64,000 bases of DNA, taken from the NCBI GenBank assembly GCA_033344815.1, contig JAWPMR010000001.1, positions 3,768,136-3,832,135 on the forward strand, in the 5' to 3' direction. The stretch's first letter is position 1. Each line of letters starts with the position of its first letter. Positions 1 through 64,000 of the stretch are shown one piece after another. Made by a program: the position numbers and the translations under genes. This DNA comes from Paracoccaceae bacterium (GTDB taxonomy: Bacteria > Pseudomonadota > Alphaproteobacteria > Rhodobacterales > Rhodobacteraceae). Under the pieces are notes generated by a model that searched no databases, was not told the DNA's origin, and saw nothing but the letters and a program-made list of their open reading frames with translations.

Positions 1-203
1 ACTCGGTTTGGGTGATGTGGCAGCATTTTGGCGCAGGCGGTGAGCTTTTGAGCACGACCAACGCGCGTTATATATGTCGTGATAATGCGCTTGGGGCACC
101 GCAGATCCAGCTGGTTGAATTTATCGACGTGCCCGCCTGCTACAGTGCGGCCGATCTTGAGCGGATGACCGCGTTGCCACACCGGACAAGAGGGACTGGC
201 TGA
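1..203 (+). CDS. C-terminal part of an unrecognised protein
   Basis: An open frame enters from the left edge (frame of position 3) and stops with TGA at 201-203, giving about 66 residues that end in ...RTRGTG. The start lies outside the window. It sits directly before rpmC, where rplP would usually be, but the sequence does not look like L16. I do not recognise a family. It contains two cysteines (in YICRDN and PACYSA) and no obvious membrane segment. It may be a lineage-specific gene between rplP and rpmC. Coding status rests only on the open frame reaching the edge and its position, so confidence is moderate. Confidence 0.45.
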   Translation, partial: SVWVMWQHFGAGGELLSTTNARYICRDNALGAPQIQLVEFIDVPACYSAADLERMTALPHRTRGTG

Positions 204-359
204 GAGGCCGGTATTTCCGGGCCGAAAGGGGTTGCGATGTTGGCGGGTTGCGCCTATACGGCCCCTTCATCATGAACTCCACGGGAATCAGGGTGACCTG
301 GCGTGTCTTTCAAAGAGATGCGCGTTGGGCCTTCCCGTGATGTTGAAAGGAATAGGGCG

Positions 360-563
360 ATGGACGCCAAGGAATTGCACGACAAGACACCGGACCAGCT
401 GCGTGAAGAGCTGGCCAATCTGAAAAAGGCCTCTTTTAACCTGCGCTTTCAGCAAGCGACAGGCCAGTTGGAGAACCCCGCACAGATCCGCAAGGCGCGT
501 CGCGACGCGGCCCGTGTCAAAACCATTCTGAACCAAAAAGCTGCTGCTGCAGCGTCTGAATAA
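360..563 (+). CDS. rpmC: 50S ribosomal protein L29
   Basis: A 67-residue product starting [18 protein letters not shown], with the L29 core '[20 protein letters not shown]' and a basic middle. L29 binds 23S rRNA near the peptide exit tunnel. An open frame extends upstream to 303, but the ATG at 360 is preceded by a purine-rich AAGGAATAGGGCG and gives the usual family length. It is followed after 11 bases by rpsQ, the conserved S10/spc order. The alanine-rich tail (AAAAASE) is typical of alphaproteobacterial L29. Confidence 0.95.
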
Positions 564-574
564 GGAGAGCACCT

Positions 575-814
575 ATGCCAAAGCGTATTCTGTCCGGCGT
601 CGTGACCTCTGACGCAAACGCCCAAACAGTGACTGTATCCGTAGAGCGCCGCTTTACGCACCCGGTTCTGAAGAAGACCATCCGTAAGTCCAAAAAATAC
701 CGGGCGCACGATGAGAACAACACATTCAAGACGGGCGACGCAGTTCGCATCGTGGAATGTGCACCAAAGTCGAAGACCAAACGTTGGGAAGTGCTCGTCG
801 CGGCTGACGCGTAA
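575..814 (+). CDS. rpsQ: 30S ribosomal protein S17
   Basis: A 79-residue OB-fold protein beginning [19 protein letters not shown], with the family's '[20 protein letters not shown]' stretch and 'GDAVRIVE'. S17 is a primary 16S rRNA binder needed early in small-subunit assembly. The start has GGAG ten bases upstream (aaGGAGagcacct). It is the third gene of the spc run and is separated from rplN by 73 bases with no clear terminator, so co-transcription is likely. Confidence 0.97.
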
Positions 815-887
815 GGCATAACCGAACTTAATCGAAACCCTGGGGATCTGGCCACGCATCGGCCCCCCATAGGTCGGGAGAAACCAA

Positions 888-1256
888 ATGATCCAGATGC
901 AGACCAACCTGGATGTTGCTGACAATAGCGGCGCGCGCCGTGTTCAGTGCATCAAGGTTCTGGGTGGTTCCAAGCGTAAATACGCATCCGTCGGCGACAT
1001 CATTGTCGTGTCGGTCAAGGAAGCCATCCCCCGCGGTCGTGTGAAAAAGGGCGACGTCCGCAAGGCCGTTGTCGTTCGCACCGCCAAGGAAGTCCGCCGC
1101 GACGACGGCACCGCGATCCGTTTTGATCGCAACGCGGCCGTCATCCTCAACAACAACAACGAGCCCATCGGTACACGTATCTTTGGCCCGGTTGTGCGTG
1201 AGTTGCGCGGCAAGAATTTCATGAAAATCATCTCGCTCGCGCCGGAGGTGCTGTAA
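888..1256 (+). CDS. rplN: 50S ribosomal protein L14
   Basis: A 122-residue product starting [19 protein letters not shown], the near-invariant L14 N-terminus, with '[17 protein letters not shown]' and '[13 protein letters not shown]'. L14 lies at the subunit interface and contacts 16S rRNA through bridges B5/B8. Length equals the family norm. The start is preceded by GGGAGAAACCAA. It is followed after two bases by rplX, so the two are almost certainly translationally coupled. Confidence 0.98.
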
Positions 1257-1258
1257 TC

Positions 1259-1564
1259 ATGGCTGCTAAGCTGAAAAAAGGTGACAAGGTCATCGTTCTG
1301 GCCGGCAAGGACAAGGGCAAGACTGGATCTATTTCTTCCGTTGATCCGAAATCCAACAAGGCCATCGTGGACGGGGTCAATATTTCGATCCGCGCCACAC
1401 GCCAGTCCCAGGAAAGCCAGGGGGGTCGCATCCCCAAGGCGATGCCGATTGATCTGAGCAACCTCGCCTATGTGGATGCCAAGGGCAAAGCCACGCGCGT
1501 CGGGTTCAAGATGGACGGCGACAAGAAAGTGCGTTTCGCCAAGACAACAGGGGATGTGATCTGA
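1259..1564 (+). CDS. rplX: 50S ribosomal protein L24
   Basis: A 101-residue protein with the KOW motif near its N-terminus ([20 protein letters not shown], about residues 4-23), the signature of bacterial L24. It is an assembly-initiator protein binding 23S rRNA domain I at the tunnel exit. The start ATG is 2 bases after the rplN stop, and the TGA stop overlaps the rplE ATG by one base (tgATG), so rplX and rplE are coupled. Nothing unusual. Confidence 0.97.
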
Positions 1565-2127
1565 TGCTTGATACTGCAACATATACACCCCGTCTGAAGT
1601 CTGTTTATCACGACACGATCCGTGCGGCGATGAAAGAAGAGTTCGGCTACAAGAACGACATGCAGATCCCGCGTCTGGACAAGATCGTCCTGAACATCGG
1701 ATGTGGTGCCGCCGCCGTCCGCGACAGCAAGAAAGCAAAGTCGGCGCAAGCTGATCTGACGCTGATTGCCGGTCAGAAGGCTTTGACCACAACGGCCAAG
1801 AAATCCATCGCGGGTTTCCGGGTGCGTGAGGACATGCCAATGGGCGCGAAAGTGACCCTGCGCGGGGATCGCATGTATGAATTCCTTGATCGTCTGACCA
1901 CGATTGCAATGCCTCGTATCCGCGACTTCCGCGGCGTATCGGGCAAGTCCTTTGATGGACGTGGCAACTATGCCATGGGCCTCAAAGAGCATCTGGTTTT
2001 CCCTGAAATCAATTTCGACACAATTGATGAGAACTGGGGAATGGACATCGTGATCGCCACAACGGCGCAAACCGACGCTGAAGCAAAGAGCCTGTTGAAA
2101 GCTTTCAACATGCCCTTCAATTCATAA
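1564..2127 (+). CDS. rplE: 50S ribosomal protein L5
   Basis: A 187-residue product. Recognisable L5 segments are '[14 protein letters not shown]', '[18 protein letters not shown]' and '[15 protein letters not shown]'. L5 binds 5S rRNA and contacts P-site tRNA. The start overlaps the rplX stop by one base. It is followed by a purine-rich GGGAGGG before rpsN. The length matches the alphaproteobacterial form, slightly longer than in E. coli because of a short N-terminal extension ([13 protein letters not shown]). Confidence 0.97.
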
Positions 2128-2146
2128 GCGCGGGAGGGATTTAGAT

Positions 2147-2452
2147 ATGGCTAAAAAAGCAATGATCGAGCGTGAGAAGAAGCGCGAACGTCTGGTCGCA
2201 AAATACGCGGCGAAACGTGCGGATCTCAAAGCAATCGTGAATGATGAAAGCAAGCCGATGGAAGAGCGTTTCCGCGCCTCCCTGAAGCTGGCGAAACTGC
2301 CTCGCAACTCTTCGGCTGTGCGTTTGCACAACCGCTGCCAGCTGACAGGTCGTCCGCACGCTTATTATCGTAAACTGAAAATTTCGCGGATCGCGTTGCG
2401 GGATCTTGGCTCAGCGGGCCAAATCCCCGGCATGGTCAAGTCGAGCTGGTAG
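2147..2452 (+). CDS. rpsN: 30S ribosomal protein S14
   Basis: A 101-residue product beginning [20 protein letters not shown], the long zinc-independent form of S14: no CxxC pairs are present, unlike the ~61-residue zinc form. The C-terminal '[19 protein letters not shown]' and '[18 protein letters not shown]' are the conserved 16S rRNA-binding part. S14 joins the 30S head near the end of assembly. It stands in the usual place between rplE and rpsH. Confidence 0.97.
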
Positions 2453-2464
2453 GGAGCGCATCAC

Positions 2465-2857
2465 ATGAACGATCCTATCGCAGATATGCTGACACGCATC
2501 CGTAACTCGCAGTTGCGCGGCAAATCCACCGTCATGACGCCCGGCTCCAAGCTGCGCGCCTGGGTGTTGGACGTGCTGGCGGACGAAGGTTACATCCGGG
2601 GCTATGAAAAAACCACCGGTGAAGATGGTCATCCGGCCATCGAGATCAGCCTGAAGTATTATGAGGGCGAACCTGTTATTCGCGAATTGAAGCGGGTTTC
2701 CAAACCCGGTCGTCGCGTTTACATGGGCGTCAATGACATCCCCGTTGTCCGTCAGGGCCTCGGCGTGTCGATTGTCTCCACCCCAAAGGGTGTGATGTCG
2801 GACCAAGCAGCACGCAGCGCCAACGTTGGTGGCGAAGTGCTCTGCACCGTCTTCTAA
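2465..2857 (+). CDS. rpsH: 30S ribosomal protein S8
   Basis: A 130-residue protein starting [20 protein letters not shown], with the S8 C-terminal '[20 protein letters not shown]' and 'GGEVLCTVF'. S8 binds helix 21 of 16S rRNA and, in E. coli, also represses the spc operon by binding its mRNA near rplE. Whether that regulation exists here cannot be told from sequence. The start lies 12 bases after the rpsN stop with GGGAG upstream. Confidence 0.97.
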
Positions 2858-2867
2858 GGAGGGCAAG

Positions 2868-3401
2868 ATGTCTCGTATTGGTAAAAAACCGGTCGATCTG
2901 CCCTCTGGTGTCAGCGCATCAGTCAGCGGTCAGACCATCGAAGTCAAAGGCCCCAAGGGCACACGGACGTTCAGCGCAACGGATGATGTGACACTGACGG
3001 TTGAAGACAATGTTGTGACCATCACGCCACGCGGTAAATCAAAGCGCGCGCGCCAGCAGTGGGGCATGTCCCGCACGATGGTTGAAAACCTTGTCACCGG
3101 TGTGACCACGGGTTTCAAGAAAGAGCTTGAAATTCAGGGTGTTGGCTATCGTGCCGCGATGACCGGCAACACATTGAAACTGAACCTCGGTCTCAGCCAT
3201 GATGTGGATTACACACCGCCTGCGGGCGTAACTGTAACCGCGCCAAAGCAAACCGAAGTGGTTGTGGAAGGTATTGACGAACAGCTTGTTGGTCAGGTCG
3301 CCGCGAACATCCGCCAGTGGCGTAAACCCGAGCCCTATAAGGGCAAAGGCATTCGTTACAAAGGCGAGTTCGTCTTCCGCAAAGAAGGCAAGAAGAAGTA
3401 A
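2868..3401 (+). CDS. rplF: 50S ribosomal protein L6
   Basis: A 177-residue protein from the ATG at 2868 ([19 protein letters not shown]), preceded by GGAGGGCAAG. The same frame is open further upstream, but that part overlaps rpsH and is not expected to be used. Two L6 repeats are visible, the second ending in the hallmark '[17 protein letters not shown]'. L6 sits near the L7/L12 stalk base and helps bind translation factors. It is followed after 11 bases by rplR. Confidence 0.97.
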
Positions 3402-3412
3402 GGAACACACAG

Positions 3413-3772
3413 ATGGCAAACAGCAAAAGACAACTGTTTCTGAAACGCCGCCTGCGCGTTCGGAACAAACTCCGCAAGGTCAACGCTGGTCGCGTGCGCC
3501 TGTCGGTTCACCGCTCCAACAAAAACATCTCCGTTCAGTTGATCGACGATGTGGCAGGCGCCACAATCGCTTCCGCCTCGACGCTCGAAAAAGCGCTGGG
3601 TGTGGTGGGCAAGAATAACGTCGAAGCAGCGACCAAAGTGGGTACGGCAATCGCCGAGCGCGCGAAAAAGGCCGGTGTGTCGGAGGCGTATTTCGACCGT
3701 GGCGGTTTCCTCTTTCACGGTAAGGTCAAGGCAGTTGCCGACGCCGCTCGTGAAGGTGGTCTGAAGATCTAA
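3413..3772 (+). CDS. rplR: 50S ribosomal protein L18
   Basis: A 119-residue protein with a basic N-terminus ([20 protein letters not shown]), '[20 protein letters not shown]' and a C-terminal '[20 protein letters not shown]', all typical of L18. L18 binds 5S rRNA with L5 and L25. After it there is a 179-base interval containing an intergenic hairpin repeat (3779-3835) before rpsE, where these genes are usually almost contiguous. Confidence 0.96.
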
Positions 3773-3778
3773 AAGGAA

Positions 3779-3835
3779 GGTGGCCTGAAAGCCTACCTTA
3801 CCCGCAGACACCGTAGGGTGGGCTTTCAGGCCACC
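3779..3835. repeat. Paired inverted hairpin repeat, copy 1
   Basis: Two ~23-base units in inverted orientation: GGTGGCCTGAAAGCCTACC at 3779-3797 and GGTGGGCTTTCAGGCCACC at 3817-3835, which together can fold into one long hairpin with a short loop. The same unit occurs after rpoA (15802-15859) and between bztD and sixA (25548-25573). It looks like a REP-type intergenic palindrome. In transcripts it would form a stable stem that may protect or terminate mRNA; no uridine run follows. Confidence 0.8.
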
Positions 3836-3951
3836 CTTTGTTTGAGACAACGTAGGCGGCGCAGGCTGTGCCGCCTCGATGATCCGGGGGACATTGTTCC
3901 ACTGGGATTGACATAATCGGGCGCTTGCCCAGCAATTTAAGGATGTTCTCA

Positions 3952-4527
3952 ATGGCAGAACGTGAAAACCGTCGTGGCCCACGCCGCGATCGTGACGAAG
4001 CACCGGAATTCGCCGACCGTCTGGTCGCTATCAACCGCGTGTCCAAAACCGTAAAAGGGGGTAAGCGCTTTGGTTTCGCAGCCCTCGTGGTTGTCGGCGA
4101 TCAAAAAGGACGTGTTGGTTTTGGCAAAGGCAAAGCGAAAGAGGTCCCCGAGGCCATCCGCAAAGCCACCGAGCAAGCCAAGCGCCAAATGATCCGCGTG
4201 CAGTTGCGCGAAGGTCGCACCCTGCACCATGACATGGAAGGCCGTCACGGCGCCGGCAAGGTGGTGATGCGGACCGCCCCAGAAGGTACCGGGATCATTG
4301 CCGGGGGTCCAATGCGTGCGGTTTTCGAAATGCTGGGTGTGAAGGACGTTGTGTCCAAATCCATCGGATCGCAAAACCCCTACAACATGATCCGCGCCAC
4401 CATGGACGGGTTGCGCAAAGAGTCGAGCCCACGGTCTGTTGCGCAGCGTCGCGGCAAGAAAGTGGCTGACATTCTGCCCAAGCGCGAAGAAAAAGCAGAG
4501 GCCGCACCCGTGGCTGAGGAGGCATAA
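3952..4527 (+). CDS. rpsE: 30S ribosomal protein S5
   Basis: A 191-residue protein beginning [20 protein letters not shown]. The double-stranded-RNA-binding-like N-domain includes '[19 protein letters not shown]' and '[20 protein letters not shown]'; the C-domain has '[19 protein letters not shown]'. S5 lies at the mRNA entry site and affects decoding accuracy. The ATG at 3952 is chosen over 3943 because AAGGA lies eight bases before it. An alanine/glutamate-rich tail ([13 protein letters not shown]) is typical of alphaproteobacteria. The stop is two bases before rpmD. Confidence 0.96.
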
Positions 4528-4529
4528 TC

Positions 4530-4718
4530 ATGGCCAAGACTATTGTTGTAAAACAGATCGGCTCCCCGATCCGCCGCCCCGCCAAACAGCGTGCCACGCT
4601 GATCGGGTTGGGCCTGAACAAAATGAACCGCACCCGCGAGCTGGAAGACACCCCTTCCGTGCGCGGTATGGTAAATTCGATCTCTCACATGGTTGAGATC
4701 ATCGAAGAAAAGGGGTGA
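4530..4718 (+). CDS. rpmD: 50S ribosomal protein L30
   Basis: A 62-residue product starting [20 protein letters not shown], with '[20 protein letters not shown]' and '[17 protein letters not shown]', matching the short bacterial L30. It starts two bases after the rpsE stop. In most bacteria rplO follows directly. Here the spc run breaks: a three-way-junction repeat overlaps the stop codon, a terminator follows at 4811, and rplO is 5.2 kb away. Confidence 0.96.
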
Positions 4719-4777
4719 ATTCCGGTCCGGCCCCTCGGGACCGGCAAACGTTCCAGTGGAGCGTTTGAGGAATTCAC
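4715..4777 (+). repeat. Three-way-junction inverted repeat after rpmD
   Basis: An outer stem GTGAATTCC (4715-4723) pairs with GGAATTCAC (4769-4777). It encloses two perfect hairpins: CCGGTCC/GGGACCGG (4722-4744) and CAAACGTTCCA/TGGAGCGTTTG (4745-4767, one G-U pair). The structure overlaps the rpmD TGA (4716-4718). It could form an RNA cloverleaf at the 3' end of the spc transcript or a DNA cruciform. I infer a dispersed intergenic repeat or an mRNA-end stabiliser; the function is unknown. Confidence 0.7.
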
Positions 4778-4810
4778 GGGCGGAGCCCCGGGTTTCGCCT
4801 TCAAAAGATT

Positions 4811-4848
4811 AAAAACGCCTCGCGGGAAACTGCGGGGCGTTTTCTTGT
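4811..4848 (+). terminator. Rho-independent terminator after rpmD
   Basis: AAAACGCCTCGCGGGAAACTGCGGGGCGTTTTCTTGTG: the arms AAAACGCC(T)CGC and GCGGGGCGTTTT pair around a short loop and end in a T-run. This is a convincing intrinsic terminator for the S10/spc transcript and marks the break before rplO. Confidence 0.8.
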
Positions 4849-5074
4849 GTGGACGCCTGTTAACCCTCAGCACAGACTGACCCGTTCTGCATGGCGGATG
4901 AATCTCCGGTAACGCCGCAGTGGCGCAAAGTCTTCTACAAGGACATGATTTTTGAAGAGCGCTATTTAAAGTCGAAAACTGGCTCTCCTTCAAATGCAAC
5001 AATGACGAGGGTCATTGGTATGCGCCGGCTCATCTGGCAGGCGCGGTCTGTGGGACGTTGCGCAGTTACACGTC

Positions 5075-5932
5075 TCAGAGTGCGATGCGGATAGCGTCGT
5101 GGCCAACAATAAGTTCGCCATCGTAGTACCCGGCACAGGCGTCTTGCCAATCCTGTGGGCCATAGGCAGGGTCATCGGAGGGAAGAAGATGCGTGAGCGC
5201 AAGCCGTTTGACATCAGCGTTCGCTGCCGTCCTGGCCGCATCATGCGCGAAAGTGTGAGAGCGCAGCAAGTGCGCCATCAACTTGTCACTGCCGTTTCCA
5301 ACGCGTTTCACGAGCGCAGGCAAGGCGGATTCCAGCATCGCCTCGTGGATCAACAAGTCCGCACCTCGCGCGAAATCCTCAAGCGCTTTGATTGGGGCGG
5401 TATCGCCGGAATACACAACGTGCACATCATCGGTTTTGAACGACAATGCAAAGGTATGGACAAGGGGCGGGTGCTGGTTGCGAATGGCTGAGATCGTGAT
5501 GCCATCACGGGATACCACGGGCCCTGAATCGATAGCGTGGATGATGATGAGATCACGCAAGTCCGGTCGACCCTCATCTTCGATACGCAAGTCGATGTCT
5601 GCCTTCATTGACGCGCAAAAACCTTCCCAATAGACGTCCAAACCGGGCGGGCCGTAGACCTCTACGGTTGTTTTTAGCCCTGCGGTCCAAGCGGTGTGCA
5701 ACAGCGGCCCCAGTTCAAGGTAATGATCAGAATGCAGGTGACTGATTATGACCAATGACAGATCTTTCAGCTGCATACCTTGATCGACCAGTCCTTTGGT
5801 GACGCCCAGCCCACAGTCGACAACGATCTTCTGGTCATTCAACACATACAACGAAGATGTCGGCATCGTGGATCCCGGACGGATCGCTGGCCCACCTTTT
5901 GTGCCCAAAAGAGCGACGTAATTGTCGGACAT
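5075..5932 (-). CDS. MBL-fold metallo-hydrolase (RNase Z-like fold)
   Basis: A 285-residue protein with the metallo-beta-lactamase motif HLHSDH at residues 65-70, 'VVYSGDT' (third metal-ligand region) and 'LLIHEAMLE', followed by a histidine in 'LALTHLLPS'. It lacks a signal peptide, so it should be cytosolic. The family includes RNase Z-like phosphodiesterases and lactonases, and the substrate here cannot be fixed. It lies on the reverse strand inside the broken spc operon, transcribed towards the rpmD terminator. The start has AAGGAG upstream (ctAAGGAGttgtatcATG). Confidence 0.85.
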   Translation of the reverse strand: MSDNYVALLGTKGGPAIRPGSTMPTSSLYVLNDQKIVVDCGLGVTKGLVDQGMQLKDLSLVIISHLHSDHYLELGPLLHTAWTAGLKTTVEVYGPPGLDVYWEGFCASMKADIDLRIEDEGRPDLRDLIIIHAIDSGPVVSRDGITISAIRNQHPPLVHTFALSFKTDDVHVVYSGDTAPIKALEDFARGADLLIHEAMLESALPALVKRVGNGSDKLMAHLLRSHTFAHDAARTAANADVKRLALTHLLPSDDPAYGPQDWQDACAGYYDGELIVGHDAIRIAL

Positions 5933-6269
5933 GATACAACTCCTTAGGATACAGCGGCGAAGCCGATATTCAGCATGGTGACGAACGTTTTTACCGGTTT
6001 AACATAAAACGCTGGTTTTAAGCTCTGTCCTTTTTTGCGAATTAGCACGTAGCTCGTGGATGCGACAGCGGTCATCCTCGCACGGGTCGCCAAAAGCTCA
6101 TCCTGTCCGCATCAACGACATTGGCCAAGGTCTCCAGACAAACCAGCGTCGCATTCTTTGGACACCGCGTTCGATGGCCAAGTCGGCAGTTTTGAATGGG
6201 CAGCACTAGGTCTGTCTGGCTCTTGCATGACAAGATGCGACGGAACAAGCGCCACAGTGCTTTAAGGAC
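5933..6269. other. Non-coding interval upstream of the MBL gene
   Basis: About 340 bases between the MBL gene start and the decayed rplO block. Short open frames exist but none has a recognisable product or ribosome-binding site. It presumably holds the reverse-strand MBL promoter; I see no convincing -35/-10 pair. Confidence 0.4.
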
Positions 6270-6621
6270 GCTTTCTGGTCAGTGACAATGGCCGCTGCCA
6301 TTCCGCGGGACCTAAGCGGCCCCCTGATCCATGCGTCAACCCCGCCTTTGCGCCCAAGATCACCTATCTGGGTGACGTAGAAGCGAAAGGCCGTGTTTGC
6401 CCGCTCCTGCCGCGGGCGGGGTACATCCGGCCACAAGAGAAGCGACAGTGAGACTGAATGAACTTTCCGATAACACGGGTGCCAGCAATAAACACAAGCG
6501 CGTGGGTTGTGGTCCGGGCACTGGTGAGATGGGTGGCCGTGGTGTCAAGCGGCAAAAATCCGGTTTGGGTGTGGCGATCAATGGGTATGAAGGCGGGCAG
6601 ATGCCGCTCTGCCAAGCTCTG
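6270..6621 (+). repeat. Diverged duplicate of the rplO 5' region
   Basis: This block aligns with 9697-10060, in the same orientation. It covers the upstream region (GCTTTCTGG..., GATCACCT...GGGTGAC, CCGTGTTTGCCCGCTCC) and the first ~60 codons of rplO. By hand the coding part is about 85% identical with one six-base gap. The similarity stops at about 6621, within the codons after QMPL. It forms a direct repeat around the dipeptidase and AraC genes, suggesting recombinational insertion or duplication at rplO. Confidence 0.85.
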
Positions 6622-6900
6622 GAAATTCTCATAGAACCTGAAAGTGCTGCTGGTTGCCTCAGCTGCACTGGTGTCCGCCTTTGATGGCTGAACCAGCACA
6701 AGATAGTCGCAGTTGAAGCGATATCCGTCCTGCGCCAGTGTTTCTTTCCGTTCGCACCAGCCCGGTGCCACGTTGTGTCGCAAACCCAAGCGGAGCTGCG
6801 GATCGGTCAGCCCGCCGTCAGGGGCAAGATCGGCGGTGATCTTTGCCTGTGCGGTCATTGCCAGCAGGAACGGCAGGAAGGCGTTTGCCTGTCTGATCAT
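6364..6900 (-). pseudogene. Truncated exported protein read into antisense of the rplO relic
   Basis: The 178-codon frame has two origins. Codons 1 to about 93 (6900-6622) start MIRQANAFLPFLLAMTAQA, a probable signal peptide, and look like a secreted protein with two cysteines (WCERK, FNCDY). Codons after about 93 are simply the reverse strand of the rplO duplicate. The break coincides with the repeat edge at 6621. I infer that an original reverse-strand gene lost its 3' half when the duplicate was created. The parent family is not recognised. It starts 79 bases past the dipeptidase stop. Confidence 0.55.
6448..6684 (+). pseudogene. Truncated, decayed copy of rplO (L15 N-terminus)
   Basis: From a GTG at 6448 the frame reads [19 protein letters not shown], then [13 protein letters not shown], then [14 protein letters not shown], clearly the L15 N-terminus seen intact at 9881. 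Two residues of the GPGSGTG rRNA-binding loop are deleted and a conserved Arg is now Cys. After about residue 58 the L15 sequence ends and about 20 unrelated residues follow before a stop. The Shine-Dalgarno AAAGGAG of the intact gene is AAGAGAAG here. L15's C-terminal two thirds are missing, so this is a relic. Confidence 0.85.
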
Positions 6901-6979
6901 TGATACATCGACAATATCGCCGCCGTTCCCGGCGATGTTTCCGGGTCGACCCGGCCATCAGGCGACCGGGCCCGGAAGA

Positions 6980-8221
6980 TCAGCGCGAAAAAAAGCCCTT
7001 TCTCATTTCTTCCCGAAGGCGCAGGCGCTCGGGGTATTCCGCGAGGAACTGTTCCGGCGGCTTTCCTTCCCAGACCTGCGCGAAGACGCGCATCTTGTTG
7101 CCACCGTAGATCTTGGCGAGATCTTCATTGGAATAGCCGCGCGCCCAGAGATCATCGGTGATCGCGGCGAGGATCTTGGCCAGCTCGCCGTTGCCGGTCG
7201 CGCCAATATCGAACGCATCGGTCATGTAGCCCCCGTCGTCATACATGCTGGGATTGGCCTCGGCGAACGCCACCACCAGTTCGGTCGAGAACATATCGTC
7301 CGTCGCGATGCCCACGTGATCCACGCCCACCAGCTTGACGTAGTAGTCGATCATGTCGGCCGCCTGCTTGGGCGAGATATCATCGGGCCAGATCCCGTCC
7401 ATCATCCATTCGGTGAAGGTCGGCGCAATATAGCCGCCAGACTTCGCCGCCCGAAGTGCTTCGTCATCGGGAATGTTGCGATAGCAGCCCTGCGGCGTGG
7501 CCCCCGGTTCGTCCTTGTAAAGACCGGCGGGCACGGAATGGGTGAAGACATATGGAACGCCCGGATAGTTCTCGTCCATGTAATCCATAGCGTCGTTGGC
7601 CGACTTGGATCCGGTATGGCTGAGATCCAGAATGATCCCGAAACGCACCATTTCGTCGATCACCGACTTGCCCCATGGGGTCAACCCGATATCCAGCCCC
7701 TTCTGGGCGGAGAGCTGGCCGGTGCCGGTTCTGAAAACATCATTGTAGGCAAGGATCATCGTCTTGATCCCCATGTCCTTGAAGAGCGCCATTTTCTTCA
7801 GGTCGCCATCCAGAATTGTCGCTGTCTGGCTGTTCCAGATCACCGCCGTCTTGCCCTGAATATGCGCCGCCTCAATGTCGCGGGTTTCGTTGACGATCAC
7901 GAACTTGTCCGGCTGCTGCGCCATAGCGGCCCGGAAATGGTAATGCTGCTCCAGCAGGGTGTCGAAATTCATGTCGGCGGCGGTCAGGGTCATTTCGTGG
8001 CCTGTGATCCCGTTCTCGCGTGCACGGTCGAAATACTCGTGCAACTGCTCGTATTCGGTCCAGCCGGTGCCATAGGGGCTGGCCAGCATCCCAATGACAA
8101 TGGTGTCCATGACGAACTGCTTTGCCTCGGGCGAGGCGTCCCAGGTCTTGCTCTCTTCGCTGGCGAAGGCCGAGCCCGCAAGAGCGCCCGCAAAAACCAA
8201 TGCTGAAATCAGGTATTTCAC
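6980..8221 (-). CDS. Exported membrane-dipeptidase-like protein (peptidase M19 family)
   Basis: A 413-residue protein with a clear signal peptide ([20 protein letters not shown]). M19-type segments are '[18 protein letters not shown]', '[11 protein letters not shown]' and '[12 protein letters not shown]', so a TIM-barrel renal-dipeptidase-like fold is expected in the periplasm. The usual N-terminal zinc pair (HxD, 'DGHND') is not seen; the equivalent region reads '[11 protein letters not shown]', so catalysis by the standard two-zinc mechanism is doubtful. The start has AGGAGAAC upstream. It is divergent from an AraC-type regulator, which probably controls it. Confidence 0.85.
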
Positions 8222-8474
8222 TGAATGTTCTCCTTTGTATTCAGATGCCGTATGTTCGTGAGTGTTTTACGTGCTGCCGGGTTCGCAGGATAATCATGCT
8301 GAAATGGCACAGGGTTTGACGACTTTTGCTGGCGAAATTCATTGCTAACCCACGGATTTACTCTCGCCACAGAATAGCAAACAAAAATGTACCTGTGATA
8401 ATCATTAGGCAACGACTTGGTAGATTCCTGTCGTATGGTGAATGTTTTTTGCAGAGCTCGTGTTATGATTTCTA
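8222..8474. promoter_or_regulatory. Divergent intergenic region, dipeptidase / AraC regulator
   Basis: 253 bases separate the two divergent starts and must hold both promoters and, by analogy with other AraC/target pairs, the regulator's binding sites. I cannot define a specific operator by eye. The dipeptidase Shine-Dalgarno (AGGAGAAC) lies at its right end; the regulator start at 8475 lacks a clear one. Confidence 0.5.
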
Positions 8475-9497
8475 ATGGAGCACCGAAAACAACCCAGCCA
8501 GAGCATTCTCTTCCTTCAACCCTTCGTTGATGATTTGCTGCGACGTAACATGGAGGAGGCGCGCATTGCACGTCAGCTTGGTGTTGACCCCGAGAATTTG
8601 AAAAAGCCGACAACCTTTGTCCCTGCGAATGTCGTATACAGTTTTTTGGGTTGGGGCAGTGAAGTGGCCGGAGATTGCGGCTATTGCGCCCGCATGGGTT
8701 CTTATATGGCCCAAGGCGGCTGGGCCGCGATACTGCCAATGTTCGCGGAAAAAATAACTGTTCTCGAATGCTTCCTTCAGTTCTGCGCGACGGCTGAAGA
8801 TCAGGGAGGCAGCGCAATTTACAGGTTGGATGTCCAAGGTCGTATCGCGCTTTGGAAGCTGTTTCGCCCCAAAAGCGCGTCATCTGATGCGCGTTTCGCT
8901 GATGCCGTTGCGATTGGTTTCTTTGTCGAGCTGCTGAAACAGGCTATGGCCGAGGCATATCGGGTTAGCGATGTTGTTGCAGTCACCTCAGACCAGTCTC
9001 TCATACCGGATGACTTGCTTCCAAAGACTTCGGTTCTGCACGGATCAGAAGGGATGACGCTTCGTTTTCCAGCGAGGTGGCTTGCAGGAACCATTGGAAC
9101 GATGCAACCTGCAGCCGGTGTTTGTCCCGCAAATCTATCAAAGTATCAGCCCGAAGACATCCCGACGCGCGTGCGGGAAGTCGTGAGGCAACGTATTTCA
9201 GACCCGGGATTCAATCTTGAAGAATTGGCCAACACCATGGGACTGAAACCCTGGAATCTTCAACGGGAGCTAAAAGCCGCGGGTACGAGTTTTCACAGAA
9301 TCCGCAATGACATATGCAAAGAGGTGGCGATAGAACAAGTCGAGGCAGGCAGTGAACCAATCGCTGACATTGCTGCGTCATTAGGTTACTCCACCGCCTC
9401 AAATTTTTCCCGAGCCTTCCGCAAATGGACGGGTGCGACACCTCGACGTTTTTGTTCTGAAAGGAACCCGGGATCTGTCGAGGCAGAACGGCAATAG
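8475..9497 (+). CDS. AraC-family transcriptional regulator
   Basis: A 340-residue protein with an N-terminal ligand-binding-like region (about 1-230) and a C-terminal double helix-turn-helix: 'FNLEELANTMGLKPWNLQR' (first HTH) and 'IADIAASLGYSTASNFSRAF' (second HTH), followed by the family's 'RKWTGATPRRF'. Regulators of this OruR/ArgR-like arrangement sense small metabolites in the cytosol. It faces away from the dipeptidase-like gene, so an exported peptide or amino-acid derivative is a reasonable guess at the signal. It is part of the DNA bracketed by the rplO direct repeats. Confidence 0.88.
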   Translation: MEHRKQPSQSILFLQPFVDDLLRRNMEEARIARQLGVDPENLKKPTTFVPANVVYSFLGWGSEVAGDCGYCARMGSYMAQGGWAAILPMFAEKITVLECFLQFCATAEDQGGSAIYRLDVQGRIALWKLFRPKSASSDARFADAVAIGFFVELLKQAMAEAYRVSDVVAVTSDQSLIPDDLLPKTSVLHGSEGMTLRFPARWLAGTIGTMQPAAGVCPANLSKYQPEDIPTRVREVVRQRISDPGFNLEELANTMGLKPWNLQRELKAAGTSFHRIRNDICKEVAIEQVEAGSEPIADIAASLGYSTASNFSRAFRKWTGATPRRFCSERNPGSVEAERQ

Positions 9498-9880
9498 CGA
9501 CCCGGAAATTCTAAATAGGCTCATGTGATGGAAGGGCTGCAAAACCCGCATCAGCGGTATTGGGCAAGGTCGCAGGCCAACCAGCGGCGCATCCCATTGG
9601 AATCGCGTCCAAAGGGCAAATCACCTCTGTGGGTTTAGCTGTATTTGTCTTTTTTTGCCCTTGATTGACCGGATGTGAGGGCCCCAGAGCAGGGGGGCTT
9701 TCTGGCCGGTGGTGGATGATGATGACCGCTGCCCCTGCGCTGGACCTAAACTGACCCTTGATCCGTCCTGCAACCCCGTCTATACGCCCACGATCACCTC
9801 ATGGGGTGACATAGAATCGAAACGCCGTGTTTGCCCGCTCCCGTCGCTGGGGGGTATATCCGGCCAAAGGAGAAGCGACA
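9498..9880. other. Upstream region of rplO, partly duplicated at 6270
   Basis: 383 bases without a gene. From 9697 the sequence matches the decayed block at 6270-6447, so it is the native 5' region of rplO (9697-10060 is the full matching copy). The part 9498-9696 has no recognisable content. The rplO Shine-Dalgarno AAAGGAG lies at 9867-9873. A promoter for rplO must lie here, because rpmD is followed by a terminator. Confidence 0.6.
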
Positions 9881-10363
9881 ATGAAACTGAACGAACTTTC
9901 CGATAACGCAGGGGCCACCAAAAAACGCAAGCGCGTCGGTCGTGGTCCGGGTTCCGGCACCGGTAAAATGGGTGGCCGTGGTATCAAAGGTCAAAAATCC
10001 CGTTCGGGTGTGGCGATCAATGGGTACGAAGGCGGGCAGATGCCCCTCTACCAACGTCTGCCAAAACGCGGCTTCAACAAGCCAAATCGCAAATCATACG
10101 CAGTTGTGAACCTAGGCCTGATCCAGAAATTCATCGACGCGAAAAAGATCGACGCTTCCGCAACGATCACCGAAGACGTTCTGGTCGAGTCCGGCCTCAT
10201 TCGCCGTAAATTGGACGGTATTCGCGTGTTGGCGAAGGGTGATGTGAGCACAAAGCTGACCCTTGAGGTCACAGGCGCATCCAAATCCGCCGTCGACGCA
10301 GTGGCAAAAGCAGGCGGTTCGCTGACCATAACCGCACCGGTTGCGGCGGAAGCAGAGGCTTAA
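9881..10363 (+). CDS. rplO: 50S ribosomal protein L15
   Basis: A 160-residue protein starting [20 protein letters not shown], followed by the glycine-rich GRGPGSGTG loop and '[20 protein letters not shown]', all diagnostic of L15. L15 is a late-assembly 23S rRNA binder of the 50S subunit. Normally directly after rpmD, it is here displaced by 5.2 kb and must be expressed from its own upstream region (9498-9880). It is followed by secY after 120 bases. A truncated diverged copy of its first third is at 6448. Confidence 0.97.
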
Positions 10364-10426
10364 GCCGCAGGAATAGGCTTGTGGGCGGCGTCCTTGCCGC
10401 TTACATAAGCATTCTAGTTTTCCTTT

Positions 10427-10460
10427 ACGCCGCCCCGCCGGAAAACGGCCCGGGCGGCGT
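10427..10460 (+). promoter_or_regulatory. GC-rich hairpin in the secY leader
   Basis: ACGCCGCCC pairs with GGGCGGCGT, with a second stem GCCG/CGGC inside around GAAAA. No T-run follows, so it is not an intrinsic terminator. It lies 24 bases before the secY ATG in the rplO-secY mRNA and could stabilise the transcript or affect secY translation. Confidence 0.5.
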
Positions 10461-10483
10461 ATACGTATCGAAAGAGAGCCCTC

Positions 10484-11851
10484 ATGGTATCTGCCGTTGA
10501 AAGCATGGCTGCAAACACCAGCTGGTCCGCGCTGGGAAAAGCAACTGATCTGCGCAACCGTATCCTCTTCACCCTTGGCCTGCTGATCGTTTACCGTCTG
10601 GGAACGTTCATCCCCGTGCCGGGTATTGACGGCGTTGCCCTGCGCGAGTTCATGGAGCAGGCCGGGCAGGGCATCGGCGGCATGGTATCCATGTTCACCG
10701 GTGGGGCGCTGGGGCGGATGGGCATTTTTGCCCTCGGGATCATGCCCTATATTTCGGCCTCGATCATTGTTCAGCTTCTGACCTCCATGGTTCCCAAGCT
10801 GGAACAGCTGAAGAAAGAAGGCGAGCAGGGCCGCAAGAAAATCAATCAATATACGCGCTTCGGGACGGTTTTCCTGGCCACGCTGCAGGCATATGGCCTC
10901 GCGGTCAGCCTGGAAGCGGGCGATATTGTCACCGATCCCGGCATGTTTTTCCGCGCCTCCTGCGTGATCACGCTGGTCGGGGGCACCATGTTCCTGATGT
11001 GGCTGGGTGAGCAAATCACCGCACGCGGCATCGGCAACGGTATTTCACTGATCATTTTTGTCGGCATCATCGCCGAGGTGCCCGCCGCCATGGCGCAGTT
11101 CTTTGCCTCAGGCCGGTCCGGCGCCATCAGCCCGGCGGTGATCATCGGCGTTCTGGTGATGGTGGTGGCGACGATCATGTTCGTGGTGTTCATGGAACGG
11201 GCGCTGCGCAAGATCCATATTCAGTATCCGCGACGTCAGGTGGGCATGAAAGTCTATGACGGTGGCTCCAGCCACTTGCCGGTCAAGGTCAATCCGTCAG
11301 GCGTCATCCCGGCGATCTTTGCCTCCTCGCTGCTGTTGTTGCCCGTCACGATCAGTACGTTCTCAGGCAATTCCACCAATCCGGTGATGTCCTGGTTGCT
11401 GGCGAACTTTGGTCCCGGCCAGCCGCTTTATCTGACATTCTTTGTCGTGATGATTGTGTTCTTTGCCTATTTCTACACGTTCAACGTCAGCTTCAAACCG
11501 GATGATGTGGCCGACAACCTCAAGAACCAGAACGGTTTTGTGCCGGGCATTCGTCCGGGCAAGAAAACCGCCGAGTACCTTGAATATGTGGTCAACCGGG
11601 TGCTGGTGCTGGGCTCCGGGTATCTGGCGGCGGTCTGCCTGCTGCCCGAAATCCTGCGCGGACAGTTTGCGATCCCCTTCTACTTTGGTGGTACTTCCGT
11701 TCTGATCGTGGTGTCGGTAACAATGGATACGATCCAACAGGTGCAAAGCCATCTTTTGGCGCATCAATATGAAGGCCTCCTTGAAAAGTCGCAGTTGCGC
11801 GGAAAATCGGGTGGCAAACCACGCAAGAAACGGAGCCCTGTCCGCCGATGA
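10484..11851 (+). CDS. secY: Protein translocase subunit SecY
   Basis: A 455-residue inner-membrane protein with ten expected transmembrane helices, the central pore of the Sec translocon with SecE and SecG. Recognisable parts are '[13 protein letters not shown]' (TM1/plug region), '[14 protein letters not shown]' (TM2), '[11 protein letters not shown]', '[17 protein letters not shown]' and '[17 protein letters not shown]' before TM9. The start is the ATG after GAGAGCCCTC. The last codons overlap the adk start by four bases (ATGA), coupling the two as in most proteobacteria. Confidence 0.97.
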
Positions 11852-12510
11852 ATATAATATTGCTGGGGCCTCCGGGCGCAGGCAAGGGGACGCAGGCGCG
11901 TCACCTTGTTGAAACACGCGGCATGGTGCAGTTGAGCACCGGTGATATGCTGCGCGAAGCCAAGGACTCCGGCACGGAGATGGGCAAGATCGTCGCCGAT
12001 GTGATGGCGCGCGGCGCTTTGGTCACGGACGAAATCGTGATTGGTCTGATCCGCGAAAAGCTGGAGACGGTGAAGGCAAACGGGTTCATCTTCGACGGTT
12101 TCCCCCGTACGCTGGCACAGGCCGATGCGCTGGGCACCTTGCTGGAAACGCAGGGTGAGACCTTGGACTCAGTGGTCGAAATGCGCGTGGATGATGAAGC
12201 TCTTGTGGCGCGAATCACCGCGCGATCAACCTGTGGCATGTGCGGTGAGGTCTATAATGACAACACCAAGCCGATCCCGGCGGACGGCAAATGCACCAAT
12301 TGCGGCGGCACCGAATTCAAGCGCCGCGCGGACGACAATGAGGACAGCCTCAAGACCCGCCTGATGGAATATTACAAACAGACTTCGCCGCTGATCGGGT
12401 ACTACTATGCCAAGGATATGCTGTCCCGTGTGGATGGTCTGGGCGCGATTGACGCGGTACAGGACGAGATCAAAGCCGTCTTGGAAGCGCAGGAGCCTGT
12501 CACGGCCTGA
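11848..12510 (+). CDS. adk: Adenylate kinase, zinc-binding LID type
   Basis: A 220-residue cytosolic enzyme catalysing ATP + AMP to 2 ADP. It has the P-loop '[11 protein letters not shown]' at about residues 7-17, the AMP-binding 'STGDMLR' and 'GFPRTLAQA', and a long LID domain whose cysteines CGMCG...CTNCG form a four-cysteine zinc site. The start overlaps the secY stop (ATGA). It is convergent with the gene at 12534, with a hairpin terminator between them. Confidence 0.97.
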
Positions 12511-12524
12511 TGCAGGTTGCTCGC

Positions 12525-12554
12525 TTGGGCAGGCTATCGCCCAAACCATTTTTT
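12525..12554 (+). terminator. Terminator after adk
   Basis: TTGGGC (12525-12530) pairs with GCCCAA (12539-12544) and ACCATTTTTT follows, a short intrinsic terminator for the rplO-secY-adk transcript. It overlaps the last codons of the convergent gene at 12534. Confidence 0.6.
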
Positions 12555-13583
12555 CTTCTTTTTCGGTTGGTGCTGCCGCTCCCACTCCTCATCCTCGGCG
12601 ACAATCTCATCGGGGGTTCGAATGAAGGGAAGCAGGTCGGGCAGTGAAGCCTTCACGAAGTTGTAAAAAAGCTGGTTCCCAAGGTAAGTATTGTCGCTGT
12701 TGGCAACCGTTTCGCCAACCTTCTTGAGCATGGCCAGATCCTTGCGCGTCAGGCTCATCTGCATCTTGACGAGGGCCCCGCGTGAGGGGTGTTTGCCGAG
12801 GCGACCGTTTCTTTTGACCATGACCTCAAAGAGTTTCAACCCCGCATCGTCCTGATGACCGTCGTCTGGCAGCGCATCGTCAGGGCTCAGGATCGGCGTG
12901 GCCCAGGCCGGCGTGGCTGTTACCCCTTGGCCTTTGAGGGCGTGCGCGAGCCACTCGTTGAAAACCCGGCCGGGGGAGACCTTTTTAAAGTGCTTCTCCC
13001 ATCGCTTTTTGTCACCGGTGCGGGTGTAGAAAATATGTGCGGCGCGGCGGTCTATGTTGAACTGAAACAGCCGATCCTTGTCATGTTCTGATTTTGTCGG
13101 GCCGCTGGTATGGGTGGTGCGGACGCGCCCGCCTTCAAAATAGATGCTGCCGATTTTGCCATCAACCATGCTGCACATCAGGGTCATCGGCTCATCAAGG
13201 TAGGCTTGTTTTGCAAGCTCGTTGCTACGGTCCACTGCCAGATCGCCGTGCGCGTCATATCCAGCGTTATGCGTAATCGGCCTGTCATCCACGGCTGCGG
13301 GTCCCTTGTTCACCTCGTTATAGTGATCTTTTGCCCAATCTGCGACATCTGCGCTGCCATCGCCGGGCAAATTACCCTTTGCGTCATAGCTGCCGTTATG
13401 GGTGATGGGGCTGCGATCCACTTCCCGCTGGATGGCTTGCGAGGCCCGGGTCGTCGCGCTCCGGTTGGCTTGGTGTTGCAGATCACTCAGCCGGTTATGT
13501 GGGACCCTGCGATCCGGGATGTTCTGGCTGAGGATTGGCTGACGTTTGCCATGCGTCATGCGACGCTGTTTTGGGTTTTTCAC
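12534..13583 (-). CDS. Unrecognised protein with internal repeats
   Basis: A 349-residue product that I cannot place in a family. The basic, polar N-terminus (about 1-50) is followed by two related repeats: 'SPITHNGSYDAKGNL' at about 58-72 and 'RPITHNAGYDAHGDL' at about 101-115, each followed by a D-rich turn. A central region (about 128-215) could be a small beta-rich domain; the C-terminus ends in a lysine-rich WFGR tail. No signal peptide or membrane segment is seen, so it is probably cytosolic. It interrupts the alpha operon between adk and rpsM on the opposite strand. Confidence 0.7.
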   Translation of the reverse strand: MKNPKQRRMTHGKRQPILSQNIPDRRVPHNRLSDLQHQANRSATTRASQAIQREVDRSPITHNGSYDAKGNLPGDGSADVADWAKDHYNEVNKGPAAVDDRPITHNAGYDAHGDLAVDRSNELAKQAYLDEPMTLMCSMVDGKIGSIYFEGGRVRTTHTSGPTKSEHDKDRLFQFNIDRRAAHIFYTRTGDKKRWEKHFKKVSPGRVFNEWLAHALKGQGVTATPAWATPILSPDDALPDDGHQDDAGLKLFEVMVKRNGRLGKHPSRGALVKMQMSLTRKDLAMLKKVGETVANSDNTYLGNQLFYNFVKASLPDLLPFIRTPDEIVAEDEEWERQHQPKKKKKWFGR

Positions 13584-13889
13584 GACAGATCCTCATACTT
13601 GAACACGCATTACGCCGCAATTCTACCTGTGGTTGGACTGGGCGTCTATCTTTGTCGTTCCGAAACGGGTTTTCGCCCGACGGGTTGCCCAAAAACACCG
13701 CGCCTTGACGCGATCTTAAAAACCCCATAACACGCGCTATCTCTCGCGAGAATCAATCTGTGGGGCGTGTTGCTCATGTCCTTGCAGGATCACCTGATCA
13801 GCTGATGCCCGGTGCCGTTCATGCCCCGGGCTTCGTTTGTGAAAAAAGGGTCTGGTATCACGGACCCGCAACGAAAAGGAAGTCCCCAC

Positions 13890-14258
13890 GTGGCACGTAT
13901 TGCCGGCGTAAACATCCCGACTGCAAAGCGGGTTCCAATCGCCCTCACATATATCACTGGCATCGGCAACGCCTCCGCAAAAGCGATTTGCGAAGCTGTT
14001 GGCATCGACGCCTCCCGCCGTATCAACGAGCTGTCTGACGCCGAAGTTCTGGCCGTGCGCGAGCACATCGACGCGAATTATTCCGTTGAGGGCGACCTGC
14101 GTCGTGACACGCAGATGAACATCAAGCGTCTGATGGACCTTGGGTGCTACCGTGGCTTGCGCCACCGTCGTAACCTGCCGGTTCGCGGTCAGCGCACCCA
14201 CACCAACGCTCGCACCCGCAAAGGCCCCGCAAAGGCCATTGCCGGTAAGAAGAAATAA
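13890..14258 (+). CDS. rpsM: 30S ribosomal protein S13
   Basis: A 122-residue protein from the GTG at 13890 ([20 protein letters not shown]), with AAAAGGAAG upstream. The open frame begins further upstream but those codons do not match S13. Diagnostic parts are '[19 protein letters not shown]' and the C-terminal '[20 protein letters not shown]'. S13 sits in the 30S head and contacts the 50S subunit and P-site tRNA. It opens the second ribosomal block and is followed after 15 bases by rpsK. Confidence 0.96.
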
Positions 14259-14273
14259 GGGAGGGTCTGACCA

Positions 14274-14663
14274 ATGGCACGTGATAAAATACGCGTTAAG
14301 AAAAAGGCCAGCAAGAACATCGCAGCAGGTGTGGCGCATGTGAACAGCTCCTTCAACAACACCAAGATCCTGATCTCGGATGTGCAGGGCAATGCGATTG
14401 CATGGTCTTCCGCCGGCACCATGGGTTTCAAGGGATCGCGCAAATCGACACCTTACGCAGCCCAGATGGCTGCTGAAGATGCCGGTCGCAAAGCACAAGA
14501 GCACGGCGTGAAAACGCTTGAAGTCGAAGTGCAGGGTCCGGGTTCTGGTCGTGAGAGCGCCTTGCGCGCGCTGGCTGCTGCCGGGTTCAACATCACATCG
14601 ATTCGTGACGTGACACCGATGGCGCACAACGGCTGCCGCCCACCCAAGCGCCGTCGCGTTTAA
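14274..14663 (+). CDS. rpsK: 30S ribosomal protein S11
   Basis: A 129-residue protein containing '[20 protein letters not shown]', '[20 protein letters not shown]' and the C-terminal '[18 protein letters not shown]', the S11 signature. S11 lies on the 30S platform near the mRNA exit and the Shine-Dalgarno helix. A 114-base gap with a terminator-like hairpin separates it from rpoA. Confidence 0.97.
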
Positions 14664-14680
14664 TCGCAATTTTACTACGT

Positions 14681-14719
14681 GGGACCGTGTGTTTTCGCAC
14701 GGCCCCATTTCGCTTTTTT
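14681..14719 (+). terminator. Terminator-like hairpin between rpsK and rpoA
   Basis: GGGACCGTGTG and CACGGCCCC pair (one bulge) and are followed by ATTTCGCTTTTTT. This may be a partial terminator or attenuator that lowers rpoA expression relative to ribosomal protein genes. No separate rpoA promoter was identified. Confidence 0.5.
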
Positions 14720-14777
14720 GAAACCTCGAGAGTCTGCGCCTTAGGGACATGGGGGGCTGACAAGAATGGAGGGACGC

Positions 14778-15794
14778 ATGATCCACAAGAATTGGGCTGA
14801 ATTGATCAAGCCGCAACAATTGGACGTAAAGCCGGGTAATGATCCGGCACGTCAGGCGGTAGTCACCGCCGAGCCGCTGGAGCGTGGCTTTGGTCTGACC
14901 ATGGGCAACGCGCTGCGTCGCGTGCTGATGTCATCGTTGCAGGGCGCGGCGATCACATCCGTACAGATCGACAACGTGTTGCACGAGTTCTCATCCGTTG
15001 CCGGTGTGCGCGAAGATGTGACCGACATCATTTTGAACCTCAAAGGCGTCAGCATCTGCATGGAAGTCGAAGGACCCAAGCGTTTGTCGATTTCGGCCAA
15101 AGGTCCAGGCGTTGTCACGGCGGGCGATATTTCGGAGTCCGCGGGCATCGAAGTTCTGAACCGCGAGCATGTGATTTGCCACCTTGATGATGGTGCAGAC
15201 GTCTACATGGAACTGACGGTCAATCAGGGCAAGGGGTATGTGTCTTCCGAGAAGAACAAGCCTGAGGACGCGCCGATTGGTCTGATCCCGATCGATGCGA
15301 TCTATTCGCCGGTCAAAAAAGTCAGCTATGACGTGCAGCCAACCCGTGAAGGGCAGGTTCTGGACTATGACAAACTGACCATGAAGGTGGAAACCGACGG
15401 ATCGCTGACGCCGGATGATGCGGTGGCTTTCGCTGCACGCATTCTGCAGGACCAGCTGGGCATCTTCGTCAACTTCGACGAGCCGGAGTCTGCGTCGCGC
15501 GCGGATGAGGACGATGGTCTTGAGTTCAACCCGCTTCTGCTGAAGAAAGTGGACGAGTTGGAACTGTCGGTACGTTCGGCGAACTGCTTGAAAAACGACA
15601 ATATTGTCTACATCGGTGACCTGATCCAGAAAACCGAAGCGGAAATGCTGCGCACGCCGAACTTCGGCCGCAAGTCTTTGAATGAAATCAAAGAAGTCCT
15701 TTCGGGCATGGGCCTGCACCTCGGCATGGATGTCGAGGATTGGCCACCAGACAACATCGAAGACCTCGCCAAGAAGTTCGAGGATTCATTCTAA
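14778..15794 (+). CDS. rpoA: RNA polymerase alpha subunit
   Basis: A 338-residue protein starting [18 protein letters not shown], with GGAGGGACGC upstream; an in-frame ATG four codons earlier (14766) is less likely. The N-domain has '[20 protein letters not shown]', the conserved dimerisation/assembly site. The C-domain (about 250-338) has '[20 protein letters not shown]' and '[10 protein letters not shown]', the DNA- and activator-contacting alpha-CTD. The alpha dimer nucleates RNA polymerase assembly. Position between rpsK and rplQ is the standard alpha-operon order. Confidence 0.98.
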
Positions 15795-15801
15795 AAAAGG
15801 C

Positions 15802-15859
15802 GGTGGCCTGAAAGCCCACCTTACGGGTGACATGCCGTAGGGTGGGCCTTTGGGCCACC
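15802..15859. repeat. Paired inverted hairpin repeat, copy 2
   Basis: GGTGGCCTGAAAGCCCACC at 15802-15820 and GGTGGGCCTTTGGGCCACC at 15841-15859, inverted units of the same family as 3779-3835. It lies immediately after rpoA and before rplQ, again inside a ribosomal transcript rather than at its end. Confidence 0.8.
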
Positions 15860-15959
15860 ATCACGACCCGGGCAATCTGCCCCAAGGAGAGTTGGTGACA
15901 CGCATCGCCGGCCAGACAAAGTAAAATCGCCCGTAGAGGGCACATCTAGGAGAAGAAAT

Positions 15960-16382
15960 ATGCGTCACGCACGTGGATACCGCCGCCTCAACCGCACACA
16001 TGAGCACCGCAAGGCGCTCTGGGCGAACATGGCAGGCTCGCTCATTGAACATGAGCAAATCAAAACAACTTTGCCCAAGGCAAAAGAACTGCGCCCGATC
16101 ATCGAGAAAATGATCACGCTCGCGAAACGCGGCGATTTGCATGCCCGCCGTCAGGCCGCCAGCAAATTGAAGCAAGACCAATACGTCTCGAAACTCTTTG
16201 ATGTACTTGGACCACGCTACAAAGACCGCCAGGGCGGTTATGTACGCGTTCTCAAGGCCGGTTTCCGTTATGGGGATATGGCGCCGATGGCGATCATTGA
16301 ATTCGTGGACCGTGATCGCGATGCAAAAGGTGCTGCGGACAAGGCGCGCGTCGCTGCCGAAGACGAAGCTGTCGACGTATAA
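15960..16382 (+). CDS. rplQ: 50S ribosomal protein L17
   Basis: A 140-residue protein starting [20 protein letters not shown], with '[20 protein letters not shown]' and '[20 protein letters not shown]', the L17 signature. It is an assembly-initiator protein near the tunnel exit. The C-terminal acidic tail (AAEDEAVDV) is common in alphaproteobacteria. It has AGGAGAAGAAAT before the start. It ends the alpha operon; a strong terminator follows 28 bases later. Confidence 0.97.
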
Positions 16383-16410
16383 GAATTTCGCATCATTGCG
16401 GCATGCAACG

Positions 16411-16442
16411 CCCTTGTCCCGCGCGGGACAAGGGTTTTTTTT
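16411..16442 (+). terminator. Strong intrinsic terminator after rplQ
   Basis: A perfect 24-base palindrome (CCCTTGTCCCGC and its complement, 16411-16434) is followed by eight T. It ends the rpsM-rpsK-rpoA-rplQ transcript. Confidence 0.92.
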
Positions 16443-16613
16443 GTGTGACGCGGGTTGGGAAAACAGCCAGGTTTATGCAAGATGGCTCGGGCCGCGGTCC
16501 TGTTGCATCTCAGAGGCTCGAAAAGCACCTTGCTTGAAAGATGCGCCGCGACAATTGCCGACCCTGGGGGGCCGCATCAGAGTCAGAGCGGCACATCAGT
16601 CAAACCCGCCTGA

Positions 16614-17939
16614 TCAGTCCTCATGTCGTTTGTCGCGCAGCTTTTCGAAATAGGCCAACCGCTTTTTCATTTCGCGTTCATACCCGCGTTCCGGCGGGGC
16701 ATAAAGCACGGTGCGCGCCATATCATCGGGGAAATAGTGCTGGCCTGAAAAACCGTCCTCTGCGTCGTGATCATAGGCATAGCCCTGACCGTATCCTTCC
16801 TGTTTCATCAGGTCCGTAGGGGCATTCAAGATGTGTTTCGGAGGCGGCTCAGAGCCGGTTTGCTTGGCCAGTTTCATGGCCTGTTTATAGGCCACATAGG
16901 CCGCATTGGATTTTGGCGCTAGCGCGAGGTAAATCACCGCCTGTGCCAGCGCCAATTCCCCCTCAGGCGAGCCGAGGCGTTCATAGGTCGCCCAGGCATC
17001 CAGACAAAGGCGGTTGGCCTGCGGATCGGCCAGACCAATGTCTTCGACGGCCATGCGGGTAATGCGGCGCGCCAGAAACCGCGGATCTTCCCCGGCGCTC
17101 AGCATTCGCGCGAGCCAATAAAGGGACGCATCCGGATCCGAGCCGCGCACAGATTTATGCAGCGCCGAGATCAGGTTGTAATGCCCGTCGCCTGATTTGT
17201 CATATTGTGCCGCGCGACGCTGAAGCCTTTGGGCGAGTTCCTTGGGCTGCAGTGGTGCGTCACTTTTGATGGTCGCGGCCTGTTCGATCAGGTTCAACAA
17301 CGCGCGCCCGTCCCCATCCGCCATGTTCACAAGCGCGGTTCGCGCATCTGCCGTCAGTGGCAAGGTTGTGCCCAACAACTGTTCTGCGCGGGTCATGAGG
17401 GTTTCGAGCGCGGGTGTTTCCAACCGGCGCAATACCAGCACCTGCGACCGCGATAAAAGAGCGGAGTTCAACTCAAAGGAGGGATTTTCCGTGGTTGCGC
17501 CGACCAGCACAAGGGTCCCGTCCTCCATATGGGGCAGAAATCCGTCTTGTTGCGCCTTGTTGAAGCGGTGGATTTCGTCAACAAACAGCAGTGTGCCCTG
17601 ACCGATACGCTGCCGGGTCTTGGCCGCCTCAAACACTTTGCGCAGCTCGGATACGCCGGAGAAGATCGCGCTGATCTGCACGAAGGCCCGGTCGGAGGCA
17701 TCCGCCAGAAGTCGTGCGATGGTCGTTTTACCCACCCCGGGCGGTCCCCAGAAGATCAGCGAAGACAAGGCGTTGGCGGCCAGCATCGCCCCAAGCGGCG
17801 CGTCCGGTGCCAGCAAGTGATCCTGACCAATGACGTCACCAAGCCGCGCAGGGCGCATCCTGTCGGCCAAAGGGCGATCGCCCGCCTCCGTCAGAGCCGG
17901 TCCAGAAGACGTCGGCAGGTCATCGAAAAGGTCACTCAT
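16614..17939 (-). CDS. rarA: Replication-associated recombination protein RarA (MgsA)
   Basis: A 441-residue AAA+ ATPase. The Walker A motif 'GPPGVGKTT' is at about residues 65-73, Walker B 'LLFVDEIHRF' near 117-126, and sensor 1 'LVGATTENPSFELN' follows. The C-terminal 'DPDASLYWLARMLSAGEDP' is specific to RarA/WRNIP1-type clamp-loader-like proteins, which act at stalled replication forks with SSB. The gene is divergent from crcB, with about 120 bases between the starts. The C-terminus ends with a basic, lysine-rich helix. Confidence 0.95.
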   Translation of the reverse strand: MSDLFDDLPTSSGPALTEAGDRPLADRMRPARLGDVIGQDHLLAPDAPLGAMLAANALSSLIFWGPPGVGKTTIARLLADASDRAFVQISAIFSGVSELRKVFEAAKTRQRIGQGTLLFVDEIHRFNKAQQDGFLPHMEDGTLVLVGATTENPSFELNSALLSRSQVLVLRRLETPALETLMTRAEQLLGTTLPLTADARTALVNMADGDGRALLNLIEQAATIKSDAPLQPKELAQRLQRRAAQYDKSGDGHYNLISALHKSVRGSDPDASLYWLARMLSAGEDPRFLARRITRMAVEDIGLADPQANRLCLDAWATYERLGSPEGELALAQAVIYLALAPKSNAAYVAYKQAMKLAKQTGSEPPPKHILNAPTDLMKQEGYGQGYAYDHDAEDGFSGQHYFPDDMARTVLYAPPERGYEREMKKRLAYFEKLRDKRHED

Positions 17940-18060
17940 GTCCGCTTTCTAGCGAAGCTGCGCGGGATTGGAAATTGTCATTGGAAAAATGAGCTGCTAA
18001 CGCAAGGCCGCGATGCGCGCCAAACTTGACAATTGCGTGGGCGTGCGTGACAGACCGCGC

Positions 18061-18441
18061 ATGATGAAAACTCTGATCATGGTGGCCGCGGGGGGTGCGA
18101 TTGGTGCGTCCTTGCGCTTTTTGTGGGGCTTTGGGGTCATGCGCGTGGCTGGCCCCACCGAATTGCCTGTTGCGATCATCGCAGTGAATGTTCTGGGCTC
18201 CTTCCTGATGGGGGCCTTTGTCGTTCTGGCGGCGCAGCGTGGGCTGACGCATCTGAGCCCCTTTGTCATGACCGGGCTTCTGGGGGGCTTCACCACGTTT
18301 TCGGCGTTTTCGCTGGAGACCGTGACGCTGCTGGAACGGGGGAATTTCGGGATGGCGGGGCTCTATGTGGCGCTGTCTGTTGGATTGTCGATTGCGGGTC
18401 TGTTTCTGGGCCTTTGGGTGATGCGAGGCATAATGCTATGA
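18061..18441 (+). CDS. crcB: Fluoride channel CrcB/Fluc
   Basis: A 126-residue inner-membrane protein with four expected helices. Signature parts are 'GGAIGASLRFLWG' (TM1), the central 'VNVLGSFLMG' with the conserved Asn, and 'TGLLGGFTTFSAFSLE' containing the phenylalanine/threonine fluoride-path residues. Fluc channels export fluoride as antiparallel dimers. ATG at 18061 or 18064 could be used; neither has a strong Shine-Dalgarno. I looked for a fluoride riboswitch upstream and did not see one. Its stop overlaps the rluC start. Confidence 0.92.
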   Translation: MMKTLIMVAAGGAIGASLRFLWGFGVMRVAGPTELPVAIIAVNVLGSFLMGAFVVLAAQRGLTHLSPFVMTGLLGGFTTFSAFSLETVTLLERGNFGMAGLYVALSVGLSIAGLFLGLWVMRGIML

Positions 18442-19481
18442 GCCGGGTTCAGACCCTGACTATTCAGGAAGATGACGGCGATCAACGGCTGGATCGGTGG
18501 TTTCGCAAGCAATTCCCGCAGATCAGCCAGGGGCGCATCGACAAGATGTGTCGCAAGGGCGAAATCCGTGTGGATGGGGGCCGTGTCAAAGGATCAACGC
18601 GTGTGGAAGTGGGCCAGCAGGTGCGTATCCCGCCGTTGCCGTCTGAGGCCGCGCCTGCACCCGAACCGCGTGCGCGCGTTTCGGACGCAGATGTGAAACT
18701 GATCCAGTCCTGTGTGATTTACCGGGACGATCAGGTGATCGCGCTCAACAAACCGCCCGGATTGCCGACCCAGGGAGGCTCCAAGCAATTGCGCCATGTG
18801 GATGGCATGTCTGAGGCTTTGAAATTCGGGTTTGATGAAAAACCGCGCCTTGTGCATCGCCTCGACAAGGACACATCCGGTGTGTTGCTACTTGCGCGCA
18901 CGCGGATGGCGGCCAAGGCCTTGACAGCGGCGATGCGCCACCGCGAAACGCGCAAGATTTACTGGGCGCTGGTGGCCGGTGTGCCAACGCCTTACCTCGG
19001 TGAAATTAAATACGGATTGGTCAAGGCACCGGGCCGGGGCGGTGGCGGTGAGGGCGAAAAGATGATCGCCGTGCACCCGCGCGACATTGAAAGCACGTAC
19101 GGCGCAAAACGCGCCCATACGCTCTATGCGACATTGTACCGGGTCGCCTCGCGCGCGGCATGGGTCGCGATGGAACCGGTGACCGGGCGTACGCATCAGT
19201 TGCGTGCGCATATGGCCGAGATTGGGCACCCGATCATCGGGGACGGCAAATACGGCGGATCAGGTCAGGAAAACATGGGCGATGGCTGGGGCGCGCAACT
19301 GGGCGGGATCATTTCCAAGAAACTCCACCTGCACGCGCGCATGATGCGCTTTGAGCATCCCGAGACCCGCAAGATGATCACCGTGACCGCGCCGATGCCC
19401 GATCACATGGCGCAAAGCTGGGACACCTTTGGCTGGACCGAAGACCTCGCGGCAGAAGACCCGTTTGAGGCGCTTGAATGA
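18438..19481 (+). CDS. rluC: 23S rRNA pseudouridine synthase, RluC/RluD family
   Basis: A 347-residue protein with an N-terminal S4 RNA-binding domain ('QRLDRWFRKQFPQISQGRID', about 15-34) and a catalytic domain containing the family motif 'RLVHRLDKDTSGVLLLART', whose Asp is the nucleophile, and 'EPVTGRTHQLRAHMAEIGHP'. It would convert specific uridines in 23S rRNA to pseudouridine (E. coli RluC: 955, 2504, 2580). It overlaps crcB by four bases (ATGA) and the next gene likewise, so the four genes from crcB form one coupled unit. Confidence 0.92.
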   Translation: MSRVQTLTIQEDDGDQRLDRWFRKQFPQISQGRIDKMCRKGEIRVDGGRVKGSTRVEVGQQVRIPPLPSEAAPAPEPRARVSDADVKLIQSCVIYRDDQVIALNKPPGLPTQGGSKQLRHVDGMSEALKFGFDEKPRLVHRLDKDTSGVLLLARTRMAAKALTAAMRHRETRKIYWALVAGVPTPYLGEIKYGLVKAPGRGGGGEGEKMIAVHPRDIESTYGAKRAHTLYATLYRVASRAAWVAMEPVTGRTHQLRAHMAEIGHPIIGDGKYGGSGQENMGDGWGAQLGGIISKKLHLHARMMRFEHPETRKMITVTAPMPDHMAQSWDTFGWTEDLAAEDPFEALE

Positions 19482-20140
19482 GGCTGGTGATTTTCGACGT
19501 GGACGGCACGCTGGTCGACAGTCAGGCCGATATTCTGGCAGCGATGGGGCGTGCGTTTGATAGCGTAAACCTGCCCGCACCAGAGCGCGCGCAGATCTTG
19601 GGCATCGTCGGCCTGTCGCTGGACGTGGCCATGGCGCGACTGGCCCCGGGCGCGGATCATGAACGCATGGTTCAGGCCTACAAGGACGCTTACATGGATC
19701 TGCGTGCCAAGACAGGCGCGGCGCAATCTTCGCCGCTTTATCCCGGGGCGCGTGACGCGCTGATGCGCATGCGCGCGCGCGAGGATATCATTTTGGGTGT
19801 GGCGACCGGGAAGTCGAAACGTGGTTTGGACAAACTGATCGAAGGACATGCGCTGGAAGGCGTGTTCGTGACCCAGCAGGTCGCTGATTTCCACCCCTCA
19901 AAACCTCACCCCTCGATGATCCATCAGGCCATGTCTGAGGCCGGGGCAGACCCGGATCAAACGGTCATGATCGGTGACACCAGTTTTGATATGGAAATGG
20001 CGGCAGCGGCGGGCGTGCACGGTCTGGGCGTGGATTGGGGATATCACCCGGTAACGGCCCTGCGCGCGGCAAGCATGATCCTGAGTGATTTTTCCGAACT
20101 TGATGGCGCGCTGGATGCGGTCTGGCGGTCTGGCACATGA
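19478..20140 (+). CDS. HAD-family phosphatase (phosphoglycolate phosphatase-like)
   Basis: A 220-residue protein with HAD motif I 'VIFDVDGTLVDS' (Asp7 nucleophile, Asp9 acid), a helical cap (about 20-90), motif II 'VATGKSKRG', and motif IV 'MIGDTSFDMEMAAAAG'. This is the Gph/PGP-like cytosolic phosphatase class; the substrate is not decided by sequence. Start and stop overlap rluC and the ATP12 gene by four bases each. Confidence 0.88.
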   Translation: MRLVIFDVDGTLVDSQADILAAMGRAFDSVNLPAPERAQILGIVGLSLDVAMARLAPGADHERMVQAYKDAYMDLRAKTGAAQSSPLYPGARDALMRMRAREDIILGVATGKSKRGLDKLIEGHALEGVFVTQQVADFHPSKPHPSMIHQAMSEAGADPDQTVMIGDTSFDMEMAAAAGVHGLGVDWGYHPVTALRAASMILSDFSELDGALDAVWRSGT

Positions 20141-20853
20141 GCGAATGGAAGGCCAAGAGATTCTGGAAATCGGCAGCGGTTGTGCCGGGCGAGCACGGGT
20201 TTGGCATCGCTTTGGACGGGCGGGCGGTGAAAACCCCGGCCAAACGCGCGCTTCTGGTACCCAGCCGCGGATTTGCGCAAGCTATCGCGGCAGAATGGGA
20301 CGCCCAGATCGACCAGATCAACCCGATGTCGATGCCTTTTACACAAACCGCCAATGCAGCACTGGACAAGGTCGCGGTGCAGCACGGCGAGGTTGCGGAC
20401 ATGTTGGCGGCCTACGGGGACAGCGACCTTTTGTGTTATCGCGCCGAACAACCTGTCGAACTGGTGGCACGTCAAAACGCGCAGTGGGATCCGTTTCTGG
20501 ACTGGGCCGAACAGACTTTGGGCGCGCGATTACAGGCCCGTTCCGGCGTCATGCATATCGCTCAGGACGGCCCGGTTCTGACACGGCTGTCCGAGCGGGT
20601 TCATGCCCTCAGCGCGTTCCAGCTGGCCGCCTTTCATGACCTTGTGAGTCTGTCCGGCTCGCTGATTCTCGCATTTGCCGCAACACAGAATGTTCAGGAA
20701 ACAAAGGCCATCTGGGATATTTCCCGTCTGGATGAAATCTGGCAGGCCGAACAATGGGGCGCGGATGACGAAGCAGAAGCTGCAGCGGCTGTGAAACAAA
20801 GAGCTTTTGAGCATGCAAAAGCAGTTTTTGACCTCTCAACGCCTGATTCTTAG
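20137..20853 (+). CDS. ATP12-family F1-ATPase assembly chaperone
   Basis: A 238-residue protein with 'KRFWKSAAVVPGEHGFGIAL', 'LDGRAVKTPAKRALLVPSRG' and 'YGDSDLLCYRAEQPVELVAR', all typical of ATP12. In mitochondria ATP12 holds the F1 alpha subunit before hexamer assembly. The alphaproteobacterial homologue is expected to do the same, although bacterial function is less tested. It is the last gene of the coupled crcB-rluC-HAD-ATP12 run. Confidence 0.9.
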   Translation: MSEWKAKRFWKSAAVVPGEHGFGIALDGRAVKTPAKRALLVPSRGFAQAIAAEWDAQIDQINPMSMPFTQTANAALDKVAVQHGEVADMLAAYGDSDLLCYRAEQPVELVARQNAQWDPFLDWAEQTLGARLQARSGVMHIAQDGPVLTRLSERVHALSAFQLAAFHDLVSLSGSLILAFAATQNVQETKAIWDISRLDEIWQAEQWGADDEAEAAAAVKQRAFEHAKAVFDLSTPDS

Positions 20854-20915
20854 CTGTCTTCTCGCGCAATACGGGACCTAACGTAAGGGAGGCCGCGATT
20901 TTAGACGTCCAACCC

Positions 20916-20945
20916 TTGACGTTATTGCTTGAATCCGCCCAGTAT
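20916..20945 (+). promoter_or_regulatory. Candidate promoter of the bzt operon
   Basis: TTGACG at 20916-20921 and CAGTAT at 20940-20945 with an 18-base spacer, about 100 bases before the bztA ATG. It fits a sigma-70 promoter reasonably well and lies in the only long gap before bztA. Confidence 0.45.
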
Positions 20946-21041
20946 GACGCCCACTTGGACAGTGTTAATCCAATACAGACTTCGGTTGAAAATAAACCGG
21001 ACGACCCGTCAAAAACGGCGGAAAATCAGGAAGAGGTAAAA

Positions 21042-22058
21042 ATGAAAAAATCTATAGTTCTCGGCGCGCTCACCATTGCTGGTCTTGCAGCTGGTGCGGC
21101 TGCTGCCGGTACGCTGGAAGACGTGCAAGCACGCGGCAAACTTAACTGTGGTGTGACCACAGGTCTTGTGGGCTTTGCGGCACCAGACGCCAACGGCGAA
21201 TGGAAAGGCTTTGACGTTGCGGTATGCCGCGCTGTTGCAGCCGCCGTGCTGAGCGATCCGAATGCGGTCGAATTTGTCCCGACAACGGGTAAAACACGTT
21301 TCACGGCTCTGGCCTCCGGCGAAATCGACATGCTGGCTCGTAACACCACATGGACCTTCAGCCGCGATGTCGATCTGAAGTTCACTTTCGTGGGCGTAAA
21401 TTACTATGACGGCCAAGGCTTCATGGTGCCAAAAGATCTCGGCGTGTCCTCAGCCAAAGAGCTGGACGGTGCCACGGTCTGTATCCAGACAGGTACAACA
21501 ACCGAGCTGAACCTTGCGGATTTCTTCCGCGCCAACAACATCAGCTATGAGCCTGTGCCAATCGAAACAAACGCCGAAGGCCAGCAGCAATACCTGGCCG
21601 GTGCTTGTGACACATACACCACGGACGCTTCGGGTCTGGCCTCCACACGTGCCACATTCGAAAACCCCGCTGATCACGTGTTGCTGCCAGAAATCATCTC
21701 CAAAGAGCCGCTGGGTCCGCTCGTGCGCCACGGCGATGACGAATGGGCAGATGTTGTACGCTGGACATTGAACGCGCTGATCACAGCTGAAGAGCTGGGC
21801 GTGACATCGGCCAACGTCAATGAAATGGCAGCCAATACAGCCAACCCCGAAGTTGCACGTTTGCTCGGAACCGAAGGCACGCTGGGCGAAATGCTCGGTC
21901 TGGACGCTGAATGGTCCAAGCGCGCGATTGCCGCTGAAGGTAACTTCGGTGAAGTCTTTGCCAAGAACATCGGTGAAGAAACGCCAATCGGGCTGGCACG
22001 CGGGCTCAACGCCCAGTGGACAAACGGTGGCCTGATCTACTCGCCGCCTTTCCGCTAA
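21042..22058 (+). CDS. bztA: Amino-acid ABC transporter, substrate-binding protein BztA
   Basis: A 338-residue periplasmic binding protein with signal peptide MKKSIVLGALTIAGLAAGAAAAG. It begins the mature part with 'TLEDVQARGKLNCGVTTG', and carries 'RFTALASGEIDMLARNTTWT' and 'VCIQTGTTTELNLADFF', matching the glutamate/glutamine/aspartate/asparagine receptor of Rhodobacter. The ATG at 21042 follows AGGAAGAGGTAAAA; the longer frame from 20916 would bury the signal peptide. A hairpin with T-run after the stop probably makes this gene more abundant than the permease genes. Confidence 0.93.
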   Translation: MKKSIVLGALTIAGLAAGAAAAGTLEDVQARGKLNCGVTTGLVGFAAPDANGEWKGFDVAVCRAVAAAVLSDPNAVEFVPTTGKTRFTALASGEIDMLARNTTWTFSRDVDLKFTFVGVNYYDGQGFMVPKDLGVSSAKELDGATVCIQTGTTTELNLADFFRANNISYEPVPIETNAEGQQQYLAGACDTYTTDASGLASTRATFENPADHVLLPEIISKEPLGPLVRHGDDEWADVVRWTLNALITAEELGVTSANVNEMAANTANPEVARLLGTEGTLGEMLGLDAEWSKRAIAAEGNFGEVFAKNIGEETPIGLARGLNAQWTNGGLIYSPPFR

Positions 22059-22071
22059 AATCCAAACGGCC

Positions 22072-22105
22072 AAGGGCGCAGGTATCTCCTGCGCCCTTCG
22101 CTTTT
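22072..22105 (+). terminator. Partial terminator between bztA and bztB
   Basis: AAGGGCGCAGG (22072-22082) pairs perfectly with CCTGCGCCCTT (22088-22098), followed by CGCTTTT. Because bztBCD lie downstream on the same strand without an obvious promoter, it likely acts as a leaky terminator or 3'-end stabiliser, giving excess binding protein. Confidence 0.75.
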
Positions 22106-22204
22106 AACGACCATGCATTTGACGACCCATAATACGACGACCCGACCACCGAGGCGCGCAAAGTGCCCGTTAAAATCAAGGTCGGAACCACGGGGAAAAT
22201 TTCA

Positions 22205-23419
22205 ATGACGACACTGACCGACCCACCACGGGCGTCGTTCCGCCTGTCTATGTTGATCAACGATACGCGGTATCGTTCGCTGACATTCCAGGCGATTGCG
22301 CTGCTGGTGCTGATTGTCTCTTTTGCCTATTTGGCAAATAACCTTTTAACAAATCTCGCCGCCGCCGGCCTCAATATCGCCTATGATTTTCTAGGCTCGC
22401 CGGCCGGGTATGACATCAACCAGACCCTGATCGAATATGACAGCCAGTCCTCCAATGCGCGCGCCGCTGTTGTAGGTATTCTGAACACCCTGCTGGTCGC
22501 TTTTCTGGCTTGTGTCACGGCAACAGTTTTTGGCGTTCTCGCGGGTGTTCTGAGATTGTCCAATAACTGGCTTGTGTCGAAATTGATGTCTTTCTACGTG
22601 GAAATTTTCCGCAATATTCCAGTTCTGATCTGGATCATCATCATTTTCACCATCATGACGGCCGTTATGCCGGCGCCGCGCGCCTTTAGAGGCGACGAGC
22701 CTGAGGCCACAATGCTGCTGGGGTCCATCGCCTTTACCAACCGGGGGGTTTATCTGCCCGCGCCGGTCTGGGGTCCGGGGTCCATGGTCGTGGTATTGAC
22801 CTTCATTGCGTCCATTGTCGGTGTCTTTGCCTATCGCCGCTATGCCACGAACCTGCTCTATGCAACGGGTAAGTTGTTGCCGACAGGTTGGCCGAGCCTT
22901 GCGATCCTCTTTGTACCGTCTTTGCTGGTTTTCTTCGTGCTCGGTCGTCCGATCAGCCTGGACTATCCAGTATTGGGCGGGTTCAATTTCAGTGGCGGCA
23001 TTCAGGTTGGTGCACCGCTGATTGCCCTGTGGTTCGCCTTGTCGATCTACACCGGGGCTTTCATCGCAGAAAACGTGCGAGCAGGCATTCAGGCCGTGAG
23101 CAGAGGCCAGACCGAGGCCGCCTCCGCTTTGGGTCTTCGCCCCGGTCGGGTGATGAACCTGGTGGTTTTGCCACAGGCCTTGCGGGTAATCATCCCGCCG
23201 CTGATCTCTCAATACCTGAACATCACCAAGAACTCTTCCCTCGCGATTGCTGTGGGTTATGCGGACGTTACCGCGACGCTGGGGGGCATCACGCTGAACC
23301 AGACGGGCCGCGCGATCGAATGCGTCCTGTTGCTGATGTTGTTCTATCTCACGATCTCATTGTCGATTTCTGCGATCATGAACGTCTACAACAATTCTGT
23401 TAAGCTGAAGGAGCGCTGA
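22205..23419 (+). CDS. bztB: Amino-acid ABC transporter permease BztB
   Basis: A 404-residue membrane protein starting MTTLTDPPRASFRLSMLIND. The C-terminal half has the permease EAA loop 'EAASALGLRPGRVMNLVVLP' preceded by 'AENVRAGIQAVSRGQTEA', and earlier 'VEIFRNIPVLIWIIIIF'. The long N-terminal insert is typical of Bzt/AapQ permeases. It pairs with BztC to form the translocation pore for acidic amino acids and their amides. An upstream in-frame start at 22163 exists; 22205 follows GGGGAAAA. Confidence 0.92.
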   Translation: MTTLTDPPRASFRLSMLINDTRYRSLTFQAIALLVLIVSFAYLANNLLTNLAAAGLNIAYDFLGSPAGYDINQTLIEYDSQSSNARAAVVGILNTLLVAFLACVTATVFGVLAGVLRLSNNWLVSKLMSFYVEIFRNIPVLIWIIIIFTIMTAVMPAPRAFRGDEPEATMLLGSIAFTNRGVYLPAPVWGPGSMVVVLTFIASIVGVFAYRRYATNLLYATGKLLPTGWPSLAILFVPSLLVFFVLGRPISLDYPVLGGFNFSGGIQVGAPLIALWFALSIYTGAFIAENVRAGIQAVSRGQTEAASALGLRPGRVMNLVVLPQALRVIIPPLISQYLNITKNSSLAIAVGYADVTATLGGITLNQTGRAIECVLLLMLFYLTISLSISAIMNVYNNSVKLKER

Positions 23420-23422
23420 TCC

Positions 23423-24721
23423 ATGTCAGATACACATGCTCATTCCGTCGCCTTCGTGCGCACAGAAGAAATCCCCGAACAAGCCCCCCCCTATGCGGCG
23501 ACGGGCCCGGTCAAATGGATGCGCGAGAACCTTTTCGCGACTCCGGCCAATACCCTGCTGACCATTGTGGCGGCCTATTTCATCTATCTGATCCTGACGC
23601 CCTCTGTGCCGTGGATTCTGAACGGTGTCTGGAACGCCAACAGCCTCTCTGAGTGTCGCGAGATTCTCGACGGGGCAACGGGGGCCTGTTTCGCGGTGCT
23701 GACCGAACGCTGGCCTCAGCTGATCTTTGGATTTAAATATCCGTCTGATCTGTACTGGCGCCCCTCACTGGCCTTCGTGCTCTTGTTCGTGGCTGTCGCA
23801 CCGGTGCTGTTTTTCGACCTGCCGCGCAAGCTGCTGGCCTTTACGGCGCTCTATCCGTTCATCGCCTTCTATCTGATCTGGGGCGGCACGATCTTTGTGC
23901 CACTTCTGGCACTTGTTGGCGTTATGGGTGGCTTTGCGGTCTATCAGCGTTTTGTCGCGGGCAGCTTTGCGGCGGGCTTCTTTGGCGGTATCGCCGCAGC
24001 TCTCGTGATCTGGCAAGTCGGTGGCTTACTGATCCCGGAAGGCGCGTCGGACAACGCCATGCTGCGCGCGGTCCCCTCGCGGGATCTGGGCGGGTTCATG
24101 CTGAACATGATGCTGGGGGTGACCTGTGTGTCCTTGTCGATCCCCATCGGAATTGCCCTCGCATTGGGACGTCAGTCCTCCATGCCGCTGATCAAGCTGG
24201 TCTGCGTGGTTTTCATCGAGTTCATCCGGGGTGTGCCACTGATCACACTGTTGTTCGTAGCAAGCGTCATGCTGGCCTATTTCTTCCCGCCGGACTCCAC
24301 TGTGGATCTGTTCCTGCGCGTGGTGATCATGATCACCATGTTCTCGGCGGCCTATATTGCCGAAGTGATCCGGGGCGGCCTCGCAGCCTTGCCCAAAGGG
24401 CAATATGAGGGGGCGGACAGTCTGGGGCTGGATTATGCGCAGGCCACGCGTCTGATCATTCTGCCGCAGGCACTGAAGATTTCGATCCCGGGTATCGTCA
24501 ACATTGCGGTGGGTCTGTTCAAGGATACAACGCTGGTGTCGGTCATTTCGATGTTCGACGTTTTGGGGATGATCCGGGGGCCGATCCTGGCGTCTACCGA
24601 ATGGAACGGTGTCTACTGGGAACTGTTGGGTTTTGCAGCCTTGCTCTTCTTCGTCACCTGCTATGGTATTTCGCAATACTCACAATGGCTGGAACGTCGC
24701 CTCGCGACCGACCATCGCTAA
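23423..24721 (+). CDS. bztC: Amino-acid ABC transporter permease BztC
   Basis: A 432-residue membrane protein, beginning three bases after the bztB stop with AAGGAG upstream. The C-terminal half contains 'EFIRGVPLITLLFVASVMLA', 'AEVIRGGLAALPKGQYEGAD' and the EAA motif 'LGLDYAQATRLIILPQALKI', as in AapM/BztC. The N-terminal half carries several extra helices and a periplasmic loop with cysteines. It is the second half of the heterodimeric pore with BztB. Confidence 0.92.
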   Translation: MSDTHAHSVAFVRTEEIPEQAPPYAATGPVKWMRENLFATPANTLLTIVAAYFIYLILTPSVPWILNGVWNANSLSECREILDGATGACFAVLTERWPQLIFGFKYPSDLYWRPSLAFVLLFVAVAPVLFFDLPRKLLAFTALYPFIAFYLIWGGTIFVPLLALVGVMGGFAVYQRFVAGSFAAGFFGGIAAALVIWQVGGLLIPEGASDNAMLRAVPSRDLGGFMLNMMLGVTCVSLSIPIGIALALGRQSSMPLIKLVCVVFIEFIRGVPLITLLFVASVMLAYFFPPDSTVDLFLRVVIMITMFSAAYIAEVIRGGLAALPKGQYEGADSLGLDYAQATRLIILPQALKISIPGIVNIAVGLFKDTTLVSVISMFDVLGMIRGPILASTEWNGVYWELLGFAALLFFVTCYGISQYSQWLERRLATDHR

Positions 24722-24772
24722 CACCCGCTGACGTTTTGATCGTAACAGGGTTCAACAAGAAAGGCCGCAACA

Positions 24773-25543
24773 ATGGCTGAACAAGCAACACAAATGCAGG
24801 TCTCTGACGAGATCGCCATCACCATCAGCAAGATGAACAAATGGTACGGCACCTTCCACGTGCTGCGCGACATCGACCTGACGGTTAATCGCGGCGAACG
24901 CATCGTGATCTGCGGCCCATCTGGGTCCGGCAAATCGACGCTCATCCGCTGCATCAACGCGCTCGAAGAACACCAGCAGGGGTCCATTGAAGTGGATGGC
25001 ACGCTGCTGTCCTCTGACCTCAAGAACATTGACAAGATCCGCTCAGAGGTTGGCATGTGCTTTCAGCACTTCAACCTCTTCCCGCATCTGTCGATCCTGG
25101 AAAACTGTACATTGGCCCCGATCTGGGTGCGCAAGACGCCCAAGAAAGAGGCCGAAGAAACCGCGATGCATTTCCTGGAGAAGGTGAAAATCCCCGATCA
25201 GGCGATGAAGTATCCGGGTCAACTGTCCGGGGGGCAACAGCAGCGGGTGGCGATTGCGCGTTCGCTCTGCATGAGGCCCCGGATCATGCTGTTTGATGAG
25301 CCGACATCCGCGCTGGATCCGGAGATGATCAAGGAGGTGCTCGACACCATGATCGAGCTCGCGGAGGAGGGTATGACGATGCTCTGCGTGACCCATGAGA
25401 TGGGCTTTGCCCGTCAGGTGGCCAACCGCGTGATCTTTATGGATGCAGGACAAATCGTTGAACAGAACGAGCCGGAAGCCTTCTTCAACAACCCGCAATC
25501 ACCACGCACACAGTTGTTCCTGAGCCAGATTCTCGGCCATTGA
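24773..25543 (+). CDS. bztD: Amino-acid ABC transporter ATP-binding protein BztD
   Basis: A 256-residue ATPase. Walker A 'GPSGSGKST' is at about residues 48-56, the Q-loop follows in '[17 protein letters not shown]', the signature is 'LSGGQQQR', Walker B '[15 protein letters not shown]', and the H-loop '[10 protein letters not shown]'. It drives uptake of Glu/Gln/Asp/Asn by the BztABCD importer. A 51-base gap separates it from bztC. It is convergent with sixA, with a repeat unit between them. Confidence 0.94.
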
Positions 25544-25547
25544 ACCC

Positions 25548-25573
25548 GTAGGGTGGGCTTCAGGCCACCTTAC
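25548..25573. repeat. Single hairpin repeat unit, copy 3
   Basis: GTAGGGTGGGCTTCAGGCCACCTTAC, an imperfect palindrome of the same family as 3779-3835 and 15802-15859 but present as one unit. It lies between the convergent bztD and sixA genes and its right end overlaps the sixA stop codon, so it may act as a bidirectional terminator. Confidence 0.8.
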
Positions 25574-26061
25574 GCTAAATCGCGTGGCACGGTGAATTCA
25601 ATCGGCTGGCCTTTGTGCCAGCCGATGTCGTTCCAGCTGTCTACACTAAAATCGACGATCAGGGTCGCGCCGGTCGGATAATCAAAGAAACGTGTATGCT
25701 CTGGCGGATCATCCATCAGCCGTGCCGCCATTTCGCCGATACCGGGGTTATGCCCGATCATCAAAACGCAGGCCTGTTCGCACCGCCGCAAGAGCGTCAA
25801 CATCTCTTCGGGCTCGGCCAGATACAGGTTTTTCGTGAACGTCATCGGTACGGCTTCGGGCAGTCTTAAGCCAAACAAGGTTTGCCCCGTCCGCTCCGCA
25901 GAGGAACACAATACGCAATCCGGCACAATTGCGTGACGCCGTAGCCACCCCCCGAGCGCTGCTGCTGACGCCTTTCCCCGCTTGTTCAGGGGGCGTTCGT
26001 GATCCTCCAGACCTGCACCCCAGTCAGATTTCGCGTGGCGCATCAGGATCAGGCGGCGCAT
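25570..26061 (-). CDS. sixA: SixA-type phosphohistidine phosphatase
   Basis: A 163-residue histidine-phosphatase-superfamily protein with the catalytic 'LMRHAKSDW' at residues 6-14 (RHG-like motif), 'CSSAERTGQT' and 'LMIGHNPGIGEMA', where the second catalytic histidine lies. In E. coli SixA removes phosphate from phosphohistidine in the nitrogen PTS protein NPr. A role here in phosphorelay control is inferred. The stop overlaps a repeat unit; the gene starts four bases after the ferredoxin stop. Confidence 0.88.
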   Translation of the reverse strand: MRRLILMRHAKSDWGAGLEDHERPLNKRGKASAAALGGWLRRHAIVPDCVLCSSAERTGQTLFGLRLPEAVPMTFTKNLYLAEPEEMLTLLRRCEQACVLMIGHNPGIGEMAARLMDDPPEHTRFFDYPTGATLIVDFSVDSWNDIGWHKGQPIEFTVPRDLA

Positions 26062-26065
26062 GGGG

Positions 26066-26695
26066 TCATCCTTTGAAAGAGATCATATGAAAGGCGGATT
26101 GTTCGGGTGCGCGTTCAAACGCGATGGAAACTGGACAGGCGCGGCGGGTTTTGCATCCTTTGGTCATGCAATCCTGTCCCGGGTCAGTGTCCAGATATGA
26201 TTTGCACGCCGGAACATCATAGTCCTGCGTCGCGGACAGTGCCCCGACCGGACAGGCCGATATGCAGGGCTTCTCAAAGCAGCTGTCACATGGGTTCACT
26301 CGCTCGGGGGTTTCAAGATCCAAGCGCGTGTCAAAATGCAACGCCCCACGGATCGAAATCATCAGGCCAGCCGTATCATGCACCATCATCCCGGTGGGGC
26401 TCTGAAAAAATCGCCCAGTCTGCATAGCCCAACTGATGAAGGGCGCATAGGGCGGCCCGTCAGAAGGATATGTATCTTTCGCACCCGTCTCGCGCGCAAC
26501 GGCGCCAATGATCCGTTTGGACCACCGGTCAAGGGGATCGGGTCGACCGTCGCGGTACTCCCGTGCCCGTTTGAAGTTCGGCCAGCACCCGCGATCAGCC
26601 CCCAGCAACACCAGCGTTCCCGCGCCTTCATGAAGTGCCCCCATGACAAACAGCCCGGAGGGTGTGATCTGTGCCGTAACCGTCTCCAGTATCAT
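26066..26695 (-). CDS. Ferredoxin-like 4Fe-4S protein
   Basis: A 209-residue protein whose C-terminal half has two cysteine clusters: 'CDSCFEKPCISACPVGAL' (CxxCxxxxCxxxCP) and a second set of cysteines in 'CKSYL', 'DCMTKGCKTRRACPV'. The arrangement resembles the iron-sulfur domain of QueG-like proteins. The ATG at 26695 overlaps the stop of the sterol-desaturase-like gene (ATGA), which fixes the start; the frame is open further upstream but inside that gene. Likely a cytosolic electron carrier or metal-cluster enzyme; partner unknown. Confidence 0.8.
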   Translation of the reverse strand: MILETVTAQITPSGLFVMGALHEGAGTLVLLGADRGCWPNFKRAREYRDGRPDPLDRWSKRIIGAVARETGAKDTYPSDGPPYAPFISWAMQTGRFFQSPTGMMVHDTAGLMISIRGALHFDTRLDLETPERVNPCDSCFEKPCISACPVGALSATQDYDVPACKSYLDTDPGQDCMTKGCKTRRACPVSIAFERAPEQSAFHMISFKG

Positions 26696-27486
26696 TTGCG
26701 CGAAAAGGGCAAGGACAGCGACCAGCCCAGCCGACTGGGACGATCGTCCTGCCATTGCAGGCCGACCTGCATTTCGTCATGGCCCGCTTTGGGCTGCGCG
26801 ATATATGTGCCGAACATCTGATCCCAGATCGAGAGGGCAAAACCATAGTTGCTGTCATGTTCTGCGCGGTGCACGGAATGGTGCACACGGTGCATATCGG
26901 GCGTGACCAGAACGCGCCGCACAATCGCGTCAAGCCAAAGCGGCAGGCGGATGTTGGCGTGATTGAACATCGCGGTGCCATTGAGCATGATCTCAAAGAC
27001 GATAACGGCCAGCGCGGCAGGCCCCAACAGATACACCAGCCCGATTTTCAACAGCATCGACAAAGCTATCTCAACCGGATGAAAGCGAATGGCGGTGGTC
27101 ACATCCATATCCACATCGGCGTGATGGACTTGGTGCAACCGCCACAAAAGCGGCACCTTATGGGTGATCAGATGTTGCAGCCAGATCGCGAAATCGAAAA
27201 TCAGGATGGCAAGGATGAATTCCAACCATACCGGCCAGCCAAGGGCGTTAAACAGCCCCCAGCCTTGCGCGTTTGCATCAAGCGCAGCGCCGACCGCCAG
27301 CAGGGGCAGGGCGAAGGCAATCGCCCGCAGCGTCAAGGTATTTGCAAGGGTAATGCCCCAGTTCGTGACCCAACGGTGGCTACGAGATTGGCTGCGCACC
27401 CGGCGCGGCGCGAGGGCTTCCACCGTCGCCAGAAGCGCAAACAGGCCGAGAAAAATGCCCAGGCGGATGAGGGTTTCGTTTTCCAT
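26692..27486 (-). CDS. Sterol desaturase / fatty acid hydroxylase superfamily protein
   Basis: A membrane di-iron protein of about 264 residues from MENETLIRLGIFLGLFALLA. Hydrophobic segments alternate with histidine boxes: 'WLQHLITHKVPLLWRLHQVHH' region (HxxxH, HxxHH) and 'DMHRVHHSVH'. The superfamily hydroxylates or desaturates lipid chains; the substrate is unknown. Possible upstream starts at 27495 and 27531 exist without a good Shine-Dalgarno. It lies between argB and the ferredoxin gene, and that ferredoxin could supply electrons, but this is inference. Confidence 0.85.
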   Translation of the reverse strand: MENETLIRLGIFLGLFALLATVEALAPRRVRSQSRSHRWVTNWGITLANTLTLRAIAFALPLLAVGAALDANAQGWGLFNALGWPVWLEFILAILIFDFAIWLQHLITHKVPLLWRLHQVHHADVDMDVTTAIRFHPVEIALSMLLKIGLVYLLGPAALAVIVFEIMLNGTAMFNHANIRLPLWLDAIVRRVLVTPDMHRVHHSVHRAEHDSNYGFALSIWDQMFGTYIAQPKAGHDEMQVGLQWQDDRPSRLGWSLSLPFSRK

Positions 27487-27543
27487 GAGGTACATGTAAT
27501 GCAGAGTGCCGCGCGCTCCAAGCGACAGCATGACACATCTGCG

Positions 27544-28407
27544 TCAGTCTGCGCGAATGATCGAGCCGGCACCATGTTCGGTAAACAACTCCAACAGGCA
27601 GGCGTTGGGCGCGCGCCCATCCAGAATGACCGCTGCCCGGACACCGCCCGCGATGGCGTCCAATGCCGTTTCGGTCTTTGGTATCATGCCGCCCGCAATG
27701 GTGCCGTCCGCTGTCATATCGCGGATCTGGCCCGCACTGAGTTCAGTGACCACCTCGCCAGCGGTGTTCTTGACGCCTGCAACATCCGTGAGCAGCAACA
27801 GGCGATCCGCCTTCAGCGCAGCCGCAACGGCCCCTGCGGCGGTATCGCCATTGATGTTGAAGGTCTCCCCGGTATGGCCCATGCCCAAGGGCGCGATGAC
27901 CGGGATGTATTCCTTGTCCGTCAAATCCCGCAAAAGCCGGGGATTTACCACATCTGGCGTGCCAACAAAGCCCAACTCCGGATCGGTCTGCGAACAGGTG
28001 ATCAAGCCGCCATCCTTGCCTGAAAGGCCCACAGCGCGCCCGCCCTGAACGTTGATCGCCTGTACGATGCGTTTGTTCACCAGACCGCTCAACACCATTT
28101 CAACCACCTCCATGGTGGCCGCATCGGTGACGCGTTTTCCGTTCACAAACTCCGACGTGATCTGCAACTTGTCGAGCATCGCATTGATCATCGGTCCGCC
28201 GCCATGCACGATAACCGGATTCACCCCAACCTGGCGCATTAGCACAACATCGCGCGCGAACTCATCCATGGCCTCATCACTGCCCATGGCATGACCGCCG
28301 AGCTTAATGACAACGGTCGCATCGGCATAGCGTTGCAGGTACGGCAGTGCCTTGTTGAGGGTGCTGGCGGTGGCAATCCAATCGCGGTTCATATCTTGCG
28401 TCTTCAT
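27544..28407 (-). CDS. argB: Acetylglutamate kinase
   Basis: A 287-residue amino-acid-kinase-fold enzyme that phosphorylates N-acetyl-L-glutamate in arginine synthesis. Diagnostic parts are '[19 protein letters not shown]' near residue 32, '[17 protein letters not shown]', '[19 protein letters not shown]' and 'LTDVAGVKN'. The N-terminal helix (about 1-28) resembles that of arginine-inhibited hexameric enzymes. It stands 59 bases after engB on the same strand. Confidence 0.95.
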
Positions 28408-28466
28408 CTTTGGGCCTTGATCCCTGTGGTTATGAGCGCAGGCGCGCCGGGGTGCAAGCCGCCCGC

Positions 28467-29120
28467 CTATTCCAATGTGGCGATGATCGCGCGCAGGGTG
28501 GGAATGCCCCAGCCTTTCTCGCTGGAGGTGACCACAATCTCGGGAAAGGCTGCGGGGTGTTTTGCCAAAGCACCGCGCACCTGATCGAGCACTTTGGCGC
28601 GTTCAACCTCTTTGACCTTGTCCGCCTTTGTAAGCACGACCTGAAACGTAACGGCAGCACTGTCGAGAAGGCTGAGAATTTCGCTATCCACTTTTTTGAC
28701 GCCGTGACGCGCATCAATCAGCACGAAGGCACGGCGCAGGGTCTGGCGACCGGACAAATACTGTTTCAGCAGACGTTGCCATTTTTCAACTACCGCGAGG
28801 GGGGCATTGGCATAGCCATAGCCGGGCAAATCCACCAGATAATGCGCATCGCCAGCGGTGAAAAAATTGATCTCCTGCGTCCGGCCCGGCGTGTTTGAGG
28901 CGCGCGCCAAACCCTTGCGGCCGGTCAAGGCATTGATCAGGGAAGATTTGCCGACATTGGAACGCCCGGCAAAACAAACTTCCATCCGGTCTGGGTCTGG
29001 CAAACCGGACATCGCAACCACACCTTTGACGAAGTCGGTCTCGCCTGCAAAAAGCAACCGTCCCTTTTCAGCCGTTATGGCATCAGGTTCTTCAACAACG
29101 GGGAAGGGCAGTTGCATCAC
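28467..29120 (-). CDS. engB: Ribosome biogenesis GTPase EngB (YsxC/YihA)
   Basis: A 217-residue TRAFAC GTPase: G1 'GRSNVGKSS' at about residues 52-60, G2 '[12 protein letters not shown]', G3 'DLPGYGYA', G4 'LTKADKV', G5 'TSSEKGWG'. EngB is required for 50S maturation. Either of the two adjacent ATG codons could start it. Its first codons overlap the end of the MOSC gene by four bases, placing it in the yidC-MOSC-engB run typical of alphaproteobacteria. Confidence 0.95.
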
Positions 29121-29854
29121 AGGACCTCGATGGGATCACCAAGTGCGATGTTTCCGCCCTTGATCACTTCTGCGCGCACGCTGAAATCCTGATGACCCCA
29201 GTGTTTCAAAGCGCCAAGCGTGTCGGCATCGCGTTCGCCGGTCTCGGGATTCGCCGTGGTCGCAAGGCACCGATCCGTCCGTTCCCGCACGCGCAAGATG
29301 CACTCGCCGATGCGGACATCGCGACCCATCCAGTCAAATTCCACCCAAGGTTCGGCACCATCAAACCAGACATTGCCGCGCCAACGGTGGATTGAGAGGT
29401 CTTGCCCCATCTGTTCTTCTACGGATTTGTGCGACGCCAGATTGCACAGGGTCACGGAGGGAAAATCGCTGTCTGTGAAGCCGCGATTATCAAGTCGTAT
29501 GATCCGGTCGGGCAGGGCACGGTCCTGCGGCACAAGAGGCATAACCCATTCAATGAGCTTATCCGCCTCCGTGTCCGGATGAAAGCTCAGATCCGGAAGG
29601 TCGGGATGAGACAGGCTTAGGATTTCCCGTTCCTCATCCAATCGGGAGGAAATCGCCAGCAATCCCGGCGCTTTTGAACCACGGCTGAAATTTGCACAAG
29701 GCGCCCAAGCGCTGCCATCAGCTTTGGACGCATCATGCGCCACAGCCCAAAGCCGATCATAAGGCATGGCGTGTGCCGGGCTCAACACAACTGCGTCAAG
29801 CGCTTCCCGGCCATGGCTTTTGAGGGGATGGCGCAGGATATGAGTGATTTTCAT
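29117..29854 (-). CDS. MOSC-domain protein
   Basis: A 245-residue protein with an N-terminal beta-barrel region ('THILRHPLKSHGREALDAVV') and a C-terminal MOSC domain ('NVWFDGAEPWVEFDWMGRDV', 'RVRERTDRCLATTANPETGE'), where the cysteine in 'DRCLATT' matches the conserved molybdenum-cofactor/persulfide cysteine. Such proteins handle molybdenum-cofactor-linked or sulfur-transfer chemistry; the exact role is unknown. It overlaps yidC and engB by four bases each. Confidence 0.85.
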   Translation of the reverse strand: MKITHILRHPLKSHGREALDAVVLSPAHAMPYDRLWAVAHDASKADGSAWAPCANFSRGSKAPGLLAISSRLDEEREILSLSHPDLPDLSFHPDTEADKLIEWVMPLVPQDRALPDRIIRLDNRGFTDSDFPSVTLCNLASHKSVEEQMGQDLSIHRWRGNVWFDGAEPWVEFDWMGRDVRIGECILRVRERTDRCLATTANPETGERDADTLGALKHWGHQDFSVRAEVIKGGNIALGDPIEVL

Positions 29855-31674
29855 CCGTCCGGGTCCGGTTTGGATTTTTTAGCGAAACCGCCTTTGATAT
29901 TCCCGAACACGTCCGGCTTGTATCCCTGGCTGCGCATGATCAAATATTGCTGTGTGAATGTGATCGTATTGTTTGCAATCCAGTAGACTACGAGTCCGCT
30001 TGCAAAACTACCCAGCATGAACATGAACACCCACGGCATCCATGCGAAAATCATCTGCTGCGTCGGATCCGTGGGCGCCGGGTTCAGCTTTTGTTGCAAC
30101 CACATCGAGATGCCGAGCAAAAGCGGCAAGATACCAATGAAGATCAGCGCCATGATCGATCCTGGTTCGGGCCCATTGAGCGGGAGCAACCCAAAAAAGT
30201 TCATCAGGGATGTCGGATCCGGCGCGCTAAGATCCTGAAACGGGCCAAAGAAGGGGGCGTGACGCAATTCAATGGTCACAAAGATCACTTTATAGAGTGA
30301 GAAAAAGATTGGGATTTGCAACAGGATCGGCAGACATCCAGCCGCCGGGTTTACTTTTTCCCGCTTGTACAGCTCCATCATGCCCTGCTGCATTTTTTGA
30401 CGATCGTCGCCAGCCTCTTCCTTCAGTTTTTCCATTTGCGGCTGAAGCTCTTTCATTTTCGCCATGGAAACGTAGGATTTATAAGCCAATGGGAAAAGAA
30501 TAGCCTTGATGATCAGCGTCAAACCGATGATCGCCCAGCCCATGTTGCCAATAAGTTTGTTCAACTCATGCAGCAGCCAGAAAATTGGTTTTGTCAGGAA
30601 AAAGAACCAGCCCCAGTCGATGCTATCGATGAATTTTGGCACACCGGTGGATTCGTATTCACGCAGCATTGCCCATTCCTTTGCACCTGCAAAGAGCTGT
30701 GTGGTGATCTCGAAGGAAGACCCGCTTTCGATGGTTTGGGTCGGCATACGCGTGACGGCGCGGTAAACGTCCGTTCGCGCATCATAGGTGAGAGCCTGAT
30801 CGAATGTCTGGCCTGCCAGCGGTATCAGAATTGCCTGCCAGAAGTGATCGGTAAAGCCAATCCAGCCTGAAGTGACGTCTTCTTTCACAATTGCCTGACG
30901 ACCCCACTTTGGGTCCATTTCGGCCTCTGCGATCTCATCCCAATCGGTCTCTGTCAATTCTTCATTGGCTATTGCAACGGCGCCTTCGTGAAGGATGAAA
31001 AAGTTCTCAAGATCATCTGGTGTGGTATGCTGAACGATCATGCCATAGGGGGCCACGCTGATCGCCGCGTCACCCGCGTTCGCAACAGATTGTGTGAGCG
31101 AAAACATATAGTTGTCATCAACCGATATGGTGCGCGAAAACACCTGCCCGGCATCGTTATCCCATGTCAATGTAATTGGCTGGTCAAGGCCAAGAGTTTC
31201 GCCCGCGCTCAAGGACCATTCCGTTTCGGGCCCGGGTACGGCGGAAGGTTCGATCCCAGCGCCGGCAGCCCAGCCTTGCAACGCATAATAAGCGTCATTG
31301 GTGCCTTGAGGAGACAACATCGTGACGATGGTGGCATCTTCGGCCAGCGTGGTCTGATAATCCTTGAGTTTCAGATCATCGATACGTCCTCCCACCAGGG
31401 AGATCGAACCCGTGATGCGTGACGTTTCTATTGGGACGCGAGGCGCATTCTCAAGTGACGTGTCGGTCGATTGTGTGGGCGTACTGAGCGGCGCTGCGGC
31501 GGTCGATTCCGGCGCGGCCGGGATTGCTGTCCCGTTGGAGTTTGTGGCTTGCTCCGCCGGCAACGTATCGAGCGGCACTTCAGGTTCTGGTGGGGGGAAA
31601 AGAACAAACCACACCAGAATAACAATGAAACTGAGTGCCGTTGCAAGAATGAGGTTCTTGTTCTGATCGTCCAT
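29851..31674 (-). CDS. yidC: Membrane protein insertase YidC
   Basis: A 607-residue protein starting MDDQNKNLILATALSFIVIL, with an N-terminal membrane anchor, a large periplasmic domain (about 60-355) and five C-terminal helices. The conserved core has 'GNMGWAIIGLTLIIKAILFP', 'KEEAGDDRQKMQQGMMELYK', 'KVNPAAGCLPILLQIPIFF' and 'PTQQMIFAWMPWVFMFML'. YidC inserts membrane proteins alone or with SecYEG. The frame opens four codons earlier; AGGTGG precedes the chosen start. It heads the yidC-MOSC-engB unit. Confidence 0.96.
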   Translation of the reverse strand: MDDQNKNLILATALSFIVILVWFVLFPPPEPEVPLDTLPAEQATNSNGTAIPAAPESTAAAPLSTPTQSTDTSLENAPRVPIETSRITGSISLVGGRIDDLKLKDYQTTLAEDATIVTMLSPQGTNDAYYALQGWAAGAGIEPSAVPGPETEWSLSAGETLGLDQPITLTWDNDAGQVFSRTISVDDNYMFSLTQSVANAGDAAISVAPYGMIVQHTTPDDLENFFILHEGAVAIANEELTETDWDEIAEAEMDPKWGRQAIVKEDVTSGWIGFTDHFWQAILIPLAGQTFDQALTYDARTDVYRAVTRMPTQTIESGSSFEITTQLFAGAKEWAMLREYESTGVPKFIDSIDWGWFFFLTKPIFWLLHELNKLIGNMGWAIIGLTLIIKAILFPLAYKSYVSMAKMKELQPQMEKLKEEAGDDRQKMQQGMMELYKREKVNPAAGCLPILLQIPIFFSLYKVIFVTIELRHAPFFGPFQDLSAPDPTSLMNFFGLLPLNGPEPGSIMALIFIGILPLLLGISMWLQQKLNPAPTDPTQQMIFAWMPWVFMFMLGSFASGLVVYWIANNTITFTQQYLIMRSQGYKPDVFGNIKGGFAKKSKPDPDG

Positions 31675-31833
31675 AGGGACAGCCACCTGATCTGTTTGAT
31701 ATCAGCGTGGGTTCAACAGAGTGCAGCCACAAAGGTCAAGCGGAATCGCGGATTTTGTTCGAATTCTGACCGCCGGACCTAAAACGGTTTCGAATATTGA
31801 TCGAGCATCTGATTGTCGGGCGCTATAACACCT

Positions 31834-33381
31834 TCACCCTGTGCGGTTGCCAATGATACGCGGCACATCCTGCAATTTTGCGTTATGCGCAGCTATCCAG
31901 TCGAGAGTTTGGTCAAATGGCATCGGTTTGCCAATGCCGAAACCCTGAACATGATCGCATCCCAGTTGCGCCAGAAGTGCGTGCTCGCCGACCGTCTCAA
32001 CGCCTTCCGCGAGTGTTTCCACATTCAGTCGTTCGGCCATTGTCAAAATCGCGCTGATCATGCGTTGCTGTTCCGGATCCCGATCCGCCTTCATGACAAA
32101 AGAGCGATCAATCTTGATACGGCTGACAGAGAATTTCCGGATCGAGGCAATTGACGCGTGCCCTGTGCCAAAGTCATCCAGGTCGACGCTACAACCAAGC
32201 TGACCCAACCCATTGATGTTGCGCGTAATCACATCTTCGGGGGCACCGGCGACAACCGTTTCCAACACTTCCACCGTCAGGCGATCGGGTGTGAGGTCAA
32301 ATCGGTCAAGTTCCCACTTCACTTTATCCACCAGCCTGGGATTTTTTAACTCTGGCCCTGCAAAATTGACTCCCACTTTGGGGACCACAACGCCCGCGTT
32401 GTCCCAGTCCTTGAGCGCATTGAACGCCCAAAACATCATGACTTCCGCCAGGCGTTCCAACATATCGGCTTGCTCAATTGCGGGCAAGAAATCCACCGGA
32501 GAAATCATCCCGCGTTCAGGGTGGATCCACCTTGCCAAGGCCTCAAACCCGGTGACGAGCCCTGTATCCGTTGAGATCTGTGGTTGGAACCACGGTATAA
32601 TCTGGCCGCTTTCCAAAGCGTTGGCGACTTCTTCGCGTAATTCCGCCTTGGTTTCTGATTTTTTGCGCATCTCTTCAGAAAAGGCTCTGATGGCGCTGGG
32701 GCCGTGGTTTTGGGCTTCGCGCAGCGCGGCGCTTGCCGCTACCACCCATTTCTCGGATGAGCCGTTTCGAACACGGCTATGTTGACAAAATCCAACGGAA
32801 GACGTGATGTAAACTGCGGTACCATCAATGGAAATCGGTTCTTCCAAGGTCGCTTGCATGCGGCCTGCGAGCTGAATGCACAACTCCAGATCCAATTGAC
32901 GCACCGGCTCCAGGCAAATCGAAAATTTGCTGTCTCCCGACTGTGTGATCGCGTCATCGTCTCTGAAAATTGCAACCAGACGTTCACCAACGCGTTTGAC
33001 GACTGCATCGATTGCGGATTGACCATACTGGTCTATAAGTTCCTCAAAATCGTCGATTTCGATCCTGAAGATTGCGCTGGTCAGGGTTGTTTCCTGGGCT
33101 TTTTCAAAAACTTCCTTGGAGATTTTTTCGAAACTCCGCCGATCAATCAGACCAGCCGATGTCCTGGTTTTTCCCAAAATGGCGCGAATGCGTGTCTGTC
33201 CGCCGACGACGAGGTAAATGAGCGGCGTAATCACCGCTGCGCTCATCAGGGCCCTGTCTCCACCGGCCCAGTAGATGCCAAGAGACGCGGCAGGCAAGAA
33301 CGCAATCGTTGCAGGTCGCATAAGGAAACTTGCGGTTTTCTCTCGAAATTGCGACCAGTTTTCACTGAAAACCTTTGCCAT
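31834..33381 (-). CDS. Membrane GGDEF-EAL protein with degenerate GGDEF and intact EAL
   Basis: A 515-residue protein: two membrane segments (about 22-40 and 45-62), a GGDEF domain (about 75-235) and an EAL domain (about 250-505). The GGDEF site reads SGDSKF (148-153), so cyclase activity should be lost. The EAL domain keeps 'EALARW' (280), 'NFAGPEL', 'EVLETV', 'DLDDFGTG', 'KIDRSF', 'EGVET' and 'QGFGIGKPM', so it should be an active cyclic-di-GMP phosphodiesterase. It is a single-gene unit. Confidence 0.9.
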   Translation of the reverse strand: MAKVFSENWSQFREKTASFLMRPATIAFLPAASLGIYWAGGDRALMSAAVITPLIYLVVGGQTRIRAILGKTRTSAGLIDRRSFEKISKEVFEKAQETTLTSAIFRIEIDDFEELIDQYGQSAIDAVVKRVGERLVAIFRDDDAITQSGDSKFSICLEPVRQLDLELCIQLAGRMQATLEEPISIDGTAVYITSSVGFCQHSRVRNGSSEKWVVAASAALREAQNHGPSAIRAFSEEMRKKSETKAELREEVANALESGQIIPWFQPQISTDTGLVTGFEALARWIHPERGMISPVDFLPAIEQADMLERLAEVMMFWAFNALKDWDNAGVVVPKVGVNFAGPELKNPRLVDKVKWELDRFDLTPDRLTVEVLETVVAGAPEDVITRNINGLGQLGCSVDLDDFGTGHASIASIRKFSVSRIKIDRSFVMKADRDPEQQRMISAILTMAERLNVETLAEGVETVGEHALLAQLGCDHVQGFGIGKPMPFDQTLDWIAAHNAKLQDVPRIIGNRTG

Positions 33382-33714
33382 ACGACGTCCTATTCAATCC
33401 GGTGCCTCTTGCACAATTGACGTCAAATTATGCAGCTACCAATGACACTTCGGTTAACAGCGGTGTTTCAAGTGCGACTGGATTGAATAAAAATGTATCC
33501 AACGCAGACATACCTCTGGGCTTCCAAGTGCGTCGCATCTGAAAAAACAGACCAGCACGATTTATCGAGACGGCTTAGGATTTCACGAATGACAAGTTGC
33601 ACGCTCAGCTGGTCCGCGCCTTTGCGCGACTGTTTTTGTCAAGCACAAGACCTCTTTTCCAAGTGCTGTCTTCGCACCACGCCCTCCCACTTGCGATATG
33701 ACCCTGAAGAAAAT
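33382..33714. other. Non-coding interval upstream of the EAL gene
   Basis: Contains the reverse-strand EAL promoter region and, on the right, the start of the decayed ttcA copy. No gene or clear promoter recognised; short frames here have no family resemblance. Confidence 0.35.
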
Positions 33715-34170
33715 CATCCCTATGTTTCAGTGCGCCGCAGTCGACGGAATTCCACAAGCATAGAAAATTGGATCGTGCGTCATGTCCGCGAAGCCGTCGA
33801 GAGATCTGGGATGGTTCAAGGAAGTTAAGGACGCAGGCTTTTTTGCCTGTGTGACAGCAAGGACAGCTACACCTTGCTTGCGATGCTTTATGAATTGGAA
33901 TTGTGCAGCTTCCTCCGAGGCGAACTCTTCGCCTGTAACTTGGGCCGGCCAGGTTTTCCAACGGCAATTTTGCTGAAGTTGCCTGAAGCGAATGGTGGTA
34001 CCGCACCGGATCGGATACCAGGACACTTTTTCCATCGTCATAAGCAAGACACCCGAGGGCCAGATCTTTTTGTGCGCCGTGTTCATCCTTGCGGGGGAAC
34101 CTTTGCTGGATGGCGCGCGGAGTGGGAAGCGGTCGTGCTTGGTCATCACAGACAGAATCTACATCAGCTA
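33715..34170 (+). pseudogene. Decayed, inverted partial copy of ttcA
   Basis: Frameshifted pieces match the intact TtcA encoded on the other strand at 34286-35164. At 33715 'HPYVSV...IVRHVREAVERSGMV' equals 'HPLFHG...[15 protein letters not shown]'. Then '[15 protein letters not shown]' equals '[15 protein letters not shown]', 'ACNLGRPGFPTAILLKLPE' equals '[19 protein letters not shown]', and 'VVLGHHRQN' equals 'VVLGHHRDD'. The PP-loop SGG is lost and frames are broken. The copy lies tail-to-tail with the intact gene and lacks the last third. Confidence 0.85.
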
Positions 34171-34285
34171 TGCAAAACAGAAATCGCACCAGACGGAAGA
34201 AATCTGCATTGCTAGCCTGGGAGTCTGTCGGTGCATATCATTGCTCAGACACGAATTTCTGTGCGCGAATATGTGCGAAACGCTT

Positions 34286-35164
34286 TTAGTTTTCCTGCGA
34301 TTCTGTGTCCCCTTGGACAGTCTTGTCATTCAGGCTGGTGCCGCGTGCTAGCTGTGAAAAGTCCCAGAGTTTTGGATCCAGCAAGTGCGAAGGGCGTGCA
34401 TTCATCAACGCCCGAAACATGACTTGTCGTCGGCCGGGGCTGTTCTTTTCCCAGTCATCAAGAATCTGTTTAACTTGCTGCCGCTGCAGTCCATCCTGAC
34501 TTCCACACAGGTCACAGGGAATAATTGGGTAGTTCATGGCTTGGGCAAATCGCTCGCAATCCTTCTCTGAAACATGTGCAAGCGGACGAAGAACAAATAG
34601 ATCGCCCTCATCATTCACCAGTTTTGGCGGCATTGTTGCCAGCCTCCCGCCGTGAAAAAGGTTCATGAAAAAGGTTTCCAAGATGTCATCCCTATGGTGG
34701 CCAAGGACGACGGCGCTACACCCCTCCTCTCGTGCAACCCTGTAAAGATTCCCACGGCGCAAACGTGAACACAGCGCACAAAATGTCCGGCCTTCCGGTA
34801 TCTTGTCCATGACGATGGAATAGGTGTCTTGGTATTCGATCCGGTGCGGTACGCCCATCTTTTCGAGGAATTCCGGCAGCACCGTCGCCGGGAACCCGGG
34901 CTGCCCTTGATCGAGGTTGCAGACCAGGATGTCGACCGGCAAGAGCCCTCGCCATTTCAACTCGTGCAGTGCTGCAAGCAGCGTATAACTATCCTTGCCG
35001 CCAGACAGGCAGACGAGCCAACGCGCATCACGTTCTTCAACCATGCCGTATTGCTCGACCGCTTCGCGCACCAAACGCGTTATCCGCTTGCGCAGTTTGC
35101 GGAATTCGGTCGTTTGGGGTGCTCCATGAAAGAGCGGATGAATTTCTTGGGCTAGATCAGACAC
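34286..35164 (-). CDS. ttcA: tRNA 2-thiocytidine(32) synthetase TtcA
   Basis: A 292-residue protein from a GTG at 35164 ([20 protein letters not shown]); a longer frame to 35239 has no family match. The PP-loop '[12 protein letters not shown]' is at about 52-63; '[10 protein letters not shown]' gives the CxxC pair and 'CDLCGSQ' the second cysteine pair expected for the 4Fe-4S cluster. TtcA thiolates C32 of some tRNAs using ATP. A decayed inverted copy (33715-34170) ends 115 bases past its stop, suggesting old duplication or recombination here. Confidence 0.93.
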
Positions 35165-35989
35165 AATACACTGCCTATGCGAAAGAATGAGGTTTCGAAA
35201 GTGCCTATTGTCAACAGGCTGGTAGTGCTGGGATACCAACTGAGCGCTTTGTAAGGCATATTTGGAGGGATATCAGAGCAAGCTGACCGATGCTCTTTAT
35301 CAGGGGATTGAAATCTCCATCCTCGAGCATTTTGCGGAGAGCGCCAGCGGTCAGTTGATCTTTGCAACCTCAGTGTTCTCACGAAGACAAGTCTGACGTC
35401 GTCAAATCAGGTGCTCCGTCGGCCATTCGTTCTGTTTTTAAAGGATTAAATACAAGCTGAACCTGCTGTTCTTGTCGGAGGCCCTCAGGCGGTCAGGATA
35501 TTGGGATTTGGCAAAGGAGAGCTTAGGGAGAGGAGGTCTGGACGAATTATATGCGCGTGCCGTGCGTATGGTCTTGCGTAAAGAGAGTGGGTATCAAAGT
35601 CGTTCATGGCCAACCTGCCGGATTCGGCTTCGGACAAGGCGAACTCGCCGTTTCGCGTATCAGGATCTGGCCCACTTTGGATGCCCGATTTTCCAGGCCT
35701 GTCCGCATGGCGCGGATTTGGCTATGTGGCTCTCGGTATCGACAGTTTTTACTCACTGGACCGTCACTTGAAAGGCGGCGATGTCCCAAGACAACCGGTT
35801 CGTCCCCGATGCTTAGGATCAGGACAATTACGTTCGCCGAGCTGCTGAACGGCGCCTGCACCCCTCTGATCGCGGCTGCCAATATATGTATCCAGCAAAA
35901 CCGCAGAGGGTTCAGTTTGCTCACTTGCTTCACAAGCACAATTAGCGATTTGCCGTTGTTTGTTGGACTGCAAAGCTTCAACGGATCGC
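35165..35989. other. Gene-poor interval between ttcA and the IS3 remnant
   Basis: About 825 bases without a recognisable intact gene. A forward open frame at 35472-35771 (reading LSEALRRSGYWDLAKESLG near its start) may be a scrap of a lost gene, but I cannot name it. The rest reads as broken frames, consistent with DNA decayed after mobile-element activity. Confidence 0.4.
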
Positions 35990-36206
35990 GAGGTCTGGCG
36001 ACAAACCCTTTCGCGCCCGTGCACGACATCTGCGCTCTGCCATACAAACACAGGTAGGCAGGCCCACACAGGCGGAAGTGCGTGTCAAAAAGCGCCAAGA
36101 TGCGCAGCGTCTTGCCCAAGGCGCGCTGGTCTTGGACGATGCCCACAGTCCAAGCATCATTTAGCCCGACGGCCATTTGGCGGTTTCCCCCGAGCTTTGC
36201 TTTCAC
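35990..36206 (-). pseudogene. Degraded IS3-type transposase (OrfB) fragment
   Basis: The reverse strand from 36206 reads VKAKLGGNRQMAVGLNDAWT, then GIVQDQRALGKTLRILALFDTH, which matches the IS3 OrfB core (typically 'VKAKLREDRQEAVGPNDVWAMDFV...LRILTVVDT'). After a frameshift at about 36070, 'ADVV....ERVCRQ' matches the next OrfB block ('GEDVV.TLERVCRQ'). The first catalytic Asp (WAMDFV) is replaced (WTVGIV), and the DDE triad is not complete. It is a relic flanking the accessory island. Confidence 0.75.
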
Positions 36207-36745
36207 CGGGCGCTTCGAGCGCTTTTCTATGAAGTGCAAACACAGGGTCCGAACATCGCTGATCATTGGCTTGACGCCAGATTTGGTTGATGCGCGCCGC
36301 GTCAATCATTCCAATCAAAGCATCAAAAATTGCCGACATATCCCGTGATGTGTTTCGGATGATGGGAGAATGCAAGGGACGGGCTTGATGAAATCAGAAA
36401 GAGGCCATCGCTGCAGGTTTTGCTGAATGGTATTGACGCGAATTTTCGGCAGGATGGTGCTGGCATCCGTCTTATCTTGACTTGGCGGTCAATTGCACGG
36501 CGGTGACCAGAGATCGCGTTTTTCCAAAGGTTGCCAGTACCTTCGGTGACAGCACTTACGGAAGTAGAACCAAAACGTATGTGCCGCCAGCGCGCGGGAT
36601 CAGTTGCAGTGACGGTAGAGCGGCCGAGGGTCGCATCGAGTTTCGTGCCCTGCGTGGCACTGGCGAGCGCCGGGATCTCGCGCCTTGATGATGCTGACAG
36701 TCTCAAGGATTGCAGAGGAAATCCATCTCACGCCGGCGTAGGTAG
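36207..36745. other. Decayed interval between IS3 remnant and island operon
   Basis: 540 bases with only broken frames. Position suggests the rest of the IS3 element and the island edge; no inverted-repeat end was identified by eye. The stop of the PIN-domain gene is at 36746. Confidence 0.35.
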
Positions 36746-39157
36746 CTAAGCCATGGTGAAAGCAATCAGCTTCTTGTTGAACACCTCTGACGTTTCTTGA
36801 TCCATGCGGGTCGCATTGCCCTTGGTCGCAATGATTTTCGCAATGCGCTGCATCACATCCTCTGCCACCTCTCTTCGCTTCTCTTTGTCGGTCTCATAGA
36901 TCAATTGCATGATATCTGGCAGCACCGAGTAGATTTCCGGGAGTGTGGCACCCATTCGTTTAAGGTGGCTGTCAATCTGTGTTACGAAGGGTTCAAACTC
37001 CGAAACATACTTTTTATCGGTCTTGTTGCTTGTATAAAGGCGCTCAAACAGGATGTTGGCAGAGACGGAAATCACCATCTCGACGCTGAGCAGATGCATT
37101 ACTTCCCGGTCGGGATGCTCTTCCAATTCGGCGAGCGCTTCCAAAGCCCTGATAACATGTTCCCAGGAGTTTTTTTGTGCTTCATTTGCCTCTGGTATGT
37201 CCATCTGGTCCCGCTCCAGATGTTCACCATAAGCAAGCGACAGATAGATCATGGAAAGCTCAAGTTCCGAGCGACATATCAGAAAACTGCTGCGCGCATC
37301 TTCTGCCTCATGGAGCAGTGTCCAGGCTGGCTGCACCAGATTTCTGAGGATTGGAAGCCTTTTCCGGGGGCGTTCCAGCGGCATATCAAGTATGGAAAAG
37401 CGGCGGATGACATGAGCAAAGTATCGCAAGTCAATCAGTTCGTGCGGTCTTTTCGGATCGGGCTCTGACGGCGCGGTTTCAAGAGCACGGTCAATAAAGA
37501 ACTCCGCGCTGTCCCAACGGGATGCCCAGAACGCGACGGTCGCGGCAAAAAAGAAAGCGCGATGTGGTTTCACCGTTTCCACCTTGGTGATGATCTCGTC
37601 CAGACGGTCGGTGTCAGGTTTGGCCACAAAACCCGTCAGGAACGCGAACAATGGTTCCTCTATCACATCCTGAAACCGTGACAGCGGCACCGCCACGCCG
37701 CGCCGGGGTGCGGCTGTATGCGCGTTCTGTTCACGCAGTTCCTCGACGATTGCTGCCAGCGTGTGTTGAACACTGAACTTTGCATGCGCCAATTCCACCC
37801 CGGACAAAGTGTCAGAAATCAGATCAAGCACGGCGGTGCGCACATCGTCGGCTTCGACAAGGAAATTTGACAGCGCATTGAAGATTTCGATGCGACGTCC
37901 CAACAGCTTAGCGTTCAAAAATACGGTTTCACGCGACAGCCGCTCCCAGAGTTTTTTCAACTCCTCCAGCGTTTTTTGATAAGCAGGATCGAGGTCGGCT
38001 CTGCGGGCCATTTTTTCGGCCAGTTCGGCCATCGTACTGTGAAACTGCGAATGATTGTCGGAACTTGATCGGCGGTCCCAGCGCGGCAATGGGCGCGGGG
38101 CTTGTCCGACTTGCCCCCATACCGTCAGCAAAAAGGCGGTAACGGCTCGTTTGACATCCTCAAAGATACCAACGGACTTCACCTGGTTGGGCATATCCTT
38201 GGTGTTCAGAAACGGAATGTACTGACCCAGCCGGCGCAGCGGGAAATCCAAGCCCCCGAAGGTGTCTGACTGCGCAAGCCAGTCGATTGCCGCGTTATGC
38301 AAGCCTTGATCTGAAGTCACCAAAACGTATCGGACGCGCCGGCGCATTTTGCCTGCCGCGTATCGTCTTTGGGCTTCGACATTCAAACGGCAGACCTGCA
38401 AAAGCGTTTCAGCATCTCTTGTGACAAGTCTTTGAGTAGAGGCTTTTTCGCCGCCAGTGCGATGCAGTAACAAATGGTGCCGCAAATTCTGCGTGTCATC
38501 TGCAGTGACGGCCATAATCTTGGGGCTGGCCATATCGTCAAGGTGCAACGGTCGCAGCAGATTTTCATGAATGACGCGGGTGAACTCCTGCGCTTCAAAC
38601 GCCTCGTTTGCCAAAAGTTCACCGATTCCGCCAAGCGGGTCCAGTGTTTCGTCAATCGCCTCGCGCAGAGCACTCTCACTTTTGCGACTGTTCATCAGGC
38701 GTACGATTGTCCGGGAAATCTCATGCGTGTGGCTGCCCTCGATCTGACGCCTTGCCTGCTGCCCCAAATGCCGCGCGTGATCTGCGACTTCTTCTGCATG
38801 CGCAGGAGAAATCATGGGTGAGGCACCCCATTGCCCCGCCAGTTGGCGCGACATTAGAAACTCCGCGGTAACCGTCGCCAGCGCCTGCATGGTTTGGACC
38901 GGTGGTCGTTCCAGCGAGCTGATCTTCAGATATTCATCTGACTTGAACGGGTTCAGGAAGAACCGAACCACATTCGCATCAAAGACATAGCGAATCTCGC
39001 CGTGTGCCTTGGCGAATTCAGCGTCATCGCCATTAAAATCAACCGAATTTTGAAGATCAACGGCACCGGCCAGGTAGCGGCCCGACTCATGACCGGCATT
39101 GCCGGTTCGGGCCCTTTCACCGGTGGCGTCAGGCGCCTCTGAGTCAGGCGAGGACAT
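36746..39157 (-). CDS. PIN-like nuclease domain fused to helical repeats (candidate effector)
   Basis: An 803-residue protein from the ATG at 39157, which lies inside the end of the wHTH gene (14-base overlap); a TTG at 39178 would add seven residues. The N-terminal third looks like a PIN-fold nuclease: 'IRYVFDANVVRFFLNP' (Asp60), 'TAEFL' (Glu99), 'RLVTRDAETLLQVCRLN' (Asp248) and 'YVLVTSDQGLHNAA' (Asp283) supply the expected acidic residues, with an unusually long helical insertion between the second and third. From about residue 320 to the end the protein is helical, TPR-like. No signal peptide. I infer an RNase controlled by the helical part; the family name is unknown to me. Confidence 0.7.
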   Translation of the reverse strand: MSSPDSEAPDATGERARTGNAGHESGRYLAGAVDLQNSVDFNGDDAEFAKAHGEIRYVFDANVVRFFLNPFKSDEYLKISSLERPPVQTMQALATVTAEFLMSRQLAGQWGASPMISPAHAEEVADHARHLGQQARRQIEGSHTHEISRTIVRLMNSRKSESALREAIDETLDPLGGIGELLANEAFEAQEFTRVIHENLLRPLHLDDMASPKIMAVTADDTQNLRHHLLLHRTGGEKASTQRLVTRDAETLLQVCRLNVEAQRRYAAGKMRRRVRYVLVTSDQGLHNAAIDWLAQSDTFGGLDFPLRRLGQYIPFLNTKDMPNQVKSVGIFEDVKRAVTAFLLTVWGQVGQAPRPLPRWDRRSSSDNHSQFHSTMAELAEKMARRADLDPAYQKTLEELKKLWERLSRETVFLNAKLLGRRIEIFNALSNFLVEADDVRTAVLDLISDTLSGVELAHAKFSVQHTLAAIVEELREQNAHTAAPRRGVAVPLSRFQDVIEEPLFAFLTGFVAKPDTDRLDEIITKVETVKPHRAFFFAATVAFWASRWDSAEFFIDRALETAPSEPDPKRPHELIDLRYFAHVIRRFSILDMPLERPRKRLPILRNLVQPAWTLLHEAEDARSSFLICRSELELSMIYLSLAYGEHLERDQMDIPEANEAQKNSWEHVIRALEALAELEEHPDREVMHLLSVEMVISVSANILFERLYTSNKTDKKYVSEFEPFVTQIDSHLKRMGATLPEIYSVLPDIMQLIYETDKEKRREVAEDVMQRIAKIIATKGNATRMDQETSEVFNKKLIAFTMA

Positions 39158-40490
39158 GGTCAGTGTGCCCGGGTGCAAAGAAGGCCTTGAAGCGGTCGGC
39201 TAGGGCATTGGATTTCGGCTGTTCAAAAGCAGCCGCAAATTCACTCATACCGGTCTCCTGCAATGCATTTCCGAGCGACAACATCCGATCAATCTGAAGG
39301 GTAAATTCGCCCTGATCGCGAGATATACCCCGATTGATCTGGTCCCATGCGTCGCTGTTGCCTTCAATGATCTGGCGCAATTGTCGCAGCTCGTACCGTT
39401 TTTCCCGCGCGAGCCGCATCAGGTCCACCTGATCACGCCGCTCAAGGCACTGGAGCAAGGATAGGCACAAGAAAGGGTTATAAAGCCGGTGGGACATCAG
39501 GCTATCCACCCAGTTGCCTATGATACTATCCTGCAGCATTGCCGGGTCTTCTGCCAAACCGATCAGTGCCTGATGCATGAAGCGCTGTGTACGCTCATTG
39601 CCATGTGCCGCATTCAGCCGCGCATGCAGGGCACGACCGACAGTGTCATACCCGAGTTTGCAAAAAACATCCGCTATGACCAGATAGGCATTGGCATTTT
39701 CAATGCGGGCCATTGCCATTAACAATCCGCAGATGAGGTAATCCTGACGGATGATCGAGCATTCCTCGGCAGTCTCCAAAATAATCCAAAGCGTGTCATG
39801 CAGGTCTTCTCTTGGGTTGTCATTTTCAGACTGCGTTGGCACCAGTGGATGAAACGCTTTCTGACGCGCAGCCTCGTCACTAAACCAATGCTCGATGGCC
39901 TCTTCGAACCAATCCGCGAAACCGTCGACACCGCGCATCGCAATACTGCCAAGTTTCTCCACAGAGATTTTCATGCCTGCGATCTGGCGATTGAGCCGCG
40001 CCATTTCCTCAGCCACAGCCTCGGGCGGCACATAGCCGGAGTCTGTCCACTCTTTCAGTCGCTGCGTTTCAAAATCATACCACTCGAACGCTTTTTTCAG
40101 CGCATGATCCCGTTCTTCTTTAAACTCCGCACGCTCGGCCTGGGAAAGATGGTAGTGGATGTCACGGCGAATGTCGGGATCTTCAAATGCCCGACGCGCG
40201 CTCTCAGCATCTGACAGCTCGCGCTCGGTCTGCGGGAGGCCGGCAAGAGCGCCCAATTCCTGGCGAATGGCATCGGCCTCCTCGTCGCGCAACCTCCAAA
40301 TTTTCCGAGGACGTCCGCGACTAGGGCTGTTCGTTCCCAGTGAGACGACGTAGCGGCCTTTATTGCTACTTCGCCGTAACCATGAATTGACCGTATGTGG
40401 ATTGACGCCCGTCGCCTTGGCAAGCTGTGCACCGGTGAACTCCTCCAGCGCCAGCATACCAGCGAGTATCTTGTACGTCTCTCCACTCAT
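39144..40490 (-). CDS. Winged helix-turn-helix protein with long helical C-terminus
   Basis: A 448-residue protein. Residues 5-68 look like a winged HTH: 'FTGAQLAKATGVNPHTVNSW' (recognition helix region), then a wing 'GRYVVSLG...RGRPRKIWRL'. Residues 85-180 are charged and probably coiled coil; 200-440 are helical repeats rich in Leu/Ala, resembling the C-terminus of the next gene. It probably binds DNA and a protein partner. A good internal promoter and a palindrome lie just upstream (40521-40569), so autoregulation is plausible. It overlaps the PIN gene, so the two are coupled. Confidence 0.72.
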   Translation of the reverse strand: MSGETYKILAGMLALEEFTGAQLAKATGVNPHTVNSWLRRSSNKGRYVVSLGTNSPSRGRPRKIWRLRDEEADAIRQELGALAGLPQTERELSDAESARRAFEDPDIRRDIHYHLSQAERAEFKEERDHALKKAFEWYDFETQRLKEWTDSGYVPPEAVAEEMARLNRQIAGMKISVEKLGSIAMRGVDGFADWFEEAIEHWFSDEAARQKAFHPLVPTQSENDNPREDLHDTLWIILETAEECSIIRQDYLICGLLMAMARIENANAYLVIADVFCKLGYDTVGRALHARLNAAHGNERTQRFMHQALIGLAEDPAMLQDSIIGNWVDSLMSHRLYNPFLCLSLLQCLERRDQVDLMRLAREKRYELRQLRQIIEGNSDAWDQINRGISRDQGEFTLQIDRMLSLGNALQETGMSEFAAAFEQPKSNALADRFKAFFAPGHTDHVLA

Positions 40491-40520
40491 TGCCTGCGCC
40501 TTTCAACGGATCACACTCCG

Positions 40521-40549
40521 ATTAAACATGCAAATGAGTTTAAAGTCAA
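40521..40549 (-). promoter_or_regulatory. Internal promoter for the wHTH-PIN gene pair
   Basis: On the reverse strand TTGACT (40549-40544) and TTTAAT (40526-40521) are separated by exactly 17 bases, close to sigma-70 consensus, about 30 bases before the wHTH start codon. The AT-rich setting contrasts with neighbouring coding DNA. Confidence 0.6.
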
Positions 40550-40554
40550 TATTT

Positions 40555-41784
40555 TTAATGCACGTGCATTTTTAATCCCAGATTGCGCCTTATCGTGCGC
40601 ATCATGGCTGCCACATCCTTGTTCATGATAAATTGGTGCAGGGGATCAATCAGGGCAATTTGATGTTCTTCCCGGTATTTTGCCTGCTTCATAAGCAGAT
40701 AAAACGTGCTCCGCTCCTCACGCGTCATATAGAGATTTAGGGTAAGGATGACTTGTTCCGCCCAGCCTTTGGGCTTGCCGCCCAGCTTGCGAAGGTAGAC
40801 GAGGAACCTATAGATGTCATTGCGACCACTAGCGCGCGCCCTTCGGATGTCATCGCCCGGATCGTTGGCACCGACTTCCGGCATTTTGTATCTGTTGAGG
40901 TGGTATTCATAACTGGCCTGCCAGAACGCGTTGGCCATTGGCTGCAAAAGTTTAGGCAGGGCGGATTTATCACTCAAGACCTCGGCTTGCAGGATTTCAC
41001 ACGCCACCGCATCAACAGCACCTTCCGTGAAGGCGCAATCCTGATCGACCTGAAAACGGGCCCCATTCAATGCGGCACCCTGTGCGCCATGCACAAAGAC
41101 CTCATGAAAAATCAGATAAGGCAATGAGTGGATTGCGTCGCCAAGCGCATCATCCATTGGTAAATAGACCTGCATGACCGCATCAGTCTTGCCATTTGGT
41201 TGGCGAAACTCGCCATCTACTGGCAACGTGCCAGCAGCGTCTTTCTTGCGCACGGTGGCCAGCATGATTGGCGGTACGATTTCGATGTCATTTCCATCGG
41301 CCAGCAGCCGCTGATATTCCAGCTCTGCCTGCCTGATGAAGCGACGCGTTATCTGTCGCAGGAAATCGAGGCACCGTCCGCCGGTCTCATGCTGAAACTG
41401 GAACAGGTCCGCCTCTCCGCCTTTGCACCATTTGTTTTCAACCCCACACTGACCACAATCGAAAGCCTCAACCATCGCTCCCATTTTTTCGCGCGCAGAT
41501 ACGAATGTTTCTGCTTCATGCGCGGCGGTATGGGCTTTCACCCGCTTGAGATACATTTCCAGAAAATCAATCAGGCTGATCGGTTCAGGCGCTTCGCCAT
41601 CTTCGTGCAATGCTGAATCGATCTGGGCTTTGACTGTGAGGGCATAATTCTTGTGGTCCGGGGTGTGGTCTTCAGAGAATTCGATAAGGTGCGCCTGTCC
41701 AACGAGGTGGACAATCCACGCAGCCAGACGTTTGCGTGCCCGAAGGTCAAGCTGGGTGTCTTCGACATAAGTAATCCGGCCCAA
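40555..41784 (-). CDS. Predicted zinc metallopeptidase (HExxxH type) of the island operon
   Basis: A 409-residue cytosolic protein. 'LPYLIFHEVFVHGAQG' holds a HExxxH motif (His227, Glu228, His232), and 22 residues later 'FTEGAVDAVACEIL' offers Glu254 as third zinc ligand with Asp258 beside it, a gluzincin-like arrangement. Three cysteines at 110, 113 and 120 (CGQCGVENKWC) could bind metal or be redox-active. The start is a TTG at 41784, three bases after the upstream gene's stop with GGGAAG before it. I know no named family for it. In this operon it may be a proteolytic effector or activator. Confidence 0.65.
   Translation of the reverse strand: MGRITYVEDTQLDLRARKRLAAWIVHLVGQAHLIEFSEDHTPDHKNYALTVKAQIDSALHEDGEAPEPISLIDFLEMYLKRVKAHTAAHEAETFVSAREKMGAMVEAFDCGQCGVENKWCKGGEADLFQFQHETGGRCLDFLRQITRRFIRQAELEYQRLLADGNDIEIVPPIMLATVRKKDAAGTLPVDGEFRQPNGKTDAVMQVYLPMDDALGDAIHSLPYLIFHEVFVHGAQGAALNGARFQVDQDCAFTEGAVDAVACEILQAEVLSDKSALPKLLQPMANAFWQASYEYHLNRYKMPEVGANDPGDDIRRARASGRNDIYRFLVYLRKLGGKPKGWAEQVILTLNLYMTREERSTFYLLMKQAKYREEHQIALIDPLHQFIMNKDVAAMMRTIRRNLGLKMHVH
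40558..40569. promoter_or_regulatory. Perfect 12-base palindrome, candidate operator
   Basis: ATGCACGTGCAT, a perfect palindrome covering the last codons of the metallopeptidase gene (KMHVH then stop) and lying eight bases upstream of the internal promoter's -35 box. Its placement fits an operator, perhaps for the wHTH protein encoded next. Confidence 0.4.
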
Positions 41785-41787
41785 CGG

Positions 41788-42141
41788 TCAGCTTCCCGCC
41801 ACAGGTGGTTCCTTGTCGGTAGAAAAGCGTTTCTTGATCTGGGGTTCGATCATAAGCTTCCAAGCCTTCTTGAGTGCCTCCATTACAACGGCGGTCGCTA
41901 CCGCGCTGCCGACTTTGATCAAAATCGCCGTCATGACATCTGCGCGGTTTCCTTCCTCCTTTGGCGCAGCAACCACAGGCGGTTCCTGTCCCAAATCATC
42001 AATTACCGTCAGATCAACGCCCCGCGCCTCGGCCAGCTTGCGCGTATCCTTATCATTCAGCAAAAGACTCCATTGCCTTTTGATTTCTCGGTTCACATCA
42101 TCAGATTTCGCAGAACCAAGCTCAGTGAGTGCGTCAGTCAC
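41788..42141 (-). CDS. Small protein with hydrophobic/amphipathic C-terminal helix
   Basis: A 117-residue product from the GTG at 42141, preceded by GGAG at good spacing (ggagattaccGTG); the frame continues upstream without homology. Residues 1-50 are polar and helical (VTDALTELGSAKSDDVNREI...). Residues about 67-98 form a long Ala/Val-rich helix, 'VMTAILIKVGSAVATAVVME' then 'ALKKAW', followed by a basic 'PQIKKRF' tail. It could be a membrane-associating or adaptor module. It is the first gene of the four-gene operon and ends three bases before the metallopeptidase. Family unknown. Confidence 0.6.
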   Translation of the reverse strand: MTDALTELGSAKSDDVNREIKRQWSLLLNDKDTRKLAEARGVDLTVIDDLGQEPPVVAAPKEEGNRADVMTAILIKVGSAVATAVVMEALKKAWKLMIEPQIKKRFSTDKEPPVAGS

Positions 42142-42282
42142 GGTAATCTCCAAATACAAATTTAAAATAAAAGTTAATAATACTCGTTTTGAGCGAGTTT
42201 TCCAGAGCACGCATTCATTTTTGACGTGGATTTTCAGAGCGCATCACCTTTTTCAGGGTGGATCAGAGCGCGACAATCGCCC
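42142..42282 (-). promoter_or_regulatory. AT-rich promoter region of the island operon
   Basis: An AT-rich stretch (42142-42182) contains a possible -10 TATTAT (reverse strand, 42182-42177). Just upstream is an inverted repeat ACTCG-N7-CGAGT (42182-42198), well placed for an operator. Further out, two diverged copies of a motif containing CAGAGCGC occur at 42224-42242 and 42258-42272 in direct orientation. No good -35 was found. Confidence 0.45.
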
Positions 42283-42908
42283 AGAACGGTATGCTGGCAT
42301 GGCAACAAAAAACCAGATGTTGAGGATTGTCTGCTTTGCCCTTGCAGGCCAATACTGCATTGCCAAGACGCGCTTTGGCATTTGGAAGTCGTTGAACACG
42401 CCACACGGCCCGATCCAATTGAAACTGAGACAACGCTGCTTGATACTGCGGAATGTGCGAAGAGGATCTACCAGCCTTCATAGCCAAAACCCCCATGTTC
42501 AATCACAGCAAACAGGAGGCTTGACTGGCGTCCAAGAAGTTTCGAATGACGCGTTAGTGTGTTCTTTCTTCGGGATTACCATGCGGTACGTTGAGTTACC
42601 GGACGCTGAAACTAACCCGTCAAAGACAATTTGACCCTCGATCAGCCTGGTCGCAACAGCGTCGCAATAACCGAACCCTTCGACAAAGAAAGGTAAGTTT
42701 CCGATCTTGATCGTCTTGTCGCCCATACTGCCAGCCCAAATACGCTCGGTTCTGAACCCGTGCCAGGTGTCTGAGCCAAGGCAAAAACGATCTTTTCCAT
42801 ATCACCTCGTACCAAACTGATGCGGCTTTGATACCTTGAGAAATGCGATATTTCATTGGCTCAAACCGTCACCAGTCGTTACTTCTGCTAGCCCCCGTCG
42901 AGGACTAG
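42283..42908. other. Interval with fragmented small frames
   Basis: The reverse strand has a 75-codon frame at 42726-42499 (MGDKTIKIGNLPFFVEGFGY...) and, in a neighbouring frame just upstream, MEKIVFALAQTPGTGSEPSV with GAGGTGAT before it (ATG near 42805). Together they look like one frameshifted small gene, but I do not recognise it. A further reverse frame at 42263-42502 is open without resemblance to any family. Confidence 0.35.
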
Positions 42909-43360
42909 GTCGGTCCAGCCAACGTCATTCGCTTCATCGATGCCTTGGCAGGTAGGCTTGGTCTTGCGGCGCGCCGCTTTGCGTCAGCCAGCCTGAAACG
43001 AACGGGCAGGCGGGGCTACCACCCCTGCCATTTGCTTAAGCTCTGTAGGACTGGATATCTCAACCGCGAACGAACTAGCCGGCGGTTAGGGGCAGAGGCG
43101 CGCCGAAGCCTGAAAAGGCCTGGCTGATGCGTCAACTATGTTCAGAATTCAGATCCATTGCCGACTTTTTGGTGCCTGCATCGCAAGGCCTTCAAGCAGG
43201 TATTTCATCAGTTTCTTGTTCTGCGCCAGAATCTTAAACGCAGGGGCGCGAGTGCTCCGCTTTAGGCGGCACCCGGATCAAAGTCGTGAACAAGAAGCGC
43301 CGCAATTTATCCGAGCCCTGCTCGACAAGCTGATCCGGTCGCATGACGAAAGCCTGAAGA
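42909..43360 (+). pseudogene. Degraded IS1182-like transposase fragment
   Basis: From 42909 the frame reads VGPANVIRFIDALAG, then 'YHPCHLLKLCRTGYLNRE', matching the N-terminal domain of IS1182-like transposases ('YHPATLLKLYIYGYLNR...SSRRLEREA'). After the stop at 43125 'EFRSIADF' (family 'DFKTIADF') and 'GTRIKVVNKKRRNLSEP' (family 'GSKFKAVNNRDRNFT') follow, then 'ALLDKLIRSHDESLKK'. Stops and frameshifts are frequent, so it is a relic. It marks the right side of the island. Confidence 0.75.
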
Positions 43361-43564
43361 AATAGGTCGCACATCTCTACATCGGCAGTGATCTGACGTT
43401 TATCCGCTGCACAGGGTTGGCATATGGCACTGCGGACTCCTCGACGGTCCCTTGTCTCGGGTGCTACATCGTTGTTGTCGTCATCTACGCCCCGGTGGTG
43501 ATGGCGGTCCAAAGGGGCGCGCTCGGGAAACCGCCCCAACTGGACCCACGATTTCTGACATATG

Positions 43565-46063
43565 TCAGTCCAACAAAAGAGCCGACGGGTCGATCATGCG
43601 CTTCCTGGCGCTCAAGTTAACCGAGTTACGCATTGCCTTGCTGCGTTTGAGCAAGCGGCGAAAGCGCGTTTCGTCCAATGCCAAAAGCGTTGACGGTGCC
43701 ATGGCACGGACCTCCACCCGGCGTGGTTTTTCCATCAAGATCCCTAATTGTCCGAACATTTCACCTCGGCCAAGGCGCCACGATTGACCACCTGTTTCCA
43801 ACTCAAACGCCCCCGACGCGATGAAATAGACGCTCTTGGCCGGGTGATCCTTAGCAAGAATGACATCTCCCGAATTTGCGTGTGTCGTTCTTAGAACCTT
43901 GCTGAGTTTTTTCAGTGCTGCGTCATCCAAATCTGCAAACAAGGGGAATTGCCGGACCAGATCGGGCCCCTTCAATGCAATGTCCAGAGGTGGTCGTCCT
44001 TCGGATGCAGCACGGCGTGACGCTACATCCTGCATCAACACGGTATAGAGCTCCTCTCCGACAAGGCCATCCTCGCGCATGATCGTATATTCACGCTCTT
44101 CCAGTCGCAGTGCAGTGCGTCGAATGAAGCGGCGTTCCAATTCCTCGGCATAGCCCGGGTACTGCAACCGCAAACCTTCCAACGCCGCCTCAACAGCTTC
44201 GACGCGACGCGCCAACAACTCATCGAGAAGGTCCGCCACCCGTCGCCCGTGAATACGTCGAATGCGTCCGCCGACAAAACCGCCAAGATCGCGCAGAATA
44301 AGGCGTTGAGACAGCAATAGTTCGAACCTGTCCGCCGTCAGTCGCTTCAAGGGTACTGAAAACCGCAGATAGTGGTGCACAAAGACAGCCATCCGGAATG
44401 ACCGGTTGTAGACAATGCTGTGATTGCCTGCGCGACTGTATCCGATGCGCCCGCCCGTGCGCGCGCCTTCAATCAGACGGTCCGCATCTGAAAGTATCTG
44501 CTCACTCATACTGAATGAAATTGTGCGCTCGCGCATTCGCGCAAGGATGGTATCGCGTTCCGCTCCGGCAAGGGCGATCAAACCCAGCGTAACACGATCG
44601 CGATCGAGAATTTCGATGTTTTCCTCGGCGTCCTTGACCGCTTGTTCCAGCCTATCGCCGAATTGCTTGGCTTCCGATCTTACAATTTCACGGGTCAGTT
44701 CATAGTTCTCCACAGTACGCGATACGTCCTCGCGCACGGTTTGCAAAGCCACTGCAACCACTTGACGGGAAAGCGCATCATCCAGCGGAGAGAGACGGTC
44801 CAAGCCAAGCTTTGCAATGACTGTACGCAAGGTGGTGCCCTGAACAACCAGCGTGAAGAGGGTAAAACCGGTGGCAAGAATGCCAACAACGCGTTTGACT
44901 TCTACGGGAACGCGCACGCTTTCCGTGACCGCCAAAGCCAGTGCGAGCGTCACAGCTCCGCGCAAGCCGCCCCAGAGGATTGCGGTGCGGTAAGGTCGTT
45001 CAACAATCGGAGAGAGACGGATTTTTGCCAGAAGCGGCAATAACCCAAAAAGAATTGCTGCGCGCGCCGCAATGGCCGAAACGATCACCATACCAAGCAA
45101 GCCGATGTCTGACGGGCGGACTTCTTCAAGGAGCCGCGGGATAAGCAGCGCTGCCAGAATGAAGATCAAAGCGCCAGCCCAATGTGCCAGCAGATCCCAG
45201 ACCTCGCACAAACTGGTCCAGGCGGAGGGCGGTAAACGGCCAGGGCCGATCAGGTTCAGGGTCAGTCCCGCGGCCACGACGGCAATCACGCCGGAAGCGC
45301 CAACGCTTTGTTCCGCGCCGATATAGGCAAGATACGGCAACGCAATCGAAATCGAAATCTGTGCCACCTCATATCGCTCGAAGGCCGCCATGACCCAAAC
45401 GGCAATCCTCGCGGCGAGCCAGCCGGTGATCGCACCACCTGCGATCAATAAAGGGAACTGCGCCAATGTCTCGCCCAGAGCCGGATCTGGCGCGCCCAGC
45501 ATGACAAAGCCCATGAACAGGCCAAAAAGAGCAACGGCCGCCGCATCGTTGAGCAAGCTTTCGCCCTCGATGATGCGAGCCAATCGGCGTGGTGCGGAGA
45601 TTGACCGAAAAATGCTGACCACCGCTGACGGATCTGTTGTCGATACAATCGCACCGACCAAAAGACAGGCCGCCAGTGGAAGCGTGCTGACCCAGCTCAA
45701 GGCATAGCCCACGGTTAGTGTTGCCACAACGACAGCCACAACAGCCATCATCAAAATAGGCATCCAGTCGTCGAGCATGCGGCGCAAATTCATGCCAAGC
45801 GTGGCTTGAAAAAGGAGCGTGGGCAAGAAGACGTACAGAAAGACATTGGACTTGATCGGCAACCCAAGAATTGCCATGGCAACTGGGTTCAATGCGTCCG
45901 TCAGCTCCGTGCGCAAGAAGAAAGTCGCGCCCAGACCGATCAATATGCCCACCACGGCAAGAATGACGCTGTAGGGAACGCGCAGTCGCGCTGCGAGTGG
46001 TTCGGCCACACCAATCACAATAAAGAGCGACGCAATAATGGTCGTGATGACGACAATGTCCAT
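43565..46063 (-). CDS. CPA1-type cation/proton antiporter with cyclic-nucleotide-binding domain
   Basis: An 832-residue protein. The first ~410 residues are an NhaP/CPA1 antiporter of about twelve helices with 'GAIVSTTDPSAVVSIFRSI' and 'EGESLLNDAAAVALFGLF', the ion-binding ND motif, and 'LWGGLRGAVTLALALAV'. A soluble, charged middle follows (about 430-680). The C-terminus (about 695-800) is a cNMP-binding domain: 'FPLFADLDDAALKKLSKVL' and 'GEMFGQLGILMEKPRRVEVR'. It would exchange Na+ or K+ for protons under cyclic-nucleotide control. It stands alone beyond the island's IS remnant. Confidence 0.9.
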   Translation of the reverse strand: MDIVVITTIIASLFIVIGVAEPLAARLRVPYSVILAVVGILIGLGATFFLRTELTDALNPVAMAILGLPIKSNVFLYVFLPTLLFQATLGMNLRRMLDDWMPILMMAVVAVVVATLTVGYALSWVSTLPLAACLLVGAIVSTTDPSAVVSIFRSISAPRRLARIIEGESLLNDAAAVALFGLFMGFVMLGAPDPALGETLAQFPLLIAGGAITGWLAARIAVWVMAAFERYEVAQISISIALPYLAYIGAEQSVGASGVIAVVAAGLTLNLIGPGRLPPSAWTSLCEVWDLLAHWAGALIFILAALLIPRLLEEVRPSDIGLLGMVIVSAIAARAAILFGLLPLLAKIRLSPIVERPYRTAILWGGLRGAVTLALALAVTESVRVPVEVKRVVGILATGFTLFTLVVQGTTLRTVIAKLGLDRLSPLDDALSRQVVAVALQTVREDVSRTVENYELTREIVRSEAKQFGDRLEQAVKDAEENIEILDRDRVTLGLIALAGAERDTILARMRERTISFSMSEQILSDADRLIEGARTGGRIGYSRAGNHSIVYNRSFRMAVFVHHYLRFSVPLKRLTADRFELLLSQRLILRDLGGFVGGRIRRIHGRRVADLLDELLARRVEAVEAALEGLRLQYPGYAEELERRFIRRTALRLEEREYTIMREDGLVGEELYTVLMQDVASRRAASEGRPPLDIALKGPDLVRQFPLFADLDDAALKKLSKVLRTTHANSGDVILAKDHPAKSVYFIASGAFELETGGQSWRLGRGEMFGQLGILMEKPRRVEVRAMAPSTLLALDETRFRRLLKRSKAMRNSVNLSARKRMIDPSALLLD

Positions 46064-46894
46064 TTGAACGGTGTACCCTAATTCCTGAAGCCGGGTAATC
46101 GGTTGTTTTCGGTAAATATCATTGAGCAGGACCCGGTCTTGGTCATTTCATGCGTGGGCGAGTGAAATGAGGCACCGAGAGTTGTTTGCTAGGCACATAG
46201 CACTTCGCCAGCTTCTGGCAGTTCTGACCCATGACCTACCCTGTCGAGCGGGGTTTTGATCGAGGTGTCCTCACGCCCACATTTTCGCAAACTGTTTCTG
46301 AAAATACGCGGCCGTGATGTACACGCAAGGGCCCAAAAGGCGCCGCCGGGGCACGTCAAAAAAGCGTAGAGATGGGGATCCACAAGAGATCGGCGACGGG
46401 CAAAGATTTATCAGGTGGCCTGGTGCTTGATTGGTACTTGAAATGACAATATTCTGGCTGGCGAGACCAACAATCTGTTCACCACTGGCGTCAATCCTCG
46501 CCCCGGCGCAGTGTTCGAGCCGTCAAAACTGCCACATATGAATTGATCCATTGGTCCACTATCTGACGCCAGTCGAGATCAACACTCAAGCGCGCAGAAA
46601 TCAGACAAGCCCCGGAAAAGTCAAACCTGGACCGGCCCCGAAGCGCCAGACCTTGCCAAGAAAGCCATAGCACCGGGACGCGTAGTGGCAGTTCCGAACC
46701 CACCAACTTTGGACATTTTACTAGAGACACAGGGTATTGCAGGTGGGGGCGTAGGATCACAAAGCTGTGAGATTTTTTTATCACATCCATTTTCTGCCCG
46801 GGGTCGGATTTCTTGGAAAAGTCACTATGTTGTTATCTGAAGTGCAGCGCGCGGATGACAACAGCTCTAGATGGTTTTGATAGGAGAATGGCAA
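46064..46894. other. 831-base interval without a supported gene
   Basis: Two reverse-strand frames (46189-46383 and 46491-46790) are open but have no recognisable family, no good ribosome-binding site and uneven composition. The interval must contain the forward promoter for the gene at 46895. Probably decayed DNA. Confidence 0.4.
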
Positions 46895-47383
46895 ATGAGT
46901 AGCAAACTAGATACCCGTCGTACTGTTCTGACCGGTGCTGGCGCATTTTTGATGACCGGAGCGACCGGACTTATCTCGCCTGCTCGTGCCAAAGATATCA
47001 AACCGACCCGCTCGATGCGAGGAGGATCGAATAATTACCGGCCCGGCGCGCCTGTTGTAGAACGCATTGGCGGCGGTGGTTTCTGGATGTCTGGCAGCGT
47101 GCGCCGTGCGGGGGATGGAGCACCCCTGGCGGGAAAACGGATTCAAATCTGGGCACATACAACGGAAGGACACGAGCGTGATCCGCAAAGCCACGGTGCC
47201 ACACTGACCGACGCAAACGGCATATTCCGGCTTGAGATGCCACAGATCGTTCCCGCGTTTGGCCAGGCGCATGGTCACCTTGCGTATGACGACGATGAAT
47301 TCGAGACGGTTTTCCTGCGCCCAGTCATGAACCGCGCGAGCGACACAAGTCTGAGTGCAGATTTCGTTCTTCAGCAGGCCTGA
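46895..47383 (+). CDS. Tat-exported intradiol-dioxygenase-like protein
   Basis: A 162-residue protein starting MSSKLDTRRTVLTGAGAFLM with AGGAGAATGGCAA upstream. The twin-arginine signal (TRRTVL then a hydrophobic stretch to ARAKD) sends it folded to the periplasm. The mature part is a transthyretin-like beta domain: 'GAPLAGKRIQIWAHTTEGHE', 'GATLTDANGIFRLEMPQIVP', 'QAHGHLAYDDDEFETVFLRP', resembling intradiol ring-cleavage dioxygenases. The two iron-ligand tyrosines of the true enzymes are not seen, so catalysis is doubtful. It is followed after 20 bases by a haem membrane protein. Confidence 0.75.
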   Translation: MSSKLDTRRTVLTGAGAFLMTGATGLISPARAKDIKPTRSMRGGSNNYRPGAPVVERIGGGGFWMSGSVRRAGDGAPLAGKRIQIWAHTTEGHERDPQSHGATLTDANGIFRLEMPQIVPAFGQAHGHLAYDDDEFETVFLRPVMNRASDTSLSADFVLQQA

Positions 47384-47403
47384 GCGAGGATGATACCAAA
47401 AAG

Positions 47404-48009
47404 ATGAAGCCGATCTGGACGGCCCTCATTTGGACAGTTCTTATCACCGCAATTGTCGTTCCGATTGCCGCCGCCGCGGCCAGCCCCCTGCTGGCTTGGC
47501 GTGAACCAATTTATATTGCGGCTGGACTGGCCGGTGTCCTTGCGATGGGTTTGATGCTCTTTCAACCCTTATTGGCGGGCGGCTACTTGCCGGGTCTGTC
47601 GGTCCCGAAAATGCGGTGGATACATCGGATCGTGGGCAGTGTTCTTCTGATTGCGGTCATCATCCATGTTGCGGCGCTTTGGATTACAAGCCCGCCAGAT
47701 GTTGTGGACGCCCTTCTCTTTGCGTCACCGACGCCGTTCTCGGTTTGGGGCGTTATTGCCATGTGGGCACTCTTTGCCTCTGCGCTGTTGGTTGTATTTC
47801 GGCGGCGGCTTCGTTTGAGGACGTGGCGTTTCGCTCATACGACGCTGGCCGTGGTCATCGTTTCGGGTACCGTAGCGCACGCATTGCTGATTGAGGGAAC
47901 CATGGAAACAGTTTCCAAAATCTCCCTGTCCGCATTGATTTTGGCAGCCACGTTAAAAACGGTGGCTGACCTGCGTGCGTGGCGGATCCTGAGCCGAAAA
48001 AAGGCATAA
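47404..48009 (+). CDS. Ferric-reductase-like haem membrane protein
   Basis: A 201-residue protein with about six hydrophobic helices. Four histidines are spaced as in two-helix haem ligation: His74 and His88, and His145 and His159, each pair 14 residues apart ('WIHRIVG', 'VIIHVAA', 'RFAHTTL', 'TVAHALL'). This matches the ferric-reductase/MsrQ/NOX-type transmembrane domain, passing electrons across the inner membrane. Together with the Tat-exported partner upstream it may form a periplasmic redox pair; this is inference. Confidence 0.75.
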   Translation: MKPIWTALIWTVLITAIVVPIAAAAASPLLAWREPIYIAAGLAGVLAMGLMLFQPLLAGGYLPGLSVPKMRWIHRIVGSVLLIAVIIHVAALWITSPPDVVDALLFASPTPFSVWGVIAMWALFASALLVVFRRRLRLRTWRFAHTTLAVVIVSGTVAHALLIEGTMETVSKISLSALILAATLKTVADLRAWRILSRKKA

Positions 48010-48306
48010 AAAAGAGATATGCGACGGCATTTTGGCGACCGCTTGATGCCTTGTACAGATTGAGATCATGGCCGTAGAGACCCAACGTGCCGTCGTCGAC
48101 CACTGGCTGACCAACGAAAACTCCCCCAGATCGGAGACCGGAAAGACGCGTCGCCAAAACGACGTTGCAAACCAAGATCTTTTGAGGTCCAAGACACGCA
48201 ATTGTTCGCCAAATGGTAGAACCGCTACAGGCGAGAGAACCAACCGATCATCCCAGTCTGATTTGCCTCAAACAGTTTCTCGGGCAGACCTAAAGAAGGA
48301 TTCGAA

Positions 48307-49128
48307 ATGAGAACCAAGCGTTTCGTGATCGCACTATGTGTACTTTTTTTAGCAACACCCATGGCAATCTCAGCACCGGTGGATGTGTCTGAAACGATCC
48401 GGGAATCCGGCGTGGATATCAGTGCGTCCACCGTCGTGATCCGCCGTGTTTCAGATGGTCAGACATGGATCAGCAACCGACAACGTGCGGCTGAACGTTT
48501 CATACCTGCATCCACCTCCAAAATCCCGCATACGATCGTCGCCTTGGAGACCGGGGTTTCATCTTTTGACACTGTGTTTGAATGGGACGGGAAGCGTCGT
48601 TTCCTCGACTCATGGAACATGGATCAGACGCTTGCAACTGCTTATCAAAGATCCGCCGTTTGGGTGTTTCAGGACATTGCAGACGCGGTTGGACATGCTC
48701 AGATGGCGCATTGGATCCAGCGATTGGAATATGGAAATCGTAATATCGGTGATGCGACGCGGCTAACGACGTATTGGCTGCAAGGACCGCTGAAAATTTC
48801 GGCGCTGGAGCAGATCGACTTTCTGGAACGGTTGGTTTCGGACAAACTGTCGGTGTCACCCGGCACAGTGGATAAGGCCCGAGAGATCATGCGTGCCGAC
48901 AGCGGACCCGATTGGAGCCTTTATGCCAAGACGGGGTGGGGACTTCGAGTCGATGAACCCGATATCGGGTGGTATGTTGGATGGCTGGAGCAAAATGAAC
49001 CAGTGCCGGAGATTTACATTTTCGCCTTTAATCTCGATATGGCAAGTTCTCAGGATCGACACAGGCGCGAACAGACTGTTCGGCATATACTTGCGGACAT
49101 CGGTGTACTGGCAGCCGAGGCTCCTTGA
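48307..49128 (+). CDS. Class D (OXA-type) beta-lactamase
   Basis: A 273-residue periplasmic protein with signal peptide MRTKRFVIALCVLFLATPMA. All class D motifs are present: the nucleophile in 'PASTSKIP' (Ser69, Lys72 of STxK), 'SAV' at 116-118 (SxV), 'YGN' at 142-144, 'YWLQGPLKIS' with the omega-loop Trp, and 'KTG' at 208-210. It should hydrolyse beta-lactams, with Lys72 carbamylated. No transposon, integron or regulator is attached, so it seems a resident chromosomal gene. Confidence 0.92.
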   Translation: MRTKRFVIALCVLFLATPMAISAPVDVSETIRESGVDISASTVVIRRVSDGQTWISNRQRAAERFIPASTSKIPHTIVALETGVSSFDTVFEWDGKRRFLDSWNMDQTLATAYQRSAVWVFQDIADAVGHAQMAHWIQRLEYGNRNIGDATRLTTYWLQGPLKISALEQIDFLERLVSDKLSVSPGTVDKAREIMRADSGPDWSLYAKTGWGLRVDEPDIGWYVGWLEQNEPVPEIYIFAFNLDMASSQDRHRREQTVRHILADIGVLAAEAP

Positions 49129-49900
49129 AGGCAGCTTCCCTCCTGTGGATTTCGCACTTGAAAAAAGTGTCCCAAAGACGCGCGAGGATAAAGTGCAATG
49201 AATCAAGGCAGCTTGCGCATCGGAAACCGTGATGAACCCAAGCCCGGATAATGGCATTTGGACCATTGCTCATGGCGACAGGCAAAGACCATTTCCTGCC
49301 GCTTTTGAAAGCTGACAGGTTTGGTTTTCCGGCGCCGCGCGCCAGCGTCGCATGGGATTGTCGGATCGGATGGCAGGGGCATGGACGATCAGTTTGCCAA
49401 CGAACGTCGGATCACATTCAAACCGCGATTTCCGAAAATCCTTCCAGCATGCGGCAATTGAGACAAAGGAGATTTGCCGCTTTGGGCGTGACGGTTTCTT
49501 TCCACATCGTCTCCAATGGGGAGCCGTCGCGATACGTGATGCAAGTGGTGCGCAGACTGGCCTGACGAACGGAACCTCGCAGCGCGAAATTTTGGTTGCG
49601 GCTCGTTGGTAGGTTTGGCGCGTTGCGACGGGACTCAAACCAACCCTTTGTTTTGACACACCGTAAATGGGGCAAAATCTGTCCAATGCACCAATCTTTC
49701 AAACCTGCCAAAAAAGTCAGCCTTCATTAAGGATAAGGCCTGATCCAATGCGCAGATTCCAGAAAGTTAATTGTATACAAGCGTTGCTTTGGATTGATAA
49801 TGTCGTTTTTGAGCTATGTACCAGACCAGTCGAACGACCGTATCATATCTGCTTCAGACGGTCGGACTTTTGCCGCGCAACAAAGAAAATTGAGGGTTTC
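49129..49900. other. Interval upstream of the peptide-type binding protein
   Basis: 772 bases with no recognised gene. Forward and reverse frames at 49251-49711 are open but unlike any family. The right end holds an operator-like palindrome and possible promoter (49771-49801). Confidence 0.45.
49771..49801 (+). promoter_or_regulatory. Perfect palindrome TTGTATACAA with possible promoter
   Basis: TTGTATACAA (49771-49780) is a perfect palindrome of the type bound by GntR/FadR-family regulators. GATAAT (49796-49801) could be a -10 box with TTGTAT as a -35, spacer 19, so the palindrome would overlap the promoter. It lies 100-130 bases before the binding-protein start. No gntR gene is present nearby. 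Confidence 0.5.
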
Positions 49901-51544
49901 ATGGATCATTCTAAAGCACGTCTTCACCCCGCAGCACAGGATTATGCAAGGGAAGTCGCCGCCGGTTCGCTGTCGCGTCGTGAGTTTCTGACGCGCGCCA
50001 CATCGCTGGGAGTAAGTGCCGTTGCTGCCTACGGTTTGCTGGGTCTTTCGCAGCCCGCGAGAGCGGCGGGCCATGCGCAGTCAGGTGGGACTTTGCGCAT
50101 CGAGTCTTCGGTGAAGGCATTGAAGGATCCGCGCACCTACGACTGGCCGCAAATGTCGAACTACACGCGCGGTTACCTTGAATATCTTGTTGAATATCAA
50201 ACAGATGGAAGTTTGAATCCCGCACTTTTGGAGGGGTGGGAAGTCAACGCCAATGCGACCGAATATACTTTGTCTGTGCGCCCGGGCGTGACGTGGAGCA
50301 ACGGTGATCCCTTCACTGCGCAGGATGTGGCTTTCAATATTGCGCGTTGGTGCGACAAAAGTGTCGAGGGCAACTCAATGGCGTCCCGTATGGGATCGCT
50401 TGTGGATGAGGCGACAGGTCTAGCGCGTGATGGGTCCATCACGGTGGTGGATGATACGACCGTGCGCTTGACATTGGGCCAGCCCGACATCACTTTGACC
50501 GCCGGGTTTTCTGATTATCCAGCTGCCATTGTCCATCAGAGCTTTAGCGGTGACCCGCTCGACAATCCAATCGGTACGGGACCCTATTTGCCCGGCGAGT
50601 TTGAGGTTGGGGTGCGGGCGGTGCTGATCAAGAATGAAAACCATACTTGGTGGGGTGAGGGCGCTTACCTGGATCGTATCGAATACCTCGATTTTGGGAC
50701 GGAGCAGGCCAGTATTGTTGCCGCAGTAGATGCGGATGAGGTCGATATGGTTTACGAATCCATTGGCGATTTTATCTTCATCATGGATGACATCGGCTGG
50801 GCCAAGTCCGAAGCGGTGACAGCCAATACCGTCGTCATTCGGCCCAATCAGGAGGCTGAGATCGATGGAACGAAACCCTATGCGGATGTACGCGTACGCC
50901 GCGCGCTGGCCATGGCGCTCGACAATAACGTATTGTTGGAGTTGGGTTTTTCGGACAACGGGTTGGTCGCCGAAAACCATCATGTATCCCCGATACACCC
51001 TGAATACGCAGAACTGCCCGCTCCGGTTTTCGATCCCGCAGGCGCTAAAGCGCTGATGGACGAAGCGGGCATGGGAGACTTTGAACATGACCTGATCTCG
51101 ATTGATGACACTTGGCGGAAGGACACAACAGATGCAGCAGCGGCAATGCTGCGCGATGCCGGCATCAACGTGAAACGGACTGTTCTGCCGGGGTCCACAT
51201 TCTGGAACGACTGGGCGAAATATCCACTTTCTACCACCGATTGGGCGCAGCGTCCTTTGGGCGTGCAGGTTCTGGCTTTGGCGTATCGTTCTGGCGAAGC
51301 TTGGAACGAAAGTGCTTTCGCCAACGCGGAATTTGACGCGCTGCTGGCTGAGGCACTGGCGATCGCGGATGCTGACCAGCGCCGTGACGTGATGGCAAAG
51401 TTGCAAAAAATCATGCAAGATGAGGGGGTTATCGTGCAACCCTACTGGCGCTCAGTATATCGTCATCACAAAGAAACTGTGGTGGGGGCCGAAATGCACC
51501 CGACATTTGAAATACATGTCGCCAAGCTTGGGTTCGCGGCCTAA
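49901..51544 (+). CDS. Family 5 (peptide/nickel-type) ABC substrate-binding protein, Tat signal
   Basis: A 547-residue protein from the ATG at 49901, with GAGGGTTTC just before it. The N-terminus carries a twin-arginine signal ([20 protein letters not shown] then ...QPARAAG). The mature part is an SBP_bac_5 fold: '[20 protein letters not shown]', '[20 protein letters not shown]', '[19 protein letters not shown]', '[14 protein letters not shown]', '[20 protein letters not shown]'. No permease or ATPase genes adjoin it, so it is an orphan receptor in this window. A strong terminator follows. Confidence 0.9.
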
Positions 51545-51570
51545 CAGAAGGCGAACTTATAAAACAACAT

Positions 51571-51603
51571 CCAATCCACAGGTCTTCTGTGGATTGGGTT
51601 TTT
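51571..51603 (+). terminator. Intrinsic terminator after the orphan binding protein
   Basis: CCAATCCACA pairs perfectly with TGTGGATTGG (51571-51597), followed by GTTTTTGC. It shows that the binding-protein gene is transcribed as a single-gene unit. Confidence 0.88.
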
Positions 51604-51728
51604 GCGCGCGGGCCGAGGTCTGGGAAAATGCGCTTATTCGCCTAAAACTCCAATGGTACCAGTGCTTTATGGCGTGACAGAGTTCGCGCGTGATGTCGCA
51701 TGATTTGATACGCGACATCAGTTGAAGG

Positions 51729-52313
51729 TCACTCCATTTTCATCGCTTCAGTCTCAACTTGAATGTAGACGGTGTCGCCGACCAACCCATTGTCAACTGC
51801 GTAGGACATGCCGAAATCACTGCGGTTGATGGTCGTTTCCATCGAAAGTCCAAGCACCAGTCGCTTATGGCCAAAGGGATATTCTGCTACCTTGTTGAGT
51901 GTTACATCGAGCGTGACGGGCTGGGTCTGTCCAAGGATGGTCAAGTCGCCCGTGACAGTGCCGCCCGTCTCGCTGGCTGCGGTGCCAGCGGAGGCGGCAA
52001 ACGTGATCTCAGGGTGGTTTGAGACGTCAAGAAAATCCTTGTTGCGGACATGCCCATCGCGTGCGTCATGGAATGTGTTGACACTTGCCGCATCAATGCT
52101 GACCTGCACATCGCTCAGATCCTGAGTTTCCAGATCGTAAGCAAAAGTGCCGCTGACTGTGCCGAAAATTCCCAAGGTGCGCGCATAGCCGATGTGATCC
52201 ACAGTGAAAAAAACCGTTGTGTGTGAAGGATCCAGTTCAAAACGCGCCGGTTCGGCCATCGCACTGGCGCCAAAAACAACAGTGGCCAAGGCAGTACTTG
52301 TCAAAAGATGCAT
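51729..52313 (-). CDS. YceI-family periplasmic protein
   Basis: A 194-residue protein with signal peptide (MHLLTSTALATVVFGASAMA) and the YceI lipocalin-like barrel: 'FELDPSHTTVFFTVDHIGYA', 'DGHVRNKDFLDVSNHPEITF', 'GDLTILGQTQPVTLDVTLNK' and 'SDFGMSYAVDNGLVGDTVYI'. The family binds isoprenoid lipids such as polyprenyl chains. The ATG at 52313 follows CGGGAGAAACTG; the frame is open nine codons further without sense. It is divergent from the nuclease/phosphatase-like gene at 52427. Confidence 0.9.
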   Translation of the reverse strand: MHLLTSTALATVVFGASAMAEPARFELDPSHTTVFFTVDHIGYARTLGIFGTVSGTFAYDLETQDLSDVQVSIDAASVNTFHDARDGHVRNKDFLDVSNHPEITFAASAGTAASETGGTVTGDLTILGQTQPVTLDVTLNKVAEYPFGHKRLVLGLSMETTINRSDFGMSYAVDNGLVGDTVYIQVETEAMKME

Positions 52314-52426
52314 CAGTTTCTCCCGGTTCTGTGTTCCCATGATCTAGTGCCTATGTTTACAACTTAAAGGCCACCGTGCACCCGTTATGTTGTGCGATAA
52401 CCCCAAAGTGACTGAAAGTAGCGCAT

Positions 52427-53155
52427 TTGCACAAGGTTAGCTGTATGACTTGGAATGTTCATCGCGCAAAGGGGCGCGACGGCAGAACGGATCCTGCGCG
52501 CATCGAGAATGCAATTGAACAGGTTCTGACACCCTTTGATCCCGACATCCTCGCTTTGCAAGAGGCGGATGGGGAATGCCGTCCCCATGCGCGCATTCTG
52601 GACGTCGCAAGGATTGCCGCGCAAACGGGTCTCTCTTATATCCATGATCAACCGACCCTGCGATGGGGCCCCGACAGCGATGGCTTCTTGGGCACAATTC
52701 TATTTTTGAACAAGCGTTTCCAGAGGATCAGTGCGGATGTCATCGATATGCCAGGGCACTGCCACCGTGGCGCCGTCGTTGTCGAAGTGATGGCGGAAAA
52801 AAGCCCGATCCGGATTATGTCCTGTCATCTGTCGCTATCACAACCGCTTCGCATCATTCAGATGCGGGTCATTGGACAATACCTGAGGCGGCGGCCGGCG
52901 ATGCAGACAATCCTGCTGGGCGATCTCAATGAATGGCGGCCTTGGTTGGGTATGGCCTTTGCCAAAAAAATTGTCGGTCGCCAGTTCAAGGGGCCGTCAG
53001 AAGCCACCTTCCCGACGCAACGGCCCCTGCTTGCTCTGGACCGGATTTTGACCGACGCGCCAGGGCATGTGGAGGAGGTTCACGCCGTCGATCACCCCGA
53101 CACAAACATGGCATCTGACCATCGCCCTTTGCGTGGTGTGGTCACTGTGCCGTGA
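52427..53155 (+). CDS. Endonuclease/exonuclease/phosphatase-fold protein
   Basis: A 242-residue protein with 'CMTWNVHRAKG' (first strand and Asn), 'DILALQEAD' (catalytic Glu), 'SCHLSLS', 'ILLGDLNEW' (DxN) and 'ASDHRPL' (SDH), the complete motif set of the EEP superfamily. Members cut nucleic acid or phospho-lipids. The TTG at 52427 is used because it includes the whole first beta-strand; ATG 52445 with AAGG upstream is an alternative. It stands 51 bases before the phosphatidyltransferase gene, so a lipid-linked phosphodiester is a reasonable substrate guess. Confidence 0.85.
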   Translation: MHKVSCMTWNVHRAKGRDGRTDPARIENAIEQVLTPFDPDILALQEADGECRPHARILDVARIAAQTGLSYIHDQPTLRWGPDSDGFLGTILFLNKRFQRISADVIDMPGHCHRGAVVVEVMAEKSPIRIMSCHLSLSQPLRIIQMRVIGQYLRRRPAMQTILLGDLNEWRPWLGMAFAKKIVGRQFKGPSEATFPTQRPLLALDRILTDAPGHVEEVHAVDHPDTNMASDHRPLRGVVTVP

Positions 53156-53206
53156 ACTGGCAAAAAAACGCTGGTGAAAACAAGGACAGGCAGTAGTCAT
53201 ATCTGA

Positions 53207-53971
53207 TTGGTGACCTATCTGGTTTTATTGGTAAAAGCAGGCGTTCTGACAGTGATTAATAGTATACGGCAGCATATTTGGTCAGAATGGGGTTCGTTTG
53301 GCCCCGTGTCCGTATTTGCACTGCTGGCTTTGATCTTGCTGGTGCCACTTTCCTTTGCCGCGGGTGCTCTGTTTGGGGGTTTCGTTCTTCCGGTAGGGCT
53401 CTTTATGATCATCTCAGTCTTCGGTCTGTGCGGAATTCAGTCGCAATATCCTCACCTCAGACTGGGCCTTTGCAATGCCGTGACACTGATCCGTGCCGCA
53501 ATGATTGCCGTCCTTGCAGGTGCCATCCTTGTGCCAGATCCGAAAAGCTGGATCTTGTTTTCCATCGCATGTGTCGCCTTTGCGCTGGATGGATTTGATG
53601 GATGGTTTGCTCGCAAATCCGGTTTGACCTCCGCCTTCGGTGCGCGGTTCGACATGGAAATAGATGCTCTGCTTGGTGCGGTTTTGGCCTCCATATTGTT
53701 GGCGGGTGGTCATGTCGGTCTTGAAATTCTGGTCTTGGGTTTCACGCGATATGTCTTTGTTGCCGCAGGTTTTTTTGAGCCCAAACTGTTGGCGGTTCTT
53801 CCTGAAAGCCTGCGCCGCAAATCTGTCTGCGTTGTTCAGATTGCCGCATTGATTGTGTTGTTGTGTCCTTTGACACCTGTTTGGCTGATGCACCCGATAT
53901 CATGGTGCGCCGCCTTGCTGCTGCTCTGGTCTTTTGGGCGAGACACTCTTTGGTTGCTGGCGCGCAGGTGA
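53207..53971 (+). CDS. CDP-alcohol phosphatidyltransferase family protein
   Basis: A membrane protein of about 254 residues with the full CDP-alcohol motif DGWFAR-x8-G-x3-D-x3-D at about residues 131-153, preceded by Asp128. It transfers a phospho-alcohol group from a CDP-activated donor (for example CDP-diacylglycerol) to an acceptor alcohol. Six hydrophobic segments are seen. The start is uncertain: TTG 53207, GTG 53210 or GTG 53252. The TGA overlaps the next gene's ATG by one base, linking it to the downstream envelope-type genes. Confidence 0.85.
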   Translation: MVTYLVLLVKAGVLTVINSIRQHIWSEWGSFGPVSVFALLALILLVPLSFAAGALFGGFVLPVGLFMIISVFGLCGIQSQYPHLRLGLCNAVTLIRAAMIAVLAGAILVPDPKSWILFSIACVAFALDGFDGWFARKSGLTSAFGARFDMEIDALLGAVLASILLAGGHVGLEILVLGFTRYVFVAAGFFEPKLLAVLPESLRRKSVCVVQIAALIVLLCPLTPVWLMHPISWCAALLLLWSFGRDTLWLLARR

Positions 53972-55584
53972 TGATGCACCCCTTCCGTCTTCTATTCGCG
54001 AGTGCCGTGCTTTTTCTGGCACTGGTTTTGCCCAACCACCCGGGGACAATGAACCTGTCGGCGCTGAACAGATTTCCCCTTGAGTTGCCGGTCTTGATTT
54101 TGGGCATGATCGCGATTGGTCAGCGTCGCTGGATTGTGGGCGCGGTGGCGGCTTTTTTGGTTGCTGCAACCTTCCTGAAGCTGGCCGATTTCGGCATGTT
54201 TGCAGCCTTTAATCGCACGTTCAATCCCGTGCTGGATGCGTTTTTGATCGAGGCTGGGTTGAACCTGCTCAGCGACAGTATTGGCCGCCCACTGGCTTAT
54301 CTCGCCATTGCCGGGTTCGCAATTGGGATGCTTGGTATTTTCTATGCGCTGCTGCGCAGCTTGTATGCATGGGCGTCACTTCAGGTTCCTCTCTACGCGC
54401 GCGGAGTGGCATTGGTTGGTGTGATGGTCTTTGGGGTCTGGGCGGTTGCTGATGCAGGCCATCACCTTGGGTATTGGAAATTCGACCGCAGCCCACCTGG
54501 TACCGCATGGACATCGCGCCTGTCCTTCAAGCGCATCGTTGAAGTGCGCGCAACTGCGGCAGACCTCGTTCAATTCAGCAATGAGGCAGAGTTGGACGCT
54601 TTCGCGGGTGTCACAGGCGTGTTGGATCAGCTTGACGGGAAAGACGTGATCCTGATTTACGTTGAAAGCTATGGCCGTGCCAGTTTTGACAATGACCTTT
54701 ATGCACCTGTCCACCTTGCGACGCTGGCGCAAGGTCAGGATGCCCTGAGGGACGCGGGTTTTGCCATGAAAAGTGGCTGGCTGACCTCGCCAACAGCAGG
54801 TGGCCAAAGCTGGCTTGCCCACGGGACTCTGGCGAGCGGTTTGTGGACAAGTGACAATGGTCGATACAATGCGATGCTGGCCAGCGGGCACAAATGGCTG
54901 TTCCATTTCGCGCAGGAGGCCGGGTATCGTACCGCTGCGATCATGCCAGCCATCACGTTGAACTGGCCTGAAAGCAGCAAAATGGGGTTTGAGTTGATCT
55001 TCCCCGCCGCTGATATTCCGTACAAGGGGGATCCGTTCAACTGGGTGACGATGCCAGATCAATTCACGCTCGCGGCCTATTCCTCGCTCCTGCCAGCAGA
55101 TCCGCGCCCTGATTTTATCCAGATCGCTTTGATCTCCTCGCATGCGCCATGGGTTCCAATTCCGCAGATGGTTCCATGGGATGACATCGGCGATGGCACA
55201 ATATTCAATGAAATGGCGAAAAAAGGTCCAACACCGCGTGACCTTTGGAAAAACCGCGATGATGTGCGCATCGCATACCGGGACGCCGTCGATTATGCGT
55301 TACAGGCCACCTTGTCTCACGTCGCGCGCTTGGGGAATGAGGCGCCTCTGGTCTTGGTCATCGGCGATCATCAGGCAGCTGGTTTTGTTGCGGGCAGCGA
55401 CAATCATGATGTGCCGATACACATGATTGGCCCGCCACACCTTGTGCAGCGGATCGGCGCATGGGGTTGGACGGACGGGTTGATCCCATCCCCGGACGGG
55501 CCGGTCAGGCGCATGGACATGTTCCGCAACGATTTCATTTCGGCGTTCAGCGAAAATGCGAAACTGGTGGGCGTGATCCAATGA
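53971..55584 (+). CDS. Membrane sulfatase-fold phosphotransferase-like enzyme
   Basis: A 537-residue protein starting at the ATG that overlaps the previous stop. Five hydrophobic segments (about 5-190) precede a periplasmic alkaline-phosphatase/sulfatase domain with 'VILIYVESYGRASF' (metal-binding Glu near 232), 'TSPTAGGQSWLAHG' (candidate nucleophile Thr near 275) and 'VIGDHQAAG'. The layout is that of LtaS/OpgB/EptA-type enzymes, which move phosphoglycerol or phosphoethanolamine from lipids to glycans. The neighbouring phosphatidyltransferase fits such a role. Confidence 0.82.
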   Translation: MMHPFRLLFASAVLFLALVLPNHPGTMNLSALNRFPLELPVLILGMIAIGQRRWIVGAVAAFLVAATFLKLADFGMFAAFNRTFNPVLDAFLIEAGLNLLSDSIGRPLAYLAIAGFAIGMLGIFYALLRSLYAWASLQVPLYARGVALVGVMVFGVWAVADAGHHLGYWKFDRSPPGTAWTSRLSFKRIVEVRATAADLVQFSNEAELDAFAGVTGVLDQLDGKDVILIYVESYGRASFDNDLYAPVHLATLAQGQDALRDAGFAMKSGWLTSPTAGGQSWLAHGTLASGLWTSDNGRYNAMLASGHKWLFHFAQEAGYRTAAIMPAITLNWPESSKMGFELIFPAADIPYKGDPFNWVTMPDQFTLAAYSSLLPADPRPDFIQIALISSHAPWVPIPQMVPWDDIGDGTIFNEMAKKGPTPRDLWKNRDDVRIAYRDAVDYALQATLSHVARLGNEAPLVLVIGDHQAAGFVAGSDNHDVPIHMIGPPHLVQRIGAWGWTDGLIPSPDGPVRRMDMFRNDFISAFSENAKLVGVIQ

Positions 55585-56486
55585 TGCCATTTTTGTTGAA
55601 ACTGAGCGTTTCCCTCGCGATTGTAGGTGCCCTGATGTGGTGGGCGGACGCGCGGGCTGTGGCTAACAGATTGCAGGATGCTGACATCCTTTGGTTGTGC
55701 ATCGCTTTCGCAACCTTGACCGCGTTGACGGTGCTGATGGCGCGCCGTTGGCAGATCGTAGCAGACGCTTTGGGGATCAAACTTTCATTTGGCCATGCTT
55801 TGGCCGAATATTATCTGGCACAGTTGGCAAATCTGGCATTGCCCGGCGGTGTCTTGGGCGATGTAAGCCGCGCTTATCGCATTCGTAAGAAACTTGATCT
55901 GGCACGCGCGGCTCAGTCCGTGGCGGCCGAGCGCTTGATCGGTCAGATTTTCATGTTCACGCTTACAACCATCGCTTTCATCTGCGCCTTGATCATGCCG
56001 GGGGGCATGGCGTGGTCGAAATGGGCTTGGCTCGGCGTTTGCGCGGTTGTGCTTGTCGCGGCACTTGCAATTGCCACGACCCGTTTCCAGACCGCGACGT
56101 CCCGTTTTTTGCAACTGTGCGTGGATCTGTCAAGGCAGCCCCGATTGATTGCCTTGTCATTGCTTATCGCAATACTCTTGATCTTCAGCTTCTACGCTTG
56201 TGCCCGGGCCACGCATACTATCATCCGTTCGGATGCTTGGTTCACTGTGATCCCCTTGATCCTGTGCTCTATGCTGATCCCGCTTTCAGTTGGCGGATGG
56301 GGCTGGCGGGAAGGGGCCGCTGCAGCTCTTTTCCCACTGATAGGCGCAGACCCAAGCGCTGGGATCGCGGCGGGTATTGCTTACGGCGCCGTCATGACAC
56401 TTGCGGCTTTGCCGGCGGTTCTCATCTGGTTGAAGGCGCCTGACCCCATTCCTTATCCTCAAAATTCGAAAATGGACTTGCTATGA
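55581..56486 (+). CDS. Lysylphosphatidylglycerol-synthase-TM / UPF0104 flippase-like protein
   Basis: A 301-residue membrane protein with about eight helices, 'WQIVADALGIKLSFGHALAE', 'YYLAQLANLALPGGVLGDVS' and 'IPLSVGGWGWREGAAAALFP', the motifs of the AglD/YbhN/MprF transmembrane family that moves or handles lipids and lipid-linked sugars. It overlaps the upstream gene by four bases (ATGA) and the downstream one likewise. The membrane orientation and cargo are not determinable. Confidence 0.83.
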   Translation: MMPFLLKLSVSLAIVGALMWWADARAVANRLQDADILWLCIAFATLTALTVLMARRWQIVADALGIKLSFGHALAEYYLAQLANLALPGGVLGDVSRAYRIRKKLDLARAAQSVAAERLIGQIFMFTLTTIAFICALIMPGGMAWSKWAWLGVCAVVLVAALAIATTRFQTATSRFLQLCVDLSRQPRLIALSLLIAILLIFSFYACARATHTIIRSDAWFTVIPLILCSMLIPLSVGGWGWREGAAAALFPLIGADPSAGIAAGIAYGAVMTLAALPAVLIWLKAPDPIPYPQNSKMDLL

Positions 56487-57478
56487 GACATCTTTTTCAC
56501 CCGACACGTCGCGCCTTTTTACAGACCGGCGGTGTCGCCTTGGGGACTGCGTCCCTTGGTCTGCCGGCTTTGGCGGAGAACCATACCCAGATTAACTTTC
56601 AACTGTCTTGGCTGCACTCCGTGCAGTTTGGTGGAAGTTACATCGCCGCGCAGCGTGGATATTGGGCTGAGCAGGGGCTAGATGTCTCACTGACACAAGG
56701 CGGGCCAAACGCGCCCGTAGAGCCGCCGGTTGTATCCGGTACCGCCCTGATGGGCATTTCTGCTGCAGATTACACAGCAGCCGCTGTTGCCCAGGGCGCT
56801 CCTTTCAAAATCATTGCAGTGGCGATGCAGAAGAACCCCTTTGCGATTGCGTCGCTTGATGCCAATCCGGTCAACAAACCGGCCGATCTGATTGGTAAAA
56901 AAATCGGCATGGCAGTGTCAAATACGCCGGTCTTGCAGGCGCTCTGCACGATCAACAGTATTGACATCAATCAGATTGAAATCGTCCCAACCCAATACGA
57001 TCCGGCGCCTTTGGTCAGCGGTCAGGTGGACTGTTTATTGTGTTGGGAAACGGATCTGCCCGTGGCGATGGATATTCAAGGGGTCGATAACACGACCATG
57101 CTGATGGCGGACTATGGGTACGCCGTGCATTCTCAAACCTACATTGCAACCGAGGACAGCATTGCCAACCGACGCTCTGACCTTGTGGCTTTGTTGAAGG
57201 GCGAAGTCATGGGATGGAATGACTACCTATCGGACACGGATGCCGCGTCACAACTGACCGTCGAGATGTTTCCAGATGCGGGGCTTGATCCTGCAACACA
57301 AGCGTTGCAGGCAAAACGTCAAGTGCCGCTCATGTTCTCGCAATTGACCGAGACCAATGGATTTGGGTGGTTTACCGATCAGACAGTGGCCGCCAATGTA
57401 GAAACGCTTGCGCTGCTCGGACGCGACGTCAGCCCGGATCTTTGGGATCGCTCTCTGCTTGAAGACGTCCACGCGTAA
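56483..57478 (+). CDS. NMT1/NitT-type ABC substrate-binding protein
   Basis: A 331-residue periplasmic protein with Tat-like signal (TRRAFLQTGGVALGTASLG). The mature part has 'INFQLSWLHSVQFGGSYIAA', 'QRGYWAEQGLDVSLTQGGPN', 'ADLIGKKIGMAVSNTP' and 'LVSGQVDCLLCWETDLP', typical of NMT1/THI5-like receptors for pyrimidine precursors, riboflavin or sulfonate/nitrate-type ligands. It begins the importer segment inside the envelope gene chain; the ATPase starts 6 bases after its stop. Confidence 0.86.
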   Translation: MRHLFHPTRRAFLQTGGVALGTASLGLPALAENHTQINFQLSWLHSVQFGGSYIAAQRGYWAEQGLDVSLTQGGPNAPVEPPVVSGTALMGISAADYTAAAVAQGAPFKIIAVAMQKNPFAIASLDANPVNKPADLIGKKIGMAVSNTPVLQALCTINSIDINQIEIVPTQYDPAPLVSGQVDCLLCWETDLPVAMDIQGVDNTTMLMADYGYAVHSQTYIATEDSIANRRSDLVALLKGEVMGWNDYLSDTDAASQLTVEMFPDAGLDPATQALQAKRQVPLMFSQLTETNGFGWFTDQTVAANVETLALLGRDVSPDLWDRSLLEDVHA

Positions 57479-57483
57479 GATCT

Positions 57484-58230
57484 GTGTCGGTCAACGAAAT
57501 CGAATGTGACGGGGTAACCAAGCAATTTGACCGCGATGCGGTTCTTGGACCGCTGACGCTTACCTTTGCCGCAGGTCAGACAACCGCTTTGGTCGGACCC
57601 TCAGGATGTGGCAAGTCGACGTTGTTGCGTTTGATTGCCGGGCTGGAAGCACCCACGCAGGGCAGCGTGCGCATCGGCAGTCAAAGCCCGTCAGATCTTG
57701 CCCGGCGGGGTGCTTTGTCGATGGCCTTTCAGGATCCGGCTTTGTTGCCCTGGCGCAGCGTGCGCGCAAATATCTCTTTGGGGGCGAAACTGGCGCGTAA
57801 ACCGGATTGTCGCCTGGAGGAGCTCATCTCATTGGTTGGTCTGGCCGGGTTTGAAGCGCACCGGCCTGCCGAATTGTCCGGCGGTATGCGTCAGCGCGCG
57901 GCCATCGCGCGTAGCCTCATTTCCGAACCAGAGGTGCTCTTGTTGGACGAGCCCTTCGGGGCGGTGGACGCATTGACCCGCAACCGGTTGAATGTCGATC
58001 TGCCGCCTTTGTGGCGCAACAGTAAAACCACCACGATTATGGTTACCCATTCTGTTGCCGAAGCCGTGTTGCTATCGGACCGCATTCTTGTTTTGTCACA
58101 ACGCCCGGCAACGGTTTTGGCGGATATACCGGTGCTGTTTACCACGCCCCGCACAACGGAATTGACCGGCCAGCCAGAATTCCAGACCAAAGCAAAACAG
58201 GTCCTGCACGCTCTTGGGGTCGTGATCTAG
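57484..58230 (+). CDS. NitT/TauT-type ABC transporter ATP-binding protein
   Basis: A 248-residue ATPase from a GTG at 57484. Walker A 'GPSGCGKST', Q-loop 'MAFQDPALLPWRSV', signature 'LSGGMRQR', Walker B 'VLLLDEPFGAVDALTR' and H-loop 'MVTHSVAEAV' are all present, of the SsuB/TauB/ThiZ type. Energises the importer formed with the neighbouring receptor and double permease. The next gene's ATG follows its TAG directly. Confidence 0.9.
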   Translation: MSVNEIECDGVTKQFDRDAVLGPLTLTFAAGQTTALVGPSGCGKSTLLRLIAGLEAPTQGSVRIGSQSPSDLARRGALSMAFQDPALLPWRSVRANISLGAKLARKPDCRLEELISLVGLAGFEAHRPAELSGGMRQRAAIARSLISEPEVLLLDEPFGAVDALTRNRLNVDLPPLWRNSKTTTIMVTHSVAEAVLLSDRILVLSQRPATVLADIPVLFTTPRTTELTGQPEFQTKAKQVLHALGVVI

Positions 58231-59766
58231 ATGCGGTTTTCCAATTGGCTTGTGTCTGTCCCAATCGCGCTGATGTGTTGGGAGGCGGGCGCACAGGTTT
58301 TTTCGGATGGTGTTCTGGTAGTCGGCCCGCTTGGGATATGGGCATATGTTCTGGGGCAGTCCGACCTTTTGGTCCGCGCAACGTTTACAACGACTTATAA
58401 CGCTGCCTTGGGGTTTCTTTGGGGCAATCTTGCGGCCGTGTTTATGGCGGCGACTGTGATAATACTTCCGAGAGCCGAGCGACTGGTATCGAGCCTTGCA
58501 CTTGTTGTCTTTTGCCTGCCTCTCGTTGCCACAGGACCCATCCTGCGGGTCATTTCCGGCCCCGGCGATGTGCCGCAGATCGCGCTTGCAGCGCTTGCCG
58601 TGTACTATACCACATATCTGGCTCTGATCGTCGGCCTGCGAGCGATGCCGCAAAGCTGGTCCGATCTGATGTCCATTTACGGCCGTGGAGCGCTTTCCAC
58701 ATTGCTCATTGTCAGAGCGCGTTCCAGCCTGCCGTATTTCTTTGCTGGCTTGCAGATTGCCGCGCCTGCGGCATTCCTCGGCGCGATGATTGGTGAATTT
58801 ACTGGGGCCGAACGCGGTCTTGGTGTCCTCACTCTGAGGGCCATGCGGGGTCTGGATGTTGATGCGACATGGTCACTGGCCATCATATCCGCCGGTGTCG
58901 CGATGTTAGCCTATACAATTGTTGGCGTGGTGGCGCGCCGGATGCAGGGGTACGCGCCAATCATCATTCTGTCACCGCCACGATCCCTGGCGCGGCGAAA
59001 TTTTTGGCCCAGATTTGCAGAAGCACTTGCAGCAGTGGTGTTGCTGTTGCTCGTGTGGCAGGTGGTGATGGATGTGTTCGATTTGAATCGGTTCTTTGCC
59101 AAACGACCCGGAGATGTCGTCGCATATCTGGCGGGCAATGGAGAGGCACGCCTCATGTTGTTCGAGGCCTTGCGTCAGACGGTAAGCGCGACGATCCCGG
59201 GTTTCGTGGCGGGCTTGCTTCTGGGTGCCGGGCTGGCGGTTGGGGTCATCCTTGTACCCAAGGCCGCGGGTTTTGTGCTGCCTATCGCGGTCGCACTGCG
59301 CGCCATACCTATTATAACAACTGCGCCGTTGATCGTTCTGGCTCTGGGTCGGGGTTCGGCTGGAACAATAACGGTGGTCGCGGTCATGATTTTTTTCCCC
59401 ACCTTCGTTGCCTGCCTTAAAGGTTTGCAACAAACGCCAAAGCAGATCATTGACGTGTTCAACACCTATGGTGCCGGGTCACTGCGGATCTTGTTCACGG
59501 CCCGGATTCCGACAATGCTACCCGCCTTGTTCGCGGCGGCCAAAATGGCGGTTCCTGCCGCGATTCTGGCCGTCACAACAACTGAATGGCTGGCAACGGG
59601 CACCGGGATCGGTGTACTTATGGCGCTCACCTCGACCACCTCGAATTACAATATGCTTTGGTCATGTATTGCCGCGATAGCGCTGGTTGCAGTGACGCTT
59701 TACGTGATTGTGCTTTGGCTGGAACGCGCAGTTTTGACAGTTTATGCGAGTGAACAATTGACATGA
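58231..59766 (+). CDS. ABC transporter permease, two fused permease domains
   Basis: A 511-residue protein with two copies of the BPD permease domain in one chain. The first EAA-like loop is 'SWSDLMSIYGRGALSTLLIV' (about 145-165), followed by 'GAMIGEFTGAERGLGVLTL'; the second is 'PKQIIDVFNTYGAGSLRILF' with 'TTTEWLATGTGIGVLMALTS'. Most NitT/TauT importers use a homodimer of one-domain permeases, so the fusion is notable. It starts right after the ATPase stop and overlaps the glycosyltransferase by four bases. Confidence 0.87.
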   Translation: MRFSNWLVSVPIALMCWEAGAQVFSDGVLVVGPLGIWAYVLGQSDLLVRATFTTTYNAALGFLWGNLAAVFMAATVIILPRAERLVSSLALVVFCLPLVATGPILRVISGPGDVPQIALAALAVYYTTYLALIVGLRAMPQSWSDLMSIYGRGALSTLLIVRARSSLPYFFAGLQIAAPAAFLGAMIGEFTGAERGLGVLTLRAMRGLDVDATWSLAIISAGVAMLAYTIVGVVARRMQGYAPIIILSPPRSLARRNFWPRFAEALAAVVLLLLVWQVVMDVFDLNRFFAKRPGDVVAYLAGNGEARLMLFEALRQTVSATIPGFVAGLLLGAGLAVGVILVPKAAGFVLPIAVALRAIPIITTAPLIVLALGRGSAGTITVVAVMIFFPTFVACLKGLQQTPKQIIDVFNTYGAGSLRILFTARIPTMLPALFAAAKMAVPAAILAVTTTEWLATGTGIGVLMALTSTTSNYNMLWSCIAAIALVAVTLYVIVLWLERAVLTVYASEQLT

Positions 59767-60809
59767 CTCAAGCTGTTTTTGCGATACCCGGTGATAAAGA
59801 CCGCAAGACCGGTGGATTTTTATATGAGGCGACAGTCTTGCGCGCCCTCAACGAAATGGGGATTAAAACGGCTCATCTTGAATTGCCGGATGGCTTTCCT
59901 GATCCCACGCCGGAAGAGATGATGACCGCTCTGAAGGCTTTGTACGCCGTGCCAGATCATCTCCCGATCATTCTGGACGGTCTGGTTTTTGGTGCGATTG
60001 ATCCGGTTGGACTTGCGCGCGTCAAGGCGCCCATCATCGCCATGATCCATCATCCATTGGGGACCGAAACGGGTCTGACACCTGAACGTGCTGCATTTTT
60101 GCGCGCCAATGAAGCGGCAAACCTGAAACATGCGGCGCAAGTCATCGTGCCAAGCCCGCACACCGCGCGCGTCTTGATCCGCGAATTCGGCGCTGATGAG
60201 GGACTTGTAACAATCGCACCGCCGGGGTTTGAGCGACCTGTTTTCAATAGAATGCCAGTGAGCCCGCCTGTCATTCTATCCGTTGGATTATTGGCGCGCC
60301 GCAAAGGGCATGATGTGCTTCTGAACGCACTCTCGTGCATCAAGGATCTGAGCTGGAAAGCGGTGATCGTCGGAAAGGAATATGATGCATTTGTTGCCGA
60401 TGAGTTGCGGGCGCAATGCCAACAGCTGAGCCTTGCAGACAGGGTTGCATTCCCCGGAGAGTTGGGAGAAGCCGCTTTGTCGAGGCATTTCGCCTCCGCC
60501 ACAGTCTTTGCACTGGCAACGCGGTATGAAGGGTATGGTATGGTTTTAAGCGAGGCCATGCTTTTTGCTTTGCCTGTCGTGTCATGCCGTGTTGGCGCGG
60601 TTCCTGACACAGTGGGGGAGGCTGCCATTCTAACGCCCCCTGACGATCCGAAGGCCTTTGCTGCAGCTCTCAGGCAGTTCCTTGAAAACCCTGAGACGGC
60701 AAGGGATTTCAGTGAGTTGTCCAAAGTACGGGCGCGGTCATTGCCGGAGTGGACAGATACCGCGCAAATGTTTGCGTCTGTTGTGCAAAAGGTCACGCAA
60801 ACAGACTGA
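59763..60809 (+). CDS. Glycosyltransferase family 4 protein
   Basis: A 348-residue GT-B enzyme: N-terminal Rossmann part with 'KTGGFLYEATVLRALNEMGI', then the donor domain with 'ILSVGLLARRKGHDVLLNAL', 'VAFPGELGEAALSRHFASAT' and the family's 'EGYGMVLSEAMLFALPVVSC' (E-x7-E). It would transfer a sugar from a nucleotide sugar to a lipid or glycan in the cytosol. As last gene of the coupled chain it supports an envelope glycolipid role for the cluster. Confidence 0.88.
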   Translation: MTQAVFAIPGDKDRKTGGFLYEATVLRALNEMGIKTAHLELPDGFPDPTPEEMMTALKALYAVPDHLPIILDGLVFGAIDPVGLARVKAPIIAMIHHPLGTETGLTPERAAFLRANEAANLKHAAQVIVPSPHTARVLIREFGADEGLVTIAPPGFERPVFNRMPVSPPVILSVGLLARRKGHDVLLNALSCIKDLSWKAVIVGKEYDAFVADELRAQCQQLSLADRVAFPGELGEAALSRHFASATVFALATRYEGYGMVLSEAMLFALPVVSCRVGAVPDTVGEAAILTPPDDPKAFAAALRQFLENPETARDFSELSKVRARSLPEWTDTAQMFASVVQKVTQTD

Positions 60810-61234
60810 TGAACAACGCGCAAGCTATTTCAAAAGCCGTCTGGGTTTTGGGACCATTCGGGCGATACAGCTTGCAAGGCAATGAGTTAAACCGAAATGG
60901 CTTTCCGCATTCTTGCAACACTCATTGCATGGGTCTTATGACAGATAGCTGCCAATCTCATGCGGAGCAGTTTTGACAGGTTTAGGACAAAGGACTGCCT
61001 TGCACGAAATGCTTTTGGCAATCTGAAAGAACAGACAATCCCTGTGACCGAGCGTATGAAGATCATCGCGAGCTTGATTTCTCTCTGGCCCTTTGGCGCG
61101 GCAAATTTTTCTAACCTCCATGCATACTGTCTAAAGCATAGGCAATCTCACTTTTGCTGTACGATCTGAGTTTCTTATGTGAGTGGATCAAACAGTCGCA
61201 TATCTTCTGCGCAGAATTGGTGTAGGTCGGGACC
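60810..61234. other. 425-base interval without a gene
   Basis: Only short unsupported frames. It holds the promoter for the flavoprotein gene at 61235; no clear -35/-10 pair or terminator for the upstream cluster was identified. Confidence 0.35.
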
Positions 61235-62221
61235 ATGGAAGAACAGTTGAAAGTCGCAATCATTGGCGCCGGCATGTCGGGGCTCACACTCGCGCAAGGT
61301 CTCAGCGGCCGGGCACAGATCGAGGTGTTTGACAAAAGCCGTGGTATCGGCGGCCGGATGTCGACACGGCGGTCAGAAGCCTATCGTTTTGATCATGGTG
61401 CGCAGTATTTTACAGCGAAGGGTCCGGATTTTCAGGCATTTCTGGCGCCTTTCCTAAGAGATGGGATTGTTGAAGAGTGGCGGCCCCGACTTGTCACACT
61501 GGGCTCGCCGTCGGTAACCCCTTCCGTCTGGACGGCGCCGCGGTACACAGCCGTGCCTGCCATGAACAGCCTGTGCAAGGCCATGTCCGACCCTGTCAAG
61601 ATCACCATGCAAGCCGAGGTTTCCAGTATTGAACGGGCAGGTGACGGCTGGGAGCTGGTGGGAAAGGCGGGAGAGGATTTCGGGCGTTTTGATTGGGTTG
61701 TGAGTTCAGTGCCCTGTGTACAGGCCGCCCGGATCATGCCGCCAACGTTCTCTGGTCAGGAGGTCTTGGCAGCGACAAAAATGCAGGGATGTTACAGCCT
61801 CATGCTTGGTTTTGATCAGCCGCTGGACTTGGACTGGGACGCGGCGCGTGTTTCCGAGGGTCCATTGACATGGATTGCTGTCAATTCGTCCAAACCTGGC
61901 CGGACACATCCCCTGAACATCATTTGCCAAACATCCAATGAATGGGCGGAAGATCACCTCGAAGGCGATCAGGAAGCCGTAAAATCGGAATTGCTGGCGG
62001 CTTTCGCTTTGGCCACGGGGATGGATCCAGCGCAGGCTGGCTATGTCAGTTTGCATCGGTGGCGTTATGCCAATGTCGCCACGCCCGCAGGAATACCATA
62101 TCTGATCGACCATGAACGCAAGCTCGCAGCTTGCGGCGATTGGACCGGTAAAGGCAAAGTAGAGACAGCGTTTGACAGTGGTTTCGCCTTGTCACGGGTG
62201 CTTGGCGACATGTTGACCTGA
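61235..62221 (+). CDS. Renalase-like FAD/NAD(P)-dependent oxidoreductase
   Basis: A 328-residue flavoprotein with the N-terminal dinucleotide fold 'VAIIGAGMSGLTLAQGL' (GxGxxG, about 8-24), 'EVFDKSRGIGGRMSTRR' and 'RFDHGAQYFTAKGPDF', the signature of the renalase-like subgroup, and a C-terminal 'CGDWTGKGKVETAFDSGFAL' for FAD binding. Bacterial renalases oxidise mis-reduced dihydropyridine nucleotides; that role is inferred. A transposase frame from the right overlaps its last 30 bases on the other strand. Confidence 0.88.
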   Translation: MEEQLKVAIIGAGMSGLTLAQGLSGRAQIEVFDKSRGIGGRMSTRRSEAYRFDHGAQYFTAKGPDFQAFLAPFLRDGIVEEWRPRLVTLGSPSVTPSVWTAPRYTAVPAMNSLCKAMSDPVKITMQAEVSSIERAGDGWELVGKAGEDFGRFDWVVSSVPCVQAARIMPPTFSGQEVLAATKMQGCYSLMLGFDQPLDLDWDAARVSEGPLTWIAVNSSKPGRTHPLNIICQTSNEWAEDHLEGDQEAVKSELLAAFALATGMDPAQAGYVSLHRWRYANVATPAGIPYLIDHERKLAACGDWTGKGKVETAFDSGFALSRVLGDMLT

Positions 62222-63598
62222 ACGGATGCGTTCATTGGTCTTGCTCAGCAGAACCGCGCGTCGGCCATCACGGGAACATCCATTGGAAAAACTGGTGCGG
62301 ACCGTGACTATTTTCGACCAAGTTATTGATTTGGAGCAAAGAGATAGACTTTTGTACACCCTTTCCAACATCTGCGCGGATGAAAGGCAGGTTTGTCCGG
62401 ATAGTGTTGAAGAATTCGGTGTTTTGGCAGGTTTGACAGCTGTCGAGACTTGGGGTGACACGTCCCTTCTTCGTGTCGGTTCTGTTTGCGGGACCAGTTT
62501 TGCGAGTTTCCTGAGGTTTTGGGGAGCGGCTGCTAGCTGGAACTGTTCATATGCGCCTCTGGGTCCTCGCAGCCGCATCGTTGCGACACCGATGTATCGT
62601 TTCAGATGGGCGAAGAGAGTTTCGACCTTCCGCCTCTGGATGGACGAGGTCATGTAGGCGTCAGTTTTTCCGATATCGCGCGCGACGTCTCGGGCAGCTT
62701 CGTGCACAGAGCGCATGAGGCGTCTCCCGTGGTTCTTCGGGTAGCATTGCGGTTTCAAAGGGCATATGTCGCAGTCATGTTTGGAGGCGCGGTATCTGAT
62801 GAAGCCGTCTTTGCCGCCATTTGCTTTTCGTGGCGTTGAGACGTTCCGACGATAGGTCTGCAACGCCTTGCCGCCCGGACAGGTGTAGCTGTCGGTCGCG
62901 AGATCGTAGACAAAATCTTCGCGTGAGAAGGTGCCGTCCGTCCGTTTCGATTTGTCCCAGACAGGAATGTGCGGAGCAATACCGCGCTCTTCCACCAACC
63001 ACCCAAGCATCTCCGCTGATCCGTAGCCCGTATTGCCAACCAGCTTGCCTGGCGTCATGTCGAAGCGCTCGGTAATCCGGTCAATCATCCGGCGCACGGC
63101 AAAGGCTTCTGCGGTCCGGATCGGAACAGATGGCTCGACATCCACAATGACCGCATTGTCCAAATCCACCATATAGTTGGTGGAATAGGCGAAGAATGCG
63201 GCCCCATTATCCGCTCCGCTCCAGCGCGCTGCGGGATCAACTGGTGGGATGTATTTGGGAGCCAACTTGGTCGATGCGTCAAAAGCAGCGTCATCAAGGG
63301 TCTCAAGATATTCGTTGACGACACGAGAACTCGGGTTTTCTGGCAGACCATTCTGGCTATCAATGCCACGCGTCTGGCCCGCATTAGCGGGGATCAAGCT
63401 TGCATCAACGCCAAAGCTGCGGCCACCGACAAGGCCTTCATCCATCCAGCGCCGCAAAACTGTCTCGAACGAATGACGGAACAATCCGCTCTCCCGGAAA
63501 CGGCCATGAAGGTTCTTTGAGAACGACGAATGGTCCGGAACTTGATCGGCCAGGTCCTGCTTGCAGAGATGGAGTAGGTGGGCGAGCCTTTGTGGTTG
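62192..63598 (-). pseudogene. IS1182-family transposase, N-terminally truncated
   Basis: The reverse strand reads 'DLADQVPDHSSFSKNLHGRF' from about 63565, then 'MDEGLVGGRSFGVDASLIPA', 'CPGGKALQTYRRN', 'CDICPLKPQCYP' and 'SIQRRKVETLFAHLKRYIG', the IS1182 transposase core with zinc-like cysteines. Homology fades near 63598 and the usual ~65-residue N-terminus is absent, replaced by DNA of an IS110-type element. The C-terminal tail of about 100 residues is not family-like and overlaps the flavoprotein gene, suggesting the right end of the IS is also damaged. Confidence 0.82.
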
Positions 63599-63632
63599 AT
63601 GATGGCTCCATCAATTTGCTGATCGAAAAAAA

Positions 63633-64000
63633 AATGGAACATTATGTCGGGATCGACGCGTCTCTTGAGACCGTGAACGTTTGCGTTGTCGATGATGAAG
63701 GAACGGTCTGCCCTGAGCGTAAGATCGAGGCGGAGTCAGAGGCGATTATCGCGTTGCTGAAGAGTTTCGGGCATCCAATTATGAGGCTTGGCCTCGAGGC
63801 AGGGCCAACTGCTTCTTGGCTCTATAGCGAGTTGCAAATGGCTGGTCTGCCAGCAATCTGTATGGAATGCAGATATGTGAAAGCTGGACTTGGGGCAATG
63901 CGCAATAAGACGGATCGTAATGACGCACGTGGCATTGCGCTACTTTTCCGCCTCGGTTGGTTCCGTCGAGTCTTTGTCAAAAGTGAAGAGAGCTCAACGG
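63633..64000 (+). mobile_element. IS110-family transposase, cut by window end
   Basis: From the ATG at 63633 the frame stays open to the window edge: MEHYVGIDASLETVNVCVVD, then 'RLGLEAGPTASWLYSELQMA' and 'AMRNKTDRNDARGIALL'. Asp8, Glu55, Asp94 and Asp97 are the DEDD RuvC-like residues of IS110 recombinases. At least 122 residues are present; the C-terminal serine domain lies outside. Only about 35 bases separate it from the IS1182 remnant. Confidence 0.9.

Follow-up and report, generated by a model that had tools for sequence, protein, structure and literature searches.

Introduction

CapP-CapH, as described in the excerpted text of PMC13373217 and PMC10904395, is a pair of peptidase and helix-turn-helix (HTH) genes found beside immune operons, in which the repressor is cleaved upon a single-stranded DNA trigger and through which CBASS and Bub operons are controlled. 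EACC1 systems comprise a small protein with a single transmembrane segment, then a peptidase, together with exchangeable effectors, and in FxSxx systems, too, a small protein is coupled to a peptidase (both according to extracts of PMC7159879). M49 and TMCP carry HExxxH, TMCP also displaying an EEG motif (extracts of PMC10499314), and PIN and TPR parts share a single protein in the EAD-TPR-GreA/B-C-PIN single-gene systems, predicted to act in conflict (PMC8195603, in part; Pfam PIN-TPR-GreABC), much as a PIN-like and a TPR-like part do here.

The window, that is, the whole stretch of 64,000 nt from a Paracoccaceae bacterium that was analysed (GCA_033344815.1, JAWPMR010000001.1, forward strand 3,768,136 to 3,832,135), contains on its minus strand an operon (36746..42141) in which genes for a small protein, an HExxxH...EGxxD peptidase-like protein, a winged-HTH (wHTH) protein and a PIN-like/TPR-like protein follow one another in this order. 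This operon is quite possibly, in a reading that we hold tentatively, a horizontally moving conflict module of Alphaproteobacteria, probably directed against phages or mobile elements by a mechanism that we infer. Within it, the peptidase and the DNA-binding protein probably control an RNA-cutting enzyme, this being a predicted function.

The locus resembles CapP-CapH in that a metallopeptidase gene adjoins an HTH gene at an effector operon and in that the switch is proposed to be cleavage of the HTH protein, as far as the excerpts describe it. It differs in the HExxxH...EG arrangement of its peptidase, which has no PADLOC capP match and a mostly helical surround, and in the length of its wHTH protein (448 aa). 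CapP is, by comparison, of the ImmA/IrrE type with HExxH. Features shared with EACC1-caspase systems, again as extracted, are a small 5' protein containing a single hydrophobic segment, a peptidase gene next to it and exchangeable effector parts, whereas the window peptidase is zincin-like rather than a caspase, the small protein has no Pfam match and an extra wHTH gene is present. Regarding FxSxx systems, the extracts likewise describe a conflict setting in which a zincin gene neighbours that of a small divergent protein, and two of the four small proteins considered here share a tail ending near RD, but none of the four contains an FxSxx motif, no tail is common to them all and no radical-SAM gene was seen in the four operons. 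Finally, unlike in the EAD-TPR-GreA/B-C-PIN proteins, the PIN-like region of the window is N-terminal, without GreA/B-C or PF20698 matches, and the peptidase and wHTH are encoded by separate genes.

Organization of the operon

The four reverse-strand genes are present exactly as first described in an earlier note on this DNA, with gaps of 3 and 64 bases and then a 14-base overlap between the wHTH and PIN-like genes. The features of the region are as follows, L004, L008 and L009 being three further loci and A1 a peptidase alignment.

41788..42141, minus strand: small protein, 117 aa, GTG start; relatives at the equivalent place in L004 and L008, and in L009 by alignment
41881..41937, minus strand: hydrophobic segment of 19 residues (69-87) in the small protein, a possible membrane helix judged by hydropathy and shuffles
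40555..41784, minus strand: zincin-like (gluzincin-type) peptidase-like protein, 409 aa, from homologue search, alignment and model
41089..41106, minus strand: HExxxH motif (H227, E228, H232), 17/17 in A1, also in L004, L008 and L009
41011..41025, minus strand: EGxxD motif (E254 and D258), proposed third metal ligand, 17/17 in A1, also in L004, L008 and L009
41371..41457, minus strand: four-cysteine site (C110, C113, C120, C138), possible structural zinc, 17/17 in A1 and in L004
39144..40490, minus strand: wHTH protein, 448 aa, C-terminal part helix-rich (prediction by eye)
40251..40475, minus strand: wHTH region (residues 6-80), from sub-threshold HTH matches and alignment to L004
36746..39157, minus strand: PIN-like and TPR-like protein, 803 aa, ATG start at 39157
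38213..39010, minus strand: PIN-like region, about residues 50-315 (D60, E123, D248, D283), with a helical insertion, from invariant acids and predicted secondary structure
36749..37819, minus strand: TPR-like helical repeats (residues 447-803), from fold search
42177..42204, minus strand: promoter-like site directly upstream of the small gene, weak
about 36001..36224, strand not given: remnant of an IS3-type transposase on one side, 68% identical to an IS3 transposase annotated on a Phaeobacter plasmid
about 43024..43204, strand not given: transposase remnant on the opposite flank, 70% identity to an annotated transposase of a Rhizobium sullae plasmid

The GTG at 42141, preceded by a GGAG run, is the most likely start of the small gene. 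The promoter-like site is considered weak because such sites occur in the region as often as expected by chance (5 vs 4.6).

None of the four operon proteins reached a curated Pfam or NCBIfam cut-off, sub-threshold generic HTH matches being confined to the wHTH region. PADLOC at E <= 1 returned as its single match Csa3 to the wHTH protein, at chance level (E 0.017), and no convincing model, in agreement with the earlier claim that the set could not be matched to a named system. PHROGs at E <= 0.1 gave two weak matches (E 0.09), to the PIN-TPR and wHTH proteins, and none for the peptidase or small protein, and PDB sequence searches with the operon proteins found no credible relative. No description of this four-gene set was recognised in the open-licence papers searched, and the set is an uncatalogued module as far as the catalogues checked here extend.

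The peptidase-like protein

The model of the window peptidase (pLDDT 90.4) displays an apparent zincin-type core with a mostly helical surround, in which helices 214-233 and 251-269 provide the gluzincin arrangement of an HEx(2-3)H helix and a ligand glutamate on the next helix. H227, E228, H232 and E254 are invariant in all 17 sequences of A1, and both HExxxH and EGxxD are invariant also in L004, L008 and L009, bearing out the HExxxH...EGxxD protein of the earlier note. The four-cysteine site is kept in L004 and missing from L008 and L009.

No Pfam family was matched by this protein at E <= 1, hence no DUF885 (PF05960) profile, nor was any PADLOC model at the same threshold, capP included. 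The gluzincin-like arrangement is shared with DUF885, M49 DPP III and MATCAP/TMCP zincins, and HExxxH (17/17 in the window family) with M49 and TMCP as described in the extracts; from these the protein differs by identities of about 7-11% in structural alignments, by its conserved four-cysteine site and by its operon context. It is probably a zincin-like protein of the gluzincin type and a putative protease.

A conserved unit in four loci

All four genes occur in identical order and on one strand in L004, from a genome of another family of the class (G374), where they encode a small protein of 154 aa, a peptidase-like protein of 438 aa, a wHTH protein of 545 aa and a PIN-like protein of 1145 aa; the first possible start of the peptidase overlaps the small gene, and the PIN-like gene lies 1 base beyond the wHTH gene. 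The first three genes are found in L008 (G1098, of the window's family; 129, 384 and 444 aa), and in L009, from plasmid unnamed4 of Rhizobium sp. 007 (NZ_CP064191.1, typed conjugative; 141, 376 and 438 aa). Co-occurrence of the genes elsewhere, on which the earlier reading depended, is therefore observed, with the three-gene order in 4/4 loci with readable context and the PIN-TPR gene in 2/4. No PIN-like gene follows the wHTH gene in L009, and L008 ends 310 bases past its wHTH gene. Additionally, the longest-contig values of three of the seven other PIN homologues equal those of peptidase homologues (6014, 6131 and 33369), which suggests PIN/peptidase linkage in those three. Giant ORFs flank the L004 cassette, 3312 aa long on one side and at least 4057 aa on the other (L037 5225-15163 and L038 1-12174, G374 contig 40).

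Pairwise comparisons give modest but consistent support for kinship of the operons, with E values for the small proteins of 3e-4 (window-L004), 3e-7 (window-L008) and 2e-24 (L008-L009), and for the wHTH proteins of 1e-6, 1e-4 and 3e-56, respectively. In the alignment, all four loci share the N-terminal wHTH. The wHTH proteins of L008 and L009, the loci lacking PIN-TPR, share a C-terminal part that is not alignable to that of the window and has no family or PDB match; this part may be an alternative effector. These two proteins (L008 10657-11988 and L009 15940-17253) show 32% identity over their whole length. Two assignments of the wHTH proteins were discarded: a SufR- or IS630-type identity, with matches covering the generic HTH part alone, and a profile match to a lectin chain of the PDB (E 6.3e-4), which spans 63 positions with no stretch passing by itself. 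Taken together, the loci show small protein, peptidase and wHTH protein as the constant core, and in the preferred, still tentative reading PIN-TPR is an exchangeable RNase effector.

In each of the four small proteins the N-terminal part can be aligned and a single hydrophobic stretch of 19 residues occurs, with a mean hydropathy of 1.67-2.27 (2.02 in the window). Among 5000 composition-keeping shuffles, the observed value was reached or exceeded by 67 for the window, 471 for L004, 94 for L008 and 15 for L009. Control values were 1.08 for the peptidase, 1.13 for the wHTH protein and 1.74 for PIN-TPR, and because this last control itself reaches 1.74 a membrane helix in the small protein is plausible rather than established. 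Small proteins of L008 (9024-9413) and L009 (14308-14733) also share a C-terminal tail, PPG..LG..RD, which could be a processed peptide and is missing from those of the window and L004. As to their identity, Pfam linked them to no known small component; a profile match to 8vd6 (E 7.8e-6) was rejected because it adds up five repeats in that chain, each below threshold, and a match to MakB because it is not significant (E 0.065).

The constancy of small protein and peptidase in 4/4 loci, each with a hydrophobic segment, would also be expected if one of these two, whole or as a cut peptide, were the effector or signal, in a gasdermin-, EACC1- or FxSxx-like manner, and PIN-TPR were accessory. The tail common to L008 and L009, as a released peptide might have, and the pairing of a small protein with a peptidase in EACC1 and FxSxx systems (extracts of PMC7159879) are in line with that possibility. 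Nonetheless, the segment of L004 is unexceptional among its shuffles, the tail is found in two loci and not in the window, and neither the MakB comparison nor Pfam yields a known small component, and we regard an effector role of the small protein or peptidase as very improbable.

The PIN-TPR protein

D60, E99, E123, D248 and D283 are invariant in 8/8 PIN-like homologues. In the distant L004 protein E123 is kept, no glutamate aligns with E99, and D283 is lost, so that the four ordered acids D60, E123, D248 and D283 are found in all eight homologues and the last one is lacking in L004. The canonical PIN glutamate is thus more likely E123 than E99, as judged from the alignment. The AlphaFold2 model is poor (pLDDT 66.8), and places one strand ahead of D60, another, short one (115-116) immediately in front of the E123 helix, a helix (238-267) carrying D248 and a strand (275-281) preceding D283. 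Such a strand-helix order is expected for PIN, and the predicted order is in this respect compatible with a PIN fold.

Fold and profile searches gave no confirmation. TPR and other helical chains fill the matches listed in two whole-model fold searches, with no PIN chain among the 50 listed; hmmscan gave no PF01850 match, and PF20698, the PIN domain of PIN-TPR-GreABC, was matched neither in the window protein nor in that of G000. When the PIN-like protein was compared by hhalign with the PF01850 proteins of 15 of 16 loci (L022, with no ORF passing the motif filter, was left out), weak local matches around the first strand (P 0.003-0.005, probability 7-10%) and global P values of 0.03-0.14 were obtained. 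Hence, of the PIN domain claimed by the earlier note, the conserved D60, D248 and D283 stand and E99 probably gives way to E123, while for its fold a low-confidence model offers a compatible strand-helix order and the matches listed include no PIN chain. We therefore treat the region as a candidate PIN domain, the assignment being based on the acids conserved throughout and on the secondary structure predicted for it. Window and L004 proteins align along this region, weakly by hhalign (P 0.033, probability 1.5%), their apparent kinship resting on position and common residues.

A PIN-like region, gene coupling by the 14-base overlap and a location on plasmid and island are also what a toxin-antitoxin-like maintenance module would offer, with PIN-TPR as toxin, the wHTH and/or small protein as its neutralisers and the peptidase setting antitoxin turnover. 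Such a module is quite improbable, since the core lacks PIN-TPR in two of four loci (one near a contig end) and since, in place of the small antitoxin and small PIN toxin of VapBC, a 448-aa wHTH protein adjoins an 803-aa PIN-like one; VapC toxins are far smaller than that.

Proposed mechanism

The unit resembles the CapP-CapH and EACC1 layouts with a different peptidase type, and we therefore propose that an RNase effector is released or expressed under the control of the peptidase. At rest, the wHTH protein would repress the operon and/or hold PIN-TPR, and the small protein, plausibly located at the membrane, would restrain or position the peptidase. An invasion cue, plausible as trigger, would free the peptidase, whose target might then be the wHTH protein (the counterpart of CapH, which CapP cuts), the small protein or both. 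Such cleavage, itself plausible, would raise expression and release PIN-TPR, whose RNase activity, also plausible, would cut cellular or invader RNA and stop growth. In loci without PIN-TPR, the different C-terminal domain of the wHTH protein may act as effector.

It is conceivable, if somewhat doubtful, that the locus represents a previously undescribed immune class, in which an HExxxH protease of gluzincin type and a small protein at the membrane constitute the constant sensor-switch, the wHTH protein is both its substrate and its adaptor, and the killing effectors, PIN-TPR RNase or wHTH C-terminal domain, are exchangeable. If true, an immune module based on a zinc peptidase of the unusual HExxxH type would be added to those controlled by caspase-, trypsin- and ImmA-type proteases, proteins beyond the reach of the curated families searched would gain a context, and a testable switch would be offered, namely a peptidase cutting its neighbour upon phage arrival.

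Distribution, mobility and genomic context

The window peptidase has 16 further homologues among 5.77 billion proteins, and its PIN-like protein at least 7 in the same set (best 7993 candidates scored). In the sampled genomes, the peptidase family occurs in 1/59 relatives and 1/398 genomes of the phylum (itself in both cases), 2/385 of the class (itself and G374), 2/394 of the family (itself and G1098) and 1/17 of G374's family, and is missing from 18/18 other same-genus genomes. Three proteins came from a profile search (best 7995 candidates scored), namely that of the window, that of Rhizobium and P0027; the other homologues of the protein-set search were not recovered by it. Two genome-contig scans showed neither relatives nor a locus like L004, and three viral-contig scans no relatives, both being weak negatives because they depended on few short peptide patterns; a phage scan, and plasmid scans with the window peptidase, window PIN, L004 PIN-like and L004 wHTH proteins, likewise gave no relatives. 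The module is so rare that reading of raw sequence found it ahead of family catalogues.

Mobility is observed in several settings. Transposase remnants lie on both flanks of the operon. In G1098, the cassette sits at the end of a 17-kb island bounded by 136-bp direct repeats of 88% identity (L036 14050-14185 and L008 12086-12221, contig 12), which overlap one tRNA-Met gene end. In the window and in 8/8 same-genus loci fetched, ttcA adjoins EAL and YidC genes, and on its opposite side none of the eight matches the window, so that a synteny break, and not an empty site, can be claimed. Beside the intact ttcA (34286-35239), a decayed, inverted partial copy (33715-34200; 81% over 79 bases, 85% over 26), which also matches the ttcA loci of 8/8 relatives fetched, marks an old rearrangement.

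The island of G1098 also carries DUF499 and DUF1156-methylase genes (PADLOC) and a helicase-like gene (by eye), a trio that fits BREX-related systems (PMC12839542, in part). Caspase-like and WD40-repeat genes were seen by eye outside this island. At a distance of 3.3 to 8.4 kb past its wHTH gene, the Rhizobium locus has matches to CapP and CapH models together with multiubiquitin, E1-type and DUF6527 genes; the group (L009 20584-25617), which also includes a phosphotransferase/TCAD9 gene, is perhaps a Bub-type operon.

A mobile stress-response or regulatory operon, in which the wHTH protein and peptidase sense damage and PIN-TPR trims cellular RNAs, would agree with the ten window neighbours scanned being ordinary genes, with PprI-DdrO style protease-repressor pairs serving DNA-damage responses (PMC10904395, excerpts) and with some such operons possibly mediating more global stress responses (PMC13373217, excerpts). 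We consider it rather unlikely, given how rare and patchy the module is and that it lies on a conjugative plasmid in one locus and, in another, on an island that also carries a BREX-related system. The conflict module thus stays the preferred reading: the conflict system claimed earlier is supported by the conserved unit, by its location on mobile DNA and by the closeness of two other loci to known or candidate defence genes. That the window is a defence island finds no support in a Pfam scan of ten ORFs neighbouring the operon. Further along the window, 48307-49125 encodes a protein of 273 aa that carries a PF00905 transpeptidase domain, class D beta-lactamases being about as large.
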